64,000 nucleotides of DNA from Pseudomonas asplenii (lineage in GTDB: Bacteria; Pseudomonadota; Gammaproteobacteria; Pseudomonadales; Pseudomonadaceae): positions 46,642 to 110,641 of the forward strand of contig NZ_JSYZ01000001.1 in the NCBI RefSeq assembly GCF_001293465.1, in the 5' to 3' direction. The notes under the pieces were generated by a model, which did no database searches, had not been told where the DNA came from, and saw nothing but the letters and a program-made list of their open reading frames with translations. The number at the start of each line of letters is the position of its first letter. The stretch's first letter is position 1. Positions 1 through 64,000 of this stretch are shown here, in pieces. The position numbers and the translations under genes are program-made.

Positions 1-321
1 AAGCAATTTCGTACACAGCCTAACCTACGCCGAGAAGTCACAAAGCGCGCCGAGAGTAGCAGCTTTGCCGAGGGTCGACTAGAGCCAAACATGGCCCCTA
101 CAGTCATAAACATGACTCAAGAATACCAATCAGTCATTTTAGAGCAAAAATTCTATTCTTCTAATTTTCCGCTCTAGAGCGGGGTTTTCAGGAGCAAAAA
201 AGCTTCGCGGGCAAGCCGCGCTCCTACAGTTCAATGTCGTACGTTCCATTGATGGATGACCCTGAACTGTAGGAGCGTGGCTTGCCCGCGAATGGGCCCG
301 CAAGACCGCCGCTGTTTCCCG
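1..321. other. Non-coding left edge
   Basis: No credible gene is visible in these 321 bases downstream of fadD2. The stretch holds a 14-base perfect palindrome (CCGCTCTAGAGCGG, 169-182) and an inverted pair of REP sequences (204-292). In other pseudomonads fadD1 lies just beyond fadD2 on the same strand, so fadD1 may start left of the window. That is inference only. Confidence 0.6.
204..292. repeat. Inverted pair of REP sequences (REPIN-like)
   Basis: TTCGCGGGCAAGCC and CTCCTACAG at 204-229 are mirrored by CTGTAGGAG and GGCTTGCCCGCGAA at 267-292. The same unit pair recurs at 15463-15554 and 21481-21563. This is the typical extragenic palindrome of fluorescent pseudomonads, and here it follows the 3' end of fadD2. 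Confidence 0.85.
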
Positions 322-2010
322 CTAGGCGATATCGCGCAACTCCCGCCGCAGAATCTTGCCCACCGGCGTCATCGGCAACGAATCACGCAGCACGATGTGC
401 TTGGGTACCTTGTAGCCGGTGAAGTTCTCCTTGCAGTAGGCCTTGAGCTCCTCGACGCTGACCCCGGCCTCCCGCGCCACCACGAACAGCTTCACCGCCT
501 CGCCGGAACGCTCGTCCGGTACGCCGATCACCGCGCAGTTGGCGACTTTCGGGTGAGCCATCACCACGTCCTCGATTTCATTGGGGTACACGTTGAAACC
601 GGAGACGATGATCATGTCCTTCTTGCGGTCGACGATGCGGACAAACCCATCCGGGTCGATCACCGCAATATCGCCGGTCTTGAACCAGCCCTCGTCATCG
701 AGCACCTCGGCCGTCGCCTGTGGCTGCTGCCAGTAACCCTTCATCACCTGCGGGCCCTTGATGCACAGCTCGCCAGGCTGCCCCAGCGGTTGCTCGACAC
801 CGTTGTCATCGATGACCTTCAGCGCCGTGCCCGGCAGCGGCAGGCCGACCGTGCCCAGGCGGCCAAGCTCGCCATAGGGGTTGGTGCAGGCCACCGGTGA
901 GGTTTCGGTGAGCCCGTAGCCCTCGGTGATGCGGCAGCCCGTGGCCTTCTGCCAACGCTCGGCCGTGGCCTTGACCAGTGCGGTGCCGCCGGAATTGGTG
1001 AGCTTGAGTGCGGAGAAATCCAGGTTCTTGAACTCCGGATGCTCCATCAGCGCGACGAACAGCGTGTTGAGCCCCAGCAATGCGGAAAATCGCCACTTCT
1101 TCAGCTCCTTGACGAAGCCGCCGATGTCCCGCGGATTGCCGATCAGCACGTTGTGGTTGCCGGTGACCATCATGCACATGCAGTTCGCGGTGAAGGCATA
1201 GATGTGGTACAGCGGCAGCGGCGCAATGATCACCTCCTGGCCTTCCTTGAGCAGCGGATGGCCGTCGGTGCCCGTCTGGGACATGCAGGCCCGCGCCTGC
1301 TGCATGTTCGCCACCAGGTTGCCGTGGGTGAGCATCGCGCCCTTGGCCAGGCCCGTGGTGCCGCCGGTGTACTGCAACACCGCGATATCGTCGAGGCCGA
1401 CCTGCAGCGGCCGAATGCTCTGGCCGCGGCCCATGTGCAAGGCGCTCTTGAACGAGATGGCCTGGGGCAACTGGTAGGGCGGCACCAGCTTCTTGACCTT
1501 GTCGACCACCAGGTTGGTCAGCCAGCCCTTGGCCGGCGACATCAGGTCGCCCATCTTCGCCTCGATGAGGAACTCGATGCCGGTATCGGGCAGCACTTCC
1601 TGGACCCGCGCACCGAACAGGTTCAGGTAGACCAGTGCACGGGCACCGGAGTCCTTGAACTGGTGGCGCATCTCGCGCACGGTGTACAGCGGATTGGTAT
1701 TGACCACGATCAGCCCGGCGCGCATGGCGCCGAACACGGCGATCGGGTAATGCAGGACGTTGGGCAACTGGACCGCGATGCGGTCGCCCGGACGCAAGTC
1801 GGTGTTGGCTTGCAGGTAACCGGCAAAGGCCGCGCTGTAGCGCTCCAGCTCGGCGTAGGTGAGGGTCACGCCCATGCTGCTGAAGGCCGGGCGATCGGCG
1901 AATTTCTTGCAGGAACGCTCGAAAACCTCGACCACCGACCTGAAGGCCCCCACGTCGATGTCCAGGGGTACGCCGGCCGGGCGTTTGTCATTCCAGAAAT
2001 CAGGTTGCAT
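322..2010 (-). CDS. fadD2: Long-chain-fatty-acid--CoA ligase FadD2
   Basis: This 562-residue acyl-CoA synthetase activates free fatty acids to acyl-CoA through an acyl-adenylate, feeding beta-oxidation at the inner face of the membrane. The AMP-binding P-loop YTGGTTGLAKG lies near residues 214-224, and the C-terminal part keeps the GYGLTET and WFKTGD signatures. The ATG at 2010 is chosen because the product then begins MQPDFWND, as I recall for Pseudomonas FadD2, and matches its usual length. It is divergent from a hydrolase and phaJ1, the same neighbourhood as fadD2 in P. aeruginosa. The paralogue fadD1, usually adjacent, is not inside the window. Confidence 0.95.
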   Translation of the reverse strand: MQPDFWNDKRPAGVPLDIDVGAFRSVVEVFERSCKKFADRPAFSSMGVTLTYAELERYSAAFAGYLQANTDLRPGDRIAVQLPNVLHYPIAVFGAMRAGLIVVNTNPLYTVREMRHQFKDSGARALVYLNLFGARVQEVLPDTGIEFLIEAKMGDLMSPAKGWLTNLVVDKVKKLVPPYQLPQAISFKSALHMGRGQSIRPLQVGLDDIAVLQYTGGTTGLAKGAMLTHGNLVANMQQARACMSQTGTDGHPLLKEGQEVIIAPLPLYHIYAFTANCMCMMVTGNHNVLIGNPRDIGGFVKELKKWRFSALLGLNTLFVALMEHPEFKNLDFSALKLTNSGGTALVKATAERWQKATGCRITEGYGLTETSPVACTNPYGELGRLGTVGLPLPGTALKVIDDNGVEQPLGQPGELCIKGPQVMKGYWQQPQATAEVLDDEGWFKTGDIAVIDPDGFVRIVDRKKDMIIVSGFNVYPNEIEDVVMAHPKVANCAVIGVPDERSGEAVKLFVVAREAGVSVEELKAYCKENFTGYKVPKHIVLRDSLPMTPVGKILRRELRDIA

Positions 2011-2248
2011 TGTTCTTGTCCTCTTGCCTGAGCCTATCCGGAGTCGCTTCGCCAAAGCGAAAAAGCGCTGCTTAGCGGACGGTAGCAGCAATGGGGAATC
2101 AGGCAAATATGCCGGACACACTCATTAACATCATGAATCTTGCCGCCAATGTGCAGCTTGGTCTGCTTCCTGACCGAGGATGCGCTATACAATGGGGCGA
2201 CTGTGTATTCATCACCTGCCCCGTTTCGTCCCGTGCAAAGGAACCGCC

Positions 2249-3193
2249 ATGATCCATGACACTTTCTGGCTGAGCGTGAGTGACCACAGCCGCCTCTACG
2301 TCAATCGTTGGCTGCCCCAGGGCGAGCCCGTGGCGCTGGTGATGCTGTCCCATGGCATGGCCGAGCACAGCGGGCGTTATGCACGCCTGGCCCAAGCGCT
2401 GTGCGAGGCCGGGTATGGCCTGTATGCCCCCGACCAGCGCGGGCATGGCAAAACCGCCGAACAGGGCGTGCTCGGACACTACGCCGACCGGGATGGCTGG
2501 AGTACCGTGGTCAGTGACCTGGCCAGCCTCAACCAGCGCATCGGCGAAGAGTATCCGGGCAAGCCGATCATCCTGCTCGGCCACAGCATGGGCAGCTATA
2601 TTGCCCAGGCCTACCTGCTGCACCACAGCGCCAGCCTGCAGGGGGCGATCCTCAGCGGCTCGAACTTCCAGCCCGTGGCGCTCTATCGCGCCGCCCGCGC
2701 CATCGCCCGTTTCGAACGCTGGCGCCAGGGACCGACCGGCCGCAGCGCATTGATCGACTGGCTGTCGTTCGGCTCCTTCAACAAGGCCTTCAAGCCCAAT
2801 CGCACGGCCTTCGACTGGCTCAGCCGCGACCCGGAGGAGGTCGACAAGTACGTCGCCGACCCGCTCTGTGGCTTCCGTTGCACCAACCAGATGTGGATCG
2901 ACATGCTGGGTGGCCTGCAGCAGATCAGCAAGGCCAGCAACCTGGCGCAGATCGATCCCGGCCTGCCCTTGCTGGTGATCGGCGGCGAACATGACCCGGT
3001 GAGCGAAGGCAGGCGCCTGAAGGATCTTGCCGATGCATTGCGCAATGCAGGTAGCCAGAACCTGCAATTGAGCGTCTACCCACAGGCGCGGCATGAACTG
3101 TTCAATGAAACCAACCGCGACGAAGTGACCGCCGACGTGCTGCAGTGGCTGGAACAGACCCTGGCGCATCGTCGGCCGGGGCATGCCGAATAA
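2249..3193 (+). CDS. Alpha/beta hydrolase, lysophospholipase / monoacylglycerol lipase type
   Basis: A 314-residue serine hydrolase of the alpha/beta fold (Hydrolase_4, PldB-like). The nucleophile elbow GHSMG puts Ser at residue 113, GGEHDPVS near the C-terminus supplies the Asp, and QARHELFNE supplies the His. No signal peptide is visible, so it is probably cytoplasmic. The ATG at 2249 follows AAAGGAACCGCC, a good ribosome-binding site, and gives the expected N-terminus; an upstream in-frame start at 2180 has no such site. It lies between fadD2 and phaJ1, so a role in releasing fatty acids from lysolipids or monoglycerides is likely but inferred. Confidence 0.88.
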   Translation: MIHDTFWLSVSDHSRLYVNRWLPQGEPVALVMLSHGMAEHSGRYARLAQALCEAGYGLYAPDQRGHGKTAEQGVLGHYADRDGWSTVVSDLASLNQRIGEEYPGKPIILLGHSMGSYIAQAYLLHHSASLQGAILSGSNFQPVALYRAARAIARFERWRQGPTGRSALIDWLSFGSFNKAFKPNRTAFDWLSRDPEEVDKYVADPLCGFRCTNQMWIDMLGGLQQISKASNLAQIDPGLPLLVIGGEHDPVSEGRRLKDLADALRNAGSQNLQLSVYPQARHELFNETNRDEVTADVLQWLEQTLAHRRPGHAE

Positions 3194-3203
3194 TTTCCAA
3201 CGT

Positions 3204-3227
3204 TTAAAATCAATGGTTTGATTTTAA
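3204..3227. promoter_or_regulatory. Perfect 24-bp palindrome upstream of phaJ1
   Basis: TTAAAATCAA, spacer TGGT, then TTGATTTTAA: ten matched bases on each side of a four-base spacer. It lies after the hydrolase stop and 26 bases before the phaJ1 ATG. It could be an operator for a dimeric regulator, or less probably an AT-rich RNA hairpin that weakly uncouples phaJ1 from the hydrolase. Confidence 0.6.
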
Positions 3228-3253
3228 GAATCTCTTCACAGGACAGGTATCAG

Positions 3254-3730
3254 ATGACCCAGGTGACCAACACGCCTTACGAGGCACTCGAAGTCGGCCA
3301 GACCGCCAGCTACAGCAAGACCGTGGAAGAACGTGATATCCAGCTGTTCGCCGCGATGTCCGGCGACCACAATCCGGTGCATCTGGACGCCGAGTTCGCC
3401 GCCGCCAGCATGTTCAAGGAGCGCATCGCCCACGGCATGTTCAGCGGCGCGCTGATCAGCGCGGCGGTCGCCTGCGAACTGCCCGGGCCGGGCACCATCT
3501 ACCTGGGCCAGCAGATGAGCTTCCAGAAGCCGGTGAAAATCGGCGACACCCTGACCGTACGCCTGGAAATCCTCGAGAAGCTGCCGAAGTTCCGCGTGCG
3601 TATCGCCACCCGTGTGTTCAACCAGCGCGATGAGCTGGTGGTGGACGGGGAGGCGGAGATCCTGGCGCCGCGTAAACAGCAGACCGTAACCCTGACCAGC
3701 CCGCCACCGATCACCATCGGCGGCGTCTGA
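3254..3730 (+). CDS. phaJ1: (R)-specific enoyl-CoA hydratase PhaJ1 (MaoC family)
   Basis: A 158-residue single hot-dog MaoC-like hydratase. It adds water to trans-2-enoyl-CoA to give (R)-3-hydroxyacyl-CoA, diverting beta-oxidation intermediates to polyhydroxyalkanoate synthesis. The hydratase-2 motif GDHNPVHLD gives the catalytic Asp38 and His43, followed by the conserved FKERIAHGM. The sequence resembles P. aeruginosa PhaJ1 closely throughout, including GPGTIYLGQ and the C-terminal PPITIG. The ATG at 3254 gives the family N-terminus; an in-frame start at 3218 would lie inside the palindrome. Confidence 0.93.
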   Translation: MTQVTNTPYEALEVGQTASYSKTVEERDIQLFAAMSGDHNPVHLDAEFAAASMFKERIAHGMFSGALISAAVACELPGPGTIYLGQQMSFQKPVKIGDTLTVRLEILEKLPKFRVRIATRVFNQRDELVVDGEAEILAPRKQQTVTLTSPPPITIGGV

Positions 3731-3738
3731 CCGGCCCC

Positions 3739-3757
3739 TTCGCGGGCAGCCCGCGAA
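3739..3757. repeat. Short REP half-site palindrome
   Basis: TTCGCGGGCAGCCCGCGAA is a compact palindrome built from the REP core, just after the phaJ1 stop. It is a degenerate member of the REP family seen elsewhere in the window. Confidence 0.55.
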
Positions 3758-3802
3758 TACCAGGGTCGGCCCACAGCGCTTCAACGTTACCGGGAACCCA
3801 TG

Positions 3803-3831
3803 AAAAAACGCCGGCTGAGCCGGCGTTTTTC
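3803..3831. terminator. Bidirectional intrinsic terminator
   Basis: AAAAAACGCCGGC, loop TGA, GCCGGCGTTTTT: a GC stem flanked by A and T runs between the convergent phaJ1 and DUF2383 genes, so it can serve both strands. Confidence 0.85.
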
Positions 3832-3845
3832 ATTCAGGCAGACAC

Positions 3846-4310
3846 TCAGCTCGCACGAGCGATGTTGCGCAGCGCCTTGACCTGGTCATGGTTGCGCAAC
3901 ACACCCTGGTACTGGCGATCGACCAGATCACGCAGCCCCAGCATGTTGTGCTTGACCAGCTTCTCCAGCGCCTCGCGATAGGCCTTCTTGGCATGGTCCT
4001 CACCGCGCTCGGCCTCGTTGAGCACCGCTTCCTCACCCTTGCCGGTGAACAGCGCCTTCACATCGACCCAGCGCCGGTGCAGGTCACCGGAAAGGCTGGT
4101 GGTGGTTTCCGGGTCGCCGCCCAGCTTGCGCACTTCAGCCTGCAACTCTGCCGCCGCGGCGGCACATTCGCTGGAGCGTTTGACGAACAGCGCCTTCAGT
4201 TCAGGGTGCTTGATATCCTCGGCACAGGTCTTGAAGCCTTCCTGGCCATCCTTGCTGACCTCGATCAGGTGGTTGAGGATCGAAATGGCTTCTTTGTTCA
4301 CGTCGGTCAT
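3846..4310 (-). CDS. PA2169-type four-helix-bundle protein (DUF2383)
   Basis: A 154-residue, mostly helical, soluble protein with no signal peptide. Acidic and histidine residues are scattered through predicted helices (for example the EAERGEDHAKKAYREAL segment), as in the ferritin-like DUF2383/PA2169 family. The reaction is unknown; a stress role is often assumed because relatives are stress-induced. It is monocistronic, ends at the bidirectional terminator and has its own upstream region at 4311-4514. Confidence 0.8.
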   Translation of the reverse strand: MTDVNKEAISILNHLIEVSKDGQEGFKTCAEDIKHPELKALFVKRSSECAAAAAELQAEVRKLGGDPETTTSLSGDLHRRWVDVKALFTGKGEEAVLNEAERGEDHAKKAYREALEKLVKHNMLGLRDLVDRQYQGVLRNHDQVKALRNIARAS

Positions 4311-4514
4311 GACTCAATTCCTTCTGGTGGTGGAAGTTGAGTCGTATATTGCAGAGCGCGTGCCAGCCTTGAATCTGGATTTTTACCTTTTATTTTCAAT
4401 AACTTACGAATATCCGAAAAATCTGTATCACTGCTATTTGCATGATCTGTCAATTGGCCTGCATGCAGAATGCCGGTATTTTTCCCGTTGCTTGAACACC
4501 TGAGGCAAGCCCGC

Positions 4515-4751
4515 ATGAACCCTGAAAAACTCGAACTGCTGGTCACGCGCGAGATGCCCTTCGGCAAGTACAAGGGACGCATCCTCGCCGACCTGCCCGG
4601 CCCCTATCTGAACTGGTTCGCCCGTGAAGGCTTTCCCCACGGCGAACTCGGGGGCCTGCTGGCGCTGATGCACGAGATCGACCACAACGGCCTCGGCGAC
4701 CTGCTCGACCCGCTGCGCGCCAAACACGGCAAGCCCAAGCCCCGTCACTGA
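4515..4751 (+). CDS. DUF3820 family small protein
   Basis: A 78-residue protein with the family signature MPFGKYKGRILADLPGPYLNW followed by a helical HEIDHNG region. It matches DUF3820, which Pfam labels a putative quorum-sensing-regulated virulence factor; the molecular function is not established. The ATG at 4515 is preceded by GAGGCAAGC. It sits 27 bases upstream of an aminotransferase-fold gene and probably shares its transcript. Confidence 0.8.
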   Translation: MNPEKLELLVTREMPFGKYKGRILADLPGPYLNWFAREGFPHGELGGLLALMHEIDHNGLGDLLDPLRAKHGKPKPRH

Positions 4752-4778
4752 AACCCGCCCCCGAAGGAAAGTGCACGC

Positions 4779-5963
4779 ATGCCAAGGAATCAAGACAACG
4801 CCCGCGACGAACACTTCTGGCAGGCAGTGGCCCGGCGCTACGACGTCGAGCCGGGCCCGATCAACCTGGAGAACGGCTACTTCGGCCGCATGACCCGCCG
4901 GGTGGTCGAGGAGTACCAGCGCAATATCGACTTCATCAACCGCAGCAACTCGGTGCATGTCCGCCAGCATTTCGACAGGACCGGGGGCGCGGCGATTCGC
5001 GCCGAGCTGGCCGAGCTCATGGGCGTCAGCGAACAGGCGATCACCTTCAGCCAGAACGCCACCGATTCCCTGCAGGTGCTGATCCGCAACTACAACCGCC
5101 TGCAGCCAGGCGACCAGGTGCTGTACAGCGACCTGGAATACGAGACGGTCAAGGGCGCGCTGAACTGGCTGGAGCGCCATCGTGGCGTGCAGGTGGTCCG
5201 TATCGGGCACACGCATCCGGCCAGCTACGACAGCCTGCTCGCGAGCTATCGCGAGGCGTTCGCCCGCTACCCGCGCCTGAAGCTGATGGCGCTGACCCAT
5301 GTCACCCACCGCACCGGGCTGGTGATGCCGGTCAAGGCCATCGTCGACGCGGCCACCGAGCATGGGGTCGATGTGATTCTCGACGGCGCCCATGCCCTGG
5401 GGCAGCTCGACTTCGACCTGCAGGAACTGGGTGTGGCGTTCGCCGGCTTCAACCTGCAGAAATGGATCGGCGCGCCACTGAGCCTGGGGGTGCTCTACAT
5501 CGCCCCCGAGCGCCTGGGCGACATCGACCCGGACATGGGCGAAACGCACTTCCCCATCACCGACGTACGCTCGCGCACGCCCCACAGCACAGCGAACATT
5601 CCGGCACTGATGACCCTGCCGACGGTGCTCGCCGAGCATTGGGAAATCGGCGGCGCCGCGGCCAAGGGTGCGCGCCTGGCCTACCTGCGCGACCTGTGGG
5701 TGAGCGAGGCACGCCAGCTGCCCGGCATCGAGGTGCTGACCCCGGACGATCCGCGGCTGTATGGCGCGATCACCTCGCTGCGCTTCACCCGCCAGGCGAA
5801 CCAGCAGGTGATGGTCGAGCGGTTGCTCAAGGAATACAACCTGTTCACCGTGATGCGCAGCGGGTCGGCTTGCGGGCCCTGTATCCGGATTACTCCGGGC
5901 TTTACCACTTCGCCGCAGGAGATGGGTCAGTTGATCAGGGCGCTGGCCGAACTGAGTGGCTGA
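4779..5963 (+). CDS. Class V aminotransferase-fold PLP enzyme (isopenicillin N epimerase-like)
   Basis: A 394-residue fold-type I PLP enzyme. DGAHALGQLDFD contains the Asp that pairs with the pyridine nitrogen, and FNLQKWIGAP places the Schiff-base lysine at residue 228. SGSACGPCIRITPGF near the C-terminus is the arginine-containing carboxylate-binding end of the fold. It resembles CefD/SufS relatives annotated as isopenicillin N epimerase-like, but no beta-lactam genes are nearby and the substrate cannot be assigned. The start at 4779 is preceded by GAAGGAAAG. No signal peptide. Confidence 0.85.
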   Translation: MPRNQDNARDEHFWQAVARRYDVEPGPINLENGYFGRMTRRVVEEYQRNIDFINRSNSVHVRQHFDRTGGAAIRAELAELMGVSEQAITFSQNATDSLQVLIRNYNRLQPGDQVLYSDLEYETVKGALNWLERHRGVQVVRIGHTHPASYDSLLASYREAFARYPRLKLMALTHVTHRTGLVMPVKAIVDAATEHGVDVILDGAHALGQLDFDLQELGVAFAGFNLQKWIGAPLSLGVLYIAPERLGDIDPDMGETHFPITDVRSRTPHSTANIPALMTLPTVLAEHWEIGGAAAKGARLAYLRDLWVSEARQLPGIEVLTPDDPRLYGAITSLRFTRQANQQVMVERLLKEYNLFTVMRSGSACGPCIRITPGFTTSPQEMGQLIRALAELSG

Positions 5964-5984
5964 CCTGGGGTCGGTGTGAAGCCC

Positions 5985-6062
5985 GTTCGCGGATGAGTCC
6001 AGCGCCCACCGGCGTACACCCGACACCGGGTTGGCCACTGGGAGCCGGACTCATCCGCGAAC
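5985..6062. repeat. Long inverted repeat, second REP family
   Basis: GTTCGCGGATGAGTCC at 5985-6000 is mirrored perfectly by GGACTCATCCGCGAAC at 6047-6062, with 46 bases between that contain a smaller imperfect hairpin. The core differs from the GCGGGCAAGCC REPs. It lies between convergent genes. Confidence 0.7.
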
Positions 6063-6084
6063 AGCCCCGCCACTTTCCCAAGGC

Positions 6085-6117
6085 AAAAAAAAACGGTGCG
6101 CCGACCAAGCGCACCGT
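6085..6117 (-). terminator. Intrinsic terminator of the zwf-pgl-eda operon
   Basis: ACGGTGCGC and GCGCACCGT flank a seven-base loop, and an uninterrupted A run on the plus strand (6085-6093) becomes the U tract for minus-strand transcription. It is positioned 40 bases past the eda stop. Confidence 0.85.
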
Positions 6118-6156
6118 AAAGCCGTAGAACACACAACGAATTCGGTAAGGGGTGAA

Positions 6157-6822
6157 TCAGTCCAGCAGCGACAGGGCCTGGGCCGTGCATTCCTGGATGC
6201 GGCCCCAGTCACCGTTCTTGATCCACTCCGGATCGAGCATCCAGCTGCCGCCGACGCACATGACGTTTTTCAGCGCCATGTAGCTCTTGATGTTGCCCGG
6301 ACCGACACCGCCGGTCGGGCAGAATTTCACTTCGCCAAACGGCCCGCCCAGGGCCTTGATCGCTGCCACGCCACCGCTGACTTCCGCCGGGAACAGCTTG
6401 AAGCGGCGATAGCCCAGGGCGTAGCCCTCCATGATCCCCGAGGCGCTGCTGATGCCCGGCAACAGCGGGATCGGGCTGTCGACGCCAGCCTCCAGCAGAT
6501 CACGGGTAATGCCCGGCGTGACGATGAACTGCGAACCCGCCGCCTCGGCTGCCGCCAGCATCTGGCGATCGAGCACGGTACCGGCACCGGTCACCAGTTC
6601 CGGACGCTGCTCACGCAGGATCTCGATGGCCTTGAGGCCGAACTGCGAGCGCAGGGTCACTTCCAGGGCGGTCAGGCCACCAGCGGCCAGGGCATCGGCC
6701 AGTGGCAGCACGTCCGCCACGCGGTTGATGGTGATGACCGGCAGGATCCGCGCACGGGTGCACAACTGATCGATCAGGGCGACCTTGTCTGCCATGGAGA
6801 CGGTCGGGGCATTTTTTGTCAT
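6157..6822 (-). CDS. eda: 2-dehydro-3-deoxyphosphogluconate (KDPG) aldolase
   Basis: A 221-residue class I aldolase that splits KDPG into pyruvate and glyceraldehyde-3-phosphate, the last Entner-Doudoroff step. Glu54 in ALEVTLRS and the Schiff-base Lys142 in FKLFPAE are present, as are the GAGTV and FCPTGGV phosphate-binding segments. The start at 6822 follows AAGGATCAG and matches the family N-terminus. An alternative ATG at 6843 would overlap the pgl stop by four bases (ATGA) and cannot be excluded. Last gene of zwf-pgl-eda. Confidence 0.96.
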   Translation of the reverse strand: MTKNAPTVSMADKVALIDQLCTRARILPVITINRVADVLPLADALAAGGLTALEVTLRSQFGLKAIEILREQRPELVTGAGTVLDRQMLAAAEAAGSQFIVTPGITRDLLEAGVDSPIPLLPGISSASGIMEGYALGYRRFKLFPAEVSGGVAAIKALGGPFGEVKFCPTGGVGPGNIKSYMALKNVMCVGGSWMLDPEWIKNGDWGRIQECTAQALSLLD

Positions 6823-6839
6823 AGCGGCTGATCCTTGGC

Positions 6840-7539
6840 TCATGGGCACCAGTAAATCTCTAGGGGGGGTTGCAGAAACGCACGAACCGGCATGGCGGCG
6901 AGGTCATCGCCGGCCAGGGCGGCATTCAGGGTGGTCAGTTTCGACTGACCGGAAATCGCCAATACGGTAAAGGTCGCCGAAGCCAGCAAGGCCCGGCTCA
7001 TGCTCAGCCGCTGATGCGGCACGGTCGGTGCCAGCATCGGCCAGACCCGCCGGCTGCCGTCCACCTGCAAGGCGGCCTGCAGGTTCGGGCTGTCCGGGAA
7101 CAGCGACGCGGTGTGGCCGTCATCGCCCATGCCGAGCACCAGCACGTCGATGTCCGGCAGTTCGGCGAGGAACTGGTCGGCCTGCTGCGCCGCTTCGTCG
7201 AGGTTGGCCGCGGCGTTGTACAGGCCGATGAAGCGCGCCTTGGCCGCCGCACCCTGCAGCAGATAACGCTTGAGCAACCCGGCATTGCTGTCGGCGTGCT
7301 CGACCGGTACCCAGCGCTCGTCCGCCAGGCTGATCACCACCTTGCTCCAGTCCAGATCCTGTTTGACCAGGTGCTGGAAAAACGCCACCGGGCTGCGCCC
7401 GCCGGAAACCACCAGGGTTGCCACGCCACGGGCGGCAATCGCCGTACGCAATTGTTGCGCCACGGCCAGGGCCTGGCCTTCGGCCAACAGCACCGGCGTG
7501 CGGAACTCGTGCCCGACCACGCCCTTGGGCAGTTTCAGT

Positions 7540-7553
<14 letters not shown>
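6840..7553 (-). CDS. pgl: 6-phosphogluconolactonase
   Basis: A 237-residue cytosolic enzyme of the NagB/RpiA-like fold (DevB type). It hydrolyses 6-phosphogluconolactone, made by Zwf, to 6-phosphogluconate. Conserved motifs are [16 protein letters not shown] and [14 protein letters not shown]. The chosen ATG at 7553 lies inside the zwf 3' end (14-base overlap), implying translational coupling; an in-frame start at 7568 lies deeper in zwf. The stop overlaps possible upstream eda starts. Confidence 0.96.
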
Positions 7554-9009
<1,456 letters not shown>

Positions 9010-9014
9010 GATGT

Positions 9015-9022
9015 TTGTTCTT
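9015..9022 (-). promoter_or_regulatory. AAnAAnAA (Hfq/Crc-type) motif before zwf
   Basis: AAGAACAA on the minus strand lies 5 bases upstream of the zwf ATG, within the ribosome-binding region. It fits the AAnAAnAA pattern bound by Hfq with Crc during catabolite repression in pseudomonads. A short motif, so chance is possible. Confidence 0.45.
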
Positions 9023-9076
9023 TTATCAAGTTAAACGATAAATACCTTTTTTCGAGGCATCACTCAAGGAAAAAAT

Positions 9077-9092
9077 GTAGTAATAACCACAA
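9077..9092. promoter_or_regulatory. HexR operator candidate in the zwf/hexR intergenic region
   Basis: TGTAGT-AATA-ACCACA is a near-perfect inverted repeat (one mismatch), nested in a wider AAATGT...ACATTT symmetry at 9073-9097. It resembles the HexR operators described in Pseudomonas (TTGT-N7/8-ACAA; TGTA...TACA). It lies between divergent zwf and hexR and could control both. Confidence 0.65.
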
Positions 9093-9211
9093 CATTTCTT
9101 CAAAATCACGATTGCGAGTGGTGGTCCACAAGCGCCATCAGTAGGATAGGCCACCGCCGAGAACTGCCAAAACGCGTTCTCCCATGCATTGCAGAACCAA
9201 GGAACACCAAC

Positions 9212-10081
9212 ATGGACCGCGTGCGAAATCTGCTGGAACAGATCCAGAATCGCCTCGAAGACCTGAACAAGGCCGAGCGCAAGGTCGCCGAAGTCATCCT
9301 GCTCAACCCGCAGCAGGCGACCCGCTACAGCATCGCCGCCCTTGCCCAGGCGGCATCGGTCAGCGAACCGACGGTCAACCGTTTCTGTCGTTCGTTCGAC
9401 GTCAGCGGCTACCCGGAACTCAAGCTGCAACTGGCGCAGAGCCTGGCCAGCGGCGCGGCCTATGTCAGCCGGGCGGTGGAAGCCGACGACAATTCCGAGG
9501 CCTACACGCAGAAGATCTTCGCCAGCGCCATCGCCTCCCTCGACAGCGTCAGCAAGGTGCTCGACCCCGAGCAGGTCAACCGGGCCGTCGACCTGTTGAC
9601 CCAGGCCCGGCAGATCCACTTCTTCGGCCTCGGCGCTTCGGCACCGGTGGCCATGGACGCCCTGCACAAGTTCTTCCGTTTCAACATTGCGGTCACGGCC
9701 CACGCCGACGTACTGATGCAACGCATGATCGCTTCGGTGGCCCATACCGGCGAACTGTTCGTGATCATCTCCTACACAGGCCGCACCCGGGAACTGGTGG
9801 AAGTGGCACGCATCGCCCGGGCCAACGGCGCCTCGGTCCTGGGGCTGACCGCTGCCGGCTCGCCCCTGGCCAAGGCCAGCACCCTGAGCCTGAACATCCC
9901 GTTGCCGGAGGACACCGACATCTACATGCCGATGACTTCGCGGATCGTCCAGTTGACCGTGCTCGACGTGCTGGCCACCGGCATGACCCTGCGCCGCGGC
10001 GTGGACTTCCAGCCACACCTGCGCAAGATCAAGGAAAGCCTCAACGCCAGCCGTTACCCGGTGGGCGACGAGTACGACTGA
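9212..10081 (+). CDS. hexR: HexR, RpiR-family repressor of glucose catabolism
   Basis: A 289-residue repressor. An N-terminal RpiR helix-turn-helix spans about residues 1-77 (recognition segment [12 protein letters not shown] at 51-62). A sugar-phosphate isomerase (SIS) domain from about 120 carries the phosphate-binding FGLGASAP and SYTGRTRE motifs. Family knowledge: HexR binds zwf, edd and gap promoters and is released by KDPG. The ATG at 9212 is used; upstream ACCAACATG lacks a strong ribosome site. Its 3' end overlaps the convergent mutarotase gene by 28 bases. Confidence 0.96.
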
Positions 10082-10947
10082 GGATGTGAACCGACAGCCT
10101 GCGCGCGTGCCTGCAGGCTCAGGTGCGCCTGCTCCCCCGGGGCCAGGCACAGGCTGTCGGTGCCGCCACCGGCGGCTTCGACACAGACGAAGCCCATCAC
10201 CTCGTTCCAGCTCACCCCGAGCAACGGCCGCGGCCCCGGGTGCCAGACCACGGTATCGCCGCTCTCCCCGGTATCGATGCACAACTCACGCTGCCAGGCA
10301 TGGTCCTTGAGGTGCAATTCGCCCTCGTGCTGGAACACCCGCTGACAGCCACCCTCGACCCGCAACTCGCCGCGCTGCCGGCAGACCTGGCGACTCAGAT
10401 GGTCGTATCCCTCGGCGCCATCGAGCCCAGACAGCGCTACCTCACCCACGTCGCCAATACGCCAATAGGCGTGCAAGGCATGACTCAACTGGCAAGGTTC
10501 GCTGTCCTGGTGCTCGGTGCTCAGGCGCAGCTCCATGCTTTCGCCAAGGCGCGCCTGCAGATCCACCTGCCAGTCGCACAGTTGCAGGCGCCAGTGCAGG
10601 CTGACCCCCTGTTCGTCGGAACTGCTCTCCAGCAACTTCCAGTCGATCAGCCGCGCCCAGCCATGGGACGGCCAGGCATTTTCGCTCGGATGGCGGCCAT
10701 ACCACGGCCAGCACACCGGCACCCCGCCGCGAATCGCCCCGACCTGCGGCCACTTCGCCGCACACCACAACCAGGGCTTCTGCCCGCGCGGCTGGAAGTG
10801 CAGCAACTGCGCCCCCTGGCGACTGAACACCGCCTGGCACAGCGGATGGTCGATCACCAGCACTTCACGCTGTTGGAAGCGCTCCCACTGGAACACCGGC
10901 TGTTCGCGCCGGGATTTGAAGAAACGTTGTAGCGGTTGCTCGTGCAT
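10054..10947 (-). CDS. D-hexose-6-phosphate mutarotase (YeaD-type aldose 1-epimerase family)
   Basis: A 297-residue galactose-mutarotase-like protein. It probably interconverts the anomers of glucose-6-phosphate, supplying the beta form to Zwf. [16 protein letters not shown] and [10 protein letters not shown] are the characteristic YeaD segments with the catalytic His, and WHPGPRP...[15 protein letters not shown] near the end carries the catalytic Glu. No signal peptide. It lies between oprB and hexR and converges on hexR with a 28-base overlap. A terminator after oprB suggests at least partly independent expression. Confidence 0.9.
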
Positions 10948-11001
10948 GTGCCGCGAATCCTGGAATCTCTATCGTCGTGAAGCCAACGCGTCCTGATGCG
11001 C

Positions 11002-11033
11002 AAAAAAAAGCGGACGGTCGGGTGACCATCCGC
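11002..11033 (-). terminator. Intrinsic terminator after oprB
   Basis: GCGGACGGTC / GACCATCCGC stem with a four-base loop. Eight A residues on the plus-strand left side give the U tract for minus-strand transcripts coming from oprB. Confidence 0.8.
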
Positions 11034-11072
11034 AAGATGCGCACATAGAGAGAGAGCTTATCAGCCGAAGCC

Positions 11073-12422
11073 TCAGAAAACCGACTGAATTTTCAGGCCG
11101 GCCACCAGGGCGTTGTCGACTTGATCCACACCACCCGGATGGGTGATGTACTGCAGGTTGGGCCGTACGGTCAGCCAGTTGGTGACATGGATGCCGTAGT
11201 TGAGCTCGTAGTTGTACTCGGTTTCGCGCAGTGGCGAGTACAGCGGGTTGTCATAGTCGCTGACACCGATGGCGGCGTTGGCCAGCTCGGCGTTTTTCTT
11301 CACGTCGTCGTTGACATGGATACGGGCGACGCCGAAGCCGATGTCATCCTTGGGACGTGCATCGAACGGCCCCTTGTACACCAGCATCAGCGACTGATAG
11401 TTGTCGACGACGTTGGTGTCCTTGTCGTGGAAGGTCGCGTTGGCGGCGATGTTCAGGCCACGGGAGGCGTCGCCGTTGTGGCTGGTCAGCTGCTGCTGCG
11501 CAACGAACCAGTAGCCGTGCTTGCTATCGTGAACGCGATAGGCGTTGCCGGTGGTTGCGGCATCGGCACCATTGACGTCCTCGCGCACGTCATTGGCCGG
11601 CGCGGTGCTCTTGTAGTAGCCGACCCGGTATTCGCCCGGCAGGCTGTTCAGCTTCGGCGACCAGACCAGTTCGACCGGCAGCACGGTACCCTTGGTGCCG
11701 CTGCCGCTGAGCTTGAAGCCGTTGCCATGCTCCAGCTGCGATGGGTTCTGGTTGTAGGCGCCGACCTGCGCATACAGCTCAGGGGTGATGTGGTACTTGA
11801 CCCGCAGCGCCGCCTGGCTGACCGGCCAGTTGTACCAGATGCCGGTTGCCCAGTTGCCCACCTGGGAGCCACAGAACGCCAGGTTCTGGAAGTCGCAGGG
11901 GAAGGTGTTGAAGTCTTCGCCTTCGCCGAAGTAACCGGCCTTGACGTCGAGCTTGCCGTCGAGGAACTGGTGCTGGATCCACAGTTGGGTCAGGCGGACC
12001 ATGTGGCCACGGCCGTAGACTTCCTGGGAGGAACTGAGGGTGCCGGCACGCGGGTCACCGACCCGGTCATTGGAAATGTTGTAGCCGTTGCGGTTGGTCA
12101 GTTGGATCTTTGCCTGGGTGTTGTCCCAGCCCCACAGTTTCTGCAGGTCCAGCGCCACGCCGAGGCCGAACTGGTCGGCGTAACGTGCGGTCTTGTCGTC
12201 GTTGTAGCCGCCATGCAGGTTGCCACCGACTTCACCGACGTAGTCGGCCTTGATATCGATGCCCTGCTCGATGAGCCGGGTACGTTCGCCCCCCCAGTCG
12301 CCGGTCATCCACTTGGAGTCGGCGCTGAACGCCTCGTCCGCCACCGCATGGCCAGCCATGACCAAGGCCGCCGCCGCTGACAACTGGCAGATCAAGCGGG
12401 TGTTGGTGTTCCTCTTTTTCAT
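11073..12422 (-). CDS. oprB: Carbohydrate-selective porin OprB
   Basis: A 449-residue outer-membrane porin for glucose and related sugars. A signal peptide is clear (basic MKKRNTNTR, hydrophobic stretch, cleavage after GHAVA near residue 28). The mature start DEAFSADSKWMTGDWGGERTR is the OprB family signature, and the protein ends in a beta-barrel strand with terminal Phe (KIQSVF). Three cysteines, at least two in an extracellular-loop-like region (FPCDFQNLAFCGSQ). It lies 90 bases downstream of gltK and is probably co-transcribed with the glucose ABC transporter. An AATAACAA motif is near its ribosome site. Confidence 0.96.
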   Translation of the reverse strand: MKKRNTNTRLICQLSAAAALVMAGHAVADEAFSADSKWMTGDWGGERTRLIEQGIDIKADYVGEVGGNLHGGYNDDKTARYADQFGLGVALDLQKLWGWDNTQAKIQLTNRNGYNISNDRVGDPRAGTLSSSQEVYGRGHMVRLTQLWIQHQFLDGKLDVKAGYFGEGEDFNTFPCDFQNLAFCGSQVGNWATGIWYNWPVSQAALRVKYHITPELYAQVGAYNQNPSQLEHGNGFKLSGSGTKGTVLPVELVWSPKLNSLPGEYRVGYYKSTAPANDVREDVNGADAATTGNAYRVHDSKHGYWFVAQQQLTSHNGDASRGLNIAANATFHDKDTNVVDNYQSLMLVYKGPFDARPKDDIGFGVARIHVNDDVKKNAELANAAIGVSDYDNPLYSPLRETEYNYELNYGIHVTNWLTVRPNLQYITHPGGVDQVDNALVAGLKIQSVF

Positions 12423-12441
12423 CCCTACATCCTCGTCTTTA

Positions 12442-12449
12442 TTGTTATT
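12442..12449 (-). promoter_or_regulatory. AAnAAnAA (Hfq/Crc-type) motif before oprB
   Basis: AATAACAA on the minus strand, about 20 bases before the oprB ATG and just upstream of its GAGGA ribosome site. It matches the Hfq/Crc recognition pattern and parallels motifs before gltB, the AGE gene, zwf and gapA. Confidence 0.5.
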
Positions 12450-12512
12450 AACAGTCTTTATTGAACGTGGTTTACATCGAACGCGACGAGCGGCAAGCCG
12501 CCCGCCCTGAAT

Positions 12513-13670
12513 TCAGCGGCCCTTGAATTGCGCCACATTGTCGCCACTGGCCTGGGGCCGGGACTGCACCACCTGGCCCAGGCGCTCGCCGGTCGCGGCG
12601 TCGAACAGCAACACCTTGGCCGGGTCGAACTGCAGGGTCAGGGTCTCGCCCACCTGCGGCGCCACATCCGGCGCCAGGCGGCAGCAGACCTTGCTGTCGT
12701 TGAGGGTGACGAACACCAGGGTGTCCGGGCCGGTCGGCTCGGTGACCTGTACCTCGGCGCGGATGCTCGGCAGATCGGCATCGCCATTGGCCAGCAGGAT
12801 CTGCTCGGGGCGCAGGCCCAGTACCACTTCACGATCCTCAAGGCCGGCCTGGCTGGTGTTCAGCGGCAGTTCGCAGCGCGCCTGGCCACTGTCGAGCAGC
12901 GCCACCAGGCGACCGTCCTTGCGCTGCAGGCGCAGCGGAATGAAGTTCATCGGCGGCGAACCGATGAAGCTGGCGACGAACTGGTTGGCCGGGTCGTTGT
13001 AGATCTCTTTCGGCGTACCGAACTGCTGGATGATGCCGTCCTTCATCACCGCCACCTTGTCGCCCAGGGTCATCGCCTCGATCTGGTCGTGGGTGACGTA
13101 GACCGTGGTGGTCTTCAGGCGCTGGTGCATCAGTTTCATTTCGGTGCGCATCTCGACCCGCAGCTTGGCATCGAGGTTCGACAGCGGTTCGTCGAACAGG
13201 TAGATCTTCGGCCGCCGCGCCAGCGCCCGGCCCATCGCCACGCGCTGCTGCTGTCCACCGGAGAGCTGGCCCGGCTTGCGGTTGAGCAGGTGTTCGATCT
13301 GCAGCAGCTTGGCGACCCGGGCGACTTCCTCGTCGATGGCCGACTGGCTCATCTTGCGGATCTTCAGGCCGAATTCGATGTTTTCGCGCACGCTCATGGT
13401 CGGGTACAGCGCATAGGACTGGAACACCATGGCGATGTCGCGATCCTTGGGGCTCATGCCACTGACGTCCTGGTCGCCGATCATGATCGCGCCGCCGGTG
13501 ATGTTCTCCAGGCCGGCGATGCAGTTCATCAGGGTCGACTTGCCGCAACCCGAAGGGCCGACGAGGATCAGGAACTCACCGTCCTTGATCGACAGTTCGA
13601 TGTTCTTCAGGGTGTCCGGCAGGCCGGCGCCATAGGTCTTGTTTACGTTGCGAAGTTCGAGCGTTGCCAT
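12513..13670 (-). CDS. gltK: Glucose ABC transporter ATP-binding subunit
   Basis: A 385-residue MalK/UgpC-type ATPase that powers glucose import. Walker A GPSGCGKST, signature LSGGQQQR, Walker B YLFDEPLSNLD and the H-loop THDQIEA are intact. The C-terminal ~130 residues form the OB-type regulatory domain of the MalK group. It follows gltG by two bases. It is called gltK or gtsD in pseudomonads. Confidence 0.95.
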   Translation of the reverse strand: MATLELRNVNKTYGAGLPDTLKNIELSIKDGEFLILVGPSGCGKSTLMNCIAGLENITGGAIMIGDQDVSGMSPKDRDIAMVFQSYALYPTMSVRENIEFGLKIRKMSQSAIDEEVARVAKLLQIEHLLNRKPGQLSGGQQQRVAMGRALARRPKIYLFDEPLSNLDAKLRVEMRTEMKLMHQRLKTTTVYVTHDQIEAMTLGDKVAVMKDGIIQQFGTPKEIYNDPANQFVASFIGSPPMNFIPLRLQRKDGRLVALLDSGQARCELPLNTSQAGLEDREVVLGLRPEQILLANGDADLPSIRAEVQVTEPTGPDTLVFVTLNDSKVCCRLAPDVAPQVGETLTLQFDPAKVLLFDAATGERLGQVVQSRPQASGDNVAQFKGR

Positions 13671-13672
13671 GA

Positions 13673-14518
13673 TTACCCCTTGACTGCGCCGGCCGTCAGC
13701 CCGCGCACGAAATACTTGCCTGCGACCACATAGACCAGCAGCGTCGGCAGCCCGGCGATCATCGCCGCCGCCATGTCCACGTTGTATTCCTTGACCCCGG
13801 TGCTGGTGTTGACCAGGTTGTTCAGCGCCACGGTGATCGGTTGCGAATCACCGCTGGAGAACACCACGCCGAACAGGAAGTCGTTCCAGATCTGGGTGAA
13901 CTGCCAGATCAGGCAGACCATGATGATCGGGGTCGACATCGGCAGGATGATCCGCCGGAAGATGGTGAAGAACCCCGCGCCATCCAGGCGTGCCGCCTTG
14001 ACCAGCGCATCGGGGATGCTCACGTAGTAGTTGCGGAAGAACAGCGTGGTGAAGGCCAGGCCATAGACCACGTGCACGAACACCAGGCCGGTGGTGGTGC
14101 TGGCCAGGCCCATCTTGCCGAGGGTGAAAGAGGCCGGCAGCAGCACGGTCTGGAACGGCAGGAAGCAGCCGAACAGCAGCAGCCCGAAGAACAGCTGCGA
14201 ACCGCGAAAGCGCCACATCGACAGCACGTAGCCGTTCAGCGCACCGATGGCGGTGGAGATCAGCACCGCCGGAACGGTGATCTTGATCGAGTTCCAGAAG
14301 TAGCCGTTGACCGTGGCCCAGGCCTTGATCCAGCCGATGTCGGTAAACACCGTCGGCCAGCTCAGCAGGTTGCCGGTGCTGATGTCGTCCGGCGACTTGA
14401 AGCTGGTCAGCAGCATCACCACCAGCGGCACCAGGTACAGCAGCACGGCGATGATCAGGACCGCGTGGATGGCGATGCGGCTCAGGCTGATGGAAGGTTT
14501 GTCGGTGAGACTAGTCAT
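13673..14518 (-). CDS. gltG: Glucose ABC transporter permease, MalG type
   Basis: A 281-residue inner-membrane permease with about six hydrophobic segments. The EAA-type loop is AARLDGAGFFTIFRRIILPMSTP, where it docks on GltK. The ATG at 14518 gives MTSLTDKPSISLSR and overlaps the gltF stop by eight bases, implying coupled translation; a longer in-frame start lies inside gltF. Confidence 0.94.
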   Translation of the reverse strand: MTSLTDKPSISLSRIAIHAVLIIAVLLYLVPLVVMLLTSFKSPDDISTGNLLSWPTVFTDIGWIKAWATVNGYFWNSIKITVPAVLISTAIGALNGYVLSMWRFRGSQLFFGLLLFGCFLPFQTVLLPASFTLGKMGLASTTTGLVFVHVVYGLAFTTLFFRNYYVSIPDALVKAARLDGAGFFTIFRRIILPMSTPIIMVCLIWQFTQIWNDFLFGVVFSSGDSQPITVALNNLVNTSTGVKEYNVDMAAAMIAGLPTLLVYVVAGKYFVRGLTAGAVKG

Positions 14519-15419
14519 GACGCTTGGTCCTAAGCTCGGAGTACAGGTAAGGCACGATGATCGCGAGAATCGCACCGAGCATCAGAATCGCACTGGCCGA
14601 ACCCATGCCCATCTGGCCGCGACTGAAGGTGAAGGAGTACATGAACATCGCCGGCAGGTCGGACGAGTAGCCGGGACCGCCCGCGGTCATCGCCGCCACC
14701 AGGTCGAAGCTCTTGATCGCGATATGCGCCAGGATCATCACCGCACTGAAGAACACCGGGCGCAGGCTGGGCAGCACCACCTTCCAGTAGATCTTCGGCA
14801 TGCTCGCGCCATCGATCTGGGCGGCACGGATGATCGACTGGTCGACGCCACGCAGGCCGGCGAGGAACATCGCCATGATGAAGCCCGAGGCCTGCCAGAC
14901 CGCGGCGATCACCAGGCAGTAGACGACGCGATCGGGGTCGATCAGCCAGTCCAGGCGGAAGCCTTCCCAGCCCCAGTCACGCAGCAGCTTGTCCAGGCCC
15001 ATGCCCGGGTTGAGCAGCCATTTCCAGGCGGTACCGGTGACGATCATCGACAACGCCATCGGGTACAGGTAGATGGTACGGATGAAGCCTTCGCGACGGA
15101 TCCGCTGGTCGAGGAACACCGCCAGCATCACGCCGATCGCCAGGGTGATGGCGATGAACAGGCCGCCGAACAGCGCCAGGTTCTTGCTCGCCACCCACCA
15201 GCGGTCGTTGTCGAACAACCGCGCGTATTGCGCCAGGCCGACCCACTTGTAGGTCGGCAGGAAAGTCGAGTTGGTGAACGACAGCACGAACGTCCACAGG
15301 ATGTAGCCGTAGAAGCCCACCAGCACGATGAACATGCTCGGCGCCAGCACCAGTTTGGGTAGCCAGCGCTGCAGGAAATCGAACGGCGAGGCCTTGCTGA
15401 ACACAGCAACAGAGCTCAT
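14511..15419 (-). CDS. gltF: Glucose ABC transporter permease, MalF type
   Basis: A 302-residue inner-membrane permease pairing with GltG. About six membrane segments are visible, starting with LVLAPSMFIVLVGFYGYILW, and the EAA loop reads AAQIDGASMPKIYWKVVLPSLRP. The ATG at 15419 is taken rather than a GTG four codons upstream. It is separated from gltB by 155 bases containing a REP pair. Confidence 0.94.
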   Translation of the reverse strand: MSSVAVFSKASPFDFLQRWLPKLVLAPSMFIVLVGFYGYILWTFVLSFTNSTFLPTYKWVGLAQYARLFDNDRWWVASKNLALFGGLFIAITLAIGVMLAVFLDQRIRREGFIRTIYLYPMALSMIVTGTAWKWLLNPGMGLDKLLRDWGWEGFRLDWLIDPDRVVYCLVIAAVWQASGFIMAMFLAGLRGVDQSIIRAAQIDGASMPKIYWKVVLPSLRPVFFSAVMILAHIAIKSFDLVAAMTAGGPGYSSDLPAMFMYSFTFSRGQMGMGSASAILMLGAILAIIVPYLYSELRTKRHD

Positions 15420-15462
15420 GGGAAAATCCACTACAGGAAAAAAGGAACTGCTTCAGCGCCCC

Positions 15463-15554
15463 CTGTAGGAGCGTGGCTTGCCCGCGAAAGCGGTGTATCA
15501 GTCAACGGATGAACAGGCTGACAGACCGCTTTCGCGGGCAAGCCGCGCTCCTAC
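15463..15554. repeat. Inverted REP pair between gltB and gltF
   Basis: CTGTAGGAG...GGCTTGCCCGCGAA (15463-15488) is mirrored at 15531-15554. The first arm extends into AAAGCGGT, matched by ACCGCTTT on the other side, so the transcript could fold into a long stem. It lies inside the glt operon, where such structures can hold a binding-protein message at a higher level than the downstream permease genes. Confidence 0.85.
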
Positions 15555-15574
15555 GGGGAGGGCTTGCCTACGGG

Positions 15575-16861
15575 TTACTTGGCGGACTTGACCGCCGCGC
15601 CGAGCTTCTTCGCCGCGTCGGCCGGGTCGGCTTTCGGGTCGTTGATGTAGTTGGTCACCACATCAAAGAACGCGCCCTGAACAGCCAGCGTGGTCGCCAT
15701 GTTGTGCGCCATGCTCGGCTGCAGGCCGCCGGTCTTGGCATCGGCCAGGAAGTCCTTGGCAGCGGTCTGCGCGCAGGAGTCGAAGCCATACTTGGCCATG
15801 TCGCCCAGCATGTCGTTGCGCACCGGGATCGAACCCTTGTTGATGCTGAAGACCTTCTGGAAGTTTTCGCCCAGCACCACCTTGGCGATGTCCTGCTGGC
15901 CGGCCGCGGTGCCCTTGTCCTTCTGCTTGAACACCGCCAGGGAGTCGATGTTGTAGGTGAAGGCCTTGTCGGTACCCGGGAAGGCTACGCACTCGTAGTC
16001 CTTGCCGGCGACTTTCTTGGCCGCGGTCCATTCGCTCTTGGCCCAGTCACCCATGATCTGCATGCCGGCCTTGCCGTTGATGACCTTGGCCGCTTCCAGG
16101 TTCCAGTCCTGGCCCTTGCCGTCGACGTCCATGTAGGTCGCGACTTTCTTCAGCTCGGTCAGGGCCTTGACCATTTCAGGACCGGTCAGGGCAGCGTTGT
16201 CCAGGTCGACCAGGGCTTTCTTGTAGCCATCGACCCCCATCACCGAGAGCACCACCGCTTCGAACACGGTGCTGTCCTGCCAAGGCTGGCCACCGTGGGC
16301 CAATGGGATGAAACCCGCCGCCTTGAGCTTGTCGCCGGCTGCGTAGAATTCCTGGAGCGTGGTCGGCGCCTTGGCGATGCCGGCCTTCTTGAAGACCTCG
16401 GGGTTGATCCACAGCCAGTTGACGCGGTGGATGTTCACCGGCACGGCGACGTAGTCACCGTCGTACTTCACGGTATCGGAGACTTTCTTGTCGAGCAGGC
16501 TGTCCCACTTCTCTTCCTTGGCCACGTCCTTGAGGACGTCGGTGTCGAGCAGCCCGGTGGAGGCCCACTCCTGAATGTCGGGCCCCTTGATCTGCGCGAC
16601 GCCAGGCGGGTTGCCGGCTACGGCACGGCTTTTCAGCACGGTCATGGCCGTGGCACCGCCACCGCCGGCGACAGCCCCGTCCTTCCAGGTGAAGCCGTCT
16701 TTTTCGACCTGGGCCTTGAGCACATCGACAGCCGCTTTTTCCCCACCGGACGTCCACCAGTGAACCACTTCCACACTCCCTTTGGAGTCGGCAGCCAGTG
16801 CACTGAGGGGGAACAACGAGGCGAGGGAAATCATTGCGGCGAGGCGAGAAATCGAATTCAT
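15575..16861 (-). CDS. gltB: Periplasmic glucose-binding protein
   Basis: A 428-residue extracellular solute-binding protein (family 1). The N-terminal signal peptide [23 protein letters not shown] is followed by [15 protein letters not shown], the sugar-binding family start. It captures glucose and delivers it to GltFG/GltK. The ATG at 16861 has AGAAAGGTACTTCAG before it; a longer in-frame start would disrupt the signal peptide. First gene of gltBFGK-oprB. Its promoter-leader block is nearly duplicated in front of the neighbouring AGE gene. Confidence 0.96.
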
Positions 16862-16875
16862 CTGAAGTACCTTTC

Positions 16876-16883
16876 TTGTTGTT
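16876..16883 (-). promoter_or_regulatory. AAnAAnAA (Hfq/Crc-type) motif in the gltB leader
   Basis: AACAACAA on the minus strand, immediately followed by GAAAGGT and then the ATG eight bases later. It is a full match to the Crc/Hfq pattern overlapping the ribosome-binding region. The AGE gene has the same arrangement with identical spacing. Confidence 0.6.
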
Positions 16884-16915
16884 ATGCATGCAAGTCTGGT
16901 GCTTGCGCTGCATCG

Positions 16916-16982
16916 GATTCTAGTAAAGGCGAGTGCCCTCGCAGGTAACGAAGGGACGCGCAAATGTCACCGTCTGGTTACA
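16916..16982 (-). promoter_or_regulatory. gltB operon promoter/operator block
   Basis: Read on the plus strand: GATTCTA, 20 bases, AGGTAACGAAGG, 9 bases, ATGTCACC, 4 bases, GGTTACA. On the minus strand GATTCTA becomes TAGAATC, a good -10 box, with no good -35, as expected for an activator-dependent promoter. The GGTNAC elements upstream are candidate operator half-sites. The block recurs at 18319-18385. GltR is the obvious candidate regulator, by inference. Confidence 0.6.
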
Positions 16983-16986
16983 TGAG

Positions 16987-18255
16987 TCAGACCGCGGTTT
17001 TCGACGCAAAGTGCCGGGCCAGAGCGCTTGCCAGGCTTGGCGCCAACGGCAGGCAGGGTAACAGGAGTGCCTGGTAGGCGTGATAGAGGTCGGGCTTGCC
17101 ACCCCAGATCCGCGCGCTGGGCCGGTTGTGATCGTCCAGTTCGTGATGCCAGCTGCCATACTGCCGGTCGATGAAATGCAGCTCGTTGAAGTCCCAGAAA
17201 CGTCGGTACCAGGTTTCGTACTGCTGCTCTCCCGTACGCCGCAGCAGGGCCGCCGCGGTCGCGCTGGCCTCGCAGTGCACCCAGTGCAGGCGCTCGCTGA
17301 CCACCGGGCGGTTGTCCCAGTCCAGGGTATAGACCACCCCCGGCCGGCCATCCGCCGCCCAGGCATGGCGACAGGCGGCGGCGAACAGTCCACGGGCGTC
17401 CTCCAGCAGCCAGTCTGGGGTTGCCAGCCCGGCTGCGCGGCGGGCCGCTTCAAGATGCAGCAGCAGCCGCGACCACTCGAAGGCGTGTCCCGGGGTGGTG
17501 CCGTAGGGGCGGAAACCGTCCGCCTGATTGTCCCGGTTGTACTCGCGCAACGGCTGCCAATGCCGGTCGAAGTGTTCGATGACCGCAAAACCGTTGTCCG
17601 CCGCCTGCCGGTGGATCAGTCGCTCGACGATCCGCAGGGCGCGGTCCAGCCAGCGACTGTCGCCCGTCACGTCGGCCAGGGCGAGGAAGGCCTCGGTGCC
17701 GTGCATGTTGCTGTTGGCGCCGCGATAGGCTTCCTCGTTGCTCCAGTCGCGGGCGAAGGACTCGCGCAGTGCGCCCTCCTCCTCACTCCAGAAATGCGTG
17801 TCGATCACCCGGATCGCCTCGGCCAGCAGGGCCGGGGCCTGCGGGCTGCCGGCGACCACCGCCGAACTGGCGGCGAGCGCGACGAAGGCATGCAGGTAGG
17901 CGGCCTTGCCACTGTTGCCATCGCGATGTTCCGGTACCGCGTACCAGCCACCGAAGGTCGCATCGCGCAGCGGCCCCCAGAGCGCGGCGACACCGTGCTC
18001 AACCAGCGGCAGGGAGCCGGGAATGCCCTGGACATGGGCCATGGCAAAACAGTGGGTCATGCGGGCGGTATTCATGGTCTCGGCCATGGCGTGGGCCGGC
18101 AGGCGCCCCTGGCCGTCGAGATTGCCGAATCCTTCATCGAGCCTGGCGGCCCTGGCGAACGCCAGCAGGCGCCGTCCTTCGTCCATCAACCAGGCACTGT
18201 GGGCAGGTGCGTTCAGCCAGCTGCCGAACGAAAATTCAAGGCTGTCGCCTGTCAT
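16987..18255 (-). CDS. AGE-family epimerase/isomerase (mannose isomerase-like)
   Basis: A 422-residue (alpha/alpha)6-barrel protein of the N-acylglucosamine 2-epimerase family, closer in look to D-mannose/aldose-ketose isomerases than to GlcNAc epimerases. Typical segments are SNMHGTEAFLALAD, GTTPGHAFEWSRLLL and WHHELDDHNRP, supplying the catalytic histidines. A sugar interconversion feeding the glucose route (for example mannose to fructose) is plausible; the substrate is unproven. The ATG at 18255 is preferred over a GTG at 18264 because the leader then aligns base for base with that of gltB. No signal peptide. Confidence 0.87.
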   Translation of the reverse strand: MTGDSLEFSFGSWLNAPAHSAWLMDEGRRLLAFARAARLDEGFGNLDGQGRLPAHAMAETMNTARMTHCFAMAHVQGIPGSLPLVEHGVAALWGPLRDATFGGWYAVPEHRDGNSGKAAYLHAFVALAASSAVVAGSPQAPALLAEAIRVIDTHFWSEEEGALRESFARDWSNEEAYRGANSNMHGTEAFLALADVTGDSRWLDRALRIVERLIHRQAADNGFAVIEHFDRHWQPLREYNRDNQADGFRPYGTTPGHAFEWSRLLLHLEAARRAAGLATPDWLLEDARGLFAAACRHAWAADGRPGVVYTLDWDNRPVVSERLHWVHCEASATAAALLRRTGEQQYETWYRRFWDFNELHFIDRQYGSWHHELDDHNRPSARIWGGKPDLYHAYQALLLPCLPLAPSLASALARHFASKTAV

Positions 18256-18269
18256 GCGCTTCACCGTTC

Positions 18270-18277
18270 TTGTTATT
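18270..18277 (-). promoter_or_regulatory. AAnAAnAA (Hfq/Crc-type) motif in the AGE-gene leader
   Basis: AATAACAA followed by GAACGGT and the ATG eight bases later: the same 22-base layout as in the gltB leader. It supports the chosen start and a shared post-transcriptional control. Confidence 0.55.
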
Positions 18278-18318
18278 CAGGAGCTTGTTCAGGGGCAGGT
18301 CGCGCGCCTGTCGTGCCG

Positions 18319-18385
18319 AGGATTCTAACCAGCGGCCTGGTGACGACAGGTAACGAAGGCTGACGAGAATGTCACCAACCGGTGA
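18319..18385 (-). promoter_or_regulatory. AGE-gene promoter/operator block, near copy of the gltB block
   Basis: GATTCTA, 20 bases, AGGTAACGAAGG, 9 bases, ATGTCACC, 4 bases, GGTGACA on the plus strand, with the same spacing as 16916-16982. The last part is a perfect inverted repeat, TGTCACC-AACC-GGTGACA (18368-18385). Minus-strand TAGAATC serves as the -10. Confidence 0.6.
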
Positions 18386-18597
18386 CAATTCGCGGGCTCT
18401 GCAACGCGATGCCTGTAAGGTTCTTTCATGACGCAAAGTAGGAAAAATGCCGATTAGGCCGCTTCCCTTTTCTCTGTAGGAGCTATCCCTAAAGCCTTTT
18501 CCCACATTGAAGCTCGACTTTGCCTGAGCGAATCTCGCCATCCGTCATCCCTGACATGCCCCATGAAAAGCCGACACCCGTTAAGGAGGCACTCCCC

Positions 18598-19239
18598 ATG
18601 GTCAACGACAATCCACGCCTGGCACGCCAGTGCTGCATCTTTCCATTGCGCCAGAGCAACCGGCAGTACGCCTGGAAGGAGGAAGTGCGGCGGGGCGGCA
18701 AGCTGCTGAGCGAAATATTCACGTTCGAGGAGTACGGTGGCGAAGAGCCGGCGCGGCTGGCCGCCGAGTCGTGCCGCAACGCACTGGTGCTGAAGATGCC
18801 GGCCGCGCTGACCTACGAGAGCCGCCAGCGCCTGCTGCCGAACAACACCAGCGGTCATCCGGGGGTGATGCGGATCGAGACCAACAACATCGGCTACTGG
18901 CGGGCCAGCACGCGGATCCATGGCTACAACCTGAACCGCAGCTTCAGCGTCGAACGCTATGGCGAGGAACAGGCCAAGCGCCTGGCGCTGAACGAGCGGC
19001 AACGGCAACTGGCGCTTTGCGAAGAGCCCTACGAACAGGCCATGAAGATCCTGCAGCAGCATTTCAGCCAGACCAACGCCCGCGTGCGCGAACACCGGAT
19101 CCAGGCGGCCATCGGCCAGGCCCGGGGGCGCCGCACCTCAGCCGACAGCCAATTGTCGGGCGACCCGGCACAACTGGTCATCACCCCGGAGCAGGCCTCG
19201 CTGTCGATCAGTCGGCATTTCGCGGCAGGAACAAAGTAA
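18598..19239 (+). CDS. AP2-like domain protein, putative DNA-binding
   Basis: A 213-residue basic protein with an excellent ribosome site (AAGGAGG, ATG at 18598). Residues about 88-138 resemble an AP2-type integrase-like DNA-binding fold: GVMRIE, GYWRAS, then SFSVERYGEEQAKRLAL. Residues about 25-64 look like a second, diverged copy (YAWKEEVRRG, IFTFEEYGGEEPARLAAE). The remainder (140-213) is helical and low in motifs. No membrane segment. It converges on gtrS with a 32-base overlap. A regulatory role in the glucose island is conceivable from position only. Confidence 0.75.
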   Translation: MVNDNPRLARQCCIFPLRQSNRQYAWKEEVRRGGKLLSEIFTFEEYGGEEPARLAAESCRNALVLKMPAALTYESRQRLLPNNTSGHPGVMRIETNNIGYWRASTRIHGYNLNRSFSVERYGEEQAKRLALNERQRQLALCEEPYEQAMKILQQHFSQTNARVREHRIQAAIGQARGRRTSADSQLSGDPAQLVITPEQASLSISRHFAAGTK

Positions 19240-20668
19240 CCCGCAGGCCGCCTTCGCGCAGGTTCTGCAGGCTCACTTCGCCGCCATGGCTGTGGGCGAT
19301 GTTGCGGGCGATACCCAGGCCCAGGCCATAACCCGGCTGCTGGCCGGACAGGCGGAAATGCGGCTCGAACACCTGTTCCAGGCGCTGCTCGGGAACCCCG
19401 GGACCTTCGTCGTCGACATGCAGGATGAACGCACTGTCATCGTCCTCGATGTGCAGGTGCGCCCGCTCGCCATACTTGAGGGCATTGTCGATCAGGTTGC
19501 CCATGCAGCGGCGCAAGGCCAGCGGCTTGCCCGGGTAGGTGGCAAGCGCACGGCCTTCGAGGCTGACCAGACCATTGCCGGTAGGCGAGAGGTAGCATTC
19601 GACCAGGGTATCGAGCGCCTGGTTGAGGTCCACCGCCTCGATATTCTCGTGGATGTCGGTGTCCTTCACGCATTGCAGCGCCCCCTTGACCAGCATCTCC
19701 AGCTCATCGAGATCGCGCCCGAACTTCAACTGCATCTGCTCATCCTCGAGCAACTCGACCCGCAGCCGCAGACGGGTGATGGGCGTGCGCAGGTCGTGGG
19801 AAATCGCGCTGAACAGCTGGCTGCGTTCGGTCAGGTAGCGGCTGATGCGCTCACGCATGGTATTGAGCGCACGCCCGACCTCCATCACCTCGCTGCCACC
19901 GCCGGCAAGCACCGGCCGCACCTCTTCGGCTCCCAGCGACATGTCCCGCGCGGCACGGGCCAGGCGCTTGAGCGGCCGGCTCTGCCAGTGCACCAGCAGG
20001 CCGATGAACAGCAGCAGGAACCCGCTGGTGAGCAGGATGAACCAGACCTGCTGGGCCGGCAGCCCCTCCTCCTCCAGGCTGGTGTAGGGTTCGGGCAACA
20101 GCGAGGCGATATAAAGCCATTCGCCGGGCGACATCTGGATCTGCGTCACCAGCACCGGCGGGTTCACCGGCTCCAGGGTCAGGGCGTAGTGGGCCCACGA
20201 ACGAGGCAGTTCATCGAGTTTCAGGCCGCCGTTGAAGATCCGCAGATTGTCGGGGCTGACGAAATTCACCGTGATATCCACGTCGTTGCCCAGGGACTGG
20301 CGCAGCACCTCATGGACCGCCTCGAGCACCGCGGTCTTGCGCGGGGTCGGGCCGAGCAGTTGCATGTCCAGCGGCTTGTCGTTGAGGGTCACGACGAAGC
20401 GCGTCCCCCCCATGCTGCGCAACTGGTCGAGCACCAGCGGCCGATAGGCCAGGGGCAACGAGCGCAGGTAGCTGACGCTGGCAGTCATCGAGTGGGCCAG
20501 GCTGCGGGCACTGGTGACCAGCCCTTCGAGTTGGGTGGCACGCAGTTGCGAAAGCCAGATGACGCTGGACAGCGCCTGGGCCAGCAACACCGCGAGCAAT
20601 GTCAGCAGCAGCATCCTTCCGAGCAGCGAACGCGGCACCGGCAGGCGCTGGCGCAGTTCAGAGAACAT
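19208..20668 (-). CDS. gtrS: Sensor histidine kinase GtrS
   Basis: A 486-residue inner-membrane kinase partnered with GltR. The first membrane segment lies near residues 18-40, a periplasmic sensor region runs to about 205, and the second segment is near 208-228, followed by HAMP. The H-box SHDLRTPITRL gives phospho-His291, and the ATPase has a DEGPGVPEQRLEQVFEPHFR G-box. In P. aeruginosa GtrS is reported to respond to 2-ketogluconate and 6-phosphogluconate and to activate glucose uptake genes through GltR. It overlaps gltR by 11 bases. Confidence 0.95.
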   Translation of the reverse strand: MFSELRQRLPVPRSLLGRMLLLTLLAVLLAQALSSVIWLSQLRATQLEGLVTSARSLAHSMTASVSYLRSLPLAYRPLVLDQLRSMGGTRFVVTLNDKPLDMQLLGPTPRKTAVLEAVHEVLRQSLGNDVDITVNFVSPDNLRIFNGGLKLDELPRSWAHYALTLEPVNPPVLVTQIQMSPGEWLYIASLLPEPYTSLEEEGLPAQQVWFILLTSGFLLLFIGLLVHWQSRPLKRLARAARDMSLGAEEVRPVLAGGGSEVMEVGRALNTMRERISRYLTERSQLFSAISHDLRTPITRLRLRVELLEDEQMQLKFGRDLDELEMLVKGALQCVKDTDIHENIEAVDLNQALDTLVECYLSPTGNGLVSLEGRALATYPGKPLALRRCMGNLIDNALKYGERAHLHIEDDDSAFILHVDDEGPGVPEQRLEQVFEPHFRLSGQQPGYGLGLGIARNIAHSHGGEVSLQNLREGGLRVTLFLPRNAD

Positions 20669-21389
20669 TGGCGGCCGTGACGTGGGCGGCCAGTTGGTAA
20701 CCGCTGCCGCGCACGGTGCGGATCAGTCGCGGTGGTTTCCCGGTGTCGCGCAGGCGCTGGCGCAAGCGGCTGACGGCCATGTCGACGATACGGTCGAGGG
20801 GCATCAGGTCACGCCCGCGGGTGGCGTTGCCGATGGTGTCACGGTCGAGGATTTCCTGGGGATGGTCGAGAAACAGCTTGAGCAGGGCGAAATCGGCGCC
20901 GGAGAGAATGACCTCTTCACCATCGATGTGAAACAGCCGGTGGCTGACCGTGTCCAGCCGCCACTCGTCGAAAGCCAGCACCTCGCTGCCGGCGCGCTCC
21001 TGGCCGAACTGGGCACGGCGCAGCAGGGCCTTGATTCGCGCCTGCAGTTCACGGGGGCTGAAGGGCTTGCCCAGGTAATCGTCGGCGCCCAGTTCCAGCC
21101 CGATCACCCGGTCGGCCTCGTCGGAACTGGCGGTCAGCATGATGATCGGCACATGGGCCTGACGCGGGTGCTGCCGGATCCAGCGGCAGAGACTGAAACC
21201 GTCCTCGTCGGGCAGCATCACGTCGAGAATGACCAGGTCGCCGGGAGCTTCGTTGAACGCCTGGCGAAAACCGGCGCCATCACCGACCGTACGCACCTGG
21301 AAACCGGCACGACTGAGGTAGGTGTCCAGCAGTTCACGGATTTCCTGATCGTCGTCGACCAGGAGAATGGACTTACTGACTGCGCTCAC
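20658..21389 (-). CDS. gltR: Response regulator GltR (OmpR family)
   Basis: A 243-residue regulator: receiver domain with acidic pocket DDD at 12-14 and phospho-acceptor Asp56 (VILDVMLP), then an OmpR-type winged helix ending in RLIRTVRGSGYQL. The start is GTG at 21389. A CAACAACAG stretch lies about 12 bases upstream, so translation may be subject to Hfq/Crc. It controls the glucose porin/transporter genes in pseudomonads and is the best candidate to act at the blocks before gltB and the AGE gene. Confidence 0.95.
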   Translation of the reverse strand: MSAVSKSILLVDDDQEIRELLDTYLSRAGFQVRTVGDGAGFRQAFNEAPGDLVILDVMLPDEDGFSLCRWIRQHPRQAHVPIIMLTASSDEADRVIGLELGADDYLGKPFSPRELQARIKALLRRAQFGQERAGSEVLAFDEWRLDTVSHRLFHIDGEEVILSGADFALLKLFLDHPQEILDRDTIGNATRGRDLMPLDRIVDMAVSRLRQRLRDTGKPPRLIRTVRGSGYQLAAHVTAANVL

Positions 21390-21480
21390 GGTGGATGTCC
21401 CTGTTGTTGTGGTTAGGACCGAAACGCGGATTATGCCTCAATCGATTAAGCCGTGAAGATGTGTTGTCCTTGAGGACCCA

Positions 21481-21563
21481 TTCGCGGGCAAGCCCAGCTC
21501 CTACAGGATTGCGGTGAGTTTGAAATCACCGCTGTGCCTGTAGGAGCCGGGCTTGCCCGCGAA
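21481..21563. repeat. Inverted REP pair between gltR and glk
   Basis: TTCGCGGGCAAGCCCAGCTC at 21481-21500, with the mirrored GAGCCGGGCTTGCCCGCGAA ending at 21563. The unit variant is CCCAGCTCC rather than CCGCGCTCC. It lies in the 189-base gap between glk and gltR. Confidence 0.85.
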
Positions 21564-21578
21564 GAGATCCACGCCGAA

Positions 21579-22538
21579 TCAGCCGCAAAGCGCCTGCTGC
21601 AGGGCCACCCCCGCCCCGATCAAGCCGGAATACGGCGCCGTCACCAGCCACACCGGAATACCCTTGAAGTAGTCGCTCATGCAGCCCTTGTCGGCAAAGC
21701 TTTTGGCGAAGCCACTCTTGATGAAGAAATCGGCAAACCGCGGAATCACACCACCAACGATATAGACACCACCGCGCCCCCCCGTGGTCAGCACGTTGTT
21801 GCCCGCCACCCGCCCGAGCCAGCAGCTGAATTGCTCCAGCACTTCCTGGGCCACCGGGTCCCCGGCCAGGCCGGCAGCGGTGATCGCCTCCGGTGTCTCC
21901 AGCACCGGCTCATGTCCATCCACCGCGCAGATCGCCCGGTAGACGCGCGGCAGGCCACCACCACTGAGGGCGGTCTCGGCACTGACGTGGCCGATTTCGT
22001 CATGAATGTGCCGCCACAGCTGGGTTTCCCGCGGGCTGCTCAGGGGCAGGTCGACATGCCCGCCTTCCCCCGGCAAGGCCATGAAACCGCCGTTGCCAAG
22101 ATCCAGCAGGGTGCCGACCCCGAGACCGGTGCCCGGACCGATCACCACCGCCGGCCGCCGCGGTTCCGCAGTCCCTTCGCAGACCACACGGAAGTCACCG
22201 GGTTCGAGGCGGGTCATGCCCAGGGCCATGGCCGAGAAGTCGTTGACCAGCAGCAACTGGTCGACCTGAAGGGTCGCGCAGAACGCCTCGCGGCTCAGGC
22301 GCCAGTGATTGTTGGTGAAGCGGAATTCATCGCCGCTCACCGGCCCCGCCACCGACAGGCACACCGCGCCAATGGCGCCAGGTTGCAGCCCCAGGCCACT
22401 CAGGTAGACCCTGATGGCGTCCTCGGGGCAGGCGTGGTCGGCAGTCGCCAGCACCTTGACCGAGTCCAGGCCGTTATCTTTCCACAGGGCGAAACGGGCG
22501 TTGGTACCGCCGATATCGCCAACCAGGGCCAATTTCAT
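21579..22538 (-). CDS. glk: Glucokinase
   Basis: A 319-residue cytosolic kinase of the bacterial Glk family that phosphorylates glucose arriving from Glt[14 protein letters not shown] at residues 7-16 is the ATP phosphate-binding loop, and LVNDFSAMA supplies the catalytic Asp region. GPGTGLGVG and GEGGHVDLP are the further family motifs. The ATG overlaps the edd stop by four bases (ATGA), so the two are coupled. Confidence 0.96.
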
Positions 22539-24361
22539 TCAAGGCTCTCCAGGGCCGAAGTGAAGGCACTGGCCCCCTGCTCCGCCGAGCTGAAGGCCAT
22601 ACGCATGAAGCCGAACAGTTCGCGGCCACAGCCGACATTATTACCCAGCAGACCGACTGCCGGCTCGCGCGCGGCGAATTCGGTGTCATCGACCAGCACC
22701 TTGAGCGTGCCCGTCACCCCGTCGACGCGGATCACATCACCGTCGCGTACCCGTGCCAGCGCGCCGCCGACATGGGCCTCGGGGCAGACATGGATCGCCG
22801 CCGGAATCTTGCCCGAGGCACCGGACATGCGGCCATCGGTCACCAGCGCGACCTTGAAGCCACGGTCCTGCAGCACACCGAGGAACGGGGTCATCTTGTG
22901 CAGTTCCGGCATACCGTTGGAACGCGGGCCCTGGAAGCGCATCACCGCCACGAAGTCCTTCTCCAGCTGGCCGGCCTTGAACGCATCGGCCAGGTCCTGC
23001 TGGTCCTGGAACACCAGCGCCGGCGCTTCGACGACCTGGTGCTCCGGCGCCACCGCGGAAACCTTCATCACGCCACGGCCGAGGTTGCCTTCCATCACCC
23101 GCAGGCCACCTTCGGGCGAGAACGCACGGGCCACCGGACGCAGGATATTTTCATCGAGGCTCTCGATCGGCCCTTCGCGCCAGACCAGTTCGCCGTCCTG
23201 CAGGAATGGCTCGCGGGTGTAGAGGCTCAGGCCACGACCGGCCACGGTATTGACGTCCTCATGCAGCAGGCCGGCCTCGAGCAGTTCACGGATCAGGAAC
23301 GACATGCCGCCCGCAGCCTGGAAGTGGTTGATGTCGGCCTTGCCGTTCGGATAGACGTGGGCCAGGGTCGGCACCACCTCGGAAAGGTCGGCCATGTCCT
23401 GCCAGGTCAGGTGGATTCCCGCGGCGCGGGCGATGGCCGGCATGTGCAGGGTGTGATTGGTCGAGCCGCCGGTGGCGTGCAGGGCGACGATGGAGTTGAC
23501 CAGCGCCCGCTCGTCGACGATCTCGCCGATCGGCATGAAGTTGCCGCTCTGTTTGGTCATGCGCGCCACCTGGAACGCCGCCTCGCGGGTCAGCGCGTCA
23601 CGCAGCGGCGTGTTCGGGTTGACGAAGGACGCCCCCGGCAGGTGCAGGCCCATGACCTCCATCAGCAACTGGTTGGTGTTGGCGGTGCCGTAGAAGGTGC
23701 AGGTGCCGGGGCTGTGGTAGGACTTCATCTCCGACTCCAGCAACTCCTCGCGGCTGGCCTTGCCTTCGGCGTAGCGCTGGCGGACATCGGCCTTCTGCTT
23801 GTTGGAAATGCCCGAGACCATCGGCCCGCCCGGCACGAAGATGGTCGGCAGATGGCCGAAGCGTAGCGAGCCCATCATCAGGCCCGGCACGATCTTGTCG
23901 CAGATACCGAGCATCAGCGCCGCATCGAACATGTTGTGCGACAGCGCGACCGCCGTGGACATCGCGATCACTTCGCGACTGGCGATCCCCAGTTCCATGC
24001 CCGGCTCGCCCTGGGTCACGCCATCGCACATGGCGGGCACGCCGCCGGCGAACTGGCCGACCGATCCGATCTCGCGCAGGGCCTGCTTGAGCTGTTGCGG
24101 GTAGGTCTCATAGGGTTGGTGCGCGGAAAGCATGTCGTTATATGACGAAACAATTGCCACGTTGGCAGCGTTCATCATCCGCAGGGTTTCCTTGTCCTGG
24201 CTGCCGCAGCCGGCGACGCCATGGGCGAAGTTCGCGCACTGCAGCTTGCCGCGCACGGGACCGTCGCTGGCGGCACCACGAATCAGAGCCAGGTACGCCT
24301 CGCGGGTGGCGCGGCTGCGGGCGATAAGCCGTTCGGTGACCTCAAGAACGCGGGGATGCAT
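22535..24361 (-). CDS. edd: Phosphogluconate dehydratase
   Basis: A 608-residue IlvD/Edd-family iron-sulfur enzyme that dehydrates 6-phosphogluconate to KDPG, the Entner-Doudoroff committing step. Cluster-ligand cysteines are in [27 protein letters not shown] and [21 protein letters not shown] and [21 protein letters not shown] are further family blocks. First gene of edd-glk-gltR-gtrS, divergent from gapA with a HexR-type site between them. Confidence 0.97.
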
Positions 24362-24533
24362 GTGTAGAACTCCAGGCTAACGGATAGGGCGACCTGTGCG
24401 TCCTGAGGTGAGCGAAGGCCTCGGCTGGCGGGGCTTTTCGTTCATCCGGACCCGTTGATTCAGGTCACTCGTTGTAGATAAAACAAAATATTGCCACTAA
24501 AAAGGCTTGTTTTCTATTTCTATGCGAATAATC

Positions 24534-24548
24534 TTGTAATTCCAACAA
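24534..24548. promoter_or_regulatory. HexR operator candidate between edd and gapA
   Basis: TTGT-AATTCCA-ACAA matches the published Pseudomonas HexR pattern TTGT-N7/8-ACAA exactly. It lies 26 bases before the gapA ATG and 170 bases from edd, in the divergent promoter region, so KDPG could induce both arms. Confidence 0.7.
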
Positions 24549-24551
24549 CAA
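24544..24551 (+). promoter_or_regulatory. AAnAAnAA (Hfq/Crc-type) motif before gapA
   Basis: AACAACAA starts within the HexR operator and lies 22 bases before the ATG. It is only functional as RNA if the gapA transcript starts upstream of it, which is not known. Confidence 0.35.
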
Positions 24552-24573
24552 AATTACGACAGGCGCTTTTCCC

Positions 24574-25575
24574 ATGACGCTAAGAATCGCAATCAACGGA
24601 TTTGGCCGTATCGGCCGCAACGTCCTGCGCGCACTCTATACCCAAGGTTACCGTCAGGACCTGCAGGTCGTCGCCATCAATGACCTGGGCGACAGCTCGA
24701 TCAATGCCCACCTGCTCAAGTACGACACCGTCCACGGCACTTTCGATGCCAGCGTGGAACATGACAACGAAAGCCTGACAGTCAACGGCGACCGCATCGC
24801 GGTCAGCGCGATCCGCAACCCGGCCGAACTGCCCTGGGCCGCCGAAAGGATCGACGTGGTGTTCGAATGCACCGGCCTGTTCACCGACCGCGCCAAGGCT
24901 GCCGCGCACATCAGCGCCGGCGCCCGCAAGGTGATCATCTCCGCTCCGGCCAAGGGTGCCGACGCCACCGTGGTGTATGGCGTCAACCACGATATCCTGC
25001 GCCAGTCCCACGAGATCATCTCCAACGCCTCGTGCACCACCAACTGCCTGGCCCCGGTGGCCCAGGTGCTGCATCGCGAACTGGGCATCGAAAGTGGCCT
25101 GATGACCACCATCCATGCCTACACCAATGACCAGAACCTGACCGACGTCTACCATACCGACCCGTACCGCGCCCGCTCGGCGACCCAGAACATGATCCCG
25201 AGCAAGACCGGCGCGGCCGAAGCCGTCGGCCTGGTGCTGCCGACCCTGGCCGGCAAGTTGACCGGCATGGCCGTACGCGTGCCGGTGATCAACGTGTCGC
25301 TGGTCGACCTGACTGTGCAACTCAAGCGCGAAGCCAGCGCCGACGAGATCAACGCGCTGTTCAAGGAAGCCAGCCGGCATTCGAAGATTCTCGGCTACAA
25401 CGCCCTGCCGCTGGTCTCCAGCGACTTCAACCACAATCCGCTGTCGTCGATTTTCGACGCCAACCACACCAAGGCCAGTGGCAAGCTGCTCAAGGTCCTG
25501 GCCTGGTATGACAATGAGTGGGGCTTCTCCAACCGCATGCTGGATAACTGCCTGGCGCTGTGCAACGCGGAATGA
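24574..25575 (+). CDS. gapA: Type I glyceraldehyde-3-phosphate dehydrogenase
   Basis: A 333-residue NAD-dependent enzyme that oxidises the glyceraldehyde-3-phosphate released by Eda. The Rossmann start [15 protein letters not shown], active-site SNASCTTNC with Cys154 and [12 protein letters not shown] at the C-terminus are intact. The position beside edd with a HexR operator identifies it as the glucose-regulated Gap-1 paralogue of pseudomonads. It ends at an intrinsic terminator. Confidence 0.96.
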
Positions 25576-25603
25576 CAGCACAGCCGGTTTAGTCGGCCAG
25601 AAG

Positions 25604-25630
25604 AAAAAGCCTCGTCAATCGCGAGGCTTT
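25604..25630. terminator. Intrinsic terminator after gapA
   Basis: AAAAAGCCTCG, loop TCAAT, CGCGAGGCTTT between convergent gapA and the small ColR-cluster gene; A and T flanks suit both strands. Confidence 0.82.
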
Positions 25631-25646
25631 CGGGGAGGGTGGGGGT

Positions 25647-25874
25647 TCAACTTTGCGGTTTCAAGCCCTGTGAAAGACCGAACATGAGCAGCAACAGGTC
25701 ATGATCGGGCTTGACACTCACACTGGCCTTGGCCACTCGTGGCAGGGGACAACGCTCAGCGCTCTGGGTCATGCTGAGGACCTGCGGTCGCGGCTGCTCC
25801 CAGACCACCAGCGCCAGGGAAGCGATAGCCAATGCCCCGATCAGAAACAAACCTCTAGCCAATTCTAACTTCAT
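25647..25874 (-). CDS. Small membrane protein of the ColRS-linked operon, function unknown
   Basis: A 75-residue protein with one hydrophobic N-terminal segment (FLIGALAIASLALVVW), which may act as an anchor or uncleaved signal. A short charged periplasmic-like part contains a single Cys. The ATG at 25874 shares its A with the TGA of the upstream kinase gene (TGATG), strong evidence that it is translated as the third gene of the operon. I do not recognise a family. Confidence 0.65.
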   Translation of the reverse strand: MKLELARGLFLIGALAIASLALVVWEQPRPQVLSMTQSAERCPLPRVAKASVSVKPDHDLLLLMFGLSQGLKPQS

Positions 25875-26590
25875 CACCGTAAGCCTTTGATGGTGCTGCC
25901 GAACGCCATACTGTAAAAGTAGTTCAGCCGCTCCCAGTCCGCTTCATTCCACGACGAATGGCGCCGCAGTTGCTTCATGTCGTGCTGCGCTGCCCGGCGA
26001 CGGCTCAAGCGCTGGCGGGCTTTCTCGAAGTCCAGCAGGGCCACCTCGACACTGGCCGACTCGCCCTCGCCCACGACCCGGACAAACACGTGCTTGATAT
26101 ACAGGCAGCCATGCTGCCAGCGGCCACGGTGCATGCGCGCCAGCGTACCGGCCAGTTCCTGGAGCAGGCGATCGTGCAACACCTCGCCATGCCGTTCACG
26201 CCCACCCTGGGCATACCATTGCTCGATTTCGATGAACCCATCCAGGGCGGCGGTCACCAGCAGGGCCTGCCATTGGCCTTCGGGACCGCGGCGCGCCCCA
26301 CAGAACACCAGTTCGGGGACACCGACGTCGAGCATGCGCAGGTTGTTCAGCGCCGCCTGCTCACGCAGGACGGTCGGACGACCGAAGGGGTGCAGCAGGC
26401 TGCGATAGATATGCCCCACCTGACGCTTCACGTACAACAGCCGACCGCTGCTGCCCGTCACGCGCTGGACCCCACTTTCGCCTCCGCGACGCCGGTTGGG
26501 TTCTTCGACCCACTCGCCCTTGCGCGTCCAGAAGTGCTCGAAACGATCCGTGGTGGTCTGTGCGGTATACGAAGCGTACTCAACGGTCAT
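25874..26590 (-). CDS. wapQ: InaA/WapQ-type LPS kinase-like protein
   Basis: A 238-residue protein of the InaA lipopolysaccharide-kinase family. LYVKRQ puts the ATP-site Lys at 55 and ALLDFEKAR the metal-binding Asp at 187. The catalytic loop reads MHRGRWQHGCLYIKHVF, so the usual HRD is HGC (160-162) and the standard catalytic Asp is absent. I recall the same HGCLY form in other InaA proteins. The order colR-colS-methyltransferase-kinase matches the orf222/wapQ operon described in P. fluorescens WCS365. The ATG at 26590 has AAGAGGTAG before it. Confidence 0.82.
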   Translation of the reverse strand: MTVEYASYTAQTTTDRFEHFWTRKGEWVEEPNRRRGGESGVQRVTGSSGRLLYVKRQVGHIYRSLLHPFGRPTVLREQAALNNLRMLDVGVPELVFCGARRGPEGQWQALLVTAALDGFIEIEQWYAQGGRERHGEVLHDRLLQELAGTLARMHRGRWQHGCLYIKHVFVRVVGEGESASVEVALLDFEKARQRLSRRRAAQHDMKQLRRHSSWNEADWERLNYFYSMAFGSTIKGLR

Positions 26591-26594
26591 CCTG

Positions 26595-27275
26595 CTACCT
26601 CTTGCGTAAGATATAGACCCGCCACATGGCGTAAAAAGGGAAAAAATCCAGGTGTTGCTGGACGCGAAAACCCACGCGCCTGAACTCTTCTTCGACCTGC
26701 GCGGCCGGCAATACAAAACGATTCCGGTAGCTGGACGGCTGCGCCGCGGCCTCCCGCCTGCGCTCCAGGCGCTTGCGGCGCCAGGCCTTGAAATTGCCGT
26801 CCACCCACAATGAAACGATCACGCTGTCACGGGTTACCCGATAAAACTCTTTGAGCAACGCCAGCCGATGGGCCGACTCACCGATATGGTGTAGCAGACG
26901 CATGCAGAAAATGCTGTCCACCGAGTTCTCCGGCAAGTCGATATCGAATGCCGAGGTCTGCAGCGGGCGTATCCGGCTGACCACATTCGCCGGTTGCGCC
27001 TTGAGCGCGGTTTCCAGCATCGGCGCGGAATTGTCCGCGCCGATGATCACGCGGTTCGGCTTCCGTGCCAGCAAGGGCCAGAAACGCCCGGCACCGCAGG
27101 GCAGGTCGAGCACCAGGCCCGGCTCACCCGCCAGCGCCAGGGCATGACGAGCCAATTGCTCGTCACGCAGGTGGGACAACCGTCGCCACAAGCCGTTCTG
27201 ATGCTTGTGCAAATATTCCTGAGCGTGCTGCTCGTCGTACTTGTCGGAAAATTCAAGTTTTACCGGGGAACTCAT
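26595..27275 (-). CDS. Class I SAM-dependent methyltransferase of the ColRS-linked operon
   Basis: A 226-residue enzyme. The SAM-binding glycine loop is LVLDLPCGAGRFWPLLA, the acidic loop is VIIGADNS, and motif IV follows as ENSVDSIFCMRLLHHIG. The basic stretch WRRKRLERRREAA near residue 165 may face the membrane or LPS. The target is unknown. First gene of a tight three-gene operon (4-base gap to the kinase). A ColR-like box lies in its upstream region. Confidence 0.85.
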   Translation of the reverse strand: MSSPVKLEFSDKYDEQHAQEYLHKHQNGLWRRLSHLRDEQLARHALALAGEPGLVLDLPCGAGRFWPLLARKPNRVIIGADNSAPMLETALKAQPANVVSRIRPLQTSAFDIDLPENSVDSIFCMRLLHHIGESAHRLALLKEFYRVTRDSVIVSLWVDGNFKAWRRKRLERRREAAAQPSSYRNRFVLPAAQVEEEFRRVGFRVQQHLDFFPFYAMWRVYILRKR

Positions 27276-27341
27276 AACCGTCTCCTGTAAGTGACGGCCA
27301 GAGGTTAGGCAGGCACGCGTCAGCTACAGGTCGTTCCCTCG

Positions 27342-27357
27342 TGAAAAATTCGTACCG
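27342..27357 (-). promoter_or_regulatory. ColR-box candidate upstream of the methyltransferase operon
   Basis: On the minus strand the site ends in TTTTTCAC with AC seven positions before the octamer. This fits most of the ColR consensus reported for P. putida as I remember it, (T/C)(T/C)NA(C/G)NN(T/C)TTTTTCAC, with mismatches at positions 1, 2 and 8. It lies about 70 bases before the start codon. Confidence 0.45.
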
Positions 27358-27469
27358 TCCAGGGCAAACCATTACAAATTTTTACAGGTCAACAATAATA
27401 GCAGGGGGCCACAGTCGTAAACCCCGTGGCAGTTTGTGCCCCAGCGGCGCGGGGCACGGAGGGACGGCT

Positions 27470-28750
27470 TCAGGAGCTGGAGCGCGCCAGGTCGACCTGG
27501 AAGCGGCAACCATTGGGCTCCATGGTCGTCAGGCTGACATGCCACCCCTGGTTCTCGCAGATCCGCTGCACCAGCGACAGACCCAGCCCCAATCCTTCGC
27601 CACGCTTTTCATCGCCCCGCACGAACGGCTGGAACATGGCTTCGCGCTTCTCCTCGGGAATCCCGACGCCCGTGTCTTCGACCACGAACCCCTCGGGTTC
27701 CAGCGTCAGCCGAATGAAACCCTGCTCCGTATAGTGCAGGGCATTACGTAACAGATTGCCCATCACCGCATGCAGGAATGTGGCGTTATAGCGCGTATTC
27801 AACGGCGAGCCCGGCTCGAAGATCAACGTCAGCCCCTTCTCCTCGATCGGGGTGCGCCACAGGCCGATCAGGTCCTCGGCCACCAGACTCAGTGAAACCT
27901 GCGGAGACATGCTGGCATCTTCCCGCTGCGCCCGGGCGAGCATCAGGAAGGTCTGTACCAGCTCGCGCATCTCCTCGCTGGCGCGGGCGATCCGCTCGAC
28001 CTGGTTGCGTCCACGCGGGTCGAGCGCCGGGTTTTCCAGGAGCAGCTCGCAGGAGGTGGCCAGCACCATCAGCGGCGTACGCAGCTCATGGCTGACATCA
28101 CTGGTGAACAGGCGCTCGCGAGTCAGCGCATCGCGCAGGCGGCCCAGGGTCGCATCGAAGGCCACCGCCAGCTCGCCGACTTCGTCGGCCGCGTAGTCCG
28201 GCGCCAGAGGCGGTGCAAAACCGAGCAACTGGTCGCGATGGCGTACCTGGCGGGCCAGCCGTACCACCGGCGCCATTACCCGCCGCGCCAGGATCCAGCC
28301 GAGGAAGACCGCCAGCACCAGCGCCAGGACAAAGCCCACCAGTACCACGGCGAACAGCACCCGCTCGCGCTCCTCGAAATCACTCTGGTCCTGCAGGAGC
28401 ACGTAGCGGCGACCGTCGACCACCTCGACCATCGCGTGATAGGACAGTTGTTCGCGAAACACTTCATGGAAGCCCGGTTCGAGGTGTCGCAGATCCTTGG
28501 GCAGTTCGAAATCGCCCTTGCCACCGCTGTAATAGAACAACTGGTCGGGTTCGGGCCGGTGGCTCCAGTCGCTGACGTTGTCCATCAGCAGCAGGCGCTG
28601 CAGATCGCCGCCCAATCCGGCGGAGATCAGTTTCTCCTCGACCAGGTGGACCGTGGCCACGATCCCCATGGCGAAAGTGCCTGCCACCAGCGCACTCATC
28701 AGGGCGAAGGCGATGATGATGCGCTGGGCCAGACTCTGCTTAAACTCCAT
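27470..28750 (-). CDS. colS: Sensor histidine kinase ColS
   Basis: A 426-residue membrane kinase. Membrane segments lie near 11-33 and 131-153, flanking a ~95-residue periplasmic sensor. Residues His35, Glu38, His95, Glu96, His105, Glu126 and Glu129 are present; these correspond to the metal-sensing residues described for P. putida ColS, including the ExxE motif (EERE, 126-129). The H-box SHELRTPL gives His221. It is reported to respond to excess zinc or ferric iron. It overlaps colR by 11 bases. Confidence 0.94.
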   Translation of the reverse strand: MEFKQSLAQRIIIAFALMSALVAGTFAMGIVATVHLVEEKLISAGLGGDLQRLLLMDNVSDWSHRPEPDQLFYYSGGKGDFELPKDLRHLEPGFHEVFREQLSYHAMVEVVDGRRYVLLQDQSDFEERERVLFAVVLVGFVLALVLAVFLGWILARRVMAPVVRLARQVRHRDQLLGFAPPLAPDYAADEVGELAVAFDATLGRLRDALTRERLFTSDVSHELRTPLMVLATSCELLLENPALDPRGRNQVERIARASEEMRELVQTFLMLARAQREDASMSPQVSLSLVAEDLIGLWRTPIEEKGLTLIFEPGSPLNTRYNATFLHAVMGNLLRNALHYTEQGFIRLTLEPEGFVVEDTGVGIPEEKREAMFQPFVRGDEKRGEGLGLGLSLVQRICENQGWHVSLTTMEPNGCRFQVDLARSSS

Positions 28751-29423
28751 CGCGGCCCTCGGCCAGGCGGTAGCCGACACCGTGCACGGTGTGCAGCAGC
28801 GGCTTGTCGAATGGCTTGTCGATCACCTGGCGCAACTGGTGGACATGGCTGCGCAGGCTGTCGCTGTCCGGGCAGTCATCGCCCCACAGCGCCTCCTCCA
28901 GCACCTCCCGGCGCAATACATGCGGGCTCTTCTGCATCAATACCGCCAGCAGCTTCAATCCTACCGGGTTGAGCTTGAGCAGACGGCCCTGGCGCGTCAC
29001 CTCGAGGGTATCGAGGTCATAGCTCAGGTCGCTGACCTGCAGGGCCCGCCGCCCACCACCCTGGGCACGGCGCAGGACGGCCTCGATCCGCGCGGCCAGT
29101 TCGGACAGCGCGAAAGGCTTGAGCAGGTAGTCGTCGGCACCGGATTTGAAACCCTGCAGGCGGTCATCGAGCTGGTCACGGGCGGTCAGCATGATCACCG
29201 GCGTGTCGCGCCGGGCATCCTCGCGCAACCGCTTGCAGAGGGTAAAGCCGTCGATCCCCGGCAGCATGATGTCGAGCACGATCAGGTCATAGTGCTCGGT
29301 GGCGGCCAGGTGCAGGCCCGACAAGCCGTCCTGCGCGCAGTCGACGGTGTAGCCTTTAAGCCCCAGGTAGTCGGCCAGGTTGGCGAGGATATCGCGGTTG
29401 TCTTCAACCAGTAGAATTCGCAT
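28740..29423 (-). CDS. colR: Response regulator ColR (OmpR family)
   Basis: A 227-residue regulator with phospho-acceptor Asp51 (LIVLDIMLPG), receiver Lys in LKPFALSELAARI and an OmpR-type winged helix ending in TVHGVGYRLAEG. It is almost identical to P. putida ColR as I recall it. ColRS maintains outer-membrane and LPS integrity and root colonisation ability in fluorescent pseudomonads, which fits the adjacent methyltransferase/kinase operon. Confidence 0.95.
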   Translation of the reverse strand: MRILLVEDNRDILANLADYLGLKGYTVDCAQDGLSGLHLAATEHYDLIVLDIMLPGIDGFTLCKRLREDARRDTPVIMLTARDQLDDRLQGFKSGADDYLLKPFALSELAARIEAVLRRAQGGGRRALQVSDLSYDLDTLEVTRQGRLLKLNPVGLKLLAVLMQKSPHVLRREVLEEALWGDDCPDSDSLRSHVHQLRQVIDKPFDKPLLHTVHGVGYRLAEGRDGV

Positions 29424-29507
29424 GGGTACTCTCTCCGTGCGCGGTAACGAGCGTCTTGGCTCGCGCAGCTTACGGTGTAGCTCCGCCCACGGCTAGGGCA
29501 GGAAGAT

Positions 29508-29523
29508 TTAATGGTTTTTTCAC
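29508..29523 (+). promoter_or_regulatory. ColR-box candidate upstream of colR
   Basis: TTAATGGTTTTTTCAC matches the recalled 16-base ColR consensus at all but one defined position (position 5). It lies 85 bases upstream of the colR start, in the opposite orientation. It could indicate autoregulation, or be chance in an AT-rich leader. Confidence 0.4.
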
Positions 29524-29610
29524 CCGTGGTTCACGAGACAGGCACGACACCACGGGCAAAATCGATCACCGCCGATGCCTTGCCGTCGGTTCGGCAGGCA
29601 AATCGCAGGC

Positions 29611-29645
29611 ATGAAAAAGCCCCGCACCAGGCGGGGCTTTTTCAT
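29611..29645. terminator. Intrinsic terminator after groEL
   Basis: ATGAAAAAGCCCCGC, loop ACCAG, GCGGGGCTTTTTCAT: a perfect 15-base stem with A/T flanks, 16 bases past the groEL stop. Confidence 0.9.
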
Positions 29646-29661
29646 ACGGGAGCCGGGTGGC

Positions 29662-31320
<1,659 letters not shown>

Positions 31321-31358
31321 TTAAATACTTTGTAGTAACGGGAAGAATGAGCGGGGAA

Positions 31359-31652
31359 TCAGCCTTCGATAACGGCGAGGATTTCGTTCTCGCTCATTAC
31401 CAGCAGGTCTTCGCCGTCTACTTTCACAGTGTTGCTACCGGAGTACGGGCCGAATACGACCTTGTCACCCACCTTCACAGACAGCGCACGCACTTCACCG
31501 TTGTCCAGCACACGGCCAGCACCTACAGCGAGAACTTCACCGTGGTTGGCTTTCTCGGCAGCCGAACCTGGCAGCACGATACCGCCGGCGGTTTTCTTTT
31601 CTTCTTCGCTGCGACGAATGACGACGCGGTCATGCAGAGGACGAAGCTTCAT
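31359..31652 (-). CDS. groES: Co-chaperonin GroES
   Basis: A 97-residue lid of the GroEL cage. [14 protein letters not shown], the mobile loop [16 protein letters not shown] and [11 protein letters not shown] are standard. The start at 31652 follows AGGAGAGAT. A sigma-32-type promoter lies about 140 bases upstream. Confidence 0.98.
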
Positions 31653-31793
31653 TGTCGATCTCTCCTAATTATGATTTTCAGCGACCGGAATCTGTACCGG
31701 CCGGTTAACGAATCCGGCGTTGCCGGTTACGGCTCGACGAGCGAACCGTGGAAGACTGTCTGGCGATTTTCGCCAAAACCTTGCGGTGACCGT

Positions 31794-31822
31794 TACATAG
31801 GGGCACCAAAATCGATTACAAG
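31794..31822 (-). promoter_or_regulatory. Heat-shock (sigma-32 type) promoter of groESL
   Basis: On the minus strand: CTTGTAA, 13 bases, CCCTATGT, close to the sigma-32 consensus CTTGAAA-N13/15-CCCCATnT. It is correctly oriented upstream of groES. Confidence 0.65.
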
Positions 31823-31866
31823 GGTGACTGACGATTTTTTTTACACGGTCGCTGAACGACCAAAAT

Positions 31867-31894
31867 GCACACGGCACCCGAAGGTGCCGTGTGC
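31867..31894 (-). terminator. Probable terminator after fxsA
   Basis: GCACACGGCACC, loop CGAA, GGTGCCGTGTGC: a perfect 12-base GC-rich stem 16 bases past the fxsA stop, followed on the minus strand by ATTTTGG, a weak U tract. Confidence 0.65.
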
Positions 31895-31910
31895 GGGTAC
31901 AGCGCAGCAT

Positions 31911-32384
31911 TCAGGAGTCACGGTGCTCGAACTCGCCCTCGATCACCTGCGGCTGGCGACTGTTGGCCGGCGCACTACCCGGCTGGCCACGGGCATACAG
32001 GTCATCGGCGAAGGCGCGCTGGCGCTGGGCCTGCTCCTCGGCCCGCCGACGCATCCGCCCGGCCGCCAGGCGGCGGGTCATCGGCAGCAGCAACAGCAGG
32101 CCGAACACGTCACTGATGAAACCGGGCAAAAGCAGCAGGCCGCCGCCCAGGGCCAGCATCAACCCCTCGAGCATGGTCTGTGCCGGCAACTCGCCACGAT
32201 TCAGGCTCTCACGGGCGCGCAAGGCGGTGGTCAGGCCAGCCACCCGCAATACCAGCACGCCGATCGCCGAGCCGAGGATAATCAGCGCCAGCGCCGGGAA
32301 GAACCCGATCGCCGTGCTGACCTGGAAAAATACGTACAGCTCCAACACTGGAAACAGTAGAAAGAGCAAAAGAAAAGCGCGCAT
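31911..32384 (-). CDS. fxsA: FxsA family membrane protein
   Basis: A 157-residue inner-membrane protein with hydrophobic segments near residues 2-20, 24-46 and 72-100, and a long hydrophilic, arginine- and glutamine-rich cytoplasmic tail. E. coli FxsA (YjeG) overproduction relieves phage T7 exclusion by the F plasmid; its normal role is unknown. The location just upstream of groES is also seen in E. coli. Confidence 0.85.
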   Translation of the reverse strand: MRAFLLLFLLFPVLELYVFFQVSTAIGFFPALALIILGSAIGVLVLRVAGLTTALRARESLNRGELPAQTMLEGLMLALGGGLLLLPGFISDVFGLLLLLPMTRRLAAGRMRRRAEEQAQRQRAFADDLYARGQPGSAPANSRQPQVIEGEFEHRDS

Positions 32385-32449
32385 CGAATAAGTCCTCTTC
32401 GGAAGAAGTCCTTCCAGTTACTCTCAGATGCCGTCGATAACCCGTGAAT

Positions 32450-33181
32450 TCAACCCTCGACGGCCTGCTTTTTCGGCCAGTGCTCGGCGCGGGCCAGGGA
32501 AACCAGGGCTTCGCGGACCTCGGTGGGCGTATTGCAAGGTGTTTCAAAGCCCAGCCAGTACAGCCCCTGGCCAATGCGCAGGTGCATGCCCTCGGTGTCG
32601 ATTCCCACCAGTTGCGCCGGCTCGCGACTGGGCAGCCCGGCCAACGCCACATAGTGGGCGATGGCCTTGGCGTGATCGCTGTTCATGTGTTCGACCATGC
32701 TCGCTTCGGCCTTGCCGGCGAACGGGTTGGCCAGGGTCACCTGATCCAGCCAGTGGATCGCGCCGAAACCGCCGATATAGCGATGACGGACCGGCTCGAG
32801 CACCCAGAAATCGAAATCATGGGCCTTGTGGTAGTTCCGCGAGTCCGGGAAGTAGCGGTAGTAGCGCTCGGCGGCGGCGTCGATGGCATCCGCCTCGGTC
32901 AGCTTCTGCGCCTGGGCCAGGCAGGTCAGGCGACCGACCGCCTGGACATCCTCGGCCTCACGCTCACCCACCAGCAGCGAACACTTCGGGTCCTTCTGCA
33001 AATTGTGGGTGTGCTGGGCGATACGGCTGATGAGAATCAGTGGGCGCCCCTGGTCATCCAGGCAATAGGGCACCACGGAGCCGAACGGGAAGCCGGGCAT
33101 GGCCTTGGAATGCGTCGACAGCACGCCCCGGTACTCCTTGAGCAACAATTCGCGCGCACTCTTGGCTACTTCAACGCTCAC
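32450..33181 (-). CDS. HugZ-type PNPOx-like protein (heme-related)
   Basis: A 243-residue cytosolic protein with an N-terminal split-barrel flavin/heme-binding domain (residues about 10-150; GVLSTHSKAMPGFPFGSVVPY) and a C-terminal DUF2470 domain (VEHMNSDHAKAIAHYVALAG). This architecture is that of HugZ/HutZ, implicated in heme binding or degradation. No heme uptake genes are nearby, so the role here is assigned by family only. Confidence 0.85.
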   Translation of the reverse strand: MSVEVAKSARELLLKEYRGVLSTHSKAMPGFPFGSVVPYCLDDQGRPLILISRIAQHTHNLQKDPKCSLLVGEREAEDVQAVGRLTCLAQAQKLTEADAIDAAAERYYRYFPDSRNYHKAHDFDFWVLEPVRHRYIGGFGAIHWLDQVTLANPFAGKAEASMVEHMNSDHAKAIAHYVALAGLPSREPAQLVGIDTEGMHLRIGQGLYWLGFETPCNTPTEVREALVSLARAEHWPKKQAVEG

Positions 33182-33222
33182 CTAATGACTCCTCATCTAG
33201 AATCCGTCACCGACGGACGAGA

Positions 33223-33248
33223 GGCCCGGGATGGATCCACCCCGGGCC
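33223..33248. other. Strong GC hairpin between hugZ-like and DUF481 genes
   Basis: GGCCCGGG and CCCGGGCC flank a centre that is itself palindromic (TGGATCCA). It lies 131 bases past the DUF481 stop on the same strand; there is no U tract, so it is a doubtful terminator. Confidence 0.4.
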
Positions 33249-33378
33249 GGCTCTGACTGGTTACTGCATACGCTGCGCATGGATGGCGGAGCATGCGAAT
33301 GCAACTCAATGACAAGGTAATCATTATCCGCGGCGCTTGCCAGTGGCAGGCGACTGGCCGGACGCCGCAGGGACGAAC

Positions 33379-34386
33379 CTACCAGGCCACGCCGAAACCG
33401 ACGGTGTAGCGGGTCTTGTTCAGGCTGCTTTCATCGTCGCCATTGATAATGTCGCGTTCAGCCTTGAGGTTCAGCGAGGCCCACTCGGTGACCTTGTAGC
33501 GCAACCCGAGCTGGGCATCGAGGGAATACTTCGAAGGACCGCTCAGCGGCCGACCGACCTCGCCATTGGTGAACAGCTCGATGGTCTTGCCGACCAGGTA
33601 ACGGTTGTAGTCCCACTTCATGCCCAGTGAATAGAAGTTCTTCTTCTCGCCATCGGCATATTCGTAGTGGGTGTTGTTGAGCAGCGAACCGAGGGAAAAG
33701 GCTCCCAGTTCGTCATCCCAGAACTGATAGCCGGGACCGGTACCGATGGTGCGCTGGCGCGACAGGTCCTCGACCCGGTCGCGCTTGTAGGTCAGCCGCC
33801 CCTGCCAGAACCACTTATCGGTGAGGAAGCGGTCGAGTGCGTACTCGACGCCCCAGTTGTCGGTGGTCACCACACGGTCCTGGAACTCGCGGTTGTACTC
33901 GCCTTCGGCATGATGGCGCCAGGCCCCATGGCGGGCGGTGGTCTTGAAGTCGATGTCGTAGTCGTCGGTGTCCTTTTCCGCACGCTTGTAGTCCATGGCC
34001 ACGTCGACATTGCCTTTCCAGACCATGTCCTCGATCAGCGGCTTGGGCTTGACGATCTGCTGGATGCTCGCCAGCTCGACGGTTTTCGGCGCCTCGCCAT
34101 TGGCCAGGGTCACCTTGCCGGCATCGGCCGCCTGCAGTGACTTGGCCTTCTCGCCGCTGTAGGCATCCTGCTTGACCAGCAGTTCCTGGTCGCTTTCCAG
34201 GGTCTTGACCTGGGACCAGTCCAGCGACACGGTGCCGGCATAGGTGGTCTGGACCACCAGCTTGCCACCGTCGAACAGCTTGATCTTGCCGCTCAGGCGA
34301 TCACCGTTCTTCAACCAGACGGTATCGGCCAGCAAGGGCGTGGAGGCGCTGAAAACAGCAAGGCACAACAGGGTTCTGGACAACAT
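33379..34386 (-). CDS. DUF481 outer-membrane beta-barrel protein (YdiY-like)
   Basis: A 335-residue exported protein. The signal peptide MLSRTLLCLAVFSASTPLLA is followed by VWLKNGDRLSGKIKLFDGGKLVV, an SH3-like start typical of the family. Residues about 125-335 form alternating amphipathic strands ending in a terminal aromatic (FGVAW), so an outer-membrane barrel is likely. Function unknown. The ATG at 34386 is chosen over an upstream GTG. Confidence 0.83.
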   Translation of the reverse strand: MLSRTLLCLAVFSASTPLLADTVWLKNGDRLSGKIKLFDGGKLVVQTTYAGTVSLDWSQVKTLESDQELLVKQDAYSGEKAKSLQAADAGKVTLANGEAPKTVELASIQQIVKPKPLIEDMVWKGNVDVAMDYKRAEKDTDDYDIDFKTTARHGAWRHHAEGEYNREFQDRVVTTDNWGVEYALDRFLTDKWFWQGRLTYKRDRVEDLSRQRTIGTGPGYQFWDDELGAFSLGSLLNNTHYEYADGEKKNFYSLGMKWDYNRYLVGKTIELFTNGEVGRPLSGPSKYSLDAQLGLRYKVTEWASLNLKAERDIINGDDESSLNKTRYTVGFGVAW

Positions 34387-34548
34387 GGGTAACACTGGAC
34401 TCGGGTTTGCAAGAAAAAACCGGCATTATCGCGTTGGATGCCGCCTGAACAAGGACTGACCGGGCATCAACTAGCGAGTTCAGTAATCACTCTCAATAAT
34501 TCAGAAAATACCTACATAAAAGGTAAGAATTGCTACAGGAATGAACGC

Positions 34549-34899
34549 GTGAGCGAAGAAGCCGCCAGCGAAAGCCCCGCGCAGATGCGCCGTACCGCCC
34601 TTTACCTGACCCTGGACCAGGTGCCGGAGGGCAAGGTGGTCACCTACGGCCAGCTCGCCGAGCTGGCGGGACTCGGCCGCGCCGCCCGCTGGGTCGGACG
34701 CACCCTGAGCCAACTGCCGGCCGATACCCGCCTGCCCTGGCACCGGGTCCTCGGTGCCGGCGGTCGGATCAGCCTGCCGGCCGGCAGCCCGTCCGGCGAC
34801 GAGCAGCGCGCCCGGCTGCGCACCGAGGGCATCAGCGTCCTGAACAATCGTGTCGATATCAGGCGCCATGGCTGGCGCCCGATAGAGCACAGCGGTTAG
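34549..34899 (+). CDS. Alkyltransferase-like protein (ATL/YbaZ, MGMT family)
   Basis: A 116-residue protein of the Ogt/MGMT C-terminal fold. The reactive Cys of the PCHRV motif is Trp here (LPWHRVLGAGG), the hallmark of ATL proteins. These bind O6-alkylguanine without repairing it and flag it for nucleotide-excision repair. The start is GTG at 34549, with AGGAATGAAC upstream; an in-frame ATG at 34438 would add a non-homologous leader. It lies 44 bases upstream of ampG. Confidence 0.88.
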   Translation: MSEEAASESPAQMRRTALYLTLDQVPEGKVVTYGQLAELAGLGRAARWVGRTLSQLPADTRLPWHRVLGAGGRISLPAGSPSGDEQRARLRTEGISVLNNRVDIRRHGWRPIEHSG

Positions 34900-34943
34900 A
34901 GTGCGCGCTTTGTTTCCGTCAACCCTGAGGCAGATTCCAGCCC

Positions 34944-36494
34944 ATGCCCCGTAAAACCTGGCGCGCCGCGCTTGCTGCCTATGCCAGCCCCTCGACATTA
35001 GTGTTGCTGCTGCTCGGTTTCGCTGCCGGTCTGCCTTACATGTTGGTGTTTTCGACGCTTTCGGTCTGGCTGCGCGAGGCTGGCGTCGCCCGTGAAACCA
35101 TCGGTTATGCCAGCCTGATCGGCCTGGCGTACGCGTTCAAATGGGTCTGGTCGCCCCTGCTCGACCAATGGCGCCTGCCGCTGCTGGGCAAACTGGGACG
35201 CCGCCGCTCCTGGCTGGTGCTGGCCCAGACACTGATTGTCCTGGGCCTGATCGGCATGGGTTTCTGCGACCCGCAGAAGCACCTGTCCTGGCTGATCGCG
35301 ATCGCCGTGCTCGTCGCCTTCGCCTCCGCCACCCAGGATATCGCGGTGGACGCCTATCGCCTGGAAATCGCCAACGACAGCCAGCAGGCCGCTCTCGCCG
35401 CCAGCTACATGTCCGGTTATCGGGTCGCGGCACTGCTGGCGACGGCCGGTGCACTGTTCTTCGCCGAAGGTTTCGGCTCCACCGGTTTCAGCTACAAGCA
35501 TTCGGCCTGGACCGGCACCTACGTGCTGTTCGGCGTATTGATGATCCCGGCGCTGCTTACCACCCTGCTGATGCGCGAGCCGCCGGTGCCATTGCGCACG
35601 CAGCTGTCGGCCGGGCGCTACAGCTTCATCCATCAGTTGGCCTCGGTATTCGTGTTGATCATCCTGCTGGTCTCGGTACCGGCGATGTTCACCCAGCTCT
35701 ACAACACCGACTTCGCCAGCGTGCTGTTCCACGGCGTCACCCTGCTCGACCTGCTGCTCGAGGACCGCGCCTTCCTGCGCGCGATCCTTTACACCACCCT
35801 GACTGCCCTCTGCCTGTCGCGCCTGGGGCGCCGCGGCCTGGCGCCGGTACTGACGCCGGTCAACGACTTCATCGTGCGCTACCGCTGGCAGGCCCTGCTG
35901 CTGCTCGGGCTGATCGCCACCTACCGGATGTCGGACACGGTGATGGGGGTGATGGCCAACGTCTTCTACATCGACCAGGGCTTCACCAAGGACCAGATCG
36001 CCGGGGTCAGCAAGATTTTCGGCCTGATCATGACCCTGGTGGGCGCCGGCATGGGCGGCCTGCTGATCGTGCGCTTCGGCATCCTGCCGATCCTGTTCAT
36101 CGGTGGCGCCGCCTCGGCCGCGACCAACCTGCTGTTCATGCTGCTGGCCGACATGGGGCCGAACCTGAACATGCTGATCGTCACCATCTCCCTCGACAAC
36201 TTCAGCTCGGGCATGGCCACCTCGGCCTTCGTCGCCTACCTGTCGAGCCTGACCAACCTGAAGTTCTCCGCCACCCAGTACGCCCTGCTCAGCTCGATCA
36301 TGCTGCTGTTGCCGCGCCTGATCGGTGGCTACTCGGGGGTGATGGTGGAAAAACTCGGCTACCACAAGTTCTTCATCGTGACCGCGATAATGGGCATTCC
36401 GACCCTGATCCTGATCGCCTTGCACTGGTATCAGGAGATTCGCCGTGGCGGCCCCGCGCCATCTCCCCAGGAAGAAAGCCAGGAAACCCCATAA
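34944..36494 (+). CDS. ampG: Muropeptide permease AmpG
   Basis: A 516-residue major-facilitator protein with 12-14 membrane segments that imports GlcNAc-anhydroMurNAc peptides for cell-wall recycling and beta-lactamase induction. The N-terminal PSTLVLLLLGFAAGLPYML and the cytoplasmic KWVWSPLLDQWRLP loop are family signatures. No ampR/ampC is nearby. A GC hairpin lies at about 36500-36517 after the stop. Confidence 0.93.
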   Translation: MPRKTWRAALAAYASPSTLVLLLLGFAAGLPYMLVFSTLSVWLREAGVARETIGYASLIGLAYAFKWVWSPLLDQWRLPLLGKLGRRRSWLVLAQTLIVLGLIGMGFCDPQKHLSWLIAIAVLVAFASATQDIAVDAYRLEIANDSQQAALAASYMSGYRVAALLATAGALFFAEGFGSTGFSYKHSAWTGTYVLFGVLMIPALLTTLLMREPPVPLRTQLSAGRYSFIHQLASVFVLIILLVSVPAMFTQLYNTDFASVLFHGVTLLDLLLEDRAFLRAILYTTLTALCLSRLGRRGLAPVLTPVNDFIVRYRWQALLLLGLIATYRMSDTVMGVMANVFYIDQGFTKDQIAGVSKIFGLIMTLVGAGMGGLLIVRFGILPILFIGGAASAATNLLFMLLADMGPNLNMLIVTISLDNFSSGMATSAFVAYLSSLTNLKFSATQYALLSSIMLLLPRLIGGYSGVMVEKLGYHKFFIVTAIMGIPTLILIALHWYQEIRRGGPAPSPQEESQETP

Positions 36495-36599
36495 ATACAG
36501 GGGGAGCCGGCCTCCCCCGCCTCATGCCTGTACGCCGCCGTATCCCGCCCGTACAATGCTCCGTCATTTCCAGTCATAAGCACCGACAACGGCCAATTC

Positions 36600-38315
36600 A
36601 TGCGCACCAGTCAATATTTGCTCGCCACACTGAAAGAAACGCCTTCCGATGCGGTCGTGATCAGCCACCAGCTGATGCTGCGCGCCGGGATGATCCGTAA
36701 ACTCGCCTCCGGCCTGTACACCTGGCTGCCCATGGGCCTGCGCGTGATGCGCAAGGTCGAGGCCATCGTGCGCGAGGAAATGGACGCGGCAGGCGCCCTG
36801 GAAGTGTTGATGCCGGGTATCCAGCCAGCCGAACTGTGGCAGGAATCCGGCCGCTGGGAACAGTACGGCCCCGAGCTGCTGCGCCTGAAGGACCGCCATG
36901 ACCGCGATTTCTGCGCCGGCCCGACCCATGAGGAAGTGATCACCGATCTGTGCCGCAACGAGTTGAGCAGCTACAAGCAGTTGCCGATCAACCTGTACCA
37001 GATCCAGACCAAGTTCCGGGACGAAATCCGTCCACGCTTCGGCCTGATGCGCGGCCGTGAATTCATCATGAAGGACGCGTACTCCTTCCACGCCGACCAG
37101 GCGTCGTTACAGGTCACCTACGACCGCATGCACCAGGCGTACTGCAACATCTTCACCCGCCTGGGCCTGCGCTTCCGTCCGGTGGAAGCCGACAACGGCT
37201 CGATCGGCGGTGCCGGTTCCCACGAGTTCCACGTACTGGCCGAGTCCGGCGAAGACGATATCGTCTTCAGCAACGGCTCCGACTACGCGGCGAACATCGA
37301 GAAGGCCGAGGCAGTACCTCGCGAAACCTCGCGCCCCGCACCGACCGAGGAGCTGCGCCTGGTCGACACCCCGGACGCGAAAACCATCGCGCAACTGGTG
37401 GAAGGCTACAACCTGCCGATCGAAAAGACCGTCAAGACCCTGATCGTCCACGCCGAGGAAGAAGGCAAGCTGATTGCCCTGATCGTCCGTGGCGACCACG
37501 AACTGAACGAAATCAAGGCCGCCAACCAGCCTGGCGTCGCCAGCCCGCTGGTCATGGCCTCCGACGCCGAACTGCGTGACGCCATCGGCGCCGGCGCCGG
37601 CTCCCTCGGTCCGCTGAACCTGCCACTGCCGATCATCATCGACCGTTCGGTCGCCCTGATGAGCGACTTCGGGATCGGCGCGAACATCGACGACAAGCAC
37701 TACTTCGGCGTGAACTGGGAGCGTGACCTGCCCGTACCGACTGTCGCCGACCTGCGTAACGTCGTCGCCGGCGATCCGAGCCCCGACGGCAAGGGCACCC
37801 TGGAAATCAAGCGCGGCATCGAAGTCGGGCACATCTTCCAGTTGGGCACCAAGTACAGCGAAGCGATGAAGTGCCAGGTGCTGGGCGAGAACGGCAAGCC
37901 GGTCACCCTGACCATGGGCTGCTACGGCATCGGCGTATCCCGCGTGGTGGCAGCGGCCATCGAGCAGAACAACGATGACAACGGCATCATCTGGAGCGAC
38001 AGCCTCGCGCCCTTCCAGATCGCCCTGGTACCGCTGCGCTACGAGACCGAGCAGGTTCGCGAAGCCACCGACAAGCTCTACGCCGAGCTGACTGCTGCCG
38101 GTTTCGAGGTGCTGCTGGACGACCGCGACAAGAAGACCAGCCCGGGCATCAAGTTCGCCGACATGGAGCTGATCGGTATCCCTCACCGGATCGTGGTCAG
38201 CGACCGTGGCCTGGCCGAAGGCAACCTGGAATACAAGAGCCGTACCGAGAGCGAGGCGCAGGTGCTGCCGGTTGCCGACGTCCTGTCGTTCCTCCAGGCC
38301 CGTATCCGTCGCTGA
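36600..38315 (+). CDS. proS: Prolyl-tRNA synthetase
   Basis: A 571-residue class II synthetase of the bacterial ProS type with the INS editing domain inserted at about residues 220-400. It charges tRNA-Pro and clears Ala-tRNA-Pro. It begins [18 protein letters not shown], and motif 2 ([25 protein letters not shown]) and motif 3 ([17 protein letters not shown]) are intact. Monocistronic or linked with the lipoprotein gene 17 bases downstream. Confidence 0.97.
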
Positions 38316-38332
38316 ACCCGGATAGAGCCCTC

Positions 38333-39286
38333 ATGTCCAGTCGAAGTACCTTGACCCTAGGGGGCGCCGCCTTGTGCGGCGCCCTGCTGCTGGCCGGCTG
38401 TGCCAACCCGATGTCACAGCGCAGCGAGCACGAGGAACGCGTCGAGCGCAAACTGCTCGAACACAGCCTGCAGATCGATGTCGGCGAGCCGAAGATCCTC
38501 GAATTGCCACAGCGTCGCGTACGCATCCACGAACAGAAGACCTTCGAGGTCACCGAGTTCGATGTCACCCGTCGCTACGACCGCTATACACCCTACCAGC
38601 CCTGGCGCAAGGCCTACGAGATACCGCTGGGCGCCGTGGCGCTGGTCGGTGGCATCGGCGCCAACGTGGTCAACGTGTTCGCCCTCGGCTCCCTGCCCAC
38701 CAGCGTGACCCACGACTGGCTGAGCTACGGTGTCGACGGCCTCAACCCGTTCATGAACATGCAGTCCCATGGCCGGGCGCAGCAGAACCTGGCCGCCATC
38801 GAGGAAGTCCAGCGCGACAAGCGCATGGAATACTCGAGCCTGCCCTGGGCCGAGCGTCCGGTCGAGGTGATCGCCGGTCGCCAGACCTACGAACTGACCA
38901 CCGACCGCCACGGCGTCCTGCGCCTGAACCTGCTCGACAGTCCGTTTGCCGAGCAGGACCTGAACCAAATCGGCAGCCTGACGATTCGGGTCGAGGACAC
39001 CCAGGACCAGATCCATTCCGACTCCAGCCTGTCCATCAGTAGCAAGCTGCGCGGCAAGCTGGTCGAGGCTCACGCGCTGATCTACGACGACCTCGAGGGC
39101 GACGATGTCAGCCAGTGGGTGCATCGGGTCAAGCGCCTGTCGGAGTTGGGCCTGGAAGAGGAAGCCAGCGAGCTGGAACAGAGCCTGATCGAACTGACCC
39201 GCAACGATCCCGAGTTGCAGCGGGAGTTCCTCAAGTCGCTGACCAGGAACGCCGGACGCCTGGTGGCCGATCCCGGGGCTATTTGA
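38333..39286 (+). CDS. Conserved lipoprotein, function unknown
   Basis: A 317-residue lipoprotein: hydrophobic signal with lipobox LLAGC, lipidation at Cys23. After a charged region (RSEHEERVERKLLEH) comes a hydrophobic hairpin-like segment near residues 98-125 (EIPLGAVALVGGIGANVVNVFAL), then a soluble C-terminal half with a Glu/Leu-rich helix (LSELGLEEEASELEQSLIEL). I do not recognise a named domain. It starts 17 bases after proS and may be co-transcribed. Confidence 0.78.
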   Translation: MSSRSTLTLGGAALCGALLLAGCANPMSQRSEHEERVERKLLEHSLQIDVGEPKILELPQRRVRIHEQKTFEVTEFDVTRRYDRYTPYQPWRKAYEIPLGAVALVGGIGANVVNVFALGSLPTSVTHDWLSYGVDGLNPFMNMQSHGRAQQNLAAIEEVQRDKRMEYSSLPWAERPVEVIAGRQTYELTTDRHGVLRLNLLDSPFAEQDLNQIGSLTIRVEDTQDQIHSDSSLSISSKLRGKLVEAHALIYDDLEGDDVSQWVHRVKRLSELGLEEEASELEQSLIELTRNDPELQREFLKSLTRNAGRLVADPGAI

Positions 39287-39322
39287 GTCGATCGGGGGCC
39301 CAGCTTCTGCGAGGCGGGCCCT

Positions 39323-40384
39323 TCAACGACTGAACAGTTCCAGTTGCTCATGCCCGCCGCGCAGATCCTGCAGGCGCACGCCAATTCCCAACAGGCGAAC
39401 AGGCTTGCCACCCCGGGCGAACGCCTGGCTGAGCAACTGCCGGTAACTCTCCAGATCCCGCGTGGCCCCGGCCTGCTCCAGGGTGGTCTGGGTGAAGTCG
39501 TGGAACTTCACCTTGACGAACGGCTTGCCCGGTCGATAGCTGCTGTCCAGCCGCGCCATGCGTCCGGCCAGGGTCTCCATCAATTCCGGCAGTTTTTCCA
39601 GGCAATGCTCAAGATCGGGCAGATCGGTGTCATAGGTGTTTTCCACGCTGATCGACTGCCGCCGACTGTCGTTTTGCACCAGACGCTCGTCGATGCCCCG
39701 CGCCAGCCCCCAGAGACGCTCGCCAAAACTGCCGAACTCGCGCACCAGGGCCAACTTGCCCCACTCGCGTAACTGCAGGCAGTCGACGATCCCCAGCCGC
39801 TCCAGCTTCTGTGCCGTGACCTTGCCGACGCCATGCAGCTTGCTCACCGGCAGCTCGGCGACAAAGTCCTCCACCTGGTCGGGCGTGATCACGAACAGCC
39901 CATCGGGTTTTCTCCAGTCGCTGGCGATTTTCGCCAGGAACTTGTTCGGTGCAACACCTGCCGAGACCGTGATGTGCAACTGCCGGGAGACCCGTCGCCG
40001 GATATCCTGGGCGATGCGCGTCGCACTGCCGGCAAAGTGCGGGCTGTCGGAAACATCGAGATAGGCCTCGTCGAGCGACAACGGCTCGATCAGGTCGGTA
40101 TAGTCGCGGAAGATCCCCTGGATTTCCTTCGAAACCTCCCTGTACACCTCCATCCGCGGCTTCACGATCAGCAGGTCCGGGCACAGCCCCAGGGCGTGCC
40201 GCGAGGACATCGCCGAACGCACACCGAATGCCCGTGCCTCGTAATTGCAGGTGGCGATCACCCCCCGGCGTTCCGCTGAACCGCCCACCGCCATTGGCCT
40301 GCCTGCCAGGCTCGGATCGTCACGCATCTCGATGGCGGCGTAGAAGCAATCACAGTCGACGTGAATGATTTTGCGTTGCGTCAT
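39323..40384 (-). CDS. dinB: DNA polymerase IV
   Basis: A 353-residue Y-family translesion polymerase. Metal ligands are in IHVDCDCFYAAIEM and SLDEAYLDVS, helix-hairpin-helix KLHGVGKVTAQKL follows, and the little finger ends in the clamp-binding HEQLELF. The ATG at 40384 gives MTQRKIIHVDCD, the family start. An SOS box lies about 50 bases upstream. It converges on the lipoprotein gene. Confidence 0.95.
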   Translation of the reverse strand: MTQRKIIHVDCDCFYAAIEMRDDPSLAGRPMAVGGSAERRGVIATCNYEARAFGVRSAMSSRHALGLCPDLLIVKPRMEVYREVSKEIQGIFRDYTDLIEPLSLDEAYLDVSDSPHFAGSATRIAQDIRRRVSRQLHITVSAGVAPNKFLAKIASDWRKPDGLFVITPDQVEDFVAELPVSKLHGVGKVTAQKLERLGIVDCLQLREWGKLALVREFGSFGERLWGLARGIDERLVQNDSRRQSISVENTYDTDLPDLEHCLEKLPELMETLAGRMARLDSSYRPGKPFVKVKFHDFTQTTLEQAGATRDLESYRQLLSQAFARGGKPVRLLGIGVRLQDLRGGHEQLELFSR

Positions 40385-40434
40385 GTAGGACAGTTCTGGA
40401 AACGGATGCCATAGAGCGCCAGTATCGCACCAGT

Positions 40435-40454
40435 AACTGTATATAGCACCAGTA
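40435..40454. promoter_or_regulatory. LexA (SOS) box upstream of dinB
   Basis: AACTGTATATAGCACCAGTA fits TACTGTATATN4ACAGTA, with CCAG in place of ACAG in the right half. Position 51-70 bases upstream of the dinB ATG is typical for SOS control. Confidence 0.75.
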
Positions 40455-40628
40455 GTTTGCACCTCCTTCGCAGATTGTGCGGATCAGCCCCAATGAATTT
40501 ATTTTTTCAATCGACGCTTCGACCACAATAGAGCTGAAACCCTTGCCTGGCATGGCCCCGAGCTACCTCAAAGCCTGTCGGCAGAGGCTAAGCAGTTGAA
40601 CAATAAAGAGGTTTTTTGAAATTAGGGT

Positions 40629-40656
40629 TTGACAGACCCGCACAGATCTGTAGAAT
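40629..40656 (+). promoter_or_regulatory. Promoter of first initiator tRNA gene
   Basis: TTGACA (40629-40634), 16 bases, TAGAAT (40651-40656): a strong sigma-70 promoter 14 bases upstream of the tRNA. Confidence 0.8.
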
Positions 40657-40670
40657 GCCGCCACATCAGA

Positions 40671-40747
<77 letters not shown>

Positions 40748-40756
40748 AACATCAGG

Positions 40757-40787
40757 AAAGGCCATATCGAAAGATATGGCCTTTTTT
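40757..40787 (+). terminator. Terminator of initiator tRNA copy 1
   Basis: AAAGGCCATATC, GAAA loop, GATATGGCCTTTTTT, ten bases after the tRNA. Confidence 0.9.
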
Positions 40788-40917
40788 GTTTCTGGCTATT
40801 TCTACCCAGCACCACTCCCCTTCGATTCAAAAAAGCCTTGGCTGCCTGAGGCTTATGGAAGCCATAGAGTCATTCCCGGCATTTCTGCATTTTTTTGACC
40901 TTTCGGACCATTAATGG

Positions 40918-40945
40918 TTGACAGCGCGCCGTTCGACTGTAGAAT
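40918..40945 (+). promoter_or_regulatory. Promoter of second initiator tRNA gene
   Basis: TTGACA (40918-40923), 16 bases, TAGAAT (40940-40945). The -10 flank CTGTAGAATGCCGCC is identical to that of copy 1. Confidence 0.8.
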
Positions 40946-40958
40946 GCCGCCTCACTGA

Positions 40959-41035
<77 letters not shown>

Positions 41036-41043
41036 AATATCAG

Positions 41044-41073
41044 AAAAGGCTACTCGAAAGAGTGGCCTTTTTT
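41044..41073 (+). terminator. Terminator of initiator tRNA copy 2
   Basis: AAAAGGCTACTC, GAAA loop, GAGTGGCCTTTTTT, with one bulge pair. Its stem sequence differs from the copy 1 terminator. Confidence 0.85.
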
Positions 41074-41305
41074 GTATCCGTCGAAAAAGTCCTTCCAGCC
41101 AACCGCACGAACCCTCGACGGAAATCGGAGTCAATCGCTGCACAGGCTATGCTGAATTCGCAACAAACTTCCTCTACAAAAGCCCCGGGGCGTGGGTCGC
41201 CGCAAAGCGGCGAGACGCGTTAATATTTGTAATTATTTTGTCCATAGGGATTGGTAACTTGGCTGGATACCTCCATCCTGTCGCGCACAATCCTAGAGGT
41301 GATTG

Positions 41306-43948
41306 ATGCGCGCCAACTCGTCTGAACCACAAGACTCCGTCACAGCGACACACCCGATTGCAGCCACCCGTTTGCGCTGGCTGGATCTGTTGAGCAAATA
41401 TCGCCAATCCGTCGGCTTGGCCGTCACTCTGCTGCTGTTCGCCATTGCCCTGGTCGCCTGTCGCCATCTGCTGATGGAGCTGGACCTGGATGCACTGCAC
41501 GACTCGATCATGAGCGTGCCCAAGCCGGCCCTGGGCGGAGCGGTGGCGGCCACCGCCATCGGCTTCCTCATCCTGCTCGGCTATGAGTGGTCCGCCAGCC
41601 GCTACGCGGATGTCCAACTGCCCGGCAAGACCCTGATGCTCGGCGGCTTCACTGCCTTCGCCATCGGCAATGCCATCGGCCTGTCGCTGCTCTCCGGCGG
41701 TTCGGTCCGCTACCGTCTCTACGCCCGCAATGGCCTGGGCGCCGCCGAAGTCGCACGGATGACCCTGTTCGCCAGCCTGTCGCTGGGCTGCGCCCTGCCA
41801 CCGCTGGCTGCCCTGGCGACCCTGAGCAACCTGCCGGCGGCCTCCCAGGCCCTGCACCTGCCGCCCTATCTGCTGGGCGGCATCGCCGTTGCCATCCTCG
41901 GTCTGTCCGCACTGCTGGCGCTGGGCATCTATCGCCGTCGCCTGCCGGAACAACCGATTCCGAACAATCTGCTGGTCAAGGTCGGCCGCCGGACCCTGCG
42001 CCTGCCCAGTGCGCGCCTGACCCTGCTGCAACTGGTCATCACCGCCCTGGACGTGGCGGCGGCGGCCACCGTGCTCTATCTGCTGCTGCCGGAGGCGCCG
42101 CCGTTCGGTGCCTTCCTGCTGGTCTACCTGCTGGCGCTGGCGGCCGGGGTACTGAGCCACGTGCCCGGCGGTGTCGGGGTGTTCGAAGCGATCCTGCTGG
42201 CCGCCTTCACCAATGAACTGGGCGCGGCACCACTGGCTGCGGCGCTGCTGCTGTATCGTCTGATCTATGTACTGCTGCCGCTGCTGCTGGCCTGCCTGGC
42301 GCTGCTGAGCACCGAAGCCCAGCGCCTGATCGCCTCGCGCCAGAGCATGCGCGTGGCCTCCGGCCTGGCCGCGCCGATCCTCGCGGTACTGGTCTTCCTC
42401 TCCGGTGTGGCCCTGCTGTTCTCCGGCGCCACCCCGGAAATCGACACCCGCCTGGAAGGTATCGACTTCCTGGTGCCGGACCGCCTGATCGACGCCTCGC
42501 ACTTCGGTGCCAGCCTGGTCGGCGTACTCTGCCTGCTGCTGGCCCAGGGCCTGCGCCGGCGCCTGTCGGCCGCCTGGATGTTGACCATGATCCTGCTGCT
42601 GGTCGGCGCCCTGCTTTCGCTGCTCAAGGGCTTCGACTGGGAAGAAGCCAGCATGCTGACGGCCACCGCCTGCCTGCTGGGCATGTTCCGCCGCTCCTTC
42701 TACCGCCCCAGCCGCCTGACCGAACTGCCGTTCTCGCCGCTGTACCTGGTGGCCAGCCTGTGTGTACTCGGCGCGTCGGTATGGCTGCTGCTGTTCGCCT
42801 ACCAGGACGTGCCCTACAGCCATGAACTGTGGTGGCAGTTCGCACTGGATGGTGACGCCCCCCGTGGCCTGCGCTCGTTGCTGGGCGCCGCCGTGCTGCT
42901 GGTAGTGGTCTCGCTGACGTGGTTGCTGCGCACCGAACGCCCGGTGATCCACCAGCCCAATGCCGAAGAACTGGACCGCGCCCACAAGATCCTGCTGGCC
43001 TCCGACCAGCCCGACGGTGGCCTGGCACTGACCGGCGACAAGGCGTTCCTGTTCCACCCCAGCGATACCGCCTTCCTCATGTATGCCCGCCGCGGCCGCA
43101 GCCTGGTGGCGCTGTACGACCCGATCGGCCCGGCGCGCCAGCGTGCCGAACTGATCTGGCAGTTCCGCGACCTGTGCGACACCCATCACGCCCGTCCGGT
43201 GTTCTATCAGGTCCGCGCCGAAAACCTGCCGTACTACATGGACATCGGCCTGACCGCCATCAAGCTCGGCGAAGAGGCCCGGGTCGATCTCAAGCGCTTC
43301 GACCTCGAGTCCAAGGGCAAGGAGATGAAGGACCTGCGCTACACCTGGAACCGTGGCAGCCGCGACGGCCTGTCCCTGGAGATCTACGAGCCGGGACAGG
43401 CGCCGATGGACGAGCTCAAGGTGATCTCCGACGCCTGGCTGACCGGCAAGAACGTCCGCGAGAAAGGCTTCTCCCTGGGCCGCTTCAGCACGGACTACAT
43501 CAATCACTTCCGGGTGGCGATCATCCACTTCGAAGGTCGCCCGGTGGCGTTCGCCAACCTGCTCGAGACCCACAGCCACGAGCTGGCCAGCCTCGACCTG
43601 ATGCGCTCGCACCCCGATGCACCGAAGCTGACCATGGAGTTCCTGATGGTCGGCCTGATCCAGCACTACAAGCAGCAGGGCTACGCCCGCTTCAGCCTTG
43701 GCATGGTGCCGCTCTCCGGCCTGCAACCGCGGCGGGGTGCGCCACTGACCCAGCGCCTGGGCTCGATGGTGTTCCAGCGCGGCGAGCAGCTCTACAACTT
43801 CCAGGGGCTGCGCCGCTTCAAGGACAAGTTCCAGCCTGACTGGGAACCCCGTTACATGGCCGTACCAGCCGGACTCGATCCGCTGGTCGCCCTGGCCGAT
43901 ACCGCTGCCCTGATCGCGGGTGGCTTGACTGGATTGGTGAAACGCTGA
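41306..43948 (+). CDS. mprF: MprF, aminoacyl-phosphatidylglycerol synthase/flippase
   Basis: An 880-residue polytopic protein. The N-terminal ~550 residues contain about 14 hydrophobic segments (flippase part); the C-terminal ~330 residues form the DUF2156 cytosolic synthase with GNAT-like fold (KDLRYTWNRGSRDGLSLEIYEP, LDLMRSHPDAPKLTMEFLMVG). It transfers an amino acid (alanine in P. aeruginosa PA0920) from tRNA to phosphatidylglycerol, lowering surface charge. The ATG at 41306 follows AGAGGTGATTG. It overlaps the next gene by one base. Confidence 0.94.
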   Translation: MRANSSEPQDSVTATHPIAATRLRWLDLLSKYRQSVGLAVTLLLFAIALVACRHLLMELDLDALHDSIMSVPKPALGGAVAATAIGFLILLGYEWSASRYADVQLPGKTLMLGGFTAFAIGNAIGLSLLSGGSVRYRLYARNGLGAAEVARMTLFASLSLGCALPPLAALATLSNLPAASQALHLPPYLLGGIAVAILGLSALLALGIYRRRLPEQPIPNNLLVKVGRRTLRLPSARLTLLQLVITALDVAAAATVLYLLLPEAPPFGAFLLVYLLALAAGVLSHVPGGVGVFEAILLAAFTNELGAAPLAAALLLYRLIYVLLPLLLACLALLSTEAQRLIASRQSMRVASGLAAPILAVLVFLSGVALLFSGATPEIDTRLEGIDFLVPDRLIDASHFGASLVGVLCLLLAQGLRRRLSAAWMLTMILLLVGALLSLLKGFDWEEASMLTATACLLGMFRRSFYRPSRLTELPFSPLYLVASLCVLGASVWLLLFAYQDVPYSHELWWQFALDGDAPRGLRSLLGAAVLLVVVSLTWLLRTERPVIHQPNAEELDRAHKILLASDQPDGGLALTGDKAFLFHPSDTAFLMYARRGRSLVALYDPIGPARQRAELIWQFRDLCDTHHARPVFYQVRAENLPYYMDIGLTAIKLGEEARVDLKRFDLESKGKEMKDLRYTWNRGSRDGLSLEIYEPGQAPMDELKVISDAWLTGKNVREKGFSLGRFSTDYINHFRVAIIHFEGRPVAFANLLETHSHELASLDLMRSHPDAPKLTMEFLMVGLIQHYKQQGYARFSLGMVPLSGLQPRRGAPLTQRLGSMVFQRGEQLYNFQGLRRFKDKFQPDWEPRYMAVPAGLDPLVALADTAALIAGGLTGLVKR

Positions 43949-45234
43949 TGATTCGACGCTCCTGGCGGTTTGTACTGGTAATAGTGGTAGTCCTGGCCGC
44001 GCTTCTCGGCGTCGGCTACTGGTTCTCGAAGCGTCCCGCGCCGGAACCGGCCATCGAACACCTGGCCCAGCCCGATGGCTCGCCCCTGACCCGCCTGATT
44101 CCCGGCACCAAGCCCAAGGCCCAGGTCATCGTTGCCACGCTCGCCGAAGACGCCCTGAGCGACAAGCAACTGGCGGCCTTGAGCCGCGGTGGCTCGGCGC
44201 AGATCGTCCAGGTGATCCTGCCCAAGGACGACTGCAAGCTGCAGCAGGCTGCGCTCGACGCGGCGATGAAGCAGTTGAACGGTCCGGCCACCGTGGTCAC
44301 CGGCATCGGCCCCGGCGCCTCCCTGGCCTGGAACTGGCTGGCCAGCCAGAGCAACGACAAGGCCCAGGCCATCTCGGTCGGTTTCACCCTCGAGCAGCCG
44401 GGCTGCAGCACGCCAGTACCGAAAACCGCGGCCCATGGCCACTGGCTGGTGGCCTGGAACGACGGCCCGGACGATCCGAGCGCGGCCTTCGTGCGCGATC
44501 AACCCAACGCCGAGACCAGCATCAGCGACTACGACATCCATCTGCCGCAGGTCCTGAACAACGAACTGCGCAAGATGCTGGTGGGCAACGAGAACGGCGG
44601 CCTGGCGATCCCGGTGGTCGAGGTGCCGGCCGGCCAGACCACCGACACCGTGACCCTGTTCCTTTCCGGCGACGGTGGCTGGCGCGACCTGGACCGTGAC
44701 GTCGCCGGCGAAATGGCGAAGATGGGCTACCCGGTGGTCGGCATCGACACCCTGCGCTACTACTGGCAGCACAAGAGCCCGGAACAGAGCGCCGTCGACC
44801 TGACCGAACTGATGCAGCACTACCGGCAGAAATGGGGCACCAAGCGCTTCGTGCTGACCGGTTACTCGTTTGGCGCGGACGTGCTGCCGGCGATCTACAA
44901 CCACCTGCCGGAAGCCGAACAACAGCGGGTGGACGCGATTATCCTGCTGGCCTTCGCCCGCAGCGGCAGCTTCGAGATCCACGTCGACGGCTGGCTGGGC
45001 AAGGCTGGCATGGAGCTGGACACCGGCCCCGACATGGCCAGGCTGCCAGCAGCCAAGGTGCTGTGCATCTACGGCAAGGAAGAGGTCGACGAAAGCGGCT
45101 GCACCACCAAGACCGCCGTGGGCGAGCCGATGGAACTGCCAGGCGGGCACCACTTCGACGAGAACTATCCGGCACTGGCCAAGCGCCTGATCGCGGCGAT
45201 CGACAAGCGCCAGAACAAGGACAAGGCTGAGTAG
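43948..45234 (+). CDS. acvB: AcvB/VirJ-family aminoacyl-phosphatidylglycerol hydrolase
   Basis: A 428-residue exported protein: an N-terminal membrane anchor or signal (FVLVIVVVLAALLGVGYWF), a first half without clear motifs, then a VirJ alpha/beta-hydrolase domain from about residue 230 (VTLFLSGDGGWRDLDRDVAGEMA). The nucleophile elbow is LTGYSFGAD and the final His is in GGHHFDENY. The P. aeruginosa counterpart next to mprF (PA0919) was described as a periplasmic alanyl-PG hydrolase, AhyD. The TGATG overlap with mprF couples synthesis and turnover of the lipid. Confidence 0.88.
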   Translation: MIRRSWRFVLVIVVVLAALLGVGYWFSKRPAPEPAIEHLAQPDGSPLTRLIPGTKPKAQVIVATLAEDALSDKQLAALSRGGSAQIVQVILPKDDCKLQQAALDAAMKQLNGPATVVTGIGPGASLAWNWLASQSNDKAQAISVGFTLEQPGCSTPVPKTAAHGHWLVAWNDGPDDPSAAFVRDQPNAETSISDYDIHLPQVLNNELRKMLVGNENGGLAIPVVEVPAGQTTDTVTLFLSGDGGWRDLDRDVAGEMAKMGYPVVGIDTLRYYWQHKSPEQSAVDLTELMQHYRQKWGTKRFVLTGYSFGADVLPAIYNHLPEAEQQRVDAIILLAFARSGSFEIHVDGWLGKAGMELDTGPDMARLPAAKVLCIYGKEEVDESGCTTKTAVGEPMELPGGHHFDENYPALAKRLIAAIDKRQNKDKAE

Positions 45235-45251
45235 GCTCAAGCCAGACCGAT

Positions 45252-45290
45252 AAAAAAGCCCCCGCTACCGCCAGGTAACGGGGGCTTTTT
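45252..45290. terminator. Bidirectional terminator between acvB and kup
   Basis: AAAAAAGCCCCCG(C)TACC, loop, GGTAACGGGGGCTTTTT: long GC stem with A and T flanks between convergent genes. Confidence 0.9.
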
Positions 45291-45302
45291 CATGCTCCGG
45301 GA

Positions 45303-47201
45303 TTACATCTCGACCTGGGTCCCCAGCTCGATCACCCGGTTGACCGGCAGCTTGAAGAACCGCAGGTTGCCGTTGGCATTCTTCAGCATGAAGGCGAACA
45401 GCGACTCGCGCCAGCGGGCCATGCCGACCAGTTTCGAGGCAATCACGGTCTCGCGGCTGAGGAAGTAGGTGGTACGCATCGGGCTGAAATCCAGCTCGTC
45501 GAGATGGCACAGCTTCAACGCTTCCGGCACGTCAGGCTCGTCGGTGAAACCGAAGTGCAGAATGACCCGGAAGAAGCCCTCGCCATAGGCGTCGACCTCG
45601 AAGCGACGCTGGGCCGGCACCCGCGGAATATCCTCGTAGACCACCGTCAGCAGCACCACCTGCTCGTGCAGCACTTGGTTGTGCAACAGGTTATGCAGCA
45701 AGGCATGGGGCACCGCATCCGGGCGCGCGGTAAGGAACACCGCCGTACCCTGAACACGGTGCGGCGGCTGCACGCGGATACTGCCGATGAAGATCGGCAG
45801 TGGCAGGCCGCCTTCGTCGAGGCGATCGACCAGCAGCTCCTTGCCGCGCTTCCAGGTGGTCATCAACAGGAACAGCACGATCCCCGCCAGCACCGGGAAA
45901 GCCCCGCCCTGGACGATCTTCGGCACGTTGGCGGCGAAGAACAAGCCATCCACCAGCAGGAACCCGACCAGGATCGGCACGGTGAGAATCGGTGGCCATT
46001 TCCACAACAGCAGCATCACCGCCGACACCAGGATACTGGTGATCAGCATGGTGCCGGTCACCGCCACGCCGTAGGCCGAAGCCAGTGCGTTGGACGATTC
46101 GAAACCGAGCACCAGCAGGATCACGCCAACCATCAGGGTCCAGTTCACCGCTCCGATGTAGATCTGCCCCTGCTCGGCGCTCGAGGTGTGCTGGATGTAC
46201 ATGCGCGGGATATAGCCGAGCTGGATCGCCTGGCGGGTCAGCGAGAAGGCTCCGGAAATCACCGCCTGGGAGGCGATGACCGTGGCCAGGGTCGACAGTC
46301 CCACCAGCGGGATCAGTGCCCAGGACGGTGCCAGCAGGTAGAACGGGTTGCGCGCCGCCTCCGGGTTCTCCAGCAGCAGGGCACCCTGGCCGAAATAGTT
46401 CAGCACCAGCGCCGGCAGCACCAGGGCGAACCAGGCACGGGCGATGGGCTTGCGACCGAAGTGCCCCATGTCGGCATACAGCGCCTCGGCACCGGTCAGC
46501 GCCAGCACCACGGCGCCAAGGATCGCCACGCCCATGCCGGGATGCACGATGAAGAAGCGCACACCCCACATCGGGTTCAGTGCGCTGAGCACCTCCGGAT
46601 GCTGGGCGATACCATGCACCCCCAGGAACGCCAGCACCAGGAACCAGGCGACCATCACCGGGCCGAACAGCTTGCCGATGCTCGCCGTGCCGTGTTTCTG
46701 GATCAGGAACAACCCCACCAGCACAATCAGCGCCAGGGGCACCACCCAGTGTTCCAGGCCATCGAAAGCCAGCTCCAGGCCCTCCACCGCCGACAGCACC
46801 GAGATCGCCGGCGTGATCATGCTGTCACCGTAAAACAGCGCCGCGCCGATCAGACCGAGAATGATCAATATCGCCCGCAACCGCGGGTAGGACGCCGACG
46901 CGCTTCGCGCCAGTGCGGTCAGGGCCATGATCCCGCCCTCGCCCTGGTTGTCCGCGCGCAGGATGAACAACACGTACTTGATCGAGACCACCCAGATCAA
47001 CGACCAGAAAATCAGTGCCAGAATCCCGAAGACGCCATCGTGATTGACCTGAACCCCGTAGCCGCCGGCGAACACCTCCTTGAGGGTATACAACGGGCTG
47101 GTGCCGATATCGCCGTACACCACCCCCACCGCGGCAACCAGCATGCCCAGCGGCTTCGCCGCCGGGTGCCCGGCTTGCGCCTGACTCACTGCCTGACCCA
47201 T
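45303..47201 (-). CDS. kup: Potassium uptake protein Kup
   Basis: A 632-residue KUP/HAK potassium-proton symporter with about 12 membrane segments and a C-terminal cytosolic part. [17 protein letters not shown] near the N-terminus and [21 protein letters not shown] are family signatures. The ATG at 47201 follows GGGGGAGTAG. Monocistronic, divergent from rimO. Confidence 0.95.
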
Positions 47202-47525
47202 CAACTACTCCCCCACAACCCGGACCGGGGCTTCTTCAAAGAAGCACTATTCTTTTTTCAGTTCAGCATGTCAGTTCAGCATGCGCTGCTTTTACTACCG
47301 TTGCCGATGCTCAATCTTTTGCCGGTAATTTGAAACAAAAAATAACAGCGAAGCGCATCGCGGCGAAGCATAGCGCAGCACTCGTCGCATTTCCCTCCAT
47401 AAAGCTGTTCAAGTGCCGCGTCCGCCGCTAGAATTGCGCACTTTTTGATCAGAGGCGCGGCAAGCGCCCGTCGTCGCCGACCCTGCGCGTCGCCGAACGA
47501 CCTGACACCCCAACCGAGGTTAGAC
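47202..47525. other. kup-rimO divergent intergenic region
   Basis: About 320 bases without a gene. It holds a perfect 13-base tandem repeat, TCAGTTCAGCATG twice at 47258-47283, near kup. A possible rimO promoter lies at 47409-47437 (TTCAAG, 17 bases, TAGAAT). No other structure was seen. Confidence 0.5.
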
Positions 47526-48863
47526 ATGTCCACCCCCACCGCGCCGGCCAATCCCAAGGTCGGATTCGTAAGTCTTGGTTGCCCGAAGGCCCTCGTGGAC
47601 TCCGAGCGCATCCTCACGCAACTGCGCATGGAAGGCTATGACGTCGTCTCCACCTACCAGGACGCCGATGTCGTGGTGGTCAACACCTGCGGTTTCATCG
47701 ACAGTGCCAAGGCCGAGTCCCTGGAAGTGATCGGTGAAGCGATCAAGGAAAACGGCAAGGTCATCGTCACCGGCTGCATGGGCGTGGAAGAAGGCAACAT
47801 CCGCGAGGTGCACCCCAGCGTGCTGGCGGTGACCGGCCCGCAGCAGTACGAGCAGGTGGTCGGCGCGGTGCACGAGGTGGTGCCGCCACGCCAGGACCAC
47901 AACCCGCTGATCGACCTGGTACCGCCACAGGGCGTCAAGCTGACCCCACGCCATTACGCCTACCTGAAGATTTCCGAAGGCTGCAACCACAACTGCAGCT
48001 TCTGCATCATCCCGTCGATGCGCGGCAAGCTGGTCAGCCGCCCGGTCGGTGACGTCCTCGACGAAGCCCAGCGCCTGGTCAAGGCCGGCGTCAAGGAACT
48101 GCTGGTGATCTCCCAGGACACCAGTGCCTACGGCGTCGACGTGAAGTACCGCACCGGCTTCTGGAACGGCGCCCCGGTCAAGACCCGCATGACCGAGCTG
48201 TGCGAAGCCCTGAGCAGCCTGGGCGTCTGGGTGCGCCTGCACTACGTCTACCCGTACCCGCACGTCGACGAACTGATCCCGCTGATGGCCGCCGGCAAGA
48301 TCCTTCCGTACCTGGACATCCCGTTCCAGCACGCCAGCCCCAAAGTGCTCAAGGCCATGAAACGCCCGGCGTTCGAGGACAAGACCCTGGCGCGGATCAA
48401 GAACTGGCGCGAGATCTGCCCGGAACTGATCATCCGTTCGACCTTTATCGTGGGCTTTCCCGGCGAAACCGAGGAAGACTTCCAGTATCTGCTCGACTGG
48501 CTGACCGAGGCCCAGCTCGATCGCGTCGGCTGCTTCCAGTACTCGCCGGTCGAAGGCGCCCCGGCCAATGACCTGGGCCTGGACGTGGTCCCGGACGAGG
48601 TCAAGCAGGAGCGTTGGGAGCGTTTCATGGCGCACCAGCAGGCCATCAGCTCGGCTCGCCTGCAACAGCGCATCGGCAAGGAAATCGAAGTGCTGATCGA
48701 CGAAGTCGACGAAAACGGCGCCGTTGGCCGCTGCTTCTTCGACGCACCGGAAATCGACGGCAACGTGTTCATCGACGGTGCCGGCGACCTCAAGCCGGGC
48801 GACAAGATCTGGTGCCGGGTGACCGACGCCGACGAGTACGATCTCTGGGCCGAGCGCCTGTAA
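47526..48863 (+). CDS. rimO: Ribosomal protein S12 methylthiotransferase RimO
   Basis: A 445-residue radical-SAM enzyme that methylthiolates an Asp of ribosomal protein S12. It has an N-terminal UPF0004 domain with cluster cysteines ([28 protein letters not shown]), a radical-SAM core with CNHNCSFC, and a C-terminal TRAM domain. The ATG at 47526 after GAGGTTAGAC gives the family start [18 protein letters not shown]. Confidence 0.96.
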
Positions 48864-48878
48864 GCCGTAAAAAAGTCG

Positions 48879-48916
48879 AAAAGCCCCGCTCTTTCCACGA
48901 GATGCGGGGCTTTTTT
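48879..48916 (+). terminator. Intrinsic terminator after rimO
   Basis: AAAAGCCCCGC, 14-base loop, GCGGGGCTTTTTT, 16 bases past the stop. Confidence 0.88.
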
Positions 48917-48970
48917 ACGACTATCGTTTGGCTGAACGACCCGCCTCGCGTCAGACAAGGAAACGGCGAC

Positions 48971-49420
48971 ATGCGCCAGCACTCAGCCATCTACACCCCC
49001 AGGCCGAACGACTACCTGGAATTGACCGAGGTCTGGGAAGCCTCCGTACGTGCCACCCACGATTTTCTCCCGGACAGCTACATCGAGCTGCTGAAGAACC
49101 TGGTGCTGACCCGCTACCTGGACGCGGTGATGCTGATCTGCACCCGCGATTCACGCCAGCGGATCAGCGGCTTCGCCGGCGTCGCGGCAGGCAAGGTGGA
49201 GATGCTCTTCATCGCCCCGCCACACCGCGGGCAGGGCCTGGGCAAGCTGCTGCTGTGGTATGCGATCGACCATCTGAACGCCAACCGGCTGGACGTCAAC
49301 GAACAGAATCCACAGGCCATCGGCTTCTACTTCAAACAGGGTTTCGAGGTGGTCGGGCGTTCGGAGCACGACGGTATGGGGCAGCCGTATCCACTGCTGC
49401 ACCTGCAACTGAAACGCTGA
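48971..49420 (+). CDS. GNAT family N-acetyltransferase (YjaB-like)
   Basis: A 149-residue GNAT protein. The acetyl-CoA pyrophosphate loop reads RGQGLGKLLL, preceded by strand VEMLFIAPPH, and LDVNEQNPQAIGFYFKQGFEVVGRSE is the conserved end of the YjaB group. The substrate is unknown. The ATG at 48971 is preceded by AAGGAAACGGCGAC; longer in-frame starts run back into rimO and its terminator. Confidence 0.85.
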   Translation: MRQHSAIYTPRPNDYLELTEVWEASVRATHDFLPDSYIELLKNLVLTRYLDAVMLICTRDSRQRISGFAGVAAGKVEMLFIAPPHRGQGLGKLLLWYAIDHLNANRLDVNEQNPQAIGFYFKQGFEVVGRSEHDGMGQPYPLLHLQLKR

Positions 49421-49493
49421 GCGGGAAACAAACTCGCCTGCTGTGAGGGCCGGGCAGGTACAATGACAGCCCTTTTTCGTTACGGCCGCTGTC

Positions 49494-50204
49494 ATGTCTG
49501 AACCCATTCGCCTTTCCAAACGCCTCATCGAGCTGGTCGGCTGCTCCCGCCGGGAGGCCGAGCTGTTCATCGAGGGTGGCTGGGTCACGGTCGACGGCGA
49601 CGTCATCGACGAGCCACAGTTCAAGGTCGACAGCCAGAAGGTCGAGCTGGACCCGAATGCCAAGGCCACCGCGCCAGAGCCGGTGACCCTGCTGCTGAAC
49701 CAGCCCGCCGGCCTCGATACCGACAGCGCCCGCCAATTGCTGGGCGCCGCCAGCCTGTCCGAGGAGCACCGCTACGGCAAGCGCCCGTTGCGCGGGCACT
49801 TCCTGCGCCTGAGCAGTGCAGCCGAACTGCAGGCCAATGCCAGCGGCCTGCTGGTGTTCACCCAGGACTGGAAGGTCCTGCGCAAGCTGACCGAGGATAT
49901 CGCCAAGGTCGAGCAGGAGTACGTGGTCGAAGTCAGCGGCCAGATGAGCGAGAACGGGCTGGAACGAATTGGCCGCGGTATCACCGTCAAGGGTCGCGAA
50001 CTGCCGGCGGCCAAGGCCAGTTGGCAGAACGAAAACCGCCTGCGCTTCGCCCTGAAGAACCCGCAGCCGGGCCTGATCGCCCAGCTTTGCGAAGCCGTCG
50101 GCCTCCAGGTCGTGGCCATCCGCCGGATTCGTCTCGGCGGTGTCTCCATCGGCAAGGTGCCGGTCGGCCAGTGGCGCTACCTGTCGCCCAAGGAAAAGTT
50201 TTAA
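49494..50204 (+). CDS. RsuA/RluF-family protein lacking the catalytic aspartate
   Basis: A 236-residue protein with an N-terminal S4 RNA-binding domain (RLSKRLIELVGCSRREAELFIEGGWVTVDG, about 6-50) and an RsuA-type fold. The active-site motif GRLDxxTxGLLLLT reads AELQANASGLLVFT, with Gln113 where the catalytic Asp should be. The C-terminal NRQIRRM motif is replaced by LIAQLCE. The fold landmarks (LLLNQPAG, VEQEYVVEV, IPVG-like KVPVGQWRYL) remain. It is usually annotated as rRNA pseudouridine synthase, but catalysis is doubtful; an RNA-binding role is more likely. Confidence 0.85.
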   Translation: MSEPIRLSKRLIELVGCSRREAELFIEGGWVTVDGDVIDEPQFKVDSQKVELDPNAKATAPEPVTLLLNQPAGLDTDSARQLLGAASLSEEHRYGKRPLRGHFLRLSSAAELQANASGLLVFTQDWKVLRKLTEDIAKVEQEYVVEVSGQMSENGLERIGRGITVKGRELPAAKASWQNENRLRFALKNPQPGLIAQLCEAVGLQVVAIRRIRLGGVSIGKVPVGQWRYLSPKEKF

Positions 50205-50234
50205 TTTCAACGCCGCTGCGGATACGCGGCGTCT

Positions 50235-50244
50235 CCCCCCCCCC
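50235..50244 (+). repeat. Ten-cytosine homopolymer
   Basis: C10 immediately before the AGGA ribosome site of the DUF1456 gene. It is the longest C/G run noticed in the window and outside any reading frame. Confidence 0.8.
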
Positions 50245-50256
50245 AGGACTGTCCCC

Positions 50257-50718
50257 ATGATTCACAACGATGTGCTGCGCAGCGTGCGCTACATGCTCGA
50301 TATCAGCGACGCCAAGCTCGCCGATATCATCAGGCTGACCGGTTTCGAAACCTCCCGGACAGATATCGTCAGCTACCTGAAAAAGGATGACGAAGAAGGC
50401 TTCGTGCACTGCCCCGACGAGGTCATGGCCTACTTCCTCGACGGTCTGGTGATCTTCAAGCGCGGCAAGGACGATAGCCGCCCGCCGCTGCCGATCGAAC
50501 TGCCGGTGACCAACAACATCATCCTGAAGAAACTGCGGGTGGCGTTCGAACTCAAGGAAGACGACCTGCACACGATCCTCAAGTCGGTCGATTTCCCGAT
50601 TTCCAAGCCGGAACTGAGCGCGCTGTTCCGCAAGGTCGGCCACAACAACTATCGCCCTTGTGGCGACCAGTTGCTGCGCAACTTCCTCAAGGGCCTGACC
50701 CTGCGTGTACGCCAGTGA
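50257..50718 (+). CDS. DUF1456 family protein (YehS-like)
   Basis: A 153-residue soluble protein made of two similar halves. Each half carries the family pattern ND/NNxxLxxxRxxxxL followed by a helical segment (residues about 3-68 and 82-150; LKKDDEEGF and FRKVGHNNY are conserved markers). Function unknown. The ATG at 50257 follows AGGACTGTCCCC. It follows the RsuA-like gene after 52 bases and may share its transcript. Confidence 0.85.
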   Translation: MIHNDVLRSVRYMLDISDAKLADIIRLTGFETSRTDIVSYLKKDDEEGFVHCPDEVMAYFLDGLVIFKRGKDDSRPPLPIELPVTNNIILKKLRVAFELKEDDLHTILKSVDFPISKPELSALFRKVGHNNYRPCGDQLLRNFLKGLTLRVRQ

Positions 50719-50841
50719 CCCAGGCCGGCGCGGGCCGGCCGGTTCCACGGGCATGACGCGACATTCCCCGGGGCAATAATGGCTCCACTGGCCGAGTCCG
50801 GCGGCTAGGGTATGACGACCCTTTCCCGCTCAGGACTCGCC

Positions 50842-51612
50842 ATGCATCCCTACTTTTCCCTGCAAGGCCGCACCGCTCTGGTGACCGGCGGCACCCGTGG
50901 TATCGGCAGGATGATCGCCAAGGCCTATGTCGAGGCCGGTGCCACGGTCTATGTCTGCGCTCGCGATGCCGAGGCCTGCCGGCAGACCGCCGCGGAGCTT
51001 GGCACCCTCGGCCGCTGCCATGCCCTGGCTGCCAACCTGGCCAGCGAAGCGGGCGTCATGGAACTGGCCACGCAGTTGGCGGGGCTCGTCGATCACCTGG
51101 ACATTCTGGTGAACAACGCCGGCACCACCTGGGGAGCGCCGCTGGACAGCTACCCGGCCAAGGGCTGGGAGAAGGTCATGCAACTGAACGTCACGGCGGT
51201 GTTCGGCTGCATCCAGCAGTTGCTGCCTCTGCTGCGCCGGGCCGGGTCGGCAGAGAATCCGGCACGCATCATCAACATCGGCTCGGTGGCGGGTATCGCC
51301 TCCTTTGGGGAACAGGCCTACGCCTATGGCCCGAGCAAGGCGGCGCTGCACCAGATGTCGCGGATACTGGCGCGGGAACTGGTGAGCCAGCATATCAACG
51401 TCAACGTGATCGCCCCCGGGCGCTTTCCGAGCAGGATGACCCGGCATATCGTCGAGGACGAACAGGCCCTGGCGCAGGATTGCGCGCTGATCCCGATGAA
51501 ACGCTGGGACCGCGAGGAAGAGATGGCGGCGCTGGCCATCAGCCTGGCGAGCACCGCCGGAGCCTATATGACCGGCAATATCATCCCGTTGGATGGCGGG
51601 TTCAGCCTGTAG
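50842..51612 (+). CDS. rhlG: Short-chain dehydrogenase RhlG
   Basis: A 256-residue SDR, collinear with P. aeruginosa RhlG from MHPYFSL to the C-terminal IPLDGGFSL. It has the cofactor loop TGGTRGIG, NNAG, the catalytic IGS and YGPSK. RhlG is an NADPH-dependent beta-ketoacyl reductase that was linked to rhamnolipid or PHA precursors, although that role is debated. No rhlAB genes are visible here, so the product may serve other 3-hydroxyacyl lipids. The ATG at 50842 restores the exact family length. Confidence 0.9.
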   Translation: MHPYFSLQGRTALVTGGTRGIGRMIAKAYVEAGATVYVCARDAEACRQTAAELGTLGRCHALAANLASEAGVMELATQLAGLVDHLDILVNNAGTTWGAPLDSYPAKGWEKVMQLNVTAVFGCIQQLLPLLRRAGSAENPARIINIGSVAGIASFGEQAYAYGPSKAALHQMSRILARELVSQHINVNVIAPGRFPSRMTRHIVEDEQALAQDCALIPMKRWDREEEMAALAISLASTAGAYMTGNIIPLDGGFSL

Positions 51613-51646
51613 CTGATGGTTCGCGGCTGGCAACCGCCAGCCCCCC

Positions 51647-52741
51647 TCAGATCCCCGCGCGCAGAACGCTCCCGGGCAATGCCTCGCCCCGCTCGACCGT
51701 GGCCGCCACCTGCTCGATCAGCTCACCCAGGGCATACCCCTGGGCCTTGAGCCAGGCCTCGTCGTAATAGGTCGTGGCATAACGCTCGCCACCATCGCAG
51801 AGAATCGCCACGATCGAACCGCTCTCCCCGGCCTCGACCATTTGCCGTGCCGCCATCAGCGCACCGATCAGGTTGGTCCCGCTGGAACCGCCGACCCGCC
51901 GCCCCAGGCGCCGTGCCAGGTAGTGCATGGCCGCCAGCGACAGGGCATCCGGCACCTTGACCATCGCATCGATGACCTTGGGCAGGAACGACGCCTCGAC
52001 CCGTGGCCGGCCAATACCCTCGATCCGCGAACCGCAGTCTAGACGCAGGCTGGCATCGCCGCTCTGGTAATACTCGAAGAACACCGAACGCTCGGCATCG
52101 GCACACAGTACCCGGGTGCAGTGCTGGCGGTAGCGCACGTAACGGCCCAGGGTCGCGGTGGTGCCGCCGGTGCCAGGGCTGGAGATCAGCCAACTCGGCT
52201 CAGGATGCCGCTCGAAGCGCAACTGCTGGAAGATCGATTCGGCAATGTTGTTGTTCGCCCGCCAATCGGTGGCCCGCTCGGCATAGGTGAACTGGTCCAT
52301 GAAATGACCGCCACTCTCGCGGGCCAGGCGTTCGGACTCGGCGTAGATCTGCGTCGGGTCCTGTACCAGATGGCTCTTGCCCCCGTAGAAGGCGATCTGC
52401 GCGATTTTTTCCTGGGACGTGGTTGCCGGCATCACCGCAATGAACGGCAGCCCCAGCAGCCGGGCGAAGTAGGCCTCGGAGATCGCCGTCGAACCGCTGG
52501 ACGCCTCGATCACCGGCGCTCCCGGTTTCAGCCAGCCGTTACACAGCGCATAGAGGAACAGCGAGCGCGCCAGACGATGCTTCAGGCTGCCGGTGGGATG
52601 GCTGGACTCATCCTTGAAATACAATTCGATACCCGGCAGCCCGGGCAATGGCAGGGGAATCAGGTGGGTATCGGCACTGCGCTGGAAATCGGCCTCGATG
52701 ATCCGGATCGCTTCCCGGGACCACTGTCGGTTATCGCTCAT
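51647..52741 (-). CDS. PLP-dependent cysteine synthase-family protein, probable L-cysteine desulfhydrase (Cds1-like)
   Basis: A 364-residue fold-type II PLP enzyme. [12 protein letters not shown] contains the Schiff-base Lys, [10 protein letters not shown] the substrate loop, and [14 protein letters not shown] the phosphate cup; a Ser/Cys-type ring-nitrogen site is near CDGGERY. It differs from CysK/CysM in its N-terminus and longer C-terminus and resembles Cds1-type proteins, which release H2S from cysteine. The exact reaction is inferred. Convergent with rhlG. Confidence 0.82.
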
Positions 52742-52854
52742 GATGGATTACTCGTTGTCACGGACACGCCCGAAGGCGCTGACGGGCTGGCGTCGCATAG
52801 CTGAAGGCCAAACCACGAAAAGAACAAGGTGAGAGATTCACCCGGCAGCAACTA

Positions 52855-52868
52855 TAGGAATTTTCCTA
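52855..52868. promoter_or_regulatory. TAGGAA-TT-TTCCTA palindrome
   Basis: A 6-2-6 perfect inverted repeat in the 298-base divergent region between the cysteine-desulfhydrase-like gene and nhaA. A CTACA tail follows. It could be an operator for either gene; nothing else convincing was seen in this stretch. Confidence 0.4.
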
Positions 52869-53039
52869 CAATCGGCACAGATACAGTGAGGACGCATTTG
52901 CACAGGTAACTGCTAGGCTGCCATGAGTTGATCCCCCAGCTTTGTGGTTATCGCAAATAGAAATACAGGTTCTGCTTCAACAACTCAGGGTACGGGTTTG
53001 GGTGTCCCACCTTTTGACTTCATCGATGGAGGGCGAACC

Positions 53040-54221
53040 TTGCCCCTGCGTAGCACTTTCACACGGTTCTTTCAGTTGGAAGCCGCCAGCGGTCTGTTAT
53101 TGATTGCCGCTGCAGTCCTGGCCCTGATTATCAACAACTCACCGCTGTCGCACCTGTACAACGGCTTCCTGGAGGTTCCGGTGGTCGCCCAGGTTGGCGC
53201 CCTGAAGATCGCCAAGCCGCTGCTGCTGTGGATCAACGATGGCCTGATGGCGCTGTTCTTTCTGCTGATCGGCCTGGAGGTCAAGCGTGAGGTGCTGGAA
53301 GGCCATCTGTCCAAGCCTTCGCAGGTGGTCCTGCCGGGCGCGGCGGCGATTGGCGGCATGGTGGTGCCAGCGCTGATCTACTGGCTGATGAACCGGGAGA
53401 ACCCGGCGGCAATCGATGGCTGGGCGATTCCCATGGCCACCGATATTGCCTTCGCCCTCGGTGTACTGGCCCTGCTGGGCAAGCGTGTGCCGGTGTCGCT
53501 GAAGCTGTTCCTGATGACCCTGGCGATCATCGATGACCTCGGGGCGATCATTGTCATCGCGATGTTCTACTCCGGCCAGTTGTCGGAGCTTTCGCTGCTG
53601 CTGGCGGGTACCTGCCTGCTGGCCCTGATCGCGATGAATCGCCTGAGGGTGATCAATCTCGGCCCCTACCTGATCATCGGCCTGATTCTCTGGGTCTGCG
53701 TGCTCAAGAGCGGCGTCCATGCGACCCTGGCGGGCGTGACCCTGGCGTTCTGCATCCCGCTGCGTACGAAGAACGCCGAGCCGTCACCCCTGCTGAACCT
53801 GGAACATGCCCTGCATCCCTGGGTAGCCTTCGGCATCCTGCCACTGTTCGCCTTCGCCAACGCCGGTGTATCGCTGGTGGGCATCAGCCTGGAGAGCTTC
53901 ACCCATCACGTACCGATGGGGATTGCCGCCGGCCTGCTGGTCGGCAAGACCATCGGGGTATTCGGCCTGACCTGGCTGGCGATCAAGGCCGGCATGGCGG
54001 CACTGCCCCAGGGCGCCAACTGGGGCCAACTGCTCGGTGTGGCGGTCCTCTGCGGGATCGGCTTCACCATGAGCCTGTTCGTCGGTTCCCTGGCTTTCAT
54101 CCCGGGCAGCAGCGACTACGCCGGCATGGATCGCATGGGTATCCTCACCGGTTCGATTCTCGCGGCAGTGATCGGCTACGTGGTCACGGCCATGGCCAGC
54201 CGGCGCAGCGCCCTTCCATAG
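53040..54221 (+). CDS. nhaA: Na+/H+ antiporter NhaA
   Basis: A 393-residue inner-membrane antiporter with 12 membrane segments that expels sodium at alkaline p[17 protein letters not shown] and the ion-binding double Asp in [18 protein letters not shown] are diagnostic. The start is TTG at 53040, because GGAGG lies seven bases before it and the protein then begins [17 protein letters not shown], the family N-terminus. An in-frame GTG at 52944 would add 32 unusual residues and has no ribosome site. Confidence 0.93.
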
Positions 54222-54224
54222 GAA

Positions 54225-54302
54225 CATGGCTTGCCATTGCAAGAGCAGACTTACCCTGTGGGAACCTGACTTGCCATCGCCGGAGCAGATTTGCTCCTAC
54301 AG
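54225..54302. repeat. Degenerate REP-like tract
   Basis: Three spaced fragments (GGAACATGGCTTGCCATTGC, GGAACCTGACTTGCCATCGC and GGAGCAGATTTGCTCCTACAG) look like decayed REP units after nhaA. Confidence 0.5.
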
Positions 54303-54346
54303 CGGGAGGCGCCGTGAGGGAGCGGACCGGTACGCTCCGGACAAAA

Positions 54347-54380
54347 GAAAACCCCGGCCAGGAAACTGGCCGGGGTTTTC
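54347..54380. terminator. Bidirectional terminator between nhaA and the glycine-zipper lipoprotein gene
   Basis: GAAAACCCCGGCCAG, loop GAAA, CTGGCCGGGGTTTTC: perfect 15-base stem. Confidence 0.92.
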
Positions 54381-54402
54381 TGTTACAGCCTGATCGCAGG
54401 GA

Positions 54403-54867
54403 TCAGTGGGAAACGCGGCTGGTACCACCGACGGTGGAGATACGCACGCGCTCGCCGACACGGAAGATCTCGTTCGGCGCAACTTCCTGCACGTAGGCAC
54501 GCAGGCTGCCGTCATCTTCACGTACGGTGATTTCCACGCCCTGGGTCTTGGTCAGGCCCTTTTCAGCCATGTTGCCCAGAACGCCACCGGCCACCGCACC
54601 GATCACCGCGGTGACGATACTGCCGCGGCCGCCACCGATGGCGCTGCCGCCAACACCACCGACGATCGCACCGGCACCGGCACCGATTGGCGAGTTGGTG
54701 CCTTCGATCTGGACCGGACGCAGGGATTCGATGGTACCCAGGCGGATGGTCTGTACGCGACGGGCCTCATCACGGGAATAGGTATCGCCGGTCAGGCTGT
54801 TGGTGCAGCCACCGAGCAGCATGGCCATTGTGGAGAAGGAAGCAATCAGCAGAACAGACTTACGCAT
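54403..54867 (-). CDS. Glycine-zipper outer-membrane lipoprotein (SlyB/Pcp type)
   Basis: A 154-residue lipoprotein: signal peptide with lipobox LLGGC, lipidated Cys21. Residues 61-98 form a glycine-zipper pair (GAGAGAIVGG, then AVIGAVAGGVLGN) that can insert in or assemble at the membrane. The C-terminal ~50 residues are a small soluble domain (GVEITVREDDGSLRAYVQE). SlyB-type proteins stabilise the outer membrane and are often controlled by PhoPQ. The ATG at 54867 gives a proper signal peptide. Confidence 0.88.
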   Translation of the reverse strand: MRKSVLLIASFSTMAMLLGGCTNSLTGDTYSRDEARRVQTIRLGTIESLRPVQIEGTNSPIGAGAGAIVGGVGGSAIGGGRGSIVTAVIGAVAGGVLGNMAEKGLTKTQGVEITVREDDGSLRAYVQEVAPNEIFRVGERVRISTVGGTSRVSH

Positions 54868-55043
54868 GGGAGGCAGCTCCAAAAGGACATTGTTCAATTA
54901 AACTCCGCGGCTTGACCTCTGTCACGACAGCCTGCGGATAAAATGGCTTTCATTCAGCGCCAGTACAGACTCGGCGCACATCAGAAACGGGCACAGGGTA
55001 GCGCGCTTTCAAAACGCCCGCCCCGCCTGCCACAAGGACCGTC

Positions 55044-55277
55044 ATGGATTACTTCATCATCGCCATCACCACTGCCGCCGGTTTGTATTTCCACGGGCGG
55101 CTGTATGTGAAAACCAGACGTTGGATGGATCGTGACCTCGCATTATCTCTTGCGGGAGACAACGAGGCACGAAAAAAGTTCATGCTGCAGCGTCTCGAGG
55201 ATGCCAGGAAGCAGAAGGTCAAGCGGCGGGATCTGCAGCGTTGGCTGGAAGCCGCCGCTGCAGAGTTTCCGGGTTAG
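55044..55277 (+). CDS. Small hypothetical membrane-anchored protein
   Basis: A 77-residue protein: one N-terminal hydrophobic segment ([16 protein letters not shown]), then a charged helix rich in Arg, Lys, Asp and Leu ([30 protein letters not shown]). The ATG is preceded by AAGGACCGTC. Codon use looks like that of its neighbours. It converges on pdxH with a four-base overlap. No family is recognised. Confidence 0.65.
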
Positions 55278-55921
55278 GGAGCCAGGCGCGAACGCGTCCA
55301 GCCATTGCCCGCCAGGCGATAGTCGAGGCGGTCATGCAGGCGGCTGGCACGGCCCTGCCAGAACTCGATGCGTTCCGGCAGCAGGCGATAACCGCCCCAG
55401 TGCTCCGGACAATGCGGCTGGGTATCGCTGAACCGGGCCTGGGTGGCCTGAAGCAGGCCTTCCAGTTCCGCACGGTCGGCGATCACCCGGCTTTGCGGTG
55501 ACGCCCAGGCCCCCAGGCGGCTACCCAGCGGGCGCACCTGGAAGTAGGCATCCGATTCCTCTGGCGAGACCTTGACCACCCGCCCCTCGATCCGCACCTG
55601 GCGCTCCAGGGTCGGCCAGAAGAACGTCATGGCCGCGAACGGCCGCGCCGCCAGGTGCCGGCCCTTGTCGCTCTCGTAGTTGGTGAAGAAGGTAAAACCT
55701 TGTTCGTCCAGGCCCTTGAGCAACAGGATGCGGCAATGTGGCCGACCGTCCTCGTCGACGGTCGCCAGGGTCATGGCGTTGGCCTCCACCGGTGCCTGTT
55801 CGGTCTTCACCGCCTCGGCGAACCACTGGTGGAACAGCGCGAACGGCTCGGCCGGGGCCTGGGCCTCGGTGAGGCCATCGCGGGTGTAGTCGCGGCGCAT
55901 ATCGGCCAGGGCTTGGGTCAT
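55274..55921 (-). CDS. pdxH: Pyridoxine/pyridoxamine 5'-phosphate oxidase
   Basis: A 215-residue FMN enzyme producing pyridoxal 5'-phosphate, the last step of vitamin B6 salvage and synthesis. [27 protein letters not shown] and [14 protein letters not shown] are the FMN-binding family blocks. It ends GWTRSRLAP, the usual PdxH C-terminus. Cytosolic, monocistronic. Confidence 0.96.
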
Positions 55922-55960
55922 GGCGCTTTCCTTTTCAATCCAGGATCGGTCGGTCGCGAA

Positions 55961-57028
55961 TCAGTTCTTGGCCGAGCTGTCGGCTGCCGCGTCTTTCTTC
56001 GCCACAGTCGCCTTGGCTGGCGCAGCTTTCTTGGCCGGAGCCTTTTTCGCCGGAGCCTTGGCCGGAGCTTTCTTGGCCGCGGCGGCCTTGCCCTTGGCGG
56101 CTGAAGCCGGTTTCTTGGCTGCCGGAGCCGCTGCCGCAGGCTTGACGTCCTGGGCGGCGACCATGGTCGCCGGCACTGGAGCCGGAGCCGGGATGCTGTA
56201 CTTGCTCAGCAAGGCCACCATAGTGTTCTGCGGAGTCAGGATGATTTCCATGCGACGGTTCAGCGCACGCCCTTCATTGCTGTCGTTGGCCGCACGTGGC
56301 ATCACCGAACCCATGCCGCGCAGGATCAGGCGATCACGCTGCAGGCCGCTGAGGCGGAAGATCGCCGCGATGGACTGGGCACGTTGCTGGCTCAGGGACT
56401 GGGCAGCTTCGGTACCCAGGACGTTGTCACCATGGCCCAGCACCAGTACTGCGGTTTGCGGGTCGGACTCGACTGCCTTGGCAACCTTGGAGAACGGGCC
56501 AAGGGTGATGGGCAGCAGCATTTCCGGACGCTTGGGATTGTAGAAACCGTCGATCGGGGCCACCACCACCAGCACGTTCTCGCGGCGTTCCAGCTTCAGC
56601 GAAGTGTCCTGGATAGCGGCGCGCAGACGCGGCTCATGGTCGTCGAGCCAGGCCTGGGTGATTTTCGGATCAGGCATCGGCACGGCCTTGACCGGCGGCT
56701 GGTCGGCATCCTTGGCCTTGTTCGAGCCGCCAAACGGCCACCACCAGTGGGTTTCCGCAGGAGGCGTCGGGTTGGTCGCGGCAGCGACGGCAGTCGCCAG
56801 GGGCACCGGCTTCTCGTCAGCCTTGGCAGCGGCAGGTGCTGCGGCCTTGGCGTCCTTGGCCGCCGCGGGAGCGGGCGCGCCGGTCGAAGCCTGGGCAGCG
56901 TCCTTCTCGGCCACCTTGTCCGAAGAACCGAACGACCACCAGTGGCCGCCATCTGCATCTTGTAGAGTTTGTGCGCAACCGGTGATGGTCAGGCAAAGGG
57001 CCAGGGCGAGGGACTTGTTAGATGACAT
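55961..57028 (-). CDS. OmpA-family lipoprotein with lysine/alanine-rich tail
   Basis: A 355-residue lipoprotein with lipobox TITGC, lipidated Cys18. The Ala/Pro/Lys-rich region to about residue 95 looks disordered. Residues about 155-275 form an OmpA-like peptidoglycan-binding domain (VLVLGHGDNVLGTEAAQSLS, AQSIAAIFRLSGL, EGRALNRRMEIIL). The last ~65 residues are almost only Lys, Ala and Pro in short repeats, like histone H1 or AlgP tails. It probably links the outer membrane to the cell wall; the role of the basic tail is unknown. Confidence 0.82.
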   Translation of the reverse strand: MSSNKSLALALCLTITGCAQTLQDADGGHWWSFGSSDKVAEKDAAQASTGAPAPAAAKDAKAAAPAAAKADEKPVPLATAVAAATNPTPPAETHWWWPFGGSNKAKDADQPPVKAVPMPDPKITQAWLDDHEPRLRAAIQDTSLKLERRENVLVVVAPIDGFYNPKRPEMLLPITLGPFSKVAKAVESDPQTAVLVLGHGDNVLGTEAAQSLSQQRAQSIAAIFRLSGLQRDRLILRGMGSVMPRAANDSNEGRALNRRMEIILTPQNTMVALLSKYSIPAPAPVPATMVAAQDVKPAAAAPAAKKPASAAKGKAAAAKKAPAKAPAKKAPAKKAAPAKATVAKKDAAADSSAKN

Positions 57029-57099
57029 TGGAGATCCACAAAATGAAGTAGTAGTTACAAGGGCCCTAGGGCCGTATAAACAGACGTTTCGAAAGCAGA

Positions 57100-57127
57100 A
57101 AAGCCACAGGGTTCCGACCTGGGGCTT
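57100..57127 (-). terminator. Intrinsic terminator after estB
   Basis: On the minus strand AAAGCCCCAGG, seven-base loop, CCTGTGGCTTTTC (one mismatch), 12 bases past the estB stop. Confidence 0.72.
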
Positions 57128-57139
57128 TGCGCACGCATT

Positions 57140-58285
57140 CTACAGACAGCCGGCCAGAATCCGTACCAGCTTCTGGGCCCGCGGGTCCATCAGAACGTAC
57201 GGGCCCAGGGTGTTGGTGACGAAACCGAAGGCGACATCATGCTCCGGATCGGCAAAGCCGACCGAGCCCCCTGCCCCCGGATGCCCGAAAGCCCTGGCAC
57301 CGAGGCCGAACGTGGCGTTGGCGACATCCGGCTGGTCCAGCATGCAGCCCAGGCCGAAACGGGTCTGGGTCAGCAGGGTCCGGTCCATGCCCAGGCTGTG
57401 TTCGCGCGTCAATTCGTCGAGCATTTCTCCTTCCAGCAGGCTGCCATCGAGCAGGCCGCTGTAGAAGCCGGCCAAGCTGCGCGCATTGCCGTGTCCATTG
57501 GCCGCCGGCTGCTGCATGCGCCGCCATTCCGGTTTGTTGGTGCTGGTCATGATAGACGGAGGGTTGGTGAATGCACGAGTGGTCATCGCCGTCGGCTCGC
57601 GCATGGTCACCTGCAGCAGCCGCTGGGCCGCCGCATCACCGACATTGCCCTTGCCCCGGGCGATGTGCGCCACCCGGTGGAATTCCTCATCCGGCAGGCC
57701 GACATGGAAATCCAGCCCCAACGGACGCGCGATCCGCGCGGCGATGGACTCGCCCGGGCCGCGGCCGTCAGCCCGGCGCAACAGCTCGCCGATCAGCCAG
57801 CCATAGGTGATCGCCGCATAGCCGTGGCCGTCACCGGGCGTCCACCAGGGCGCCTCGGCGGCCAGCGCATCGACCATCACCTGCCAGTCGTAGAGGGCTT
57901 CCGGTGCCAGCAGCTCGCGCAGGGCCGGCAGGCCGGCCTGATGGCAAAGCAGCTGGCGCAAGGTGATGTGCTCTTTCCCGGCGGCGGCGAACTCGGGCCA
58001 GTAACGGGCAACCGGCACGTCCAGCTGCAACTTGCCCTCGGCCACCAGTTGCAACGCAGCGACGGCGGTAAAGGTCTTGGTGCAGGAGAACAGGTTGGCA
58101 ATGGTGTCACTGTGCCAAGCCTCGGCACCGTCCTTGTCGGCGGTGCCGGCCCAGAGATCGACCACGGTTTCCCCGCCGATCTGGATGCAGAGCGCGGCGC
58201 CGCGCTCCTGGGGATCGTCGAAGAGGGCCGCGAACGCCTCGCGAACCGCCTCGAATTGAAGCTCGAAATGACCCTGAATCTGCAC
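57140..58285 (-). CDS. estB: Serine hydrolase / esterase EstB (class C beta-lactamase fold)
   Basis: A 381-residue family VIII esterase. The SxxK motif SCTK gives the nucleophile Ser67 and Lys70, AITYGW supplies the Tyr, and FGHPGAGGSVGFADPE takes the place of the KTG box. It is very like P. fluorescens EstB/esterase III as remembered. The start is GTG at 58285 (first residues VQIQGHFELQ), preceded by GGGGGAATTC; an upstream ATG adds 14 residues without a site. No signal peptide, so probably cytosolic; the natural substrate is unknown. Confidence 0.88.
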   Translation of the reverse strand: MQIQGHFELQFEAVREAFAALFDDPQERGAALCIQIGGETVVDLWAGTADKDGAEAWHSDTIANLFSCTKTFTAVAALQLVAEGKLQLDVPVARYWPEFAAAGKEHITLRQLLCHQAGLPALRELLAPEALYDWQVMVDALAAEAPWWTPGDGHGYAAITYGWLIGELLRRADGRGPGESIAARIARPLGLDFHVGLPDEEFHRVAHIARGKGNVGDAAAQRLLQVTMREPTAMTTRAFTNPPSIMTSTNKPEWRRMQQPAANGHGNARSLAGFYSGLLDGSLLEGEMLDELTREHSLGMDRTLLTQTRFGLGCMLDQPDVANATFGLGARAFGHPGAGGSVGFADPEHDVAFGFVTNTLGPYVLMDPRAQKLVRILAGCL

Positions 58286-58391
58286 CCTTGAATTCCCCCG
58301 GGCAAACGCCTGACAAAGTGCGTGCATTGTTCCAGCGATTGTCGGGTTTGGGAACAGACACGGGTCGAACGGTTCTCACACCCGTCCTGTA

Positions 58392-58430
58392 GGAAAAGAC
58401 GCCACTGAGTCGGCCCAGGGCGTCTTTTCG
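58392..58430 (-). terminator. Intrinsic terminator after the glycoside hydrolase gene
   Basis: AAAAGACGCC and GGCGTCTTTT with a 14-15-base loop; the A run on the plus strand serves the minus strand. It lies directly after the stop codon. Confidence 0.8.
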
Positions 58431-58431
58431 A

Positions 58432-60795
58432 TCAGTGGCCGTTGCCCGAGTGTCCGCCGGCATGCCCGGCGGCACCCGAGCCGGCGCTGCCGGAGCGGCC
58501 CTTGCCGCCACTGTCGTCGTGGTCGATGCCCTTGGCCGCCTTCTGCTGGGCGTCGACCTTGGCTTTCTCCGCGGCCTTGCCCAGCAGCTCAATGGCCTGC
58601 AGGTTGCTCTTGCGCACGCTCTCGACGAAGCCCTGGAACGGCACGTCGGTGATACCCACCAACCCGAAGTGACCGTTTTCACCATCGAGCAGGCGACCGG
58701 TCACCGGCTGATCGAGATACTGGAACCAGTGCACACCGACGATGGACGGCTCGTTCACCGCCTGCCTGATGAAGTTGGCGTAGGCCGGACCACGATCCTC
58801 TTCCTTCGCCACCTCGGTCACCCCGCCCCAGAACGGGCCACGATCGCGTGAGCCGAAGTTGAATTCGGTGATCAGCACCGGCTTGTCCAGCGCCTTCAAC
58901 TGGTCGAAGTCGTAGCCGTCGCGGGGTTGCAGGGTATAGAAGTTGAAGCTCAGCACATCGCAGTACTGGGCACAGGAGGCCACCGCCTCCGGTGTACTGA
59001 CGGCAAAGCGTCCGCCCAGCAGCAGGTGGTTGGGGGCGTGCCACTTCAGCGAATCGGAGATGGTCTTGAAGTAGGTATCGGCAAAGACCTTCTGGAAATA
59101 CTTGAGGTCAGCCTCGATTTCCGGGTGCTCCGGGTTCGGCAGCGGCGCCTCGAAGCCCGGGTCCTCCATCTGCTCCCAGGTCGGGATATCCACACCCCAG
59201 GCCTTCGACAGCCCCTGCTGGTTGCGATACTTGTCGCGCAACTGCTTGAGGAACGCACGTTTGGCAGCCACGTCGGTGGTCAGGCGCAAGGTGCCATAGG
59301 CCAGCGCATAGCGGGATTTCGGATCGTCGCCGGGACCGGCCCAGGCCAGCTCGTTGTCGGCGAAATAGCCCACCAGCCACGGGTCGTCGCGATGATCGCG
59401 GGCAGCGATGGCGACTGCACGCTCGGTCGCCATGGCAAAGCGCGGGTCGAACGGGTCGGGCATACCGCCCCACCAGTCGTTGCCGGTGCTGATGCTGGCG
59501 TAGTCACCGACGATCGACAGCGGCAGGGTGTAAGGCACGCGATCGTTCAGGCCCAGGGCCGGATCGCTCCAGTTGCCGATGGTGTTGAAACCCCAGGCCT
59601 GCAGTCGGTCCAGCGTGTGCGTCTGCCAGCGTTTGGCATCGAAACCTTCGGCGCACGGCGGCTCCGGCTCACCCTCCTTGGGCTGGACGCAAGGCTTGCC
59701 ATAGGTACGTTGCAGGTTGGCACCATAGAAGTCGAACCAGCGTCCACGGTTGAATCCACGTCCGGCGTTGGAGGCCAGGGCGACGCTGTTATCGCCCTGG
59801 CCGTAGTAGGCGGCCAGGGGCTCGCCGTCCCTGGGCAGGTCACCGAACATCCATTCACGCCCCTCGACATAGGTCTGCTGGTCGCTGGCGCTGACCGTAT
59901 TGACCCCGAGGGAATAGAACGGATGGCCTTCCGGCGTCACCAGGTACCAGCGCCCGTCATGCTTCTCGGTACGGAAAAAACCCGTGGCGTCGAAGCCCGG
60001 GCCCTTGGTCCAGCCACCGAACTTGTCCAGGCCGTTGCGTTCACGCTCGGCCAGCCAGCCCTTGAGCTGTTGACCCTCGCGATTGGCCGCACTCCTGAGT
60101 TGCTCATCGGACGTGACCTTCTCCGGCCACCTGGCGCGGTTCGACTGGCCGTAGCCATCGACCAGCGAGCTGTAGGCGGCCTTGATCACATCATCGCCGT
60201 TCTGCACGCCAAAGCGCTCCAGCAGGATGTTCTGCGCCACTTTCGGCTTGTCCATCGACAAGGTCACCGACACCACCTGCTTGCGGTCCAGCTCACCGAC
60301 GCTGCTGGCCAGCAGCACCCGCTGGCCATCCACGCTCAGGGGCATCGGTGGGCCGGCGCGCATGCCCTGGCTCAGCGGCGAAAAGGCCTGCAACGGCACC
60401 AGCAGGGTCTGTGCCGGGCCGGCCGGCAGGTCGACGCGACTGGTGAGGGTCTTGCCGTCGTTGCTCTGGATCGTCACGTTGAGCGTCAGCGCCCAGTCCA
60501 TCGCACTCTGGATGCGCAGGCTCATCACCCCGGACTGCGACCAGTCCCACGCACCGCTCTGGGGCGTCAGACGCAGACTCGGTTGCGCCGTCGGGGTGAA
60601 GGTGACGCGACGCAGCACCTCGCCCTCGGCTGTCTGTTCGGCGTTGGATTGCGGCAGATCCGTACCATTGGTCACCACCTGCACCACATCGGCGGGGCGA
60701 ACGAAGTTGAACAGGGTCTGCTGGCCCGCAGGCGCGGCCAGCAATGGCGCGGCAAACAGCAGAGCAAAAACGGTGGGCAGCGTACGGCGAATCAT
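58432..60795 (-). CDS. Secreted clan GH-A glycoside hydrolase (beta-agarase-like), His/Gly-rich tail
   Basis: A 787-residue exported protein with signal peptide MIRRTLPTVFALLFAAPLLA. The first ~200 residues look like a beta-sandwich accessory domain. A TIM-barrel follows: GYFADNELAW places the acid/base Glu of clan GH-A, and PVLITEFNFGSRDRG the nucleophile Glu. The sequence recalls GH42/GH50 agarase-like enzymes of pseudomonads, but the substrate is unknown. The last ~30 residues are Gly/Ser/His-rich (GHAGGHSGNGH). Monocistronic. Confidence 0.82.
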   Translation of the reverse strand: MIRRTLPTVFALLFAAPLLAAPAGQQTLFNFVRPADVVQVVTNGTDLPQSNAEQTAEGEVLRRVTFTPTAQPSLRLTPQSGAWDWSQSGVMSLRIQSAMDWALTLNVTIQSNDGKTLTSRVDLPAGPAQTLLVPLQAFSPLSQGMRAGPPMPLSVDGQRVLLASSVGELDRKQVVSVTLSMDKPKVAQNILLERFGVQNGDDVIKAAYSSLVDGYGQSNRARWPEKVTSDEQLRSAANREGQQLKGWLAERERNGLDKFGGWTKGPGFDATGFFRTEKHDGRWYLVTPEGHPFYSLGVNTVSASDQQTYVEGREWMFGDLPRDGEPLAAYYGQGDNSVALASNAGRGFNRGRWFDFYGANLQRTYGKPCVQPKEGEPEPPCAEGFDAKRWQTHTLDRLQAWGFNTIGNWSDPALGLNDRVPYTLPLSIVGDYASISTGNDWWGGMPDPFDPRFAMATERAVAIAARDHRDDPWLVGYFADNELAWAGPGDDPKSRYALAYGTLRLTTDVAAKRAFLKQLRDKYRNQQGLSKAWGVDIPTWEQMEDPGFEAPLPNPEHPEIEADLKYFQKVFADTYFKTISDSLKWHAPNHLLLGGRFAVSTPEAVASCAQYCDVLSFNFYTLQPRDGYDFDQLKALDKPVLITEFNFGSRDRGPFWGGVTEVAKEEDRGPAYANFIRQAVNEPSIVGVHWFQYLDQPVTGRLLDGENGHFGLVGITDVPFQGFVESVRKSNLQAIELLGKAAEKAKVDAQQKAAKGIDHDDSGGKGRSGSAGSGAAGHAGGHSGNGH

Positions 60796-60933
60796 TTGAA
60801 TCCAGTTCTCCCTATCGGCCAGTCAACGGCCTGCGTGGCGCCGGGCTCTGCACGAAAGCGGCTGGGCAGTTTCGTGCGGCCCTCGAAAGCGCCCTCCATA
60901 GACAACGAAATAGGCGATTTAACCTACGTCACA

Positions 60934-63078
60934 TCAAGATATTTCACGCCGGAATGGTGGCAAGGCATTGAGGATAGCCTTCCCGTAGCGCTGAGTGACC
61001 AGGCGCCGGTCGAGCAAGGTGATGATCCCCCGGTCCGCCTCGGTGCGCAGCAGCCGGCCACAGGCCTGCACCAGCTTGAGCGAGGCGTCCGGCACGGCGA
61101 TCTCCATGAACGGATTGCCGCCACGGGCCTCGATCCACTCGGCCAGCGCCGCCTCGACCGGATCGTCCGGTACGGCGAAAGGAATCTTGGCGATCACCAC
61201 GTGTTCGCAATAGGCACCGGGCAGGTCGACCCCCTCGGCGAAGCTCGCCAGGCCGAACAGCACGCTGGAATCGCCAGCGTCGACCCGCGCCTTGTGCTTG
61301 TTGAGGGTTTCCTGCTTGGACAGGTTGCCCTGGATGAACACCTGGCGGCGCCAGTCGCGATCCAGGCCGTCGAACACGTCCTGCATCTGCTTGCGCGAGG
61401 AAAACAGCACCAGCGAACCGCGGGAGCCTTCGACCAGTTCCGGCAGGTCGCGGATGATCGCCGCGGTATGGGCGGCGGCATCACGGGGGTCGGCCTTGAG
61501 ATCCGGCACCCGCAGCACGCCGGCATCGGCATGATGGAACGGGCTCGGTACCACTGCCGTCACCGCGGTCTTCGGCAGGCCTGCACGCATGCGGAAACGA
61601 TCGAAGGTGCCCAGGGCGGTCAGGGTCGCCGAGGTCACCAGGGCGCCGTAGGCCACGTTCCACAGGTTACGGCGCAGCATGTCCGCAGCCAGGATCGGGC
61701 TGGCATTGACCTCGATGTCGAACAGCGCACCGCTTTCGGCCAGGGTCAGCCAACGCGCCATCGGCGGATTGTCCTCGGGGTCCTCGGTGGTGAACGCGGT
61801 CCACAGTTCCCAGTTGCCCTGGGCGCGGGACAGCAGGCTGCCGAACAGCGGATACCATTCCTCGGCCTGGCTGCTGGTGATGCCGATGCTGACCTCGCCG
61901 TCCATGCCTTCCTTGAGCAGGTCGGTCAGGCGGGTGAACAGGTCGTTGAGACGGGCGAAGCCCTTCTTCAGCTCGATGCCGATTTCCCGAAGGTGCTCGG
62001 GGATCACCCCACCGACAAAGCGATGGCGCGGCCGTTCGCGGCCCTCCATGTCCTCGCCGCTGCGGAAGTCGGCCAACTGCTCGCAGGCGCTGAACATGAA
62101 CTGCTGCTGGGTCTTGATCTCCCGCGCCAGCTCCGGGACCTGTTCGATCCACTTGCCCAGGTCACCCGGCAGCGGGTGCTGGGCCAGCAGCTTGGTCAGG
62201 TTCTTGGCAGTCTGTTCCAGCCAGTCGGCGGTCGAACGCAGGCGGGTGTAGTGGGCGAAATGGCCGATGGCCTTGTCCGGCAGGTGATGGCCTTCGTCGA
62301 ACACGTACAGGGTGTCACGCGGGTCCGGCAGCACCGCGCCGCCGCCAAGGGCGAGGTCGGCCAGCACCATGTCGTGGTTGGTGACGATCACGTCGACCTT
62401 GCCCATGCCCTCGCGGGCCTTGTAGAAGGCGCACTGGCCGAAGTTCGGGCAGTGGCGGGTGGTGCACTGGCTGTGGTCGGTGGTCAGCCGCGCCCAGTCG
62501 GCGTCCTCCAGGGCGGTGGGCCAGCTGTCGCGGTCGCCGTCCCATTTGTTGCCGGCCAGTTTCTCGATCATGCTGGTGAACAGCTTCTGGCTGGCCTCAT
62601 CGACCTCGATCTTGAAGCCTTCCTCCTCGAACAACTGGGCCGTGGCGGTTTGCGCATGGCCCTCCTGCAGCAGCATGTCGAGCTTGGACAGGCACATGTA
62701 GCGCCCACGGCCCTTGGCCAGGGCGAAGCTGAAATTCAGCCCGCTGCTGCGCATCAGGTCCGGCAGGTCCTTGTAGACGATCTGTTCCTGCAGCGCGACG
62801 GTCGCGGTGGCGATCACCAGGCGCTTGCCGGCGGCCTTGGCGGTGGGGATCGCGGCCAGGCTGTAGGCGACGGTCTTGCCGGTACCGGTGCCGGCCTCGA
62901 CCGCCACCACCGCCGGCTCGCCGTCGCGACGGCCTTCGGCGTCGGTGTCGATATCGCCGAGAACCTTCGCCACTTCGGCGATCATCAGCCGCTGGCCATA
63001 ACGCGGCTTGAGGCTCTTGGCTTCGAGGAAACGCGAGTAGGCGCCCTGGATCGTGGTTTTGAGTTCGGTGCTGATCAT
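60934..63078 (-). CDS. dinG: ATP-dependent DNA helicase DinG
   Basis: A 714-residue XPD-like superfamily 2 helicase. Walker A is EAGTGTGKT, iron-sulfur cysteines fall in GRYMC, CTTRHCPNFGQC and their surroundings, the DEAH box is VFDEGHHL, and the C-terminal motif VI is QACGRLLRTEADRG. It unwinds 5'-tailed, forked and R-loop DNA. The ATG at 63078 gives MISTELKTTIQGAY, the family start. No SOS box was recognised upstream. Confidence 0.94.
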   Translation of the reverse strand: MISTELKTTIQGAYSRFLEAKSLKPRYGQRLMIAEVAKVLGDIDTDAEGRRDGEPAVVAVEAGTGTGKTVAYSLAAIPTAKAAGKRLVIATATVALQEQIVYKDLPDLMRSSGLNFSFALAKGRGRYMCLSKLDMLLQEGHAQTATAQLFEEEGFKIEVDEASQKLFTSMIEKLAGNKWDGDRDSWPTALEDADWARLTTDHSQCTTRHCPNFGQCAFYKAREGMGKVDVIVTNHDMVLADLALGGGAVLPDPRDTLYVFDEGHHLPDKAIGHFAHYTRLRSTADWLEQTAKNLTKLLAQHPLPGDLGKWIEQVPELAREIKTQQQFMFSACEQLADFRSGEDMEGRERPRHRFVGGVIPEHLREIGIELKKGFARLNDLFTRLTDLLKEGMDGEVSIGITSSQAEEWYPLFGSLLSRAQGNWELWTAFTTEDPEDNPPMARWLTLAESGALFDIEVNASPILAADMLRRNLWNVAYGALVTSATLTALGTFDRFRMRAGLPKTAVTAVVPSPFHHADAGVLRVPDLKADPRDAAAHTAAIIRDLPELVEGSRGSLVLFSSRKQMQDVFDGLDRDWRRQVFIQGNLSKQETLNKHKARVDAGDSSVLFGLASFAEGVDLPGAYCEHVVIAKIPFAVPDDPVEAALAEWIEARGGNPFMEIAVPDASLKLVQACGRLLRTEADRGIITLLDRRLVTQRYGKAILNALPPFRREIS

Positions 63079-63176
63079 GATTCTTCGGGCGCGAAAAACG
63101 CTGGATAAATTTTCAGTGGTTCGAATGGCCGCTATCATACCCCGCTAATTCATCCCGCGCCGAACGGAGTGCCCGA

Positions 63177-63641
63177 ATGACCGTTTTTGCTCTCGCCTAC
63201 ACCTTGCATCTGCTGGCGGCCCTGATCTGGGTCGGCGGCATGTTCTTCGCCTGGATGGTCCTGCGCCCGGCGGCCATGGCCGCACTGGAGGGGCCGGCCC
63301 GCCTGAAATTGTGGGTCCAGGTGTTTCAGCGGTTCTTCGTCTGGGTCTGGATCGCGGTGGCGGTTCTGCCGATCAGCGGGGTGGGCCTGCTGCAACTGCG
63401 CTTCAGCGGGTTCGAGACGGCGCCACGTTACGTGCAGATCATGATGGGGCTATACATCGTGATGTTGGCACTGTTTCTTCGTATCCAGTCGTTGCAGTTG
63501 CCGGAACTGCGCAAGGCGGTCGAAGCCGGGCAATGGGCCGAGGGAGCGGCGGTACTGGGAAGGATTCGGCGGCTGGTGGGCGTCAATCTGCTGATCGGCC
63601 TGGCGCTGGTGGCGATCGTCGCGGCGCGGCCGATGTTCTAG
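63177..63641 (+). CDS. CopD-family small membrane protein
   Basis: A 154-residue inner-membrane protein with four hydrophobic segments. HLLAALIWVGGMFFAWMVLRP contains the conserved His and the GGMFF pattern of the CopD superfamily. It may be a b-type haem or copper-related protein, but no cop genes are nearby. The ATG at 63177 follows CGGAGTGCCC. Divergent from dinG. Confidence 0.82.
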   Translation: MTVFALAYTLHLLAALIWVGGMFFAWMVLRPAAMAALEGPARLKLWVQVFQRFFVWVWIAVAVLPISGVGLLQLRFSGFETAPRYVQIMMGLYIVMLALFLRIQSLQLPELRKAVEAGQWAEGAAVLGRIRRLVGVNLLIGLALVAIVAARPMF

Positions 63642-63682
63642 ACGGGCTTGCAGGGGCGCCCGACCGGCGCCCCTCAGGCGTC

Positions 63683-64000
63683 CTAAAGCCGCTGGATGGT
63701 GACACTGCCCGCCTCGCCCTGGGGCCCTGGCTGCCCAGCCAGGCCAGGTCGGCCAGGCTTGCCAGCCGCCGTGTCATAAATGAAGCAGCCCTTGGACTTG
63801 CCACCCGCCCCCGGGCGTCCCGCCGCTCCCGCCGGGCCACCGGCTCCGCCATCGACCTGAACCTTGATCTGTTCGGCCGGGTAGTCTCGCGGCAACTGCA
63901 GGTGGACCTGCGCCCCCGGCGCACCCTGGCGGCCATCTCCGCCATTGTCACCGTCCGAGCCGCGTCCGGCACTGCCCCAGGTGCAGCCCGGCTCCGCGCC
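63683..64000 (-). CDS. Collagen-like repeat protein, 5' end beyond the window
   Basis: The 3' end only: an open frame runs from the stop at 63683 to the right edge without a convincing start (105 codons visible). The glycine-rich part GDNGGDGRQGAPGAQ, a middle segment KSKGCFIYD, and six Gly-X-Y triplets (GKPGRPGLAGQPGPQGEAG) end in SVTIQRL. Secretion cannot be judged without the N-terminus. It converges on the CopD-like gene with a 41-base gap. Confidence 0.75.
   Translation of the reverse strand, partial: GAEPGCTWGSAGRGSDGDNGGDGRQGAPGAQVHLQLPRDYPAEQIKVQVDGGAGGPAGAAGRPGAGGKSKGCFIYDTAAGKPGRPGLAGQPGPQGEAGSVTIQRL

Follow-up and report, generated by a model that had tools for sequence, protein, structure and literature searches.

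The glucose-uptake operon of Pseudomonas asplenii and the isomerase gene directly upstream of it carry matching promoter blocks, and we give a probability of roughly 0.84 to the reading that both blocks are GltR-dependent promoters, which would drive the transporter and a D-mannose isomerase together on glucose. The observations behind this reading are the sequence of the blocks, their conservation, their linkage to the adjacency of the two genes, and their agreement with the GltR site published for gltB. The window, which is the whole stretch of DNA analysed, is 64,000 nucleotides long. On its minus strand, the gene order is gltR, gtrS, a gene of 213 residues on the opposite strand, the isomerase, gltB, and the remaining uptake genes. 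The features are as follows.

20658-21389, minus strand: gltR, OmpR-type response regulator (Pfam Response_reg and Trans_reg_C), proposed activator of both promoters
19208-20668, minus strand: gtrS, sensor histidine kinase (Pfam HAMP, HisKA and HATPase_c)
18598-19239, plus strand: gene of 213 residues between gtrS and the isomerase, weak AP2-domain match
18321-18387, minus strand: predicted GltR-type operator and -10 of the isomerase, from sequence and conservation (box 1 TGTCAC, 18382-18387; box 2 GTGACA, 18370-18375; box 3 TTCGTTAC, 18350-18357; -10 TAGAAT, 18322-18327)
18270-18277, minus strand: Crc/Hfq catabolite motif AATAACAA in the isomerase leader, from sequence
16987-18255, minus strand: AGE-family isomerase, probable D-mannose isomerase (manI/yihS-like), 422 residues
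16916-16982, minus strand: predicted GltR-type operator and -10 of gltB, from sequence and conservation (box 1 TGTAAC, 16977-16982; box 2 GTGACA, 16965-16970; box 3 TTCGTTAC, 16945-16952; -10 TAGAAT, 16917-16922)
16876-16883, minus strand: Crc/Hfq catabolite motif AACAACAA in the gltB leader, from sequence
15575-16861, minus strand: gltB (gtsA), periplasmic glucose-binding protein, first gene of the uptake operon (open reading frame)
11073-15431, minus strand: remainder of the uptake operon, with open reading frames 14511-15431, 13673-14575, 12513-13670 and 11073-12422, which by order and sequence we take to be gltF, gltG, gltK and oprB

The gltR gene lies 2.3 kb from the nearer block. It is adjoined by gtrS in three of the four relatives examined, and neither gene was seen within the stretch fetched from genome G120. 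The name gltB rests on gene order and on its use in the original prediction; the protein matches no Pfam family at 0.001, and its match to the NCBIfam GlcS-like family falls under the cut-off of that family. The AP2-domain match of the 213-residue gene is weak (36.1 bits against a cut-off of 33.3), and among the loci examined this gene is present only in L003-L007 and L073-L081, the closest relatives of the window. Elsewhere in the window, two tRNA genes (40671-40744 and 40959-41032) have equal Rfam scores and lie 288 bases apart from start to start, perhaps as a tandem duplicate, and Rfam also places a Pseudomon-groES element at 31684-31796. An RNA reading of the region from 16 to 19 kb found no Rfam match there.

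Read on the minus strand, both blocks fit TGTNACC-N4-GGTGACAT-N9-CCTTCGTTACCT-N20-TAGAATC with identical spacing and no mismatches. Each contains three boxes, TGTNAC-N6-GTGACA-N12-TTCGTTAC, followed after 22 bases by a -10 without a -35; the GATTCTA of the original prediction is TAGAATC on the coding strand, that is, the -10-like element. No sigma-70 site with a -35 was found in 16800-18700. Two matching blocks with identical spacing, a good -10 without a -35, and matching translation leaders (AATAACAAGAAcGGT and AACAACAAGAAaGGT; ATG start codons at 18255 and 16861 for isomerase and gltB, respectively) had all been predicted, and direct reading confirms them. The gltB block lies where it had been placed, and the isomerase block, given before as 18319-18385, is at 18321-18387, a slip of two bases. 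Chance resemblance between two upstream regions has nothing but the short length of the blocks to recommend it, and we regard it as practically negligible. The best ungapped matches between the 300-base upstream regions are identical at 41 of 67 positions for length 67 and at 31 of 41 for length 41, compared with means of 31.4 (sd 1.35, maximum 39) and 22.3 (maximum 27), respectively, among 2000 dinucleotide-shuffled pairs. The 38-base core, with up to three mismatches, occurs twice in the 7.14-Mb genome, at the two blocks, and the blocks are conserved in 98 loci, as described below. At up to three mismatches there is no third block in the 7.14-Mb genome, nor is there one within the window, so the other promoters of the window, including those of edd, glk and gap-1, carry no full three-box site.

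The isomerase protein matches Pfam PF07221 and scores 739.1 bits against the NCBIfam family ManIsomPseudo (NF051846, cut-off 600), covering 400 of 401 positions. Its nearest solved chains are those of YihS/sulfoquinovose isomerase (E values of 8e-119 to 2e-117), and when it is aligned with the YihS chains its residues His185, His257 and His392 fall on histidines; three catalytic histidines are described for the YihS subfamily in passages of PMC7762179. These matches make the AGE isomerase of the original prediction, more specifically, a probable D-mannose isomerase, and its substrate in the cell would be mannose.

Both blocks are very probably GltR operators, judging from their agreement with the gltB site of P. 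aeruginosa. According to passages of PMC7927077, P. aeruginosa GltR activates gltB in response to glucose, and its footprints on gltB cover -44 to -13 (footprint I) and -11 to +15 (footprint II). The same passages give GTNACAAA as the ChIP-seq motif of GltR and GTGACAAACCCGGA as the PAO1 site, and report that a reporter without GTGACAAA loses glucose induction. The PAO1 site recurs without a change in the gltB block of G317, where it forms box 2 (TGTAACCATCCCGTGACAAACCCGGATCGCTTCGTTAC). G317 is a 6.59-Mb one-contig genome from another genus of the family, which this 14-base match and its size make a probable P. aeruginosa. When mapped on G317 (loci L178 and L195, gltB only), boxes 1 and 2 lie within footprint I and box 3 within footprint II; the mapping sets the first base of GTGACAAACCCGGA at -22, a position given for a variant one base shorter, and is accurate within one base. 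The GTNACA core of the published site reads GTGACA in both blocks, and the window continues as GTGACAT, without the trailing AA. The GltR proteins of the window and G317 are 82% identical. They are identical in the segment RIVDMAVSRLRQRLRDTGK, which we take to be the location of the recognition helix in the family of GltR.

The regulator and the block also occur together. Among the 20 of 41 isomerase-free genomes that were searched, a GltR orthologue (79-87%) accompanies the gltB orthologue in each of the 10 that have one, and the block, with up to two mismatches, is seen in 8 of these 10; in the other two (L118 and L119) the boxes are present, with the distance from box 2 to box 3 apparently shorter by one base. 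The 10 genomes without a gltB orthologue have neither a full GltR orthologue nor the block (0/10); two of them contain only a gltB homologue of 32-33%, and one has a GltR fragment. We note a GltR-like fragment at G008:C1:1255244-1255549 (83% over residues 134-235); the genome in question lacks both gltB and the block. Taken together, the published site, the footprints and the co-occurrence of GltR support the prediction of one shared regulator, likely GltR, and the isomerase promoter would be bound and activated by it.

Together, boxes 1 and 2 make up an inverted repeat of 18 bases, TGTNAC-N6-GTNACA, which resembles what a dimeric one-component regulator would bind and would favor a regulator other than GltR. 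OmpR-type regulators usually bind direct repeats. GTNAC equals its reverse complement, and the core reads alike in a head-to-head and a head-to-tail arrangement. We consider another regulator improbable, because the GltR footprints, the ChIP-seq motif and the promoter deletion described for P. aeruginosa fall on these very boxes (passages of PMC7927077) and because GltR co-occurs with the block. The consensus sites of two other regulators, HexR (TTGT-N7/8-ACAA) and RccR (TGTAGT/ACTACA), were also looked for and are absent from both blocks.

Regarding the direction of control, the conserved -10 occupies block positions 61-66 and has no -35, and box 3 lies just upstream of the place where a -35 would be. 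Promoters that depend on an activator have this layout, which favors the activated promoter proposed in the original prediction. The start implied by the conserved -10 is ~37 bases downstream of the gltB start given in PMC7927077 (after Daddaoua), in the passages available from it, and the two conflict, so that one of them must be wrong. The published gltB start falls inside GltR box 3 (block at 6292-6358 of L195). In the passages of Daddaoua 2014 (PMC4081096), GltR is a repressor when unphosphorylated, with the consensus tgGTTTTTc. GTTTTT is absent from both blocks, which therefore do not match this consensus. PMC7927077 quotes both versions in its passages, which suggests that tgGTTTTTc is probably the opposite strand of the same gltB/oprB element in a strain variant. 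For P. plecoglossicida, passages of PMC11544825 report that deletion of gltR or gtrS had no significant effect on glucose consumption.

Scanning named genomes for the isomerase yielded 70 loci, and other loci were added from the genus and the family. Loci with the isomerase less than 400 bases from gltB are referred to as adjacent (n = 98, with 91 different isomerase DNA sequences); the window, L073 and L123 are one genome, and L137 and L163 are another, all counted in the 98. With a matrix built from most of these loci, the gltB block scores in 98/98 and the isomerase block in 92/98. The six misses of the isomerase block are L123, a truncated copy from the genome of the window itself; L134 and L135, which are loci ending early (the longer L198 has the block for the genome of L134); L137 and L163, both from genome G113, which is without the block though its isomerase adjoins gltB; and L166 (G120), where two of the three boxes, boxes 1 and 2, are kept. 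In view of the last two genomes, the coupling is dispensable. Loss of the block in relatives with both genes had been named as evidence against the original prediction, and this check leaves the prediction unrefuted, as 92 of the 98 adjacent loci keep the isomerase block. Another 14 loci, outside the 98, end before gltB, and all 14 have the isomerase block. Across 82 distinct isomerase blocks and 74 distinct gltB blocks, positions 2, 3, 5, 6, 14-18, 31, 32, 34, 35, 37 and 38 are invariant, in an alignment that omits 6 of 93 isomerase rows with more than nine mismatches; position 13 differs in seven gltB blocks. The least variable parts are GT-AC, GTGACA, TTCGTTAC, and TA-A-T of the -10.

Isomerase genes that do not stand next to gltB provide a natural control. 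Where no gltB was found in the fetched flanks (6 kb, or 2 kb upstream and 4 kb downstream), which we refer to as displaced loci, the block is present in 0/24, and the best scores are at the level of shuffled sequence. The 24 loci include two remote outgroups, Kluyvera and Marinomonas; the displaced genes within the genus form a well-supported group of 19 and a second group of 3 in a quick tree of 124 proteins with a midpoint root. Among 199 genomes of the genus, 158 have the isomerase and 41 have none. At least two blocks (up to two mismatches each) are found in 126 of the 158 genomes with the isomerase versus none of the 41 without it, and a single block in 32 and 19, respectively. Twenty of these 32 single-block genomes were fetched, and the isomerase is displaced in 18 and adjacent in two. 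The adjacent and displaced loci, together with the genome counts, show that the block follows the position beside gltB and not the gene. As for gltB itself, 29 of 35 non-adjacent gltB entries pass a stricter cut-off, and the six failures have a shifted -10 (L090, L100), variant spacing (L118, L119), or are 32% homologues (L121, L122). We also fetched 20 upstream regions of gltB in five further genera of the family, and each carries the block. A search of a plasmid collection returned 11 records, with 66-68% identity among the five matches listed. We note that displaced loci L037 and L153, both of the larger group, have a chemoreceptor gene upstream of the isomerase and AbrB-like and LysR-type genes downstream, and that L165 has a LysR gene upstream instead.

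The leader common to both genes, AAYAACAAGAA, contains the Crc/Hfq catabolite motif AANAANAA, which was absent from the original prediction. Passages of PMC10617552 and PMC12533007 describe this motif as bound by Hfq/Crc, and those of PMC12533007 list it in gtsA (also spelt gstA) of KT2440. Within the 40 bases before the start codon, a window used for all groups, the motif is found in 80 of 86 distinct leaders of block-bearing isomerase genes (4.0 expected from shuffles) and in 69 of 69 distinct gltB leaders (3.6 expected), and in 2 of 21 distinct leaders of displaced isomerase genes. Counts from unlike windows (86/95, 83/83 and, for displaced genes, 2/24) are not relied on; in another window, 11/24 displaced genes have the motif, nine of these starting inside coding sequence. 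With the block absent from displaced genes and the motif rare in them, both layers of control follow position, and Crc/Hfq may act on the isomerase mRNA as well. The common leader could also be simply a good ribosome-binding site with no role for Crc/Hfq, as the motif sits at the Shine-Dalgarno region. The responses of motif-bearing genes are moreover condition-dependent and non-uniform, and the motif does not uniformly predict the response to CrcY/CrcZ, according to passages of PMC12533007. We nevertheless find this explanation unlikely, given the contrast between 80/86 and 69/69 leaders with the motif and 2/21 in displaced genes, and given that, on octanoate, overexpression of CrcY/CrcZ raises GtsA abundance more than twofold (passages of PMC12533007).

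The original prediction offered a copied promoter or one shared regulator as the origin of the similarity; the regulator part is supported, and the copied-promoter part is not borne out, as the 5' flanks match at chance. In the 60 bases upstream of the blocks, identity is 0.257, the same observed as shuffled. An old promoter copy may still have taken place, as block positions outside the boxes and the -10 match at 0.407 against 0.277 from composition, although either old descent or weaker constraint could explain this similarity. We give even odds to the explanation that the isomerase received a duplicated gltB promoter segment, or the reverse, and that the similarity reflects common descent. 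This explanation concerns origin and is compatible with control by GltR. It would account for all the elements, including the -10 and the leader, being in the same order and spacing, for the match outside the boxes, and for 3' flanks that match slightly above expectation (0.317 versus 0.281). In isomerase-free loci, furthermore, the block is more like the gltB block than the isomerase block in 30/31 (some genomes counted twice), which suggests that the gltB block is probably the ancestral one. On the other hand, besides the 5' flanks, block pairs from the same genome are hardly closer than pairs across genomes (0.407 versus 0.402), and stepwise assembly under selection would give much the same present picture.

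The stop codon of the isomerase lies inside the gltB block in 84 of the 98 adjacent loci, a feature missing from the original prediction. The coding end and a regulatory box thus share bases in these loci. The stop is a TAA within box 1 in 66 of them, a TGA within box 2 in 16, and a TGA at positions 11-13 in two; in the window, the isomerase stop is 4 bases before the gltB block (16977-16989). The overlap fits an isomerase gene inserted flush against an existing operator, where GTAAC or GTGAC would have supplied the stop codon.

With GltR as the regulator of both promoters, glucose bound by GltB would activate GtrS and GltR, as shown by others in P. aeruginosa. GltR would bind the three GTNAC boxes, box 2 lying 11 bases from box 1 and box 3 a further 21 bases along, and, with the boxes ending just upstream of the would-be -35, would recruit RNA polymerase to a -10 without a -35. 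The ancestral GltR promoter would be that of gltB, and in many pseudomonads the isomerase stands directly upstream of gltB, behind what would be a second GltR promoter. As the same control switch is found on the isomerase and the glucose-uptake genes, glucose probably turns on both, and its presence would lead to joint production of transporter and isomerase. In both mRNAs a Crc/Hfq motif lies close to the ribosome-binding site, and through it both would be turned off when better carbon sources are available. The likely purpose would be the use of mannose that enters along with glucose, perhaps by way of the same ABC transporter, after conversion to fructose.

The prediction that a second sugar enzyme was added to the glucose regulon is supported, and a regulator and a physiological context can be proposed for a widespread enzyme (158/199 genomes of the genus). 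A broader reading, to which we give somewhat less than even odds, combines several parts: a glucose-sensing two-component system gates mannose use, the isomerase converts co-imported mannose before glucokinase traps mannose 6-phosphate, the stop codon is built into the operator in most relatives, and GltR is an activator at both promoters. If true, mannose use would be gated by glucose, not by mannose, across much of the genus, and the isomerase would be the companion of a promiscuous glucose transporter, turning mannose into fructose. The block geometry would then also settle the published dispute between activator and repressor, with GltR activating both genes. The three-box site with its spacing bears on activation versus repression by GltR, and related species with the same gene with or without the block offer a natural experiment.

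Several known systems can be compared with this locus. The P. geniculata AGEase, as described in passages of PMC7762179, resembles the isomerase by description, as it belongs to the AGE family, has three catalytic histidines and isomerizes mannose and fructose; those passages deal with enzymology only. For P. protegens Pf-5, passages of PMC6293094 report conversion of mannose to fructose in a strain lacking an annotated isomerase gene. In KT2440, yihS lies 110 bp upstream of gtsABCD, with fructose-mannose isomerization suggested (passages of PMC8313287), which by description is the same gene pair as here; the adjacency of isomerase and glucose transporter is therefore already in print. Unlike at this locus, those passages describe no common promoter or regulator, and they report YihS as "not specifically upregulated" in fructose electrode culture. 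Control of the isomerase by GltR was not found among the matches listed from the open-licence literature, within the passages these provide. The Daddaoua 2014 model (passages of PMC4081096) concerns the same regulator, with repression there versus an activator-type box geometry here. The closest comparison is the gltB GltR site of P. aeruginosa (passages of PMC7927077), which has the same gene and boxes as here, with both footprints coinciding, while its published consensus is GTNACAAA versus the three spaced boxes of this locus. Unlike the window, G317 and G206 of the same genus have no AGE-family gene. The isomerase appears to be an additional target of an already described regulator, and not the mark of a new type of system.
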